A DNA stretch of 30,925 nt from a virus, in the IMG/VR virus record IMGVR_UViG_3300049855_000530, positions 1 through 30,925 of that record; one strand, given 5' to 3'. Of the stretch, positions 1 to 30,925 are shown piece by piece; positions within the stretch are counted from its first letter, which is position 1; each line of letters begins with the position of its first letter. Made by a program: the position numbers and the translations under genes. Below the pieces are notes generated by a model. That model searched no databases, was not told the DNA's origin, and saw nothing but the letters and a program-made list of their open reading frames with translations.

Positions 1-11
1 ACCGAATTGGA

Positions 12-770
12 ATGAGTATCAGGATAAGGGAATTTATGAAGGCTTCCGGATATTCCGAGGCCGAAATAGAGGCCAAGCTAGGCCCCATAAAAAACGCCGT
101 CGTATTGACGGAAGCCGAAAAAGCCGCGCAGGCCGAAAAAGAACAGGCTTACTGGGAAAAATCGCGCAACGCGGCAGCGATGGCTCACCAGCTCGCCCGC
201 CCTGCAATGTCCGACCGCATAGCCGCCGTGAAAACGGAATACGAACAGCTAGGTTTCGGATGGGATGCCGCGAAAGCCGTCATCTACCGCATCGCGGCGG
301 TGGATTATTCGGATGATGAACTTTGCGCCCGCTTTGGATACGACCCCAAAAAAGGGCTGATGATCACGGGCGGCGTGGGTATCGGAAAAACCACGGCCTT
401 CGAGATGTGCAAGAAACACGACGCGTTGCGGGCTACGGTCGTATCGTGTTTAACGCTCAAGAAATCGGCTAGCAAGGCCGGCTACGGCGAAATCGAAAAG
501 TACGAAACCGTCCGCAATGTAGTATTTGACGACTTGGGCCGCGAAGGCCAGATCACAAGCAACTTCGGCAACAAAATCGAAGCCGTGGCCGATATAATCG
601 CTGCCCGCTACGATTTGATGCGTAGCGGCAAAATCGGTAAAACGCACTTCACCACGAACCTTTCCCTAGACGCTATCGCGGAAGCGTACAGCCCGCATAT
701 CGTTGATAGGTTGCGCGAGATGTGCAACGTGCTGGAGATGGATGGTGGGCTGAAATCGTTTAGGGGATGA
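12..770 (+). CDS. DnaC-like AAA+ helicase loader ATPase
   Basis: This 252-residue protein is probably the phage helicase loader, which places the replicative helicase on origin DNA with ATP. Seen: a charged, helical N-terminal half (residues 1-100), then a P-loop GGVGIGKTT (120-128), Walker B NVVFDDLG (169-176), a sensor-1-like HFTTNL (212-217) and an arginine-rich DRLREM (232-237). This is the order found in DnaC/IstB-type loaders, and the length is usual for the family. The start ATG at 12 overlaps a TGA at 13-15 that would end the gene at the far end of the window if the sequence is circular. The stop overlaps the next start as ATGA, so translation of the two is probably coupled. An IstB-type transposition helper is less likely, because no transposase is nearby. 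Confidence 0.85.
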   Translation: MSIRIREFMKASGYSEAEIEAKLGPIKNAVVLTEAEKAAQAEKEQAYWEKSRNAAAMAHQLARPAMSDRIAAVKTEYEQLGFGWDAAKAVIYRIAAVDYSDDELCARFGYDPKKGLMITGGVGIGKTTAFEMCKKHDALRATVVSCLTLKKSASKAGYGEIEKYETVRNVVFDDLGREGQITSNFGNKIEAVADIIAARYDLMRSGKIGKTHFTTNLSLDAIAEAYSPHIVDRLREMCNVLEMDGGLKSFRG

Positions 771-1417
771 TGAACCTATTTAGCACCGCCCCCACGCCCC
801 GCAACGGGCAAAATTTCCGCATATTAATCGCGTGCGAAGAATCCCAAACGGTATGCAAAGCGTTCCGGGCAAAGGGCTTCGAGGCTTATTCCTGCGATAT
901 TTTGCCGTGTTCGGGAGGCCGGCCGGAATGGCACATACAAGGCGATGCCCTGGAAATTGCCTATAATCCGTCGTATGCCTGGGATGTGATGATTGCTTTT
1001 CCACCATGTACGCACCTGGCGGTAAGCGGCGCGCGCTGGTTCAAAGAGGGCGTAAAGCCTTATTCGCTGCAAGAAGAAGGGGCTGCGTTTTTCATGGCTA
1101 TCGCGAACGCCCCGATCGGGATGATAGCGATAGAAAATCCTATATGCGTGATGAGCACAAAATATAGGAAACCCGACCAGATAATACACCCCTGGCAATT
1201 CGGCCACCCGGAACAGAAAAAGACCTGCCTATGGTTGAAAAACCTGCCTTTGATCGTGCCGACGAAAAACGTCCGCAAACACATGATGACGTTGCCGTTG
1301 AAAGAACGGACGCGGATCCACTGGCTTGGTTCAGGGAAATCCAAAGAAAGGAGCATCACGTTTTCAGGTATCGCGGAGGCCATGGCCGAGCAGTGGGGCA
1401 AATTTTTAACGCTTTAA
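767..1417 (+). CDS. Cytosine-C5 DNA methyltransferase-like protein (compact phage type)
   Basis: This 216-residue protein resembles compact phage cytosine-C5 methyltransferases, which transfer a methyl group from S-adenosylmethionine to C5 of cytosine in DNA. Seen: an N-terminal cofactor-site-like strand ILIACEESQTV (about 19-29), YSCDI (41-45), FPPCTHL (78-84) with the Pro-Cys pair expected for motif IV, and IENP (122-125) in the place of the Glu-Asn motif VI. It is shorter than restriction-type enzymes and has no obvious separate target-recognition domain, so its specificity and activity are uncertain. The start overlaps the upstream stop (ATGATG; a second ATG lies at 770). It probably modifies phage DNA as protection against host nucleases. 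A related modification activity on nucleotides cannot be excluded. Confidence 0.7.
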   Translation: MMNLFSTAPTPRNGQNFRILIACEESQTVCKAFRAKGFEAYSCDILPCSGGRPEWHIQGDALEIAYNPSYAWDVMIAFPPCTHLAVSGARWFKEGVKPYSLQEEGAAFFMAIANAPIGMIAIENPICVMSTKYRKPDQIIHPWQFGHPEQKKTCLWLKNLPLIVPTKNVRKHMMTLPLKERTRIHWLGSGKSKERSITFSGIAEAMAEQWGKFLTL

Positions 1418-1437
1418 ACACAAAAGGAGGCCAAACA

Positions 1438-2292
1438 ATGAAGACTATAAACAGCCTTAGCGGTGGCAAAACGAGCAGCTACCTTGCCGCGAATTACCCT
1501 GCCGACATTGAAATATTCGCCCTTTGTTGCATCGACGATCACAACGCGGGCAAAGGGATAGACCCCGCAATCCGTCGCGCGGTATCGGAACGCTTGGAAA
1601 AGAACAGCCCCGGATTCGGGGAGTTCCGGGCTACCAGCGAACACCCTAGCATCTTGCGCACGGTGCTGGATTTGGAACAGCATATAGGGCGGGAAATAGT
1701 TTGGGTAAGGGGGGATAGTTGGGAAGCCATGATAGCGAAAAAGAAATATTTGCCGAACCAGCAGACCCGTTTTTGCACGTCCGTTTTGAAAATCGAGCCT
1801 ATCTTCAAATATCTGTTTTTGCGCGGCATATTGCCCGCTAGGATGCGCATAGGGTTCAGGTACGACGAAATGGAAAGGGCGGAACGGCAAAGCGTGGAGC
1901 AGCACTACAAATACGCCAGCTGTTCGCAGATATACGACAGCGGGATAACCCGAACACGTTGGGAAACCTTTGAAAATTGGCGGGAGCTTGAATATCCGCT
2001 AATCGAAAACCGCATAGGCCACTACCAAGTGCAGCAGTATTGGAAACGCCAAAACATCGTTTTTGCCGATGACTCGAACTGCCAGTTTTGCTTTTGGAAA
2101 AACGCGGCTCAGCACGCAAAAAATTTTGAAGACGCGCCGAATATAATGCGGTGGGCAGGCGTGCAGGAGGTTTGCGCCGACCAGCGGTTCAAAAAAGAAC
2201 AATCGCTTTTTGAAGCCCAAAGGATAGGCATACAGGCCGACTTCGGCTTCGGTGGCGGCAGCGGTTGCCAAGCCGGGTTTTGCACCGATTAA
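1438..2292 (+). CDS. PP-loop PAPS-reductase-like protein
   Basis: This 284-residue protein belongs to the adenine nucleotide alpha-hydrolase (PP-loop) fold, as in PAPS reductases. Seen: a PP-loop-like SGGKTSS near the N terminus (8-14), RFCT (111-114), a CxxC pair (C215, C218) and two C-terminal cysteines (C277, C282) that could bind metal. Such proteins are frequent in phages; their substrate is mostly unknown, and roles in sulfur transfer or nucleic-acid modification are proposed by analogy. The start was placed at the ATG at 1438 because a strong AAAAGGAGG lies at 1422-1430, unusual for this genome. The reading frame is open upstream, but that stretch overlaps the methyltransferase gene. 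It is the last gene before the terminator at 2298. Confidence 0.7.
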   Translation: MKTINSLSGGKTSSYLAANYPADIEIFALCCIDDHNAGKGIDPAIRRAVSERLEKNSPGFGEFRATSEHPSILRTVLDLEQHIGREIVWVRGDSWEAMIAKKKYLPNQQTRFCTSVLKIEPIFKYLFLRGILPARMRIGFRYDEMERAERQSVEQHYKYASCSQIYDSGITRTRWETFENWRELEYPLIENRIGHYQVQQYWKRQNIVFADDSNCQFCFWKNAAQHAKNFEDAPNIMRWAGVQEVCADQRFKKEQSLFEAQRIGIQADFGFGGGSGCQAGFCTD

Positions 2293-2297
2293 TTTTC

Positions 2298-2327
2298 AAG
2301 CCCGATCCGTCCGATCGGGCTTTTTTT
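2298..2327 (+). terminator. Intrinsic terminator ending the early operon
   Basis: A perfect 10-bp stem, AAGCCCGATC (2298-2307) with GATCGGGCTT (2313-2322), has a 5-base loop and runs into a T tract ending at 2327. It lies 6 bases past the PAPS-reductase-like gene and separates the early genes from the structural genes. Confidence 0.9.
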
Positions 2328-2352
2328 GCGTTATTGCAGAAAAAAAACTATT

Positions 2353-4026
2353 ATGGCTAACGAAATAACAATAATAAACACGGTATCCAAGAAGGAGCGG
2401 AACGGGATATTCGTCTATCATTTCCCGCTTGCGATCATCGAGGCGAACCCTACGACGGATACGATGAGGATTATAGACATCGATCGGGGGCAAAACCAGC
2501 TTATTGCTTTCGATGACATATCCAACCCGTTCGGAACATCGAACATCGTCGAGTATTGCGATGCGCTCGCGGCAGGCGGGTATTATTTCATTCCTGTTGG
2601 CGGTGGCGGTGGCGGTGGCGGTGATTTGGCTGCAATCGAAACCAATACAGAAAACACGGCCACCAGTACAGCCTCAATCGACGGTAAAACTACTACCGTG
2701 GCTACAAACACGGGCAACACCGCGACTTCAACCTCGGCCACGGCGGTAAGCGCGGCATCAATCGACACCAAGGCCACGACGATAGCCACGAATACGGGCA
2801 ATACGGCGGCAAACACGCTGCTTTTAACCAATACAGTTATAACGGACGGTATCCATGATGCACAAAGGGTAAGCATCGACGAAGATTACCTTACGCTCAA
2901 CGCACAAATCTCGACAGCGAATACCAATATACGCCTGTCGCTGAAACAAACCCATGACAACCTGCCGCTATTCTATGACCGTGCCAACGGCGGGGCTGGG
3001 GCGCAAGCATACAGTGCCACGCTTTGCAATACGGCGATGACGGTAACGTCCGGCACCGATTACGCGATTGCGCAGACGTTTATGCGGCCAGCTTATACGG
3101 CGGCAACTACGCACTGCGTGGAGTTTACAATGAGCAATTTCCAAAACCAAGCCAACGTATATAAGCGGATAGGCTTGTTTAACGGCGGAATAGTCGCTCC
3201 TTACGCTACATACGACGGCGTATATATCGAAAGCGACGGGGTGCTGAACAAGTACTATGCTTGCTATGCGAATGCGGGCACGGTAACGCGGACGGAATTG
3301 ACGAACTTAACCCCATACGGCGTAACGGTGGACTGGTCGAAGCACCAAGTAGTGACGATTCGATACCTATACCTTGGCGGTACCGCAATCCAGTTTTCGC
3401 TCATGATCGGGTCGCACATCTTTAGGGTAGCCGAAATACAGCTGTCCAATATAATCACTAACCCGTTTATTTTGCGTCCTAACCAGCCTGTACGGTACGA
3501 AATACGCTCGGTAGGCGGAGCAGGTACGCTCAATCAAGTGTGCGCGGCTGTTTACACAATCGGCGACGGAAGCATAGAGGGGACTTCGCGCGCGGAGATA
3601 CACCCTGGCGGCATAAATTACGGATCGGCGGGCACAGAATACGCTTTGATGGCGTTCCGAAAGAAGGTTGGATTCCTTTCTGTCGAGGTGCGAGTGTCCG
3701 AGATGGACATCGCGGTAAGCGCTGCCGAAACATTCCATTACCGGCTTGTCAGAAACCCGACAATCGCCAACGCTCCCGCATATACGTCGGTATCGAACAG
3801 CGCCGTCGAATACTTTATCGGAGCAAACAACACCACGATAGCCGGCGGCGATGTCTTGCACGCCGGCACCGCGACCGAAATAGCCAATACCGCCACGCTG
3901 TTCCCTAGCAACATCAATATCGGGCACAGCATCGCGGGTGTTTCCGATGTTTTCGTGATTTCTATTATTCCGCGAACAGGCGGGATGACACCTTTCGCAT
4001 CCGCTATATGGTCTGAAAATCAGTAA
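2353..4026 (+). CDS. Putative virion fiber or decoration-like structural protein
   Basis: This 557-residue protein has no enzymatic motif. Seen: an N-terminal globular part (about 1-85), a run of eight glycines (about 90-97) that looks like a hinge, a Thr/Ala/Asn-rich segment in which an ASIDxKxTTxATNTGNTA-type unit occurs twice (about residues 107-152), and a long beta-rich C-terminal region without charge clusters. This architecture (anchor, flexible hinge, repeats, beta domain) fits a head- or tail-attached fiber. The ATG at 2353 was preferred over one at 2326, which lies inside the terminator T tract. The gene sits directly before small terminase, a common place for accessory virion genes. 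Receptor binding is an inference only. Confidence 0.5.
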   Translation: MANEITIINTVSKKERNGIFVYHFPLAIIEANPTTDTMRIIDIDRGQNQLIAFDDISNPFGTSNIVEYCDALAAGGYYFIPVGGGGGGGGDLAAIETNTENTATSTASIDGKTTTVATNTGNTATSTSATAVSAASIDTKATTIATNTGNTAANTLLLTNTVITDGIHDAQRVSIDEDYLTLNAQISTANTNIRLSLKQTHDNLPLFYDRANGGAGAQAYSATLCNTAMTVTSGTDYAIAQTFMRPAYTAATTHCVEFTMSNFQNQANVYKRIGLFNGGIVAPYATYDGVYIESDGVLNKYYACYANAGTVTRTELTNLTPYGVTVDWSKHQVVTIRYLYLGGTAIQFSLMIGSHIFRVAEIQLSNIITNPFILRPNQPVRYEIRSVGGAGTLNQVCAAVYTIGDGSIEGTSRAEIHPGGINYGSAGTEYALMAFRKKVGFLSVEVRVSEMDIAVSAAETFHYRLVRNPTIANAPAYTSVSNSAVEYFIGANNTTIAGGDVLHAGTATEIANTATLFPSNINIGHSIAGVSDVFVISIIPRTGGMTPFASAIWSENQ

Positions 4027-4032
4027 TACGGC

Positions 4033-4419
4033 ATGGTAGCAATAGACTGGGAAAAAGTATCCGAATGGCTGGAGGCCGGAGCGGATGGTACGGATGTAGC
4101 GGCGGCGCTAGGGATACACCCCGAAACCTTGTACGATCGGTGCAAAAAGGAGCAAAAAACCGATTTTTCCGTTTATCGGGCGCAAAAAAGGGCGGTAGGC
4201 ATGAATTCTTTGCGGGTTGCTCGGTACGAACTCGCTACCAAGGACAAGAACCCGACCATGATGATATGGCTTTCCAAGCAGATGCTTGGGGAAACAGACA
4301 AGCCGGGTATCGTCGCGGAAACCGATCGGACTTATCAAGTGGAAATAATCACGGCAAACAATGCGGATACAATCGACGGCGAACTTTCGGGAGATAGAAA
4401 AAGCCTACCAATCGGGTAA
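4033..4419 (+). CDS. terS: Terminase small subunit
   Basis: This 128-residue protein is the likely DNA-recognition subunit of the packaging motor. Seen: an N-terminal helix-turn-helix (about residues 19-40, with ALGIHPETLYDRC), followed by a segment resembling other small terminases (NPTMMIWLSKQMLGE). The identification rests mainly on the HTH plus position: the large terminase starts 59 bases before this gene ends. The overlap is long, so the C-terminal tail of this protein and the first 20 residues of the large subunit are encoded by the same DNA. Confidence 0.8.
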   Translation: MVAIDWEKVSEWLEAGADGTDVAAALGIHPETLYDRCKKEQKTDFSVYRAQKRAVGMNSLRVARYELATKDKNPTMMIWLSKQMLGETDKPGIVAETDRTYQVEIITANNADTIDGELSGDRKSLPIG

Positions 4420-5530
4420 GTCGGGGATCCTTCTCGAAGGCGGCTCGCGCTCGGGAAAAACCTGGGCCATACTCCAGTGGCTTTTCATTGAGGCGGCAAG
4501 GAATAACGGGCTTGTGATCACCGCAGGCCGCGACACTGCCGTGACATTAAAGAAAACGCTGTGGATGGACTTGCGGAATGTAGGCATCAAGATGGGAGCG
4601 CCTGCAAGCGTATCGAATTACTACCTTACCGCGCAGTTCAGCACGGGGTCCCTGATCAGGGGCGTAGGCTTGAACGATGATATTTTGTTGCTTCACGGCC
4701 TTACGCAAGATATTTTCTGGATAAACGAAGCCATGAACGTAAGCAAAGACACCTTCGATCAGCTGGAGCAGCGGACATCGCGGTTTTGGGTGTGCGATTA
4801 CAACCCGAGCGCGACGGATAGCTGGATATACGATGTGGCCCGAAGGCCGGATGTGGCTTTTTTCAAATCCACGATTACCGACAACCCATTCGCGCCGGCC
4901 GCATCGGTAAGGAAAATCCGCAGCTACGAGCCGACTGCGGAAAACATCGCCAACGGCACGGCGGATCCGTTCAAGTGGAGCGTGTACGGCCTCGGGGAGC
5001 GCGCAGTGGACGAGGCGGCGATTTTTCCGGTCATCCATACGTACACACAAGAGCCGGAAGGGTACGATTTGCAGGTTTTTGGCGGCGATTTCGGGTTCAC
5101 GGATGATCCTACGGTGCTTGTGCAGGTGAAAATCGACGGCAGGAATATCTATTGCCGCGAGATTTTCAGGGCCGTCGGGCTTGTGAACCAAGAAATCGCT
5201 ATATTGGCGGCTACTTATGCGGACGAGGTACAGGTTTGGGATAGTTCAGAAATGAAATCTATCCAAGAATTGCGGCTTGCGGGCATAAACGCGATACCTG
5301 CAACCAAGGGGCCTGACAGTGTCATCTTTGGGATACAAAAATTAAGGGGGATGGTAATACATATCCATTCCGATTCCGAAGAGTTGCGCAAGGAGTTTAA
5401 AGGCTACCGCTACGCAAAAGGAAGGAACGGGGAGTGGTTAAGGGATTCGCATAGCAAGCAGATTCCGATTGACAAAAACAATCACGGCATCGACGCGGTG
5501 CGTTATGCCGTTACAAAATATAGGACATGA
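4361..5530 (+). CDS. terL: Terminase large subunit (packaging ATPase/nuclease)
   Basis: This 389-residue protein pumps DNA into the prohead and cuts it. Seen: Walker A GGSRSGKT (27-34), Walker B ending in the catalytic acid, DIFWINEA (119-126, E125), and a C-terminal RNase-H-like nuclease with three acidic positions: D245 in GGDFGF, D296 in VWDSSE and D380 in HGIDAVRYA. The length is at the short end for the family but all motifs are present. The ATG at 4361 was used; it overlaps small terminase by 59 bases. The stop overlaps the portal start as ATGA. The packaging strategy (cos or pac) cannot be decided from these motifs. Confidence 0.95.
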   Translation: MRIQSTANFREIEKAYQSGKSGILLEGGSRSGKTWAILQWLFIEAARNNGLVITAGRDTAVTLKKTLWMDLRNVGIKMGAPASVSNYYLTAQFSTGSLIRGVGLNDDILLLHGLTQDIFWINEAMNVSKDTFDQLEQRTSRFWVCDYNPSATDSWIYDVARRPDVAFFKSTITDNPFAPAASVRKIRSYEPTAENIANGTADPFKWSVYGLGERAVDEAAIFPVIHTYTQEPEGYDLQVFGGDFGFTDDPTVLVQVKIDGRNIYCREIFRAVGLVNQEIAILAATYADEVQVWDSSEMKSIQELRLAGINAIPATKGPDSVIFGIQKLRGMVIHIHSDSEELRKEFKGYRYAKGRNGEWLRDSHSKQIPIDKNNHGIDAVRYAVTKYRT

Positions 5531-6711
5531 AATGGATAAGTAGTTTGTTTAAGCTAACAGGCGGCGAAGGCCGCGTCCCGGTGCCATATTTTTGGCAGGA
5601 GGGAAATATCGGAGCGTATTCTTACGGCGGCTATTCGCTTGAAGAGTTCGTTCAAAACGGCTACATGAACCCGTTTGTTTTCATGTGCATCGACAAGATA
5701 GCCGACGTTTCCAGTCAGTTATCTTTTTCTGTTTTTGACGAAAAGACGAAAAAACAGCCCGACGGCGCACTGTGGCAGGAATTTTTGCGGCTACTGGAAA
5801 AACCGAACAGCCGGCAAACGTGCGATGATTTCTACTACGAAATCGTTACTTCGCTGCTGGCAACGGGCAATACATTCGTTCGCGCCGTAACGCCTGCGGG
5901 CTTTTCGCGGTACGGGGAATTGTCTGTGTTGCTGCCGCAATACGTCACGATAGAAACCGTGGACGGGACGCTTTGGGGGAAGCCGAAAAGCTACCGCTAC
6001 GCCGGCACATCCGATGTTATCCCTGCCGATCAGGTGTTGCATATCAAGTTTCCAAACATCATCGACCGCACAAACTGGGGATTGTCGCCGTTGCAGGCGG
6101 GGCAACCGGCTTACGAAGCAAGCAACAATATTTTCGAAGCATCGGCAAGCCTTCACAAAAACAGGGGTATTTCTGGCATCTTGAGCAACTCCGACAGCAA
6201 TATGCCGATGATGCCAAAGGAGCAGGAAAAACTCCAGCAAGAGTGGCAAGACAGGACGGCTGGCGCGCACCGTTTTGGGAAGGTATATGTTACGAACGCA
6301 AGCATGAAATACTTGTCGATGGGAATGACAAGCGTAGAAATGCAGTCTATTGAGGGCGGCGTGGATAAGCTACGGACTATATGCAGTTTGTTTGGGCTTG
6401 ATAGTTCGCTATTCAACGACCCGGCAAACAAAACATACGCAAACCGCAGCGATGCGGAAAAATCCATGTACACCAGCGTGGTTATGCCGATGCTGGACAA
6501 AATCAACCGCAGCCTTTCCCGATTCGTTGGCCGCAACTTTGGGCTGGAAAGCGCGTTGATAGTTGCAGATTACTCCCAAGTCGCTATATTGCGCGAAAGC
6601 GAAGCGATTAAATCCACAAAACTGCTTGCAGAGGTTACGGCAGGAATAATCACACCCGAAGAAGCAAGGATGATGCTTTATCCGGAATTGGCGCAAAACA
6701 CGAAAAAATGA
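5527..6711 (+). CDS. Portal protein (HK97 family)
   Basis: This 394-residue protein is the likely dodecameric portal through which DNA enters and leaves the head. It resembles HK97-type portals: an N-terminal stretch in which a virion entry segment is followed by MNPFVFMCIDKIADVSSQL (about 49-67), a central LLATGNTFVR segment, and a helical C-terminal part with a DPANKTYANRSDAEKSMY-type segment. Length is normal. It overlaps terminase (ATGA at 5527) and the protease gene (ATGA at 6708), giving the usual terminase-portal-protease-capsid order. Confidence 0.92.
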   Translation: MKWISSLFKLTGGEGRVPVPYFWQEGNIGAYSYGGYSLEEFVQNGYMNPFVFMCIDKIADVSSQLSFSVFDEKTKKQPDGALWQEFLRLLEKPNSRQTCDDFYYEIVTSLLATGNTFVRAVTPAGFSRYGELSVLLPQYVTIETVDGTLWGKPKSYRYAGTSDVIPADQVLHIKFPNIIDRTNWGLSPLQAGQPAYEASNNIFEASASLHKNRGISGILSNSDSNMPMMPKEQEKLQQEWQDRTAGAHRFGKVYVTNASMKYLSMGMTSVEMQSIEGGVDKLRTICSLFGLDSSLFNDPANKTYANRSDAEKSMYTSVVMPMLDKINRSLSRFVGRNFGLESALIVADYSQVAILRESEAIKSTKLLAEVTAGIITPEEARMMLYPELAQNTKK

Positions 6712-7475
6712 AAAAACTACCTATATACGGAGCAAAAACGATGGAGCTGAAAGTAGCCGACATGGATGCGGGAAGCCGCACCGTGAAAGGCTACCTTTCC
6801 GCTTTCGGTATCATAGACAGCGACAACGACATGATAATGCCGGGGGCGTTCAAGAAAAGCATCACCGAAAACGGCCCGCTATCTTCTTCTAACAGGAAAA
6901 TAGCTTTCCTTCGAAACCACGAATGGGAGGATCAAATCGGCAAGATGCTGGAGCTTTCGGAGGATGATTATGGGCTTTTGTTTGTCGCGCAGCTTGGCAG
7001 ATCATCCAAGGGCGACGACGCTCTCTTGGATTATCAAGATGGTATTATACGCGAACACTCAATCGGTTTTTCTTACGTTCCTGATAAAATGAAAGCAATC
7101 GAAACCGCTGACGGTATGTACTGGGCAATTTCGGAGGTGAAGCTCTGGGAAGGCAGTGCCGTAACATTCGGCAGCAACCAGTTTACGCCTGTTTTGCAAG
7201 TCGCCAAAGGCATGGATTCGGGCGCCGCAAAACAGGCCGCGCTGGAAAAACTTGCCCAAGAAACCGAAGCGATTGCGAAGGCGATACGCAACGGGAAAGG
7301 CACGGATAGCCGATTGCAAGAATTAGAAATGCGGGTTAAAACGCTCGCTCAACGATACCAAGCACTCGCGGAAACGGACGGGCCGCACCAAAAAGCACCC
7401 GCAACTGTTCCGGTTGAGCCGCAACCGCAGCCTTTTGCTGCACAGAAATTTTTTTACAATTTTTTCGCAAAATAA
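6708..7475 (+). CDS. Prohead protease (HK97/S78-type serine protease)
   Basis: This 255-residue protein cleaves scaffold and capsid precursor during head maturation. Seen: the family opening VKGYLSAFGIIDSDNDMI (about 26-43), a catalytic His in RNHEW (H71), and the catalytic Ser in EHSIGFSY (S118). The region after residue 165 is charged, helical and rich in Ala/Gln, ending in a Pro/Gln linker and an aromatic tail; it could serve as an internal scaffold. The start overlaps the portal stop as ATGA, and the capsid gene begins one base after the stop. Confidence 0.93.
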   Translation: MKKLPIYGAKTMELKVADMDAGSRTVKGYLSAFGIIDSDNDMIMPGAFKKSITENGPLSSSNRKIAFLRNHEWEDQIGKMLELSEDDYGLLFVAQLGRSSKGDDALLDYQDGIIREHSIGFSYVPDKMKAIETADGMYWAISEVKLWEGSAVTFGSNQFTPVLQVAKGMDSGAAKQAALEKLAQETEAIAKAIRNGKGTDSRLQELEMRVKTLAQRYQALAETDGPHQKAPATVPVEPQPQPFAAQKFFYNFFAK

Positions 7476-7476
7476 T

Positions 7477-8712
7477 ATGTTCGTAGAAAAAACAAGCACC
7501 GAATTGGCCGCGATGGATGCAGCCGCGCTCGGGGCGTACTTCAAAGAAAAAAGCGCTGCCGATCGGGCAACGATCGACGCGCTTATCAATGCAAAAGCAT
7601 CCAAGGCCGACATCGACGCGGCAAAGGCCGAAATCATGGGAGCGCAAACAAAGCAAATCGACGCGCTGAATGAAGCGTTGAAAGCGCAAGGCATCGAAAT
7701 CGTTAGGCTATCAGGCAACGGCGGCGCAGCTAAAGAGAAAAGCTTGAGAGAGATGCTTTCCGAAAAAGCAGCGGATCTCAAATCTATCAAAGACGGCGAA
7801 ACAAAGCGCGTGGTTATTGACGTGAAAGCGGCCGGCACAATGACGATTACTGGCAACGCCACCGGCGAAGTTCCTCAATCGCAAAGGGAGCCTGGACTTA
7901 ACCGAATCGCGCGTCGTAGGGCTTTTGTTGCTGATTACATCAACCAAGGCACAACCACGAGCAACGCGGTGAGCTGGGTCGAGCAAACAAACCCCGACGG
8001 TTCCCCTGCCGGTACAGACGAAGGCGCGACCAAAAATCAAATCGACTTTGATTTGCTTGTTGTTACCGAAAACGTCAAGAAACGCACGGCGTTCGTGAAA
8101 GTATCTAAGGAAATGCTCGATGACATTGACTTCATGCGTTCCGAAATCGACACCGAACTCATGGAGAGGCTTGGGCTTGACGTGGATTCACAGATGCTTT
8201 CAGGCGACAATATCGGGGCAAACCTAAACGGCATGATCACGCAGTCTACCGCTTTTGCCGCAGGTTCTTTTGCAGGAACTATTGAGGCCGCGAACAACTA
8301 CGACGTTCTTTTGGTGGCATACAATCAAATAGTTACGGCTAACTTTATGCCGTCCACTATCTTTTTGAATCCTACCGACATGGTCGGGATGCAGCTTACC
8401 AAGGGCACGGACGGGCACTATATCACGTTTCCTTTTGTATCGCCTGACGGACGCAGATTCAACGCTATCCCCGTAGTCGAAAACAACGGCGTTCCAGTAG
8501 GTACGTTCTTGATTTTTGACGGCAGCAAAGCTAAGGCCGTGGTTCGCGAAAATATGACGATAAGCATCGGCTACAGCAACGACGATTTCACCAAGAACTT
8601 GGTAACAATCCTTGGCGAATGGAGAGGGCTAATGCTTATCAAAGGCAACGACACGCCGGCTTTCGTTTCCGGAACGTTCGCAGCCGCAAAAGCAGCGCTC
8701 GAAACGCCTTGA
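7477..8712 (+). CDS. Major capsid protein (HK97 fold) with N-terminal scaffold domain
   Basis: This 411-residue protein forms the head shell. Seen: a coiled-coil, Ala/Lys/Glu-rich N-terminal part (about 1-115) like the delta scaffold domain removed by the prohead protease, then the shell domain with RRAFVADYINQG, KRTAFVKVSKEMLDDIDFM and IFLNPTDMVGMQL, all typical of HK97-type capsids. The ATG at 7477, one base after the protease stop, was chosen; an upstream in-frame ATG at 7414 lies inside the protease gene. A short hairpin follows the stop. Confidence 0.93.
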   Translation: MFVEKTSTELAAMDAAALGAYFKEKSAADRATIDALINAKASKADIDAAKAEIMGAQTKQIDALNEALKAQGIEIVRLSGNGGAAKEKSLREMLSEKAADLKSIKDGETKRVVIDVKAAGTMTITGNATGEVPQSQREPGLNRIARRRAFVADYINQGTTTSNAVSWVEQTNPDGSPAGTDEGATKNQIDFDLLVVTENVKKRTAFVKVSKEMLDDIDFMRSEIDTELMERLGLDVDSQMLSGDNIGANLNGMITQSTAFAAGSFAGTIEAANNYDVLLVAYNQIVTANFMPSTIFLNPTDMVGMQLTKGTDGHYITFPFVSPDGRRFNAIPVVENNGVPVGTFLIFDGSKAKAVVRENMTISIGYSNDDFTKNLVTILGEWRGLMLIKGNDTPAFVSGTFAAAKAALETP

Positions 8713-8735
8713 TAGCGGTAGGCTTTTCCGCCTAT
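8712..8735 (+). promoter_or_regulatory. Hairpin after the capsid gene
   Basis: ATAGCGG (8712-8718) can pair with CCGCCTAT (8728-8735) with one bulged base, just after the capsid stop. There is no T tract, so it is not a typical terminator; it could stabilise the capsid mRNA end or partly lower downstream transcription. The 57-base gap here is the only real gap between head genes. Confidence 0.3.
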
Positions 8736-8769
8736 TGTTAATCCTACTCACTTGTAAACAGTAAAAAGT

Positions 8770-8943
8770 ATGTTACTTAACGAAATCAAGAACAAAGCGA
8801 AACACAAGCACCAGCAGCTCGTGCAAATCGAATACATCGCCGATGTGAAAGGCGGGCACGCGAAAAAAGGCGCAAAGGATTGGGTAGGGCATAGCCTTGC
8901 AAAAACCTTGGTAGATGCTAAAAAAGCTAAACTCGTAGCGTAG
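8770..8943 (+). CDS. Small 57-residue protein between capsid and connector genes
   Basis: A 57-residue lysine-rich reading frame begins at the ATG at 8770 and stops directly before the next ATG at 8944. Seen: LVQIEYIADVKGGHAKKGAKDWVGHSLAKTL in two short parts, a pattern like small phage head-tail-junction proteins in which a strand and a Gly-Lys turn are followed by a short helix. Its tight fit between two virion genes and lack of another use for this DNA support translation. The function is not known; decoration or connector roles are inferences from position. Confidence 0.6.
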   Translation: MLLNEIKNKAKHKHQQLVQIEYIADVKGGHAKKGAKDWVGHSLAKTLVDAKKAKLVA

Positions 8944-9639
8944 ATGCTGCCCGCAATCACGATCGAAGATTTCAAAGGTTCCGCGAAAATCGGGGTGGAC
9001 ACTTACGCCCTCCCCGATTTCGCGGCTTTCGTCGATGAGTGGTACCCGAAACACGTGCGGGAAATCCTTGGCCAGCGGGCCTATGCTGAAATCGCTGCAA
9101 CCAATCCGCTCCCTGAAAAATGGGCGGATGTTTTCGCGGGATGCGAATGGCAGGACGGCGAACTTCTTGACTGGCATGATGGGCTTCGGGCAATCTGCAT
9201 AGATCGCCTATATTGGGGCTGGCAGCGGGATGCGGCCAATGTTTCTACAAGTACAGGCATTGTGCAAAACGCCAACGAAAACAGCGTACCGACAACGCGC
9301 GGCGACGTTTCCGCGATGGCGAACAGCCGGTGGAACATCGCTGCCCAAGTATTGTGTGATCTGATGCGGTTTTTCCGCGACAACGAAACAATCACCCAAG
9401 ACGTTGTTTCGGTTTCCTATCCCGTACCGGGCGTTACTCGGATAGCGGTTGCATCGACGAAATACCTTGCCGTTGGCGATGAATTGATTGTGGATAGCGC
9501 GGCGTACATAGTCGCGGCGATCGCCCAAGATGCTTGGATAGAGGTTGCATATACAATCGTTTCGGCCACAAAAGCGGTATGGTATCCGTTCAGGAAATAC
9601 AATATACCAACCACGCAACAAGGGAGGGTTTTCGCATGA
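8944..9639 (+). CDS. Head-tail connector-like protein
   Basis: This 231-residue protein lies where head completion (connector) proteins are encoded. Seen: a helical N-terminal part (about 1-145, with FVDEWYPKHVREILGQRAY) and a beta-rich C-terminal part (about 150-231). The helical first part, position after the capsid and overlap with a further completion gene fit an adaptor that docks to the portal, as seen for connector proteins of Bacteroidetes phages. The stop overlaps the next start as ATGA. No enzymatic motif is visible. Confidence 0.6.
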   Translation: MLPAITIEDFKGSAKIGVDTYALPDFAAFVDEWYPKHVREILGQRAYAEIAATNPLPEKWADVFAGCEWQDGELLDWHDGLRAICIDRLYWGWQRDAANVSTSTGIVQNANENSVPTTRGDVSAMANSRWNIAAQVLCDLMRFFRDNETITQDVVSVSYPVPGVTRIAVASTKYLAVGDELIVDSAAYIVAAIAQDAWIEVAYTIVSATKAVWYPFRKYNIPTTQQGRVFA

Positions 9640-10385
9640 GCAAGCTGGTAGTGGACGTGATGGGCGGTTTCGTTGCAGGATTGAAACTTGAGAGCAAAGT
9701 GCTTTCTTTTTCCGTTCCCGCGATGCTGCCGGGCAGCTTTTCAAACAGCTTTTCAAACAGCTTTTCGGTAGGCTCGACGATCGTTCCCGAAACCACGACC
9801 ATCACGGTTTGCGATATGTTCCATGCGCGTCCCGGGCTTGCATGCTTGCTTGATGGCATCGAATATACAATCATGGAAACCGACCGCGAAACGGGAACCG
9901 TAACCGTGGCCGGCTATACGGAAGCCCCTGCCCTTTTTTCAATGCCGGCGCCGCATTATTTCCACGGCACGCCGACTGCGACGGGAGCGGAAATTTCAAG
10001 GTTAAGGGATGCGGACAAAGTTCCGATGATCTACCTTCTTGAGATTATCCGCGAAACCGTGCAGGGTGAAGATTCCGCTTACGTATCCGTGGCCGATCTG
10101 CGCCTGTTCTTTCTTGACGTGGCCGATTACGCGAAATGGACAACCGACGATCACTACGCAAAAGCGGTGCAGGGGCTTCGTTCGCTCGCGGACGCTTTCA
10201 TTACCCAAGCCCGAAAGTATCGCAGCTTCGGGAAATTGGCCGAAATCGACCTGATAACGCACGTAAAATTTGGCGTGTATCAAACCGACAAGGGCCACGT
10301 AAACAGCCTGTTCAATGAAAGATTGACAGGCATAGAAATGCGGGCAAGTTTCCCTATAAGGGATTGTAGCCCGAAATGTTGTTGA
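9636..10385 (+). CDS. Putative head-tail completion protein
   Basis: This 249-residue protein is unrecognised beyond its position. The start at 9636 overlaps the upstream stop (ATGA) and follows AGGGAGGG. Seen: a beta-rich first half (about 1-110), a short serine/phenylalanine/asparagine tract SFSNSFSNSFS (about 34-44) made by a tandem DNA repeat, and a helical, charged second half (about 130-249) with a cysteine-rich end CSPKCC. Order and size suggest a neck or tail-terminator protein. Confidence in the gene is high, but confidence in its role is low. Confidence 0.6.
   Translation: MSKLVVDVMGGFVAGLKLESKVLSFSVPAMLPGSFSNSFSNSFSVGSTIVPETTTITVCDMFHARPGLACLLDGIEYTIMETDRETGTVTVAGYTEAPALFSMPAPHYFHGTPTATGAEISRLRDADKVPMIYLLEIIRETVQGEDSAYVSVADLRLFFLDVADYAKWTTDDHYAKAVQGLRSLADAFITQARKYRSFGKLAEIDLITHVKFGVYQTDKGHVNSLFNERLTGIEMRASFPIRDCSPKCC
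9735..9767 (+). repeat. 12-bp tandem repeat inside the completion gene
   Basis: AGCTTTTCAAAC occurs twice in a row (9735-9746, 9747-9758), followed by a partial third copy to 9767. The unit length is a multiple of three, so copy number changes add or remove the residues SFSN without breaking the frame. Confidence 0.85.
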
Positions 10386-10405
10386 ACTCTTAACCGATAA
10401 AATAT

Positions 10406-11308
10406 ATGAGCTGTCTGTGCGACTACTCCTTGAGCAATACCGGCACGCCCTCTAAGCAAGGGATTGCCGCCGTAACAAAAAAGTTGATTTTCGTTCGCAT
10501 GGTGGACGATGCCGGCAACCGCAACAGCGTCGATGTTTCCGATACGCTGGATGCCGCCTTTTTCGAGGCGCTGACCCGCGCCCAAGACCCGTCCGCGCGC
10601 TGGTATCCTACGCCCGAGGTGAAAAACGTGGAAGACACCCGCGCCGAAACGGTGTTCGAAACCTACACCGACGGCAGCAACGCCAAGGTGCGCGAAGGCA
10701 TCCGTTCTTTTATGGGCGTGATGATCGATATGGGGCCTGTTTTCTTGAGCAAGCTGCAAGGTTTCGCTTGCGAAAAGATGGGTGTATATTTCGTCGATGC
10801 TTGCGGGAAATTGGTAGGCAGCATATCCAGCGACGGAACGCAGCTTTATCCAATAATGATCAGCACGGGCAGCTTCGATGCTACACTCGTAAAGGCTACC
10901 GACGCGCTGCGCCCCAAGGTGCAGGTCAAGTTCGATATTTCGGTATTGGAACGCGACGAAAACCTGCGCATCGCCGATACCGAAGCCGATGTGGACTTGA
11001 ACGCGCTCGAAGGGATGCTCGACGTGATCGGTACCACCACGTCGATTTCAACGACAAGCTTCACCGTAAAGCTAAACTTGCAATACGGCCCTTTCGGCGC
11101 TCCGATAAAAGTGGAAGGCTTTGTTTTGGGCGACTTTTCGCTGTACAACGAAGATGATGCCGCCACCGTGGCGATCACGTCGCTTCTTGAAAGCCCTGCC
11201 GGCACGTACACAATCAACTACGCAGCCCAAGGCAGCGGCGAAACATTGACGGTTCGCGGCCAAATGGACAGCTTCTTGGTTACGACGTTTACCGTGCTTA
11301 TCCCGTAG
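10406..11308 (+). CDS. Probable major tail protein
   Basis: This 300-residue protein is the best candidate for the tail tube subunit. Seen: a mixed alpha/beta body without catalytic motifs, an N-terminal CDYSLSNTGTPSKQGIA segment, a middle RPKVQVKFDISVLERDENL segment, and a C-terminal part (about 200-300) rich in Thr, Ser and Val that looks like an added beta-sandwich. It stands alone before a strong terminator, as expected for a protein needed in many copies, and is followed by tail completion, chaperone and tape-measure genes. A different tail structural role remains possible. Confidence 0.6.
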   Translation: MSCLCDYSLSNTGTPSKQGIAAVTKKLIFVRMVDDAGNRNSVDVSDTLDAAFFEALTRAQDPSARWYPTPEVKNVEDTRAETVFETYTDGSNAKVREGIRSFMGVMIDMGPVFLSKLQGFACEKMGVYFVDACGKLVGSISSDGTQLYPIMISTGSFDATLVKATDALRPKVQVKFDISVLERDENLRIADTEADVDLNALEGMLDVIGTTTSISTTSFTVKLNLQYGPFGAPIKVEGFVLGDFSLYNEDDAATVAITSLLESPAGTYTINYAAQGSGETLTVRGQMDSFLVTTFTVLIP

Positions 11309-11354
11309 TTTCATTTGGTTTGGTTTGATTATAAGGACGTTTTATTTGAATTTT

Positions 11355-11390
11355 ACAGCGGCATCCGGCTTGGTTGCCGCTGTTTTTTTT
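11355..11390 (+). terminator. Intrinsic terminator after the tail protein gene
   Basis: ACAGCGGCA (11355-11363) pairs with TGCCGCTGT (11375-11383) and is followed by T residues to 11390. It lies inside the late gene cluster, so read-through or a downstream promoter is needed for the later tail genes. It may set a higher level for head and tube proteins. Confidence 0.85.
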
Positions 11391-11401
11391 GACTCGTGAA
11401 T

Positions 11402-11857
11402 ATGTTTGATGCAATAAAAAGACGGATAAGGAACATAGAAGCTGCAAGCATAGCGAATATGCTGCAAGCCTTGTTTTCCGATCCCGGTATCGCGGGGCTG
11501 GTTCTTGACCTTAACACCGGAGGCCAGCTGTTCGCGGGCATCGACGCGAAAAACAAGGAATTATCCAGCATAGGCGGCGCGTATGCGGCTTATACGGTAA
11601 GGTTGAAACGCGCGAAAGGGCAGGTGGCCGATCACGTTACGTTGAAAGATACGGGCGATTTTTACCGTTCCTTCGATTTGATCGCCAGCCATGATTCAAT
11701 CACTATCACGGCGGATTCCGAAAAAGGCGGCGTAGATTTGCAGCTTCGTTGGGGGAGCGAATTGTTGGGGCTTACGGACGCTTCCAAGCTGGAGCTGTTC
11801 GAAAACCTTATTCCCGAGGTCAGGAAAATGATACTAGAGAAAATACACGGGAAATGA
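11402..11857 (+). CDS. Tail completion-like protein (gp10-type position)
   Basis: This protein of about 151 residues carries VTLKDTGDFYRSF, a segment common in Bacteroidetes-phage tail-completion-type proteins, and a preceding LDLNTGGQLFAGIDAKNKEL segment. It is likely a minor tail or neck protein. An in-frame GTG at 11396 is an alternative start that adds two residues; ATG 11402 was preferred. The stop overlaps the following methyltransferase start (ATGA at 11854), although that gene looks like a later insertion. Confidence 0.6.
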   Translation: MFDAIKRRIRNIEAASIANMLQALFSDPGIAGLVLDLNTGGQLFAGIDAKNKELSSIGGAYAAYTVRLKRAKGQVADHVTLKDTGDFYRSFDLIASHDSITITADSEKGGVDLQLRWGSELLGLTDASKLELFENLIPEVRKMILEKIHGK

Positions 11858-12471
11858 TAGAGATAACGAACGAGGATAACATGGCACTCATGGCTAGGTA
11901 TCCGGATAAATACTTTGAATTGGCTATTGTGGATCCGCCGTATGGAATAAATATTAATATTTCGATGGGAAGAAGGAAAGGCGATAAAAAAAGCAATTAC
12001 CATAAATTCGCTGGTGGCGATTCTGAAATACCTAGTACCGTTTTTTTTAAAGAGCTTTTTCGTGTTTCAAAAAATCAAATTATATGGGGGGGGCAGTATA
12101 TGACGGAATTTTTAAAACCTTCCCCTTGTTGGATTCTTTGGGATAAAGGTTTTAGCGAAGATGTTTCGTTTTCGCAATTTGAAATGGCATGGACTTCTTT
12201 TGTATCTACTAATAAAAAATATGATAAAAACCCATTTCAAAAGAACCGCATCCACCCTACCCAAAAACCCGTAGCCCTGTATAAATGGCTACTAAGCAAG
12301 TACGCAAAGCCCGGCGATAAACTTTTGGATACGCATCTAGGCAGCGGCTCAATCGCAATCGCTGCCCACGATTTGGGCTTTGATTTGACCGCGTGCGAAC
12401 TTGATAAAGATTATTTCGATGCGGCAATGAAACGGATTGACAACCATCGCAGACAGCTAGTTTTATGCTAA
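11854..12471 (+). CDS. DNA N6-adenine or N4-cytosine methyltransferase
   Basis: This 205-residue protein methylates an exocyclic amino group in DNA. Seen: catalytic DPPYG (27-31), HPTQKPV (134-140), and the cofactor-binding segment LLDTHLGSGSIAIAA (157-171) near the C terminus. This order is that of beta-class amino methyltransferases. It is short, with little room for a target-recognition domain. Bases about 11930-12240 are clearly richer in A and T than the neighbours, and composition returns to the local type at about 12240, so the gene looks mosaic. A run of eight G (12086-12093) encodes part of IIWGGQ. It interrupts the tail genes and overlaps both neighbours. Adenine versus cytosine specificity cannot be decided. 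Confidence 0.88.
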   Translation: MIEITNEDNMALMARYPDKYFELAIVDPPYGININISMGRRKGDKKSNYHKFAGGDSEIPSTVFFKELFRVSKNQIIWGGQYMTEFLKPSPCWILWDKGFSEDVSFSQFEMAWTSFVSTNKKYDKNPFQKNRIHPTQKPVALYKWLLSKYAKPGDKLLDTHLGSGSIAIAAHDLGFDLTACELDKDYFDAAMKRIDNHRRQLVLC

Positions 12472-12884
12472 AACCCAAAAGATACACCGGCATCGAAGAT
12501 ATGCCCGTTTCCGTATTCCACGAAATAGCCGCGACGGGAAAATGGGAACTGATCGGGAAAGGTTGCGGGGAAAGCGATTGGGCAAGGATTTTTGATTCTT
12601 TCTTGACACGTTTCGGCTATCTTGAAGATTACGCCCGCATCCCTAGGTTGAAACTCGAAGCGGCGAAACATTGGGCGATCGGATACACGGGCGGCCCCAA
12701 GTGGAATTTCACCATGGCCCAGGTTAAGGAACGGGAAATAGAAATGATTATCGCATCCGAACACGGCGGCGGCTCGGATATTTGGGCGGCGGCGGCAACG
12801 GTATCCAAGGCGATGGGTTTCCGCATCAACCCCGCCGAGGTTTCGGTGGCGGAGTTTTATAGTTATATTCGCATAAAAAAATAA
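12465..12884 (+). CDS. Tail assembly chaperone-like protein
   Basis: This 139-residue protein sits directly before the tape-measure gene, the normal position for the chaperone that coats the tape measure during tail assembly. Seen: a mainly helical protein without catalytic motifs, ending in a basic tail. The frame ends with ATA AAA AAA TAA, so a canonical A-AAA-AAA slippery run (12875-12881) lies at the stop. It overlaps the methyltransferase end by 7 bases. The role is inferred from position. Confidence 0.55.
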   Translation: MLKPKRYTGIEDMPVSVFHEIAATGKWELIGKGCGESDWARIFDSFLTRFGYLEDYARIPRLKLEAAKHWAIGYTGGPKWNFTMAQVKEREIEMIIASEHGGGSDIWAAAATVSKAMGFRINPAEVSVAEFYSYIRIKK

Positions 12885-12888
12885 TGGC

Positions 12889-15729
12889 ATGGCAGAAAAA
12901 CGCATAGAATATAAAGACATAGCCGCCGAGGATCTATTTAAGCCCGCGACGGATTCGGCCAAGGAATTGTCGGCGCAGCTTGATAAGCTGGAAGCCGACT
13001 TGAAAGATATATTGAAAGTTTCGGTTGAACTGTCCAAGTCGAACCCGTTGGCGGGCTACAAAGACATCCAAGAAGCCGAAAAAGCGTTTAGCGACGTGAA
13101 AAAAGCGGTCGCGGAACTGAACAAGGTGGAACTTGCCCGCATACGGCTTGCGGAAACAACGATTAAGCTGGAGATAGAAAAAACCAAGGCTGCAGCCGCA
13201 GCCGAAAAACAAACAAACGCGAACGCGAAAGCAACAAAGAGCCTTACCGACGCTCAAAAAGCCGAGGCTAAGGCAAAAGAGAAACTGGCGTTTTTGGATA
13301 CGGACGCTGCAAAGGCGGCTGCGGAAGTAGCTGCCCAAATCAAAGCCAAAACGGCGGCGCTGAAACAATCCGTCGCGGAATCGTCATCCGCATCGACGGC
13401 GTACCAAAAGGAATCGGCGCGACTGAACAGGCTTAGAAACGAATACAAGGACTTGGCGGTGCAAAACAAGGAAAACACCGAAGAGGCAAAAGACCTGCTC
13501 GCGGCTATCCAAAAGCTGGATAAGCAACTCAAAGATATTGATGAATCCGTTGGCCAAAACCAAAGGAGCGTAGGCAATTACCGTATCGCCGTGGACAGGC
13601 TAAGCGGTTCCATGAAACTATTGGCCAACACGGCGGTTATCGGGCTGCTCGTGCAGATAGCGTCCTTGTTTTCGCAGAACAGCGAAGGCGCGGGGATAAT
13701 GAGCAAGGCGATAGGCCGCATAACCGTAACCTTATCGACATTGATAGCCCGCGCGATAAAAGCGTTGCCCGAATTGCAAGAAGCCTTCACGGGCTTGTTT
13801 TCGGGCTTAGGCGACAGCTTTGATTCTTTTGTGCTTAAAATCCAACTCAAAATGGCGCAGCTTCCCGAAATATTGGGCGGCTCCGCGAAAGAAGCCGAAA
13901 AAATACAGGCATCCATCGACGCGCTCGCCAAAAAGTCGGCGGCTGCGGCATCGCCAATCGAGGTTTTAGGGAAGGCTTTTTCGGGTGTCGGGCAAGAAAT
14001 AGAAGATTTGATAGGCAAAAACGACAAGTTGATCGATAAAACATTGGCCTACCAAAAACAGATAAACCGCCTAAACGAATCCGTGGCATCCATGCGGAAG
14101 GAGCAGGAACTACTGCAAATCGCATCCGACGACGATACTATTTCATTGGAAAAGCAAGCCGAGGCAACGGTTTTGCTGATCCAAAAAACCAACGAAATCA
14201 TCGCAGCCGAGATAAAGGTGCTGCAAAAACGCAAAGAACTTGCGACGCTAAACGCACAGGTAAACAAGGGCAGCATCGAGGCGCAAACGGAACTATCCGA
14301 ATCCCGCGTGGCGCTGCTGGAGAAAGAAGCGGAACAGGCTGCGGCTATCCAAGAAGGCAACGCACGGCTTCGGCAGATCGAGCGCGACAACATGGAGCTG
14401 GATTTAGACCAGTTGATTGATATTGCCGATAAACGAAAAACGGTAAACGAACAGATTGCCGGCGACGAACGGAACAGCATCGCGGCCCGCGTGGCAGCTA
14501 TCCAAGAAGCAAGCATCGACATCGAGGCCGCGTTCCGAAAACAGGCCGAAGTATTGGGTGTTTCCGCAAGCATCGACGACCTTCTTTCAGAAACCGACAC
14601 CGTGAAACTCAATGCCCGCATCAAGTCGCTCGGGCTTGACGAGATACGCCAAAACAGGCTTAGGGAGGTAATACAGGAACGCGCCCAAGCTACTCAAGAC
14701 CTTGCAACCGCTCAATCCGACCTGCAAGAAGTTTCCCGCAAAGCTGCCGAAACCAACTCGGACATCATCTTGCAAGAAGAGGCGCTGCTAGAATTGTCCA
14801 AGGATTCCGCGAAGGCTTCCAAGGTGCTTGCCGATCTGGAAGCAAGGCGGCTGGAGAACGACATTGCCAACCTTCGCATCCGTATCGGCATTGCCCAAGA
14901 AGGCAGCACCGAAATATTGGAGCTTAACAAGTCGCTCAACGATAAGCTATTGGAGCAAAACCAAGCACGGGCGGAAAAAGAGAAAACGCAACGGGCAAAA
15001 CAGCAAGAAGCCGTCAAGCTATCCTTGCAGCTTATCGGAAACCTTATCGAAAAAGCGTCAGAAAAACGTCTTGCGGCGATTGATAAGGAAATATCGGCAT
15101 CCGAAAAGCGCCAAGACGTGCTTCGGGAACTTGCCGCCAAGGGGGCGGAGGATGCGGATCAAAACCTTGCCACGGAACAGAAAAAACAAGCCGAACTGGA
15201 GCAGTCGCGGGCAAAAGCTATCCGAAACCAGAAACGGCTCGAGCTTGGGCTTGCCGCAATCGAAACATATAACACGAAAAAGGCTGCTGGAGAGCCTAAC
15301 GCCTTGGCTTCCACCATCGCCGAAATAGCGGCGTTGCAGCTTTTCGTGGAATCGTTGCCGGGCTTTTTCACGGGCACCGAAAACATAGAAAAGTCGCTCG
15401 GGCTTCCAGATGTCGCGGGCAAGGACGGGTATATAGTCCGCGTGGACGGCTCGGAGCGGGTAATGTCGGGTGCTCAAAACGCCATGATAGGCCCGATGCA
15501 AAACAACGAGCTTGCTGCATTGGCGTTGGCGCATAGGACAGGAAGCCTTGCCGCATCCGAAAGCGGGGGCGGTGGCGTGGAGCGTGAATTGAAAGTGTTG
15601 CAGAAGATAGTGGCCGACAAGCCAGCGTACCTTGGCCGCGATTACGACGCTACGCAGAAAGCTATTATAGACATCGTTGAAAAGCAAGGCCGCATCGAAA
15701 GAACAAGGCGCAAGCCTGGGCTTTTATAG
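12889..15729 (+). CDS. Tail tape measure protein
   Basis: At 946 residues this is the longest protein here and the likely tail-length ruler. Seen: long Ala/Lys/Glu/Gln-rich coiled-coil regions (about 20-225 and 380-790), a QNQRSVGNY segment (223-231) that often marks tape measures of Bacteroidetes phages, a hydrophobic segment (243-261) that could enter the host membrane during DNA delivery, and a C-terminal globular part (about 830-946) with GFFTGTENIEKSLG. No lysozyme or peptidase motif was found in it. It follows the chaperone-like gene by four bases. Confidence 0.9.
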   Translation: MAEKRIEYKDIAAEDLFKPATDSAKELSAQLDKLEADLKDILKVSVELSKSNPLAGYKDIQEAEKAFSDVKKAVAELNKVELARIRLAETTIKLEIEKTKAAAAAEKQTNANAKATKSLTDAQKAEAKAKEKLAFLDTDAAKAAAEVAAQIKAKTAALKQSVAESSSASTAYQKESARLNRLRNEYKDLAVQNKENTEEAKDLLAAIQKLDKQLKDIDESVGQNQRSVGNYRIAVDRLSGSMKLLANTAVIGLLVQIASLFSQNSEGAGIMSKAIGRITVTLSTLIARAIKALPELQEAFTGLFSGLGDSFDSFVLKIQLKMAQLPEILGGSAKEAEKIQASIDALAKKSAAAASPIEVLGKAFSGVGQEIEDLIGKNDKLIDKTLAYQKQINRLNESVASMRKEQELLQIASDDDTISLEKQAEATVLLIQKTNEIIAAEIKVLQKRKELATLNAQVNKGSIEAQTELSESRVALLEKEAEQAAAIQEGNARLRQIERDNMELDLDQLIDIADKRKTVNEQIAGDERNSIAARVAAIQEASIDIEAAFRKQAEVLGVSASIDDLLSETDTVKLNARIKSLGLDEIRQNRLREVIQERAQATQDLATAQSDLQEVSRKAAETNSDIILQEEALLELSKDSAKASKVLADLEARRLENDIANLRIRIGIAQEGSTEILELNKSLNDKLLEQNQARAEKEKTQRAKQQEAVKLSLQLIGNLIEKASEKRLAAIDKEISASEKRQDVLRELAAKGAEDADQNLATEQKKQAELEQSRAKAIRNQKRLELGLAAIETYNTKKAAGEPNALASTIAEIAALQLFVESLPGFFTGTENIEKSLGLPDVAGKDGYIVRVDGSERVMSGAQNAMIGPMQNNELAALALAHRTGSLAASESGGGGVERELKVLQKIVADKPAYLGRDYDATQKAIIDIVEKQGRIERTRRKPGLL

Positions 15730-15746
15730 GGCATAAAAAAGGGCAT

Positions 15747-15770
15747 AAAAAAAGGCCACTAAAGCGGCCT
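15747..15770 (-). terminator. Intrinsic terminator, minus-strand orientation
   Basis: On the minus strand AGGCCGC (15770-15764) pairs with GTGGCCT (15759-15753), using one G-U pair, with loop TTTA, then six U (15752-15747). On the plus strand that pair becomes an A-C mismatch and no T tract follows, so the signal points to minus-strand transcription. It follows a 12-base direct repeat GGGCATAAAAAA. Confidence 0.6.
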
Positions 15771-15840
15771 AACGGGTTTCGTCAAAACGAGCGCATACTT
15801 TTTAACGGGCGGGTTAATAGGAGCGCTCGGAATCAGCCCG
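15747..15840 (-). ncRNA. Candidate structured small RNA on the minus strand
   Basis: The 136-base gap between two plus-strand tail genes contains a terminator that works better on the minus strand and, behind it, a nested hairpin. Read on the minus strand, CGAGCGC (15829-15823) can pair with GCGCTCG (15794-15788), enclosing TTAAC/GTTAA (15817-15813 with 15806-15802). A TATGTTTG box (15850-15843) fits a Bacteroidetes -7 element, which would give an RNA of about 90 bases. No good -33 element was found. No minus-strand reading frame explains the terminator. An alternative is a structured 5' untranslated region of the downstream gene on the plus strand. Confidence 0.35.
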
Positions 15841-15865
15841 CGCAAACATACTAAAAAAACAATAA

Positions 15866-17614
15866 ATGAAAAGCGCCACACTGAAATTTTACCTAGGCGG
15901 CTCGCTGATCCCCGCCCCTACCGAGTGGGACGACATAGAAATATCGGCATCATTCAAAGATGATGCGGTACAGGCGAACATGTCAATCGACCGCTTTACG
16001 TTCGTGAACGAAGCCAGAGCAATCGTGAAGAGCTGGGTAGCGGACGGTATGCTCGGCGGCCCCGGCGTGTTCGAAGGGCCAGCGTTCCGCATCGAAGCGT
16101 CGGCTGATGCGGGCACGGTTTCGGTGTTTGATGGATATTTAGACCTTACCGAAATGATAGACTTTCCCGAGCGCGGGCGGCTTGATTGCGGGATCAAGAA
16201 AAAGGACGGCACGGGAAGCATCGAAGACAGGCTGGCGGCGGTTACATACGCGTATCTGTATGAACAGGGCTTTATCGTTGATACCGACTTTCAAGATGTA
16301 CGGTATGTGGTAATGAAACCGATCGAATCCGTCGAGCTGGCTACGACAGCTATAATGGTTTTCTTGTTATCCAAGACGCTTGCTGAACAGGTAGAAAAAA
16401 CATCTAAGGACATCGCCACGGCAAGTGCTATATTGGTAGCCGGGGCAACCGGCAGCATAGGCGCGGCTGTCTATGCGGTTGCAGTTGTCGCGATAGATAT
16501 AGTTTATGCGGTTGCCTTGCTGTCGGCCTTGCTAAAAATCGGGCAAGAGATAATCAATGCGTTCATTCCGATCGGGCGGACGCACAAAGGTATTCCGCTC
16601 AAGAAGCTGATCGCGTCTGCTGCGGCTTATGCGGGCTACGGTTTTGAAACCGACATCGAAGATTTGGATCATCTTATATATCTCCCCTCAAACATCGCAG
16701 TGGATAAGCCGGATGCGGCAGGTTTCTTGGGTATTCCGGGCCGCATCCAAAAAGGTATTCCGAATAGCGGGGATTACGGTTACACGGTCGCGGAAATATT
16801 CGCGCTGTGCAAAAACCTATTCAACGCTAAATTCGCGGTGCTTGGCGGCACATTACAGTTGCGTTCCCGAAATAGCGCGTTTTGGGTTCGCAGTGCAAGC
16901 TATACGCTGCCCGACGTATTGGCCGGCTCGGAATCTTTCAATACTTCCGAAATGTTCGCAAGCCGCATCATTGCCTTCGAAACCGACATCACGGATACAT
17001 GGACGATCGATAATTTCGCGGGCACCAACTACGAGATAATCACCACGCCGATAACCGAAAACGACAAAAAATCGGTATCGATCAGGGGGCTTGAAGAGAT
17101 ACGGTTTCCTGTCTGTTTAGGTAACAGAAAAGACGAACTGACGGCGCTGGAGAAAGTATTGAAAGGTTTTGCGGTGGCCATCGACGCGCTTACGGGTGTT
17201 TTCGGTGGCGGTTCAAACTTCGCCAACCGTATCGCCGCATCCGTCAATATCTTGAAAGTAAGCGACAACAACCACTCAAAACCGAAGCTGCTGTGGTTTC
17301 AAGGCGATTCTATGCCCGCAAATGCCCGCAATCTGTTTTCTGCAAAATCGCTTTGGGAGAAATACCATATCGAAAAGTCGTTTGTGGCCGGCGACGGCTA
17401 CGGACAAAAATACGTATATGAAAACGCCCGCATCCCTTTCGGCTTGGAGGGTTTCGTTGCTTTATCCGAAAACTCGTATATTGCAACAACTAAAGGACAA
17501 GCCAAGGTTACGTCCGTATCTTGGAAACTGGCGGCAGATTACGCCGTTGTTTCGTACTGGATACGGAAACGATACACCGCCAATTTAAAAGAAACATTTA
17601 TCGAGCCTGAATAG
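15866..17614 (+). CDS. Tail tip protein with hydrophobic central region
   Basis: This 582-residue protein follows the tape measure and is likely part of the tail tip or hub. Seen: a beta-rich first part (1-150), two hydrophobic stretches (about 158-175 and 183-226, the second long enough for two membrane passes and rich in Ala/Val), then a mixed alpha/beta part (about 235-582). Membrane-type segments inside a tail protein suggest contact with, or insertion into, the host envelope during genome delivery; this is inferred. The start ATG lies after the structured gap. The next small gene begins one base after the stop. Confidence 0.6.
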   Translation: MKSATLKFYLGGSLIPAPTEWDDIEISASFKDDAVQANMSIDRFTFVNEARAIVKSWVADGMLGGPGVFEGPAFRIEASADAGTVSVFDGYLDLTEMIDFPERGRLDCGIKKKDGTGSIEDRLAAVTYAYLYEQGFIVDTDFQDVRYVVMKPIESVELATTAIMVFLLSKTLAEQVEKTSKDIATASAILVAGATGSIGAAVYAVAVVAIDIVYAVALLSALLKIGQEIINAFIPIGRTHKGIPLKKLIASAAAYAGYGFETDIEDLDHLIYLPSNIAVDKPDAAGFLGIPGRIQKGIPNSGDYGYTVAEIFALCKNLFNAKFAVLGGTLQLRSRNSAFWVRSASYTLPDVLAGSESFNTSEMFASRIIAFETDITDTWTIDNFAGTNYEIITTPITENDKKSVSIRGLEEIRFPVCLGNRKDELTALEKVLKGFAVAIDALTGVFGGGSNFANRIAASVNILKVSDNNHSKPKLLWFQGDSMPANARNLFSAKSLWEKYHIEKSFVAGDGYGQKYVYENARIPFGLEGFVALSENSYIATTKGQAKVTSVSWKLAADYAVVSYWIRKRYTANLKETFIEPE

Positions 17615-17615
17615 T

Positions 17616-17822
17616 ATGGACGGATTACACAGCTTTTTGAAACACGCCGAGGCATTGAAAGCCGACGCGGAAGCGAAAACACAATCGGCGCAAGCCATGA
17701 TCACGAACCTTCCCGAGCCGCAGCGTTCGCTAGTTGCCGGGGCTTTCGGGAAAGTAGTGAAACAAGAAATGTCGATGAGCGAGTTTATCGGCCACATGAA
17801 CAAAATCATATCCGCTACCTAG
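17616..17822 (+). CDS. Small helical protein in the tail cluster
   Basis: This 68-residue protein is mainly helical, with an Ala/Lys/Glu/Gln-rich first half (ALKADAEAKTQSAQAM) and no hydrophobic segment. It begins one base after the upstream stop and ends directly before the next start, so it is part of the tail operon and probably made together with its neighbours. Function is unknown; an assembly factor or small tail-tip component fits the position. Confidence 0.55.
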   Translation: MDGLHSFLKHAEALKADAEAKTQSAQAMITNLPEPQRSLVAGAFGKVVKQEMSMSEFIGHMNKIISAT

Positions 17823-20210
17823 ATGGGGATCAATACAGGCATATCGCAAAAGTTCTTTAACCAGATCGGCAACGGTTCGGATTTTTCCCTCAATACAGGA
17901 AATTACACCAGCAACCTTGTCGCGGTCGCAGGAGAGCAACTCAAAGCGGTTTTCGATATATCAATCGGATGGGATTCGTCGAGCGACATCGTGAACTTTT
18001 GGAGCGTTTCAGAGCCGACAATAGGAACGGGGCGAATACAGCGGCAGTTCGGGAGCTTTCTTGCGGACGGGTTTGCCGTCGGGCAATCTTTCGATTATTT
18101 CGACGATTACTCCACTGTTCCCGTGCTTGTTTTTTCGGGGACCATAACCGCAATATCCGCATCCGGGAACAGGCTCGATTTCGCGGTAGATTCAGGCGTA
18201 TTGGTAGCGGGAAGCGCGACGGATTCAGGCATAAAAGCCTTGGCCGCATCTTGGCCGCTTACCGCGCTGGAGTGGGGCTTTGGTTTTCCCGGCACATCCG
18301 AATCATACTCGAACGTAAGCAAGGTAAGCGGAAGCCCGATGATGTACACGGCGGGCGGCATCGGCTTAGGTATGGCTCGCAGCACTGCCGCCGTTCCGCT
18401 TATCCAGTCGGGCATTGTTTCGGATTGGGTTACAGGCGCGGCTACGGTGGCGTATGTTTCAGAAACCCTGTACGAGCAATCGTTCAGGGTAGAGCAAGAG
18501 TTCATCATGGCCCCGTTCACGAACACAGCCGTGGCGCTGTCGTTGGCTCGCGTGCCGCCGGTCGCATATTCAGAAAATATGCGCTACTCGTATGTGGGAA
18601 AGTTTAAAAAATCCGTCACTGCAGCCGCATATTATCCAGTTTCCATCGACGATATTCCGGGTTCGACGCTTTGGTACGATACGTCTTTCGTGGCATCTGA
18701 TTATAAAGCAGTTTCTATTTCCTATGTAGATACCGACACTGCCGACCCGCAGCCTTCGCTTATCGTTTCAGAAAAAACAACCGTTACGATAACAATCGAA
18801 AAAACATCCGCTCCTTTCGCGGCAGGGCAGCGCGCAGGCGTAATGGTTACGTACATCCCTCGTTCGCTAGGAGAGTTCCAAGGAACGGAAACGACGGTAC
18901 AAGAAAATTTCCTGTATGATTCGCTTTTTCACGACGAAGGAACTGGAGCGACTGTCGGAACAGGCATAATCAAGCTGCTTGATAGCTCGATAGGCGGAGG
19001 CGGCGAGCTTATCCTTTTTGTCGATATTGAATATACGCTCACCGAAGCCCAAAAAGCGGAGGGCGGCGCGTATATGCTTGCCGTGATTGTCGGCGATACA
19101 GCGATGGCGGCGAATGAAAGCGACCGCATGAACCTAATCGTCGATGTTCGGCGGTACACCGACGTAAACATTATCCCGCTGCTGTGCCAATACGCCGACC
19201 CGATAACCTTTTTCGGCCACGGAAGCAACTTCGTAAGCGGTACAGAAACCATCGAAACTTGGAATGAAGACGGCATAGTGGCACGGATACCGTTTGCGCT
19301 GGATTTGTCGCGCGCGGCTTTCTTATCGAGTTTCGCTGTTAAGCTTGTCGCGTACAAGGTGGCCGACGGTTCTTATTTCGAACTTGATAACTACATTTTC
19401 AATACAGCCGGTGCGATTGTTTCGGGCGGCGTACAACAGATCAATATATCGCAGCAGCGCCCCTATTCGCTGCCTGACGGTGACGCTTTTCGGTGCGCTA
19501 AAATAGAAACGGGCGCGCTTGTTGTAGATCTGCAAGAATATCTTTGCACGATTGGCCAAAAAATATCTTGGCAGGAATGGATCCTTCTCCCCGGCGCCGA
19601 TACCGTGTTTTTCGATGCGGGCGAGCCGAACAGCGGCCTAAACGAAAAAGCAAGCAGGTATTCGCTCCAAAACGGCTACGAAATACGCATGATTGCGGAA
19701 GCGAGCGTTCGCGGAAACAACAACCTAGGCACCACGACGGCGGGCGTTTCGGAGGGCGTTTCCGATACGATTACCGTAAACGATTATGATACCGGGGCAT
19801 GGTATTGCGAAATCAAAACCCGCAACCCTGACACGCTCGCAGACATTGGCGGCAATATATTGGCTGGCTTACCTACCGTTTTTAGGGCAGAATTTTCCAA
19901 AGCCGCGCCTTTTTCAGATATTGCCGAGACGGCATGGATAGTATTGCGCATCGAGGATTTCAATGATACCGGTAGCGGTATTTCGGAATATTCCAGCTTG
20001 CGGCCCAATATCGACGGACGGCTATATTCCATCGACGGGAGCGGGTTTTTGGCGCTTTCAATCGACGCGGGCAAGCTGATCGCGGAGTGTTTAATCAACC
20101 CTTCCGGGTTTTCGGAGGGGCAAAAATTCAACCTTTCGGCGCGGGGCGAGGCGGCTTCCGTTTTTGTGCCGAAATCGTTTAATCAATCTTTCAATATTTC
20201 ATTTTTCTGA
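17823..20210 (+). CDS. Large beta-rich tail or baseplate protein
   Basis: This 795-residue protein is rich in Ser, Thr, Gly, Ala and aromatic residues and has alternating beta-strand patterns over most of its length, with no catalytic motif recognised. Likely beta-sandwich modules can be suspected around 320-420, where LIVSEKTTVTITIEKT begins a repeated strand pattern. It lies between tail-tip and fiber genes, so it is probably a baseplate, tail-tip or fiber-like component. Receptor recognition is an inference. Confidence 0.6.
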   Translation: MGINTGISQKFFNQIGNGSDFSLNTGNYTSNLVAVAGEQLKAVFDISIGWDSSSDIVNFWSVSEPTIGTGRIQRQFGSFLADGFAVGQSFDYFDDYSTVPVLVFSGTITAISASGNRLDFAVDSGVLVAGSATDSGIKALAASWPLTALEWGFGFPGTSESYSNVSKVSGSPMMYTAGGIGLGMARSTAAVPLIQSGIVSDWVTGAATVAYVSETLYEQSFRVEQEFIMAPFTNTAVALSLARVPPVAYSENMRYSYVGKFKKSVTAAAYYPVSIDDIPGSTLWYDTSFVASDYKAVSISYVDTDTADPQPSLIVSEKTTVTITIEKTSAPFAAGQRAGVMVTYIPRSLGEFQGTETTVQENFLYDSLFHDEGTGATVGTGIIKLLDSSIGGGGELILFVDIEYTLTEAQKAEGGAYMLAVIVGDTAMAANESDRMNLIVDVRRYTDVNIIPLLCQYADPITFFGHGSNFVSGTETIETWNEDGIVARIPFALDLSRAAFLSSFAVKLVAYKVADGSYFELDNYIFNTAGAIVSGGVQQINISQQRPYSLPDGDAFRCAKIETGALVVDLQEYLCTIGQKISWQEWILLPGADTVFFDAGEPNSGLNEKASRYSLQNGYEIRMIAEASVRGNNNLGTTTAGVSEGVSDTITVNDYDTGAWYCEIKTRNPDTLADIGGNILAGLPTVFRAEFSKAAPFSDIAETAWIVLRIEDFNDTGSGISEYSSLRPNIDGRLYSIDGSGFLALSIDAGKLIAECLINPSGFSEGQKFNLSARGEAASVFVPKSFNQSFNISFF

Positions 20211-20212
20211 TT

Positions 20213-21148
20213 ATGGCAAATACTCAAGGCGAATTGATAAAACTCATCACCGATACGGTGTATGAAAACACAAATCAAGATATTACGGGCGCTATCTTGC
20301 AAGATACGCTGATACAGGCGGCTTCTTTTGCCGCCCAAAATCCGCCTGTAATACAAAATATAGGCATAGCCGGGGTGAGCGCCGACGGCACGTTCACAAA
20401 CGGAAGCGACATTATCGCAGGAAACGCAGACACTACGTATCTTGATACTTCGTACAACGGCCTAAATGTATCCGGGGTGGCGTATATACAAGATGCAGGG
20501 GATTGGTACGAATTAAGCGTCGGTGTAAACACTGATCAGGAAGCGCAGCTATACTCGCACTGGAACATTACAACGGATCCAGGCAAAACAACAAACCTTG
20601 GGGCGCTATGGACGGGAACAACAATCACCACGACTATTTTCGCTTTTGTAAACAGCATTTCAGGAAATTCGTCGGGAGCGGTAATTTCTGGATTCGGAAA
20701 CCGGTTCGCAGCAGACGCGGCACAAAACAGCATCGTCATCGGAAGCGATAACTCAATAGATGGCGGTAATTCTCACACGATAACAGGCTCAAGCAATACG
20801 CTAGAAGGAGCATTCGGGGCAACTGTTACAGGAAACAACAACATAGCAAGAGGCATAGGCCCTAGAATCATCGCCTCCTTTAGCAGCAGCACCGGGGCGG
20901 CTACGACTTATTGCGGGCATATTTTGGGCTACGAAGGCACGATTACGCAAGGCGATTATGTGATAGGGATCGGTTTGCGGTTAAGCGATAATATTAATAT
21001 TGCAGGATTAAGCAATGTTGTAGTAGTTAAAAATCTAATGATTGCCGATCCTGTGCCCGAACACGCCGACAACGCGGCAGCGATAACCGCCGGCCTCGTG
21101 GCCGGCCAAATTTATCGCACAGGCGATTTATTGAAAGTAGTCCACTAA
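20213..21148 (+). CDS. Tail fiber-like protein with YadA-head-like repeats
   Basis: This 311-residue protein resembles trimeric adhesive fibers. Seen: a helical N-terminal segment that could attach to the tail (1-45), a beta domain, and about residues 165-225 a series of short repeats with N-S-x-I-x-G and G-x-N-N patterns (SIVIGSDNSI, TITGSSNTL, ATVTGNNNIA), like the left-handed beta-roll of YadA-type heads. The C terminus carries AAAITAGLVAGQIYRTGDLL, a short capping segment frequent at phage fiber ends. It probably contributes to host binding. Confidence 0.65.
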   Translation: MANTQGELIKLITDTVYENTNQDITGAILQDTLIQAASFAAQNPPVIQNIGIAGVSADGTFTNGSDIIAGNADTTYLDTSYNGLNVSGVAYIQDAGDWYELSVGVNTDQEAQLYSHWNITTDPGKTTNLGALWTGTTITTTIFAFVNSISGNSSGAVISGFGNRFAADAAQNSIVIGSDNSIDGGNSHTITGSSNTLEGAFGATVTGNNNIARGIGPRIIASFSSSTGAATTYCGHILGYEGTITQGDYVIGIGLRLSDNINIAGLSNVVVVKNLMIADPVPEHADNAAAITAGLVAGQIYRTGDLLKVVH

Positions 21149-21151
21149 CCA

Positions 21152-22051
21152 ATGTCAGGAACCGCAACCAAAACCACGGGGGCAGTCCTTATCCCGCAAA
21201 CAGACCCCGGAGCGGTTACGCTGCCCGGGGCTTCGCTGCTCTGTAATTTCTGCGATTGCGCATATACGGAATATGCGTTTTCCGATGCGGGGGCAGATGC
21301 TTGGAAAAACGACAAGACAAGTTTCCTGTTCCGCAGGTATGCGCCCGGCGATACCGTGGCGCTGGAGTTATGGAAGGCGGGCACAAAAGTAGCCGATGTG
21401 AACACATCTACTTGGGGCCAATACTATCCATTTGGAGCGTTCCCGCAACAACCCGACTATACGGCTTGGCTCGCGGATTGGAAGCTGGTGGCGGATGCTT
21501 TCGGATTCGGCACATACACCGTGAAGGCGGTACAGGTATTGCAGGGCGTTCCGTCCACGATTGAATCGCGCCGTTTCCGATGCTCGCCTTACGACGATGT
21601 AGTAGCCGACGGCACGGTGAAAATAGAATGGTGGCAACAAGGAAACATCATCGGCTCGGCTTTCGATTTCACGACGCTCGCGCCGATCGGCGGCGGCTGG
21701 TATTCGTCGCTCCGCATACCGGGACGGCTCGGGAAAAAGACACCGATAATCGAAGCTGATTCTTACGTAGATTCCGCGTACCGAAAAACGCAGATACAAG
21801 ATTCGGTGCGCACGGAATATGAACTCGAAACCTTACCCTTACCGCAAGAGATAGCCGACGTGATCAACTACAACGCCGTGCTCGGAAACCGCATCGTGCT
21901 CACCGATTACAGCGCGGGCGGACCGTACCCGTATATCCCGCTGGAGCTATATGCTGTATCGGTAGAGCCGAAACACCTTGGCGGAAAGGATACGTCTTAT
22001 GTGATCAAGTTTGAATCCCGCGTTACAAGCGCGGTAAAACGAAACTTCTAA
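21152..22051 (+). CDS. Putative minor tail or tail-tip protein
   Basis: This 299-residue protein is beta-rich with many aromatic residues, and two cysteines in CNFCDC near residue 33. No catalytic motif was recognised. It sits between the fiber-like gene and the one-pass membrane protein that ends the late operon. A virion role is inferred from position only. Confidence 0.5.
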   Translation: MSGTATKTTGAVLIPQTDPGAVTLPGASLLCNFCDCAYTEYAFSDAGADAWKNDKTSFLFRRYAPGDTVALELWKAGTKVADVNTSTWGQYYPFGAFPQQPDYTAWLADWKLVADAFGFGTYTVKAVQVLQGVPSTIESRRFRCSPYDDVVADGTVKIEWWQQGNIIGSAFDFTTLAPIGGGWYSSLRIPGRLGKKTPIIEADSYVDSAYRKTQIQDSVRTEYELETLPLPQEIADVINYNAVLGNRIVLTDYSAGGPYPYIPLELYAVSVEPKHLGGKDTSYVIKFESRVTSAVKRNF

Positions 22052-22055
22052 CAAT

Positions 22056-22418
22056 ATGCTGAATGGAAAAATCGTATATGTAACGGATGGGCAGCGCAAT
22101 AAAATCGGCCTGCTTGGGAGAATCGAAACCACGTTGCGCGTATATAGGATGGTGTTTTTTCTGACCTGCTTCTTGCTTTCCGCCTTATTCTTTGGCGTGA
22201 TGATAGGCGAAGCGAACGGGGCAAGAAGCGCATTCGGAAGGATGTCGCTGCAAATGGATACGCTCGCGCTGGATGTCAGGCGGTACAACGTGATCAGGTT
22301 TGCGGACGATCTGGTGTATAGGCAAGGGTTCAAACAGCTTTCCTTGCAAGATTCAATCCTTGACGCTAAGATATGGCAGTTAAGCCGGCGCGTCGAGGTG
22401 CTGGAAAAAAAGAAATAA
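22056..22418 (+). CDS. One-pass membrane protein with coiled coil (holin- or spanin-like candidate)
   Basis: This 120-residue protein has one strong membrane segment (about 30-50, FFLTCFLLSALFFGVMI) and, after it, a heptad-like helical region (about 60-120) ending in a run of lysines. It is the last gene of the late operon, where lysis genes are often found, and no other membrane protein is encoded in the late module. An inner-membrane spanin-like or holin-accessory role is possible, but no endolysin is next to it, and a virion assembly role is not excluded. Confidence 0.5.
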   Translation: MLNGKIVYVTDGQRNKIGLLGRIETTLRVYRMVFFLTCFLLSALFFGVMIGEANGARSAFGRMSLQMDTLALDVRRYNVIRFADDLVYRQGFKQLSLQDSILDAKIWQLSRRVEVLEKKK

Positions 22419-22451
22419 AAAAAGCCGCTACGGGGTTCGTGGCGGCTTTTT
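22418..22451. terminator. Terminator between converging operons
   Basis: GCCGCTACG (22424-22432) pairs with CGTGGCGGC (22438-22446), with one G-U pair on the plus strand, and T residues run to 22451. A run of A before the stem gives the minus strand a U tract too, so it can end both the plus-strand late operon and the minus-strand recombination operon, though it fits the plus strand better. Confidence 0.85.
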
Positions 22452-22454
22452 GCT

Positions 22455-23021
22455 TTAGTTGAACTTCATTCTTGTTATTTTTATTTCAGTACCGTCGCGG
22501 CTTAACTGTTTTGCTGCTTCGTTTAATACTTCGTCGGTTAGCGCGTCGTCTAGTGTATCCGGAAATAACCCCCTCGCGATTTTTCTTTCCATCGCAGCGT
22601 CGCGTTGTTTCTGCTCCAGCCACCGCCTGACCGCATCGGCGGTTTCAAAGGCGTTGATATATCCGGTAATCGGTTTGTAATTTAAGCCAATCACATCGTC
22701 CATGTGCGTTCCCGCAACTTTGAGCGCTTGGTAGGCGTTCGGCAGCGTGTCCGCGTCGATAAGCGCCTCAAAGTCTTTTTCTGTGCCTTTGATTTTCGCC
22801 ACAAAGAAATTATGGTCGATTAATCCGTGCAAATGGACATGATACTCGCTGATAAGTGTTTCGGCAACCGAAACAACCCTTACGTCTTTTCCCGCATCCG
22901 CTTCGGCCTCGTGCTGTGCCGCCAATGCTGCATGGTCGTAACCGCTGGCATATACTGCCCAAGTGCGGTTTTCGGGCTTGCCGCTTTTGTAGCCCCTTGT
23001 TTTAACATAGTAGTATTTCAT
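22455..23021 (-). CDS. Hypothetical protein at the end of the recombination operon
   Basis: This 188-residue protein is not recognised. Seen: an aromatic N-terminus (MKYYYVKTRGY), a central His-rich YHVHLHGLIDHNFF (about 60-73) that could bind metal, and a charged helical C-terminal half (about 125-188). It is the last gene of the minus-strand operon, and its start overlaps the stop of the resolvase-like gene as ATGA, so the two are probably translated together. A nuclease or regulatory role is not supported by any full motif. Confidence 0.6.
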   Translation of the reverse strand: MKYYYVKTRGYKSGKPENRTWAVYASGYDHAALAAQHEAEADAGKDVRVVSVAETLISEYHVHLHGLIDHNFFVAKIKGTEKDFEALIDADTLPNAYQALKVAGTHMDDVIGLNYKPITGYINAFETADAVRRWLEQKQRDAAMERKIARGLFPDTLDDALTDEVLNEAAKQLSRDGTEIKITRMKFN

Positions 23022-23527
23022 TTGATTCTGCTTTTAGCGTGAAATGCGAGTTTATAGGCATCGCGTTGATCCTGATTAGGTGATTTGTTGGCTTTTATGA
23101 ATGTGCAATGGAATCCGTTTATCTTTACATGAAGCCCAAATTCCTCGGCGGTCATTTTTTGCCCCTTTCGGAGTGGCGAAAGCCTTATGAGCGTCGCGTC
23201 GGGTGCAAACCTTTCTATAATATCCCCGCACAGCTTGGAAGCTGCTTGGTTCATTCCTACGTTGCGGCTTTTGCGGGCCGCAACGGCTTGGTTCCCTGAT
23301 TTATCGAAGGTGCAGTTTTGCATCGACGAATCTTCGATGCAATAAACCGTGGCTATCTCTACGTGCTGCGCGCGGCTCGCTTTTTCTTCGATCATATACT
23401 CGATAAAGTCGATATACTTGGCGAAACGGCGAAAAGATACCGTGATTTTCCCTGCAAACAGGCTTAACGCGCACAAAGCAAACCCGCCTTCCCTGAACGA
23501 CGGATCTATCCCTATCCAGCGCATCAT
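23018..23527 (-). CDS. RuvC-like Holliday junction resolvase
   Basis: This 169-residue protein has the RNase-H-like fold of RuvC resolvases, which cut four-way DNA junctions. Seen: GIDPS with the first catalytic Asp (D8), CIEDS with the second acid (E65), and a C-terminal QDQRDAY with D153 and D156 as the remaining acidic positions. Length matches phage-type RuvC proteins. A likely role is resolving branched DNA before packaging. Its start overlaps the stop of the 55-residue gene, and its stop overlaps the next start. Confidence 0.85.
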   Translation of the reverse strand: MMRWIGIDPSFREGGFALCALSLFAGKITVSFRRFAKYIDFIEYMIEEKASRAQHVEIATVYCIEDSSMQNCTFDKSGNQAVAARKSRNVGMNQAASKLCGDIIERFAPDATLIRLSPLRKGQKMTAEEFGLHVKINGFHCTFIKANKSPNQDQRDAYKLAFHAKSRIK

Positions 23528-23691
23528 CGCAGCTTTTTCAAAAACAGTTCGAGCGCCAACGCACAGGCGGTTTTAGGAGGCTCTTGCATGGCTTTTTCCA
23601 GCGCTTTCCATTCGTTTGCCGCAACAAGCGCGGCTTGGGTGATGCGCGGCGAATATTCCGCAGGCGCTTCGGGATCTTTTTCTGTTTTCAT
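23524..23691 (-). CDS. Small 55-residue protein coupled to exonuclease and resolvase
   Basis: The reading frame continues further upstream, but the ATG at 23691 overlaps the stop of the exonuclease gene as ATGA, giving a 55-residue protein. It is helical and charged (TQAALVAANEWKALEKAM). Its stop in turn overlaps the resolvase start. The perfect nesting between two recombination genes supports translation. Function is unknown; a small DNA-binding or partner protein fits. Confidence 0.55.
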   Translation of the reverse strand: MKTEKDPEAPAEYSPRITQAALVAANEWKALEKAMQEPPKTACALALELFLKKLR

Positions 23692-24509
23692 AGCTTGTTT
23701 TGGTTTTGGATGATTCCTTTTTTGATTCCCTCCAGTGCGAGCCTTCGGTATTTTTCCCTTCCTGCCGCCAATTCGTCGGCAGAAAACTCGTAACACCAAG
23801 CATACGGCGGCTTGGAAAGCAACCTGTTTGCGGCGATGTCGCCGATCAGCGCTTTTTGTAGAACCTGCGGGTTTGCGTAAGACACGACCAGCAGTGTAAA
23901 CGATTCCGCGCGGGCAACGTCCGAATAATATGCAGCTTGCAGGGCGAGGTCGTGGTTTTTAATGTCGCCTTCGAACGCGCCACGGTCGTATTTCGTGGTG
24001 CTTTTCAAGTCGATTATGGTTTTTGCATCTGGAAACCAATAATCGAGCTTGCATTTCGCCTTTATCGTTACGCCTTCAGAAATTTCCAGCTTGTTTCGAT
24101 AAATCTCTCTCTGCATTTTCATAAAGGCTGGCGGCTCGGGCGGTTTCCCTGCAACAATCGAAATAACCGCATCGTGCCACTTCCAATACGCATCGGGCAT
24201 CAGCCCTATTTCGCGGGCGGCTTGCTTAGCCCGCAACAACTGGAGCATTTCCCAGTCAGAAACCTGCGCCGCATCGAACAGTTGCGGCTCGGTAAAGAAC
24301 ATATCGAACATTGAACCCATCCGAAACACCGACTTAGGCGGATCTGTATGGTTTCCTTCACACCGCAACAAGTCGGAGCGGGAAATGTATTCGCGGTTTG
24401 AAAAGTAGCCCGTCCTATCGTCGTTTGCCGGCTTGGAAACCGCCACAAATTCCGTGGCGGTTTCTTTTGCTTGGGCGCGCAGGGCTTTTAGTTGCTCTAG
24501 CACTGTCAT
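23688..24509 (-). CDS. PD-(D/E)XK exonuclease, RecB/exodeoxyribonuclease VIII-like
   Basis: This 273-residue protein is a likely double-strand-specific DNA exonuclease of the recombination system. Seen: an N-terminal segment with ISRSDLLRCEGNHT (about 42-55), RMGSMFDMFF (63-72) where related enzymes carry a His-containing motif, KLDYWFP (154-160, D156) and the catalytic IIDLKST (165-171, D167 and K169), followed by QAAYYSDVA. It resembles the DUF3799/ExoVIII-like family. The usual His in the first motif is absent. The gene overlaps the next upstream gene by one base (TAATG). Confidence 0.8.
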   Translation of the reverse strand: MTVLEQLKALRAQAKETATEFVAVSKPANDDRTGYFSNREYISRSDLLRCEGNHTDPPKSVFRMGSMFDMFFTEPQLFDAAQVSDWEMLQLLRAKQAAREIGLMPDAYWKWHDAVISIVAGKPPEPPAFMKMQREIYRNKLEISEGVTIKAKCKLDYWFPDAKTIIDLKSTTKYDRGAFEGDIKNHDLALQAAYYSDVARAESFTLLVVSYANPQVLQKALIGDIAANRLLSKPPYAWCYEFSADELAAGREKYRRLALEGIKKGIIQNQNKL

Positions 24510-25111
24510 TATTTTACCTCCCCTGTTGTTTCGTCGATAACCTCGTCGATGTTGCGGAGCGGTAAAAAGCCTTCGTGTGCGTTCGGGTTTATCGTAAACA
24601 GATTGTCCATCAAGCCCAGTTCGTCGCTGGTGGCTTTTCGTAATGCAAACTCTACGATTCCGAACGCTTGCCCTTTCTTAGACTTTTCATTTCGGATAGA
24701 TATGCTCAAGGTGTTGGCCAATATACCGCCCTCAAGCAGTACGATCTGCATAGCTCTTTCGGCTGCGGCGCTAGATGTCGCGGAAAGGGTAAGGCAAGCA
24801 TATACGGTGTGCCCTTTAACGGTCGCTATCCCTATAAATTGCGAGAAGTCGCAAGGCGCGTCGTATGTTTCGGATAAGCGAATTTTCGGGATCGTGCGAA
24901 AACCGCACGCATGGAAAACAAGCGGCGTAGGTATCTTATTGTAATCTGTTATGCCGGGGCCAAGACGAAACGACGGCTGCGCTCCCTGCATATTGGTTCT
25001 GATATCGTAAGGCGAAGACGAAACCACAACGCCTTTCTTTTCGGTTTCCAGCAATATCGCCGGTATCGCGGATGTTTTTGGCGACGCGACCGCCAATGAT
25101 TCATTTTTCAT
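24509..25111 (-). CDS. Unknown protein in recombinase position next to exonuclease
   Basis: This 200-residue protein has no motif I recognise as RecT, Erf, Rad52 or an OB-fold protein. Seen: a beta-rich central region (about 60-165), including ERAMQIVLLEGGILANTLSI and QAFGIVEFALRKAT, and an acidic tail (about 180-200), a feature shared with many single-strand DNA-binding proteins. It is encoded directly before the PD-(D/E)XK exonuclease with a one-base overlap, where phages usually place a strand-annealing or single-strand-binding protein. That role is an inference from position and tail. Confidence 0.65.
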   Translation of the reverse strand: MKNESLAVASPKTSAIPAILLETEKKGVVVSSSPYDIRTNMQGAQPSFRLGPGITDYNKIPTPLVFHACGFRTIPKIRLSETYDAPCDFSQFIGIATVKGHTVYACLTLSATSSAAAERAMQIVLLEGGILANTLSISIRNEKSKKGQAFGIVEFALRKATSDELGLMDNLFTINPNAHEGFLPLRNIDEVIDETTGEVK

Positions 25112-25140
25112 AATAGAGATAGGTAAATGGTAATAGGAAA

Positions 25141-25689
25141 TTATTGCATGACTTCGCGGCGGCGAAGTTCATAATAGCATCTCATCGTTGCCTCGATGTC
25201 AGCCTTCGCATCGTGCGCGCCGCCAAAATCGTCATGGAACAAGTGTCGGTGCAGCTCTTGGAGGGTAGGCCATTTCGGCTTCCCATATTGCCCCGGCAAA
25301 TTGACATGGTACATGGATCCTTTCATGGTGCAAGCGGTGTTTGGGAACTGTACAGGCAATCCGCAGCGGGTAAATTCCTGCCCCAACTGATCGATGTCGA
25401 AGCTGATGTTATGCCCGACGATCATCTTTGATTCGTCGATTGCTTTCTTTACTTCCAGCATCACCTCAAGCAGCGGACGGCCTTCGGCTTCGGCTTTTTC
25501 TTTTGTGATGCCATGCGCTTCAAACGCCTTCGGGTGCATCTCCCAAACGCCTTCGGGCTTGATCAGGCTGCATTTGGTGATGCCTTTTTTAATCCACGCG
25601 ATTTGGACGATGCGGGCTTCTTTCCCGATTCCTGTGGTTTCGGTGTCAAAGAAGAAAATGTCTTTGGGCATTATAGGTTCTTGATTCAT
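25141..25689 (-). CDS. DEDDh 3'-5' exonuclease (DnaQ-like)
   Basis: This 182-residue protein has the three exonuclease motifs of the DnaQ family: FDTETTG (14-20), GHNISFDIDQL (92-102) and AHDAKADIEAT (158-168). It hydrolyses DNA or RNA from the 3' end, and here may proofread or trim ends in phage replication and recombination. It is preceded by the leader AAACAACTATCAAAATG, also found before the gene at 26028. An in-frame ATG six codons later is a possible alternative start. Confidence 0.9.
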   Translation of the reverse strand: MNQEPIMPKDIFFFDTETTGIGKEARIVQIAWIKKGITKCSLIKPEGVWEMHPKAFEAHGITKEKAEAEGRPLLEVMLEVKKAIDESKMIVGHNISFDIDQLGQEFTRCGLPVQFPNTACTMKGSMYHVNLPGQYGKPKWPTLQELHRHLFHDDFGGAHDAKADIEATMRCYYELRRREVMQ

Positions 25690-25703
25690 TTTGATAGTTG
25701 TTT
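25687..25703 (-). repeat. Repeated translation leader, copy 1
   Basis: The 17 bases AAACAACTATCAAAATG, including the start codon, precede the DEDDh exonuclease gene and occur again before the gene at 26028. A nearby TTTTGGTTACG (plus-strand reading) is also shared. This may be a ribosome-loading leader of the A-rich Bacteroidetes type. Confidence 0.7.
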
Positions 25704-25719
25704 GTTTTGACGGTTTTGG

Positions 25720-26028
25720 TTACGAGAAAAAAACGGGGCGCTCTTGCATCCAGCGCCAAACGGCTTCGTTTATCCAAACCTCTGCCGCCCCCGGCTCCAG
25801 GTGCGAATAACCGTTTTCGGCCAGTATGGCGGCAGCTTGCTCTTCCGCGTCCGCACCTTCTATGATGTATCCATCCGACGTAAAAACAATTCCGTCCGCG
25901 ATTGCAGGGATATTGATTGCATTGCCGACAAGTTCGGCTGCATAGCCATCTATATCATGCCCGATTGTGTTGTAGCGCGGATCAGATGCCTCGGCCTCGA
26001 TGATTTCCGCTAGTTTGGTTCCGTTCAT
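25720..26028 (-). CDS. Hypothetical acidic protein, first gene of the recombination operon
   Basis: This 102-residue acidic protein is not recognised. Seen: helical ends, a central ADGIVFTSDGYIIEGADAEE turn-rich part (about 43-62), and an aromatic C-terminus (EVWINEAVWRWMQERPVFF). It is the first gene after the outward promoter at 26061-26101, about 30 bases from the predicted transcription start, so it is probably made early and in quantity. A small host-takeover or DNA-mimic role could be imagined for an acidic early protein, but nothing shows it. Confidence 0.6.
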   Translation of the reverse strand: MNGTKLAEIIEAEASDPRYNTIGHDIDGYAAELVGNAINIPAIADGIVFTSDGYIIEGADAEEQAAAILAENGYSHLEPGAAEVWINEAVWRWMQERPVFFS

Positions 26029-26042
26029 TTTGATAGTTGTTT
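26026..26042 (-). repeat. Repeated translation leader, copy 2
   Basis: Second copy of AAACAACTATCAAAATG, directly before the first gene of the minus-strand operon, identical to the copy at 25687-25703. Confidence 0.7.
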
Positions 26043-26060
26043 TGGTTACGTTTATTTGAA

Positions 26061-26101
26061 CAATACAAAAATATGCAAAAGAAAAGTTTAAAACAATATT
26101 T
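26061..26101 (-). promoter_or_regulatory. Outward promoter/operator element, copy 1, drives the minus-strand operon
   Basis: Read on the minus strand: TTG (26096-26094), 20 bases, then TATTTTTG (26073-26066), a full Bacteroidetes-type promoter. The whole 41-bp stretch matches 27962-28002 in inverted orientation at 40 of 41 positions, with 36 contiguous. The spacer contains GTTTTAAAC, a possible protein-binding palindrome. Transcription would begin near 26059. Confidence 0.8.
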
Positions 26102-26155
26102 TGCTTAAATATATTTTTCGGTGTGTTTTGCTTATATATAGCGTGTTTTGCTTAT
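26099..26155 (+). repeat. Three TTTTGCTTA direct repeats (possible operators)
   Basis: TTTTGCTTA occurs at 26099-26107, 26126-26134 and 26146-26154; the last two are within a longer identical GTGTTTTGCTTAT and are spaced by exactly 20 bases, about two helix turns. They lie between the divergent promoters and overlap the promoter of the small HTH gene, which is consistent with operator sites. Confidence 0.55.
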
Positions 26156-26160
26156 GTTTG
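26127..26160 (+). promoter_or_regulatory. Promoter of the excisionase-like HTH gene
   Basis: TTTG (26127-26130), 22 bases, then TATGTTTG (26153-26160) fits the Bacteroidetes promoter form with a slightly long spacer. The start codon follows 22 bases later. Two of the TTTTGCTTA repeats overlap it. Confidence 0.55.
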
Positions 26161-26182
26161 CATTAAACCAAACACTAAAACA

Positions 26183-26356
26183 ATGAAAGAGAAAGAAAAT
26201 GAAACGTACTACACCACGCAGCAAGTAGCTGCGAAGCTAAATATAGGCATAGCTACGGTACAGAAACACATCCGCGAGGGCCACATTAAAACGGTCAGGC
26301 CGCTGGGATTGACCAGAGTCGCGCAAAGCGAAATCGACCGCCTTCTGGGGCAATAA
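26183..26356 (+). CDS. Small excisionase/MerR-like helix-turn-helix protein
   Basis: This 57-residue protein is a single winged or simple HTH domain: YYTTQQVAAKLNIGIATVQK (about 9-28) and the typical end REGHIKTVRPLGLTRVAQSE (about 31-50). It matches the excisionase/MerR-type HTH family in length and pattern. ATG 26183 was chosen because an upstream in-frame ATG at 26123 lies in the promoter and repeats. No integrase is present, so it is more likely a transcription regulator, perhaps of the repeats upstream, than a recombination directionality factor. Confidence 0.75.
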   Translation: MKEKENETYYTTQQVAAKLNIGIATVQKHIREGHIKTVRPLGLTRVAQSEIDRLLGQ

Positions 26357-26385
26357 AAAAAGCCGCTCCCGAAACGGGGCGGCTT
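26357..26385. terminator. Terminator-like hairpin after the HTH gene
   Basis: AGCCGCTCCCG (26361-26371) pairs with CGGGGCGGCT (26375-26384) with one bulged T and an AAA loop. Only three T follow on the plus strand, but the A run before the stem gives seven U on the minus strand. It can end the HTH transcript weakly or stop minus-strand transcripts coming from the island. Confidence 0.6.
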
Positions 26386-26422
26386 TAACGGTTACATTTA
26401 GAAGCTTTATTTACTTTTTATT

Positions 26423-27901
26423 ATGCGCAAGATACTATTTTTAATGCTCCCCGTCAATTTTTCGGGCAGCATCTACTCAAAAGCCGCCACGGCGATATGT
26501 TTCCCAATCATAGCCGCCTGTTTTGCGGCATCCATCTGGTCAAACATGAAAGGTGTCGAGGTTCTTTTTGTGTCCGCTCCGGTGCCAGCGATAGATGCGG
26601 CCAAGACTGCAGTATGCTTCATTGATCCCTTAGCTTGGATGGCGTTTGTTCTTGCGATCGTTTCGGCGATCGCTTTCAGGAAACTTGAAACGTCTGAATC
26701 CAGTTTTCAAGGACTGGACGTGAAATCTTATAAGCGCCGATCACTGCTCGCGGCGACGATATTCGCAGCTATATGCGTATCGCTCACCTTCGCATCTTAT
26801 CGGCTTTCAGATGCGGGCGGGCAGGCCGGAGCGGGCGCTTATATAGACGAAAAGCACAAGCCCGAAGCGCTTGCAGGTATAGTGGACAAGCGCTTGCGGG
26901 CACTTAACGACGAAAAGCGGGCGCTTGCGGGCGCTTATGCCGACGTGCTTGCGGAGCTGAAAAGCGCACGGGCGGCAGCGGAAAAGACGGAAGCCGCGAC
27001 GGCGGGATGGGCTAGAAATGGCGAAAAGAACTGGGCGGATTACGCCAAAAACCAAGCTGCCGCGAAGGCGAAAAGCGAAGCCACGGCGAAAATAGAGGCC
27101 GTTCGGGCAGCAATCGCGGCAAAAGAATCAATCGCCGAGCGGGCGCACAACGACGCGCTCGAAGCGGAAAAACGGGCGCACGGGCAACAATCGGCGAAGC
27201 ACGAGCAACTTTCGGAAAGCGCGCGGGCGGCAATGGAAATAGCGGTAAGCTGCTGGACATTCGTAGGACTTGCGGCACAGGCGATCGCTTGCGCGCTTAC
27301 GTTCGGGCAATACGAATCGGTGGCATATTCGCTGCTTGTATATGAAATGAAAGAGCGCGCGGGCAACGCGAAAGAGATAGACAAGCAGCTGCTTGCTTTG
27401 TCGGCGGGTGCGCAAGCGGGCACACAAGCGGGTGCGCGGGCAATAGAAAACAGGCGCACAATCTATTTAAGGCGCGGGAACGGCGAACCGCCCGCGCGCT
27501 TGGATGCGGCCAAGGAAACGGTTGCTGTACAGGAAAGCGAACCGCCCGCGCGCCCGCAACAAGAACCGCAAGCACCCGTGGCGATACAGCAAGCACCCGC
27601 TCCAGTGCCCGTTATTGTCGAGCAAGCACCCGCAAGCGAAGAAGAAGAAGCGTTACGGGTGCTTGGATTGAACGGGCAAGGCATAAGGCTCGAATGGATC
27701 AGGATGTGGCGCGTCGCCTTGGCCGATCCTGGCCTTTTGGCGAAATCAAGAGATAACCCGGACGGAATGTCCAAGAAAGAAATCGCCTTAAAGTACGGAT
27801 GCGGTGAAACGCACATAGATAACCTTCGCCGATGCAGAAAGATAATCACCGACTATGCAGGATCAGAAGCCGCCTTTCTTGATGCGATACAAAAGATATA
27901 A
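26423..27901 (+). CDS. Four-pass membrane protein with coiled coil and C-terminal helix-turn-helix
   Basis: This 492-residue protein is not recognised as a known family. Seen: three hydrophobic segments (about 21-40, 64-85, 107-125), a long Ala/Glu/Lys-rich coiled coil (about 140-270), a fourth hydrophobic segment (272-294), a Pro/Ala/Gln-rich linker (about 355-405) and a C-terminal segment with a helix-turn-helix pattern, MSKKEIALKYGCGETHIDNL (449-468). An even number of passes would leave both ends in the cytoplasm, so the HTH could reach DNA. It lies alone between the two inverted promoter elements and ends at a strong terminator. A role in tethering DNA or a complex to the membrane is an inference. 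Confidence 0.65.
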   Translation: MRKILFLMLPVNFSGSIYSKAATAICFPIIAACFAASIWSNMKGVEVLFVSAPVPAIDAAKTAVCFIDPLAWMAFVLAIVSAIAFRKLETSESSFQGLDVKSYKRRSLLAATIFAAICVSLTFASYRLSDAGGQAGAGAYIDEKHKPEALAGIVDKRLRALNDEKRALAGAYADVLAELKSARAAAEKTEAATAGWARNGEKNWADYAKNQAAAKAKSEATAKIEAVRAAIAAKESIAERAHNDALEAEKRAHGQQSAKHEQLSESARAAMEIAVSCWTFVGLAAQAIACALTFGQYESVAYSLLVYEMKERAGNAKEIDKQLLALSAGAQAGTQAGARAIENRRTIYLRRGNGEPPARLDAAKETVAVQESEPPARPQQEPQAPVAIQQAPAPVPVIVEQAPASEEEEALRVLGLNGQGIRLEWIRMWRVALADPGLLAKSRDNPDGMSKKEIALKYGCGETHIDNLRRCRKIITDYAGSEAAFLDAIQKI

Positions 27902-27905
27902 ACCT

Positions 27906-27938
27906 AGCCCGCTCCTATACAGGCAGCGGGCTTTTTTT
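27906..27938 (+). terminator. Intrinsic terminator after the membrane-HTH gene
   Basis: AGCCCGCT (27906-27913) pairs perfectly with AGCGGGCT (27925-27932), with CCT/AGG pairing further inside, followed by T residues to 27938. It isolates the island from the promoter at 27962. Confidence 0.9.
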
Positions 27939-27961
27939 GCGCCTAAAAATATATTTGTGTG

Positions 27962-28002
27962 AAATATTGTTTTAAACTTTTCTTTTGCATATTTTTGCAT
28001 TG
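27962..28002 (+). promoter_or_regulatory. Outward promoter/operator element, copy 2, drives the ATPase operon
   Basis: TTG (27967-27969), 20 bases, then TATTTTTG (27990-27997) gives a complete Bacteroidetes-type promoter. It is the inverted copy of 26061-26101. Transcription would begin near 28004, leaving a leader of about 48 bases before the ATG at 28052. Confidence 0.8.
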
Positions 28003-28051
28003 TCGTTAAAGTAGCGGCAATCAAATACAAACCTCCAAAACAAACAACATT

Positions 28052-29143
28052 ATGAAAATCTCCAAAATCAGGCTAGAAAACATCGGCCTTATGCCTTCGC
28101 AGGAAATTGAAATCAAAGGCAACCACGTCCTTGTAACAGGACCCAACGCCCAAGGCAAAACCACTTTCGTCAAAGCATTCGAGCGCATCTGCACACCCTA
28201 CGGAAAACCCGGCTCCATGCCAGCCGACATCGTGGCGAACGGCGAAGCCCGAGGCGTAGCATCATTCTTTCTTGAAGACGGCACGAGAATAGAGTGGTCT
28301 AAATGGGAAAACGAACCCGAGCCTGTCGTGGTGATCACATACCCGGACGGCAAACAAAAATCAAAGCCCGCTCAAAAGCTGCTCGCGGAACTTTGCGGCC
28401 AAAGGGTTGATTTAAACAAAGAGTTCATCAGCACGACACCATCAGACCGCAAAGCCTTCATTGCCCGCATCAGCGGCATCGACTTGGAAAAACATGACAA
28501 GATGATCAAGGTAGCTGAAGATAACCGAACGTTGGTAAAACGCGAAGCGGATACGGCCAAAAAACGCGCGGAAGGCTACAATAGCACGATTCCCGCAATC
28601 CCCGTATCGGTAACGGAATTACAGGCGGCGCACGATGCGATCGTGGCACAGCAAGCGAAGCAAGAAAAAGAAAGCAGTGCGCTTGCTTCTTTGGAGCAAA
28701 CACTCGAAAGCAACAAAAAAGCGGGCAGCGACATGGTGCAACGAATTGATGCAATGAAAGCAGAAATTGCAGCGCTAGAGGAAAGGGTGCAAGACGTGAA
28801 AAAAGAAAACGGGGTGCTCCTAAAAAGGATTGCGGACGGGAAAGCGCACATCGAAGCGAACCACGAAGACTTGGCCACTAAATTAGAATCCGCAAGCAAG
28901 GCCATATCCGAGGCGGCAAACACAAACATCAAAATCGCTTTGAACGCCAAGGCAAAAGCCGACTACGATGCTTGGATAGCATCCAAAAAACAGGTAGAAG
29001 ATGCGGAAGCCGCCGTGGAAAAAGCAAGGGCCGCAAAAATAGAGGAAGCCTTTCTATCAGCGAAGAAGGCGAGCTTGTTTTCACGGACGCTCGCGGAACT
29101 ACGCTATCAATCGAATCAGCCAACGAAGCGGCCAAAACTATAA
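28052..29143 (+). CDS. SMC/RecF-like ATPase, N-terminal part (frame interrupted)
   Basis: This 363-residue reading frame carries the N-terminal half of an SMC/RecF/Rad50-like ATPase used in DNA metabolism. Seen: the opening KISKIRLENIGLM, Walker A GPNAQGKTT (30-38), and a coiled coil (about 185-330). The last 30 residues (SLFSRTLAELRYQSNQPTKR) do not fit, while the missing C-terminal lobe is encoded in the -1 frame, overlapping at 28972-29322. The frame therefore breaks at about 29035-29060. Either the ATPase is made by -1 frameshifting, or the gene carries a one-base indel, or the sequence has an error. The upstream part of the gene shows no other damage. Confidence 0.75.
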   Translation: MKISKIRLENIGLMPSQEIEIKGNHVLVTGPNAQGKTTFVKAFERICTPYGKPGSMPADIVANGEARGVASFFLEDGTRIEWSKWENEPEPVVVITYPDGKQKSKPAQKLLAELCGQRVDLNKEFISTTPSDRKAFIARISGIDLEKHDKMIKVAEDNRTLVKREADTAKKRAEGYNSTIPAIPVSVTELQAAHDAIVAQQAKQEKESSALASLEQTLESNKKAGSDMVQRIDAMKAEIAALEERVQDVKKENGVLLKRIADGKAHIEANHEDLATKLESASKAISEAANTNIKIALNAKAKADYDAWIASKKQVEDAEAAVEKARAAKIEEAFLSAKKASLFSRTLAELRYQSNQPTKRPKL

Positions 29144-29322
29144 TCGCCCTAAAATGCAGCTTGCAAGTTGTAGGCTCTGTCAAGTGCGTAGCCTTAGAGG
29201 TTTCGCACCTAGACAAGGCTTCCCGCGCGGAGGTATTCGCTTGGGCCACGGCAAATGACCTGCAAATATTTGCCGAGCGCGTAACTGACGATGACGCGCT
29301 GCAAATCCAAATCTTATCCTAA
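28972..29322 (+). pseudogene. SMC/RecF-like ATPase, C-terminal lobe in the -1 frame
   Basis: From about 29040 this frame encodes LSISEEGELVFTD, a helix SANEAAKTIIALK, and VKCVALEVSHLDKAS, a Walker-B/D-loop-like segment of the C-terminal ATPase lobe, ending in a strand-helix pattern usual for phage SMC-like proteins. The first 30 residues after the ATG at 28972 are very basic and look like a shadow of the upstream frame, so independent translation from that ATG is unlikely. It continues the preceding gene by a -1 shift near a run of five A (29035-29039). Confidence 0.7.
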
Positions 29323-29324
29323 CC

Positions 29325-29693
29325 ATGAAGCAAAAGCAAGAAAAATCACCAGCAACCGTGGCCGCGATTGAGCGCCACGGTTCGATTTCGGCGCTGGTCA
29401 GGCTTTCGGGCTTGCCTAGGCGACGCATAGAAAGCCTAGACGACGAAGCGCTGGAAGCGCTGTCCATGTCGTTTCCTGCGAATCAAGAACGTATCACACA
29501 CGAGGAACGAGAAGCGGCGCAATCGGCTTTTCGGGCATCAGGAAAAACGCTTTGGGCGGTGGCAAGAGAATTAGGTTATGATACCCAGACCCGATACGCA
29601 TCATTGTACGTAGCCCTAAACCGTAGCCAGTGGCATAGCCGGCACTCGAAAAAGTTGTTCAAGCACCTTTTAAGCCCGAAACAAGATGAATAA
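29325..29693 (+). CDS. Small basic protein, possible DNA-binding
   Basis: This 122-residue basic protein is not recognised. Seen: two short helical segments with HTH-like spacing (ISALVRLSGLPRRRIESL, about 21-38; and TLWAVARELGYDTQTRYASL, about 75-94). It starts two bases after the ATPase C-terminal frame and its end overlaps the kinase start by eight bases. The location in a DNA-processing operon suggests a DNA-binding or regulatory partner. Confidence 0.6.
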   Translation: MKQKQEKSPATVAAIERHGSISALVRLSGLPRRRIESLDDEALEALSMSFPANQERITHEEREAAQSAFRASGKTLWAVARELGYDTQTRYASLYVALNRSQWHSRHSKKLFKHLLSPKQDE

Positions 29694-30108
29694 AAAGCTG
29701 ATGATAATAATGCGCGGCCTTCCCGGGAGCGGGAAAAGCACGCTGGCGAAAGAACTGGTAGGAGATACGGGCGTGATTTGCTCCAGCGACTTCTACATGA
29801 TCGGGAAGGACGGGGAATACAAATATGACCCAGATAGGCTTCCCGAAACGCACGCGGCCTGCCAGCGGGCAGCGGAAGCGGCTTGCAAGCATCAGATAAG
29901 CCCTGTGATTATCGACAACACGAACCTAAGCGACTGGAGCACCATCGCATATAAACAGATGGCGCATAGCTACGGATACGATGTCGAATACCAAGAACCT
30001 AAAACGCCTTGGGCAAAAGACCCGGCGATATGCGCCGAAAAATGCAAGCACGCGGTGCCCGAGGTTTCAATAAGAAAGATGCTCCAGTTTTGGGAAAAGC
30101 ATCTCTAG
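29686..30108 (+). CDS. P-loop polynucleotide-kinase-like protein
   Basis: This 140-residue protein is a P-loop kinase of the polynucleotide kinase/NEDD4-binding-protein-2-like group. Seen: Walker A GLPGSGKST (11-19), SSDFY (33-37) in the position of the acidic substrate-site residues, and VIIDNTNL (74-81) typical of this group. Such enzymes phosphorylate 5'-hydroxyl ends of nucleic acids; a repair or RNA-healing role fits, though other small-molecule or zeta-toxin-like substrates are possible. No phosphatase domain is attached. It overlaps the preceding gene by eight bases and is followed by a structured intergenic element. Confidence 0.8.
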   Translation: MNKKLMIIMRGLPGSGKSTLAKELVGDTGVICSSDFYMIGKDGEYKYDPDRLPETHAACQRAAEAACKHQISPVIIDNTNLSDWSTIAYKQMAHSYGYDVEYQEPKTPWAKDPAICAEKCKHAVPEVSIRKMLQFWEKHL

Positions 30109-30111
30109 CAT

Positions 30112-30202
30112 AGGCCCGCGCGAACGTGCCATGCCGCCCCGTTGATTGTTGGGATAAAAGGCGGCAAAGCGGCATGGGTTAATCTAGTAGCGCGGGTTTT
30201 TT
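30112..30202 (+). ncRNA. Two-stem structured element ending in a terminator
   Basis: In the 115-base gap after the kinase gene, AGGCCCGCGC (30112-30121) pairs with GCGCGGGTTT (30190-30199), partly through G-U pairs, and encloses a perfect CCATGCCGC (30129-30137)/GCGGCATGG (30169-30177) helix. T residues continue to 30202. The loop contains GGCGGC (30160-30165), which can instead pair with GCCGCC (30133-30138), an alternative fold excluding the main inner stem. It can act as a terminator; the size and alternative pairings are more than a terminator needs, so a small RNA or switch is possible. Confidence 0.55.
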
Positions 30203-30223
30203 CAAATCAAAACCAATAAAACC

Positions 30224-30547
30224 ATGAAAAAACTACTCTTTACAGCGGCCTTCGCGGCTTGCTATGCGGCAACCACCGCCCAAACGATACCTGTCCAAGT
30301 GATCGAAGCTACCTGCGAAGGCGGCAAAGCTAGGGCTACCGTGACCAACGTCGGAACGGCACGGATAGACAGCGTAGAACTGCACTTTGAAGGTGCGAAC
30401 GTGATGATGCGCAAGCCGATAAAGCCTCAAGATGTTGCCCTTGTTTCCGTCCCCGGCTGCGGGTGCAAAGGCGTTCTTTACGGGATTGTCGTTTACATCG
30501 GCGGAGCGGGAACGGTTATCGGTAGGGATGAGTTTACCGCAAAATAA
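30224..30547 (+). CDS. Small secreted or periplasmic protein
   Basis: This 107-residue protein starts with a signal peptide: two Lys, a hydrophobic core (LLFTAAFAACYAAT) and a cleavage-like TTAQ near residue 20. The mature part is a small beta-rich domain with one Cys in ATCEGG and two in GCGCKG, which could form disulfides. It resembles CARDB-like or other small beta domains only in strand pattern. Alone after a structured element and before the replication promoter, it may alter the host envelope, for example block superinfection, but that is an inference. Confidence 0.6.
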   Translation: MKKLLFTAAFAACYAATTAQTIPVQVIEATCEGGKARATVTNVGTARIDSVELHFEGANVMMRKPIKPQDVALVSVPGCGCKGVLYGIVVYIGGAGTVIGRDEFTAK

Positions 30548-30560
30548 ACAGGCGGAAACC

Positions 30561-30591
30561 TTTGCTTTTTCGATAATTTTTGCTACATTTG
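30561..30591 (+). promoter_or_regulatory. Promoter of the replication operon
   Basis: TTTG (30561-30564), 19 bases, then TACATTTG (30584-30591) is a close match to the Bacteroidetes consensus. Transcription would begin near 30598, ahead of the leader described next. Confidence 0.75.
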
Positions 30592-30597
30592 CTTCGT

Positions 30598-30704
30598 AAT
30601 CGGTTTGAAGGTGGAAGCTCAAATTTGATTCTAAAATATCGGTATCGACACCGTAAAACCCTGCATCAAGCGCCGCTTCCACCGGTCTTTTTGCGGGGTT
30701 TTTT
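30598..30704 (+). promoter_or_regulatory. Leader RNA with mutually exclusive antiterminator and terminator pairings
   Basis: Two perfect or near-perfect helices interlock. A: GGTGGAAGC (30610-30618) pairs with GCTTCCACC (30675-30683). B: AAAACCCTGC (30655-30664) pairs with GCGGGGTTTT (30693-30702), one G-U pair, followed by T residues to 30704, an intrinsic terminator. The order A-B-A'-B' means A and B exclude each other in a simple fold, or form a pseudoknot. A small CGGT/ACCG hairpin (30640-30653) lies between. The terminator ends 12 bases before the replication gene, so it could decide whether that operon is transcribed. The trigger is unknown. Confidence 0.5.
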
Positions 30705-30715
30705 AATTTTATCCT

Positions 30716-30925
30716 ATGATTTACGGAATAGTCTTCTTTGACCTTTGCAAGAAATTCGATGTTACGGCGGTCGAATTCCTGTACTTATACATGGTTCGCG
30801 GCCTATCCATGCAAGCCCGAAACGAATTTTGGTGCATCGCCCCAAACTCTTATTTTTCCGAAACGATCGGCGTAAGCGTGCGCACGATCCAAAACATGGG
30901 CGATGCGCTGGAGAAAAAAGAGCTT
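30716..30925 (+). CDS. Small winged-helix replication protein, cut by the window end
   Basis: From ATG 30716 the frame is open for 70 codons to the window end. Seen: a helical protein whose last part, SETIGVSVRTIQNMGDALEK, is a helix-turn-helix of the replication-initiator/DnaD-like kind seen in phage RepO-type proteins. If the end is joined to base 1, the frame adds four residues and stops at TGA 13-15, overlapping the helicase-loader start as ATGA, so a 74-residue protein coupled to the loader results. It lies behind a promoter and switch-like leader. Confidence 0.65.
   Translation, partial: MIYGIVFFDLCKKFDVTAVEFLYLYMVRGLSMQARNEFWCIAPNSYFSETIGVSVRTIQNMGDALEKKEL

Follow-up and report, generated by a model that had tools for sequence, protein, structure and literature searches.

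Two nearly identical promoter/operator elements face outward from either side of a two-gene island in an uncultured tailed phage, and we posit, with somewhat more belief than doubt, that they form a divergent early control region resembling the immunity region of phage lambda, in which one set of regulator(s) would govern both copies of a duplicated promoter/operator. The repeat pair itself is real and non-random. Promoter activity, regulator binding and joint control are suggested by the sequence identity of the arms, their promoter-like boxes and orientation, motif enrichment and gene content, and we infer from these a shared regulator site at both arms. Phage promoters that are repeated together with their operators are a known phenomenon, and other Bacteroidota phages also have conserved-spacer promoters; the region adds one more member to a class of phage control region already known and does not found a new kind of system. 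An earlier sequence-only reading of the site as a promoter/operator pair pointed in the right direction, and the region is functionally sensible.

The window analyzed is the whole virus record (30,925 nt), a single contig with genes cut at both ends; thus, the record is nearly, not fully, complete. The tail-region proteins are 24–29% identical to those of Flavobacterium phage Fpv5, which, together with the Bacteroidota-type promoters described below, makes a bacterium of the Bacteroidota the most likely host. No close relatives of the phage were found in the collections searched, the best terminase relatives being 38% identical, and the protein-relative search returned one 29% relative in genome_contigs, in Erysipelothrix. 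The contig IMGVR_UViG_3300030385_000649 is a genuine distant relative with seven head and tail genes in common at 26–38% identity. The window also codes for a phosphoadenosine phosphosulfate reductase-like auxiliary gene (1231–2292, plus strand; PHROG 424, 4e-26), which adjoins a DNA methyltransferase gene.

The claim that positions 26061–26101 and 27962–28002 are reverse complements at 40 of 41 positions, 36 of them contiguous (26066–26101), proved exact. The inverted repeat is larger than first described, extending over 62 nt with 56 identical (Table 1). Sets of 20 first-order Markov sequences, matched in length, gave longest exact inverted matches of 13–16 nt with the composition of the window and of 17–20 nt with that of its AT-rich intergenic DNA; hence, the 36-nt exact match cannot be put down to chance. 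The similar stretch reaches from close to the predicted transcription start to some 25 bp beyond the −33 box on its upstream side; at either end it breaks off sharply, and it does not enter the leaders. Identity that covers a promoter from about its start site to an AT tract and then ends is what conserved regulatory DNA would show. Of the six mismatches between the arms, four sit at one place, which reads TTTTGCTTA in the left arm and TTTCACACA in the right, so that the two have a common core and one candidate operator sets them apart.

Bacteroidota sigma-A (sigma-ABfr) promoters display TTG and TANNTTTG boxes separated by an AT-rich spacer (PMC7366714, PMC9723704), with the spacers being variable among host promoters (PMC7366714). 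Four sites in the window have TTG near −33 and TANNTTTG near −7 at the expected distance of about 19–22 nt (observed spacing 19–22); all are intergenic and upstream of genes, and three lie in the two gaps flanking the island, where 0.1 would be expected. Two of them are the outward TTG-N20-TATTTTTG promoters that had been proposed for the arms, one being present in each (P_L, 26096 to 26066 on the minus strand; P_R, 27967 to 27997 on the plus strand), and both are predicted to be active promoters of the Bacteroidota sigma-A type. The others are predicted promoters of the HTH gene of the island and of a replication initiation gene. The HTH gene promoter was absent from the earlier account, as were the direct repeats and the extended −7 motif described below.

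On a scan of the whole window the conserved spacer splits into two parts. One is a TTTTGC block found 0–1 base before the −7 box in all four predicted promoters. TTTTGC-N0-2-TANNTTTG has four matches in the window, all in intergenic promoters (0.065 expected), while the longer TTTTGC(A/T)TA has five in the 30.9 kb, all in the two intergenic gaps flanking the island (1.2 expected). In P_L, P_R and the HTH gene promoter this longer form runs right up to the −7 box; in the replication promoter TTTTGC lies one base closer. The other part, GTTTTAAAC, adjoins the −33 box and, with the AT tract upstream, is unique to P_L and P_R in the window, as is its degenerate form GTTT(A/T)AAAC, which has no further occurrence there. 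GTTTTAAAC is a short dyad with 4-bp arms that could be a by-product of recent promoter duplication. The LexA/SOS boxes of Bacteroidetes (CTAA-N5-TTAG and GGA-N5-TCC; PMC8565304) were rejected by eye as the identity of GTTT-T-AAAC, their spacing being different.

Table 1. Features of the divergent region and its flanking operons (positions in the window).
Feature	Position	Strand	Description
Operon downstream of P_L	22455..26028	-	102-aa protein, DnaQ-like exonuclease, 200-aa protein, DUF3799/exonuclease VIII-like protein, Holliday-junction-resolvase-like protein
Left arm, putative promoter/operator P_L	26060..26121	-	Faces left; TTG 26096-26094, N20, TATTTTTG 26073-26066; GTTTTAAAC 26094-26086
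Three direct repeats TTTTGCTTA, candidate operators	26099..26154	+	Starts at 26099, 26126, 26146
Predicted promoter of HTH gene	26128..26160	+	TTG-N22-TATGTTTG; TTTTGCTTATGTTTGCATT matches the P_R −7 region at 17/19
HTH_17/excisionase-family DNA-binding protein, 57 aa	26183..26356	+	Predicted fold resembles phage Xis and BldC; putative regulator
Strong hairpin between the island genes	26359..26386		T-run on minus strand; would stop leftward transcripts
492-aa ORFan	26423..27901	+	4-5 hydrophobic segments; charged, Ala-rich and coiled-coil-like middle part; helices at the C-terminus HTH-like (low-confidence model)
Intrinsic terminator	27906..27938	+	-18.7 kcal/mol, then T7; just before P_R
Right arm, putative promoter/operator P_R	27942..28003	+	Faces right; TTG 27967-27969, N20, TATTTTTG 27990-27997; GTTTTAAAC 27969-27977
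Operon downstream of P_R	28052..30108	+	AAA/RecF-SMC-like ATPase, polynucleotide-kinase-like protein
Fourth predicted promoter	30562..30591	+	TTTTGC beside −7 box; upstream of replication initiation gene (30716 onward)

The TTTTGCTTA site, present in the left arm only, is the first of three direct repeats; the other two copies stand in front of the HTH gene, and the series runs through that gene's own promoter. The encoded protein matches PF12728 (HTH_17; 39.6 bits against a cut-off of 27, E 6e-10, Pfam) and TIGR01764 (NCBIfam excise; 31.4 bits against a cut-off of 28.8, E 2e-7). The nearest structures in the PDB to its AlphaFold model (pLDDT 80) are phage Pukovnik Xis (4j2n) and BldC (6ama), with Foldseek probabilities of 1.0 and 0.99 and modest E-values of 0.02 and 0.04, respectively. 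Against the BldC family model NF033787 it scores 21.2 bits, short of the cut-off of 77, and its resemblance to BldC is confined to the predicted fold. Members of HTH_17 often act as excisionases, not as repressors. BldC itself binds direct repeats head to tail and regulates transcription (PMC5859096), and the Xis-like RdfS has been proposed to repress its own promoter (PMC11963761); these precedents make the island protein a natural, putative candidate for binding the direct repeats, which are 27 and 20 bp apart as compared to one turn apart in BldC sites. As the regulator of the region we put it forward tentatively.

The second island gene encodes a protein that is predicted to be membrane-anchored. 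Its C-terminal domain was modeled with a pLDDT of 71 and a best Foldseek E-value of 1.8, and hence we call it HTH-like only. Relatives of this protein, of the HTH protein and of a 582-aa tail-region protein were sought in IMG/VR and none were found. The terminator that follows the gene would insulate P_R from island transcripts.

This region is the sole divergence of major operons in the window, with recombination genes on one side and replication genes on the other. The DnaQ-like exonuclease of the left operon matches PHROG 192 (4e-37). Rightward, the kinase-like gene is followed by the replication initiation gene, which runs off the window end, and the window starts inside a gene for a DnaC-like helicase loader; thus, the early region on the right probably spans the record ends. 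The AAA gene is split between a frame at 28052–29143 (plus strand), corresponding to positions 3–323 of the 427 of PHROG 1499, and an overlapping frame at 28972–29322 (plus strand), corresponding to positions 352–418. The full-length protein seems to be interrupted by a frame change near 29050–29100, be it an assembly error, a mutation or a programmed frameshift. Two structured stretches were also noted: a strong hairpin terminator (22419–22451, −22.3 kcal/mol) between the convergent ends of the late and recombination operons, and long GC-rich complementary segments followed by a T-run in the intergenic stretch 30109–30223, a possible structured RNA or terminator before the replication region. 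The leaders at 25689–25702 and 26028–26041 (minus strand) and at 28029–28051 (plus strand) show gene starts sharing AACAACTATCAAAATGA and CAAAACAAACAACATTATG-type sequences, which resemble the A-rich translation signals of Bacteroidota; Kozak-like starts have been described in F. johnsoniae (PMC6847099). A further repeat (25697–25716/28029–28048) reflects this translation-leader similarity and was rejected as a part of the element.

We propose that a single phage early promoter with its operator is present twice, as P_L and P_R, the two copies pointing away from a small control cassette that lies between them. In each arm TTG-N20-TATTTTTG would be recognized by the host sigma-A RNA polymerase, with transcription running to the left through the exonuclease/recombination genes and to the right through those for the AAA ATPase and kinase, with the replication genes being reached via a further related promoter. 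The same regulator(s) would read both copies, keeping the spacer and upstream sequence identical and causing both early arms to switch together; the twin switches thus probably turn on the recombination and replication genes jointly. Candidate sites for such regulators are GTTTTAAAC, abutting the −33 box of P_L and P_R, and TTTTGC(A/T)TA at the −7 box. The 57-aa HTH_17 protein would be the likeliest reader of the TTTTGCTTA repeats and would autoregulate its own gene, while the copy of TTTTGCTTA in the left arm would give P_L one input that P_R lacks. A more elaborate and rather improbable version is a lambda-like bipartite switch, in which the twin outward promoter/operators are read by the small, Xis/BldC-like and possibly filament-forming protein and by the membrane-anchored protein through a C-terminal DNA-binding domain of its own, with P_L, by virtue of its extra TTTTGCTTA, answering the regulator differently from P_R.

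Searches of 2.9 million viral contigs in IMG/VR with exact 18-mers and degenerate patterns returned chance matches only, the element being otherwise absent. The 34 exact 18-mer matches include none with promoter boxes in register, and the 42 matches to a degenerate pattern of the promoter plus GTTTAAAACAA are not alike outside the fixed letters. The 18-mer match in the distant relative IMGVR_UViG_3300030385_000649 is likewise a chance one, lying inside the start of a coding gene (MEKFKTILKK). The wider search was for the phenomenon rather than the sequence, namely promoters of one phage with a common spacer, scored by spacer alignment against the shuffled maximum. Conserved-spacer promoters were recovered in Elizabethkingia phage TCUEAP2 (score 0.79, shuffled maximum 0.39) and UViG 3300002180_000040 (0.78, shuffled maximum 0.50). 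In the latter the pair is outward-facing and 1.66 kb apart around a helicase region, with the right promoter preceding a homologous AAA-protein operon. A weaker signal was seen in Parabacteroides PD691P6, Bacteroides BKO1-3 and Alistipes AS73P1, and none in Cellulophaga phi12:1, Flavobacterium Fpv5 and Tenacibaculum Gundel_1 (40 kb examined). A promoter half, TTGGTAATTAAAA, comprising the −33 box and the start of the spacer, is common to phages of Bacteroides, Alistipes and Elizabethkingia and is possibly a family-wide early promoter motif.

The main rival to a shared regulator is a recent inverted duplication of the promoter, for instance through entry of the island between once directly divergent operons. 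The near-complete identity over 62 nt does take in non-box bases, and in Cellulophaga phi12:1 the AAA and DnaQ-exonuclease operons are directly divergent across an 82-bp gap with no island. However, the arm differences are not scattered, being clustered in the single TTTTGCTTA site, the similarity stops near the start site, short of the leaders, and other phages hold conserved spacers in several dispersed promoters; on balance, we regard duplication without a common regulator as unlikely. It is also improbable that the conserved blocks are just an optimized strong host promoter, with an A/T-rich upstream element and an extended −7 region independently favored at each site and no phage regulator involved. 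TTTTGC does touch the −7 box in all four promoters like an extended −7 element and the upstream tract is AT-rich in the manner of an UP element, but P_L and P_R are identical across the full 20-nt spacer and its flanks, as against the variable spacers of host promoters (PMC7366714), and the other two promoters of the phage share the conserved sequence only in part.

The sequence-only reading had further suggested that the island might invert. Recombination between the 62-nt repeats would flip it with both outward promoters intact, the geometry permits this, and the left operon encodes recombination-type nucleases; nevertheless, no serine or tyrosine recombinase that might act on the repeats was found among the window ORFs, and flipping offers no obvious gain. 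A host or unsequenced recombinase may act on the repeats, but with the record being a single contig, and with two jointly controlled divergent promoters accounting in full for the inverted layout, the suggestion found no support and inversion is highly improbable. A gene at 4033–4419 was rejected as an invertase: its weak match covers the HTH region only and extends to terminase small subunits, and the gene adjoins that of the large subunit. Equally hard to credit is a mobile element of the transposon or MITE type with promoters in its ends. Inverted repeats do flank the island, and its two proteins lack relatives in the viral collection; however, neither a transposase in or beside the island nor a target-site duplication flanking the arms was found, the ends of the island fall on promoters, and the searches of IMG/VR gave no further copy of the arms. 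Neither an empty nor an inverted site is at hand to support either of these last two explanations.

Early gene control in Bacteroidota phages is little described in the literature that we searched. If the proposal of a jointly regulated promoter pair is true, it provides a control region that is small and open to test, suggests that others may be found simply by looking for promoters in one phage with a common spacer, and would be an instance of a lambda-like layout attained with no repressor of the lambda type.

Several known systems bear comparison with the region. Like Bacteroidota sigma-A promoters, those of the phage have TTG and TANNTTTG boxes and an AT-rich spacer; what sets them apart is a 20-nt spacer that does not differ between two copies and a TTTTGC that keeps its place beside the −7 box in four promoters. 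The repeated promoters of Elizabethkingia TCUEAP2 and UViG 3300002180_000040, and TTGGTAATTAAAA in BKO1-3 and AS73P1, similarly have spacer and upstream sequence common to several promoters per phage, although their sequences are unrelated to those of the window and their spacers align with scores of 0.4–0.8 as against 1.0 here. The island protein shares HTH_17 and TIGR01764 matches and a predicted resemblance to 4j2n and 6ama with the winged HTH proteins BldC and phage Xis, but the repeat spacing differs from the 9–10 bp of BldC and no integrase partner was found in the window.

In the lambda immunity region, the near-identical outward PL/OL and PR/OR flank cI and rexAB, the left operon carries recombination and the right operon replication functions, and the cassette holds a membrane protein gene. 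The window contains no CI-like repressor; in place of a CI-type (lambda repressor-like or S24) one, the genes of the HTH_17 protein and the ORFan are all that lie between the arms; the PHROG scans of the window ORFs, with genes cut at both window ends, found no integrase; and each arm has one promoter core in contrast to the three tandem operators of lambda. Because the CI-type repressor is missing and no integrase was seen in the window, we describe the region, which may work in the same way, as like the lambda immunity region rather than as one, with its candidate regulator being a 57-aa Xis/BldC-like HTH protein. The likeness lies in the twin near-identical outward promoters with putative operators around control genes, the placing of recombination and replication genes on opposite arms, and the gene for a predicted membrane protein within the cassette.
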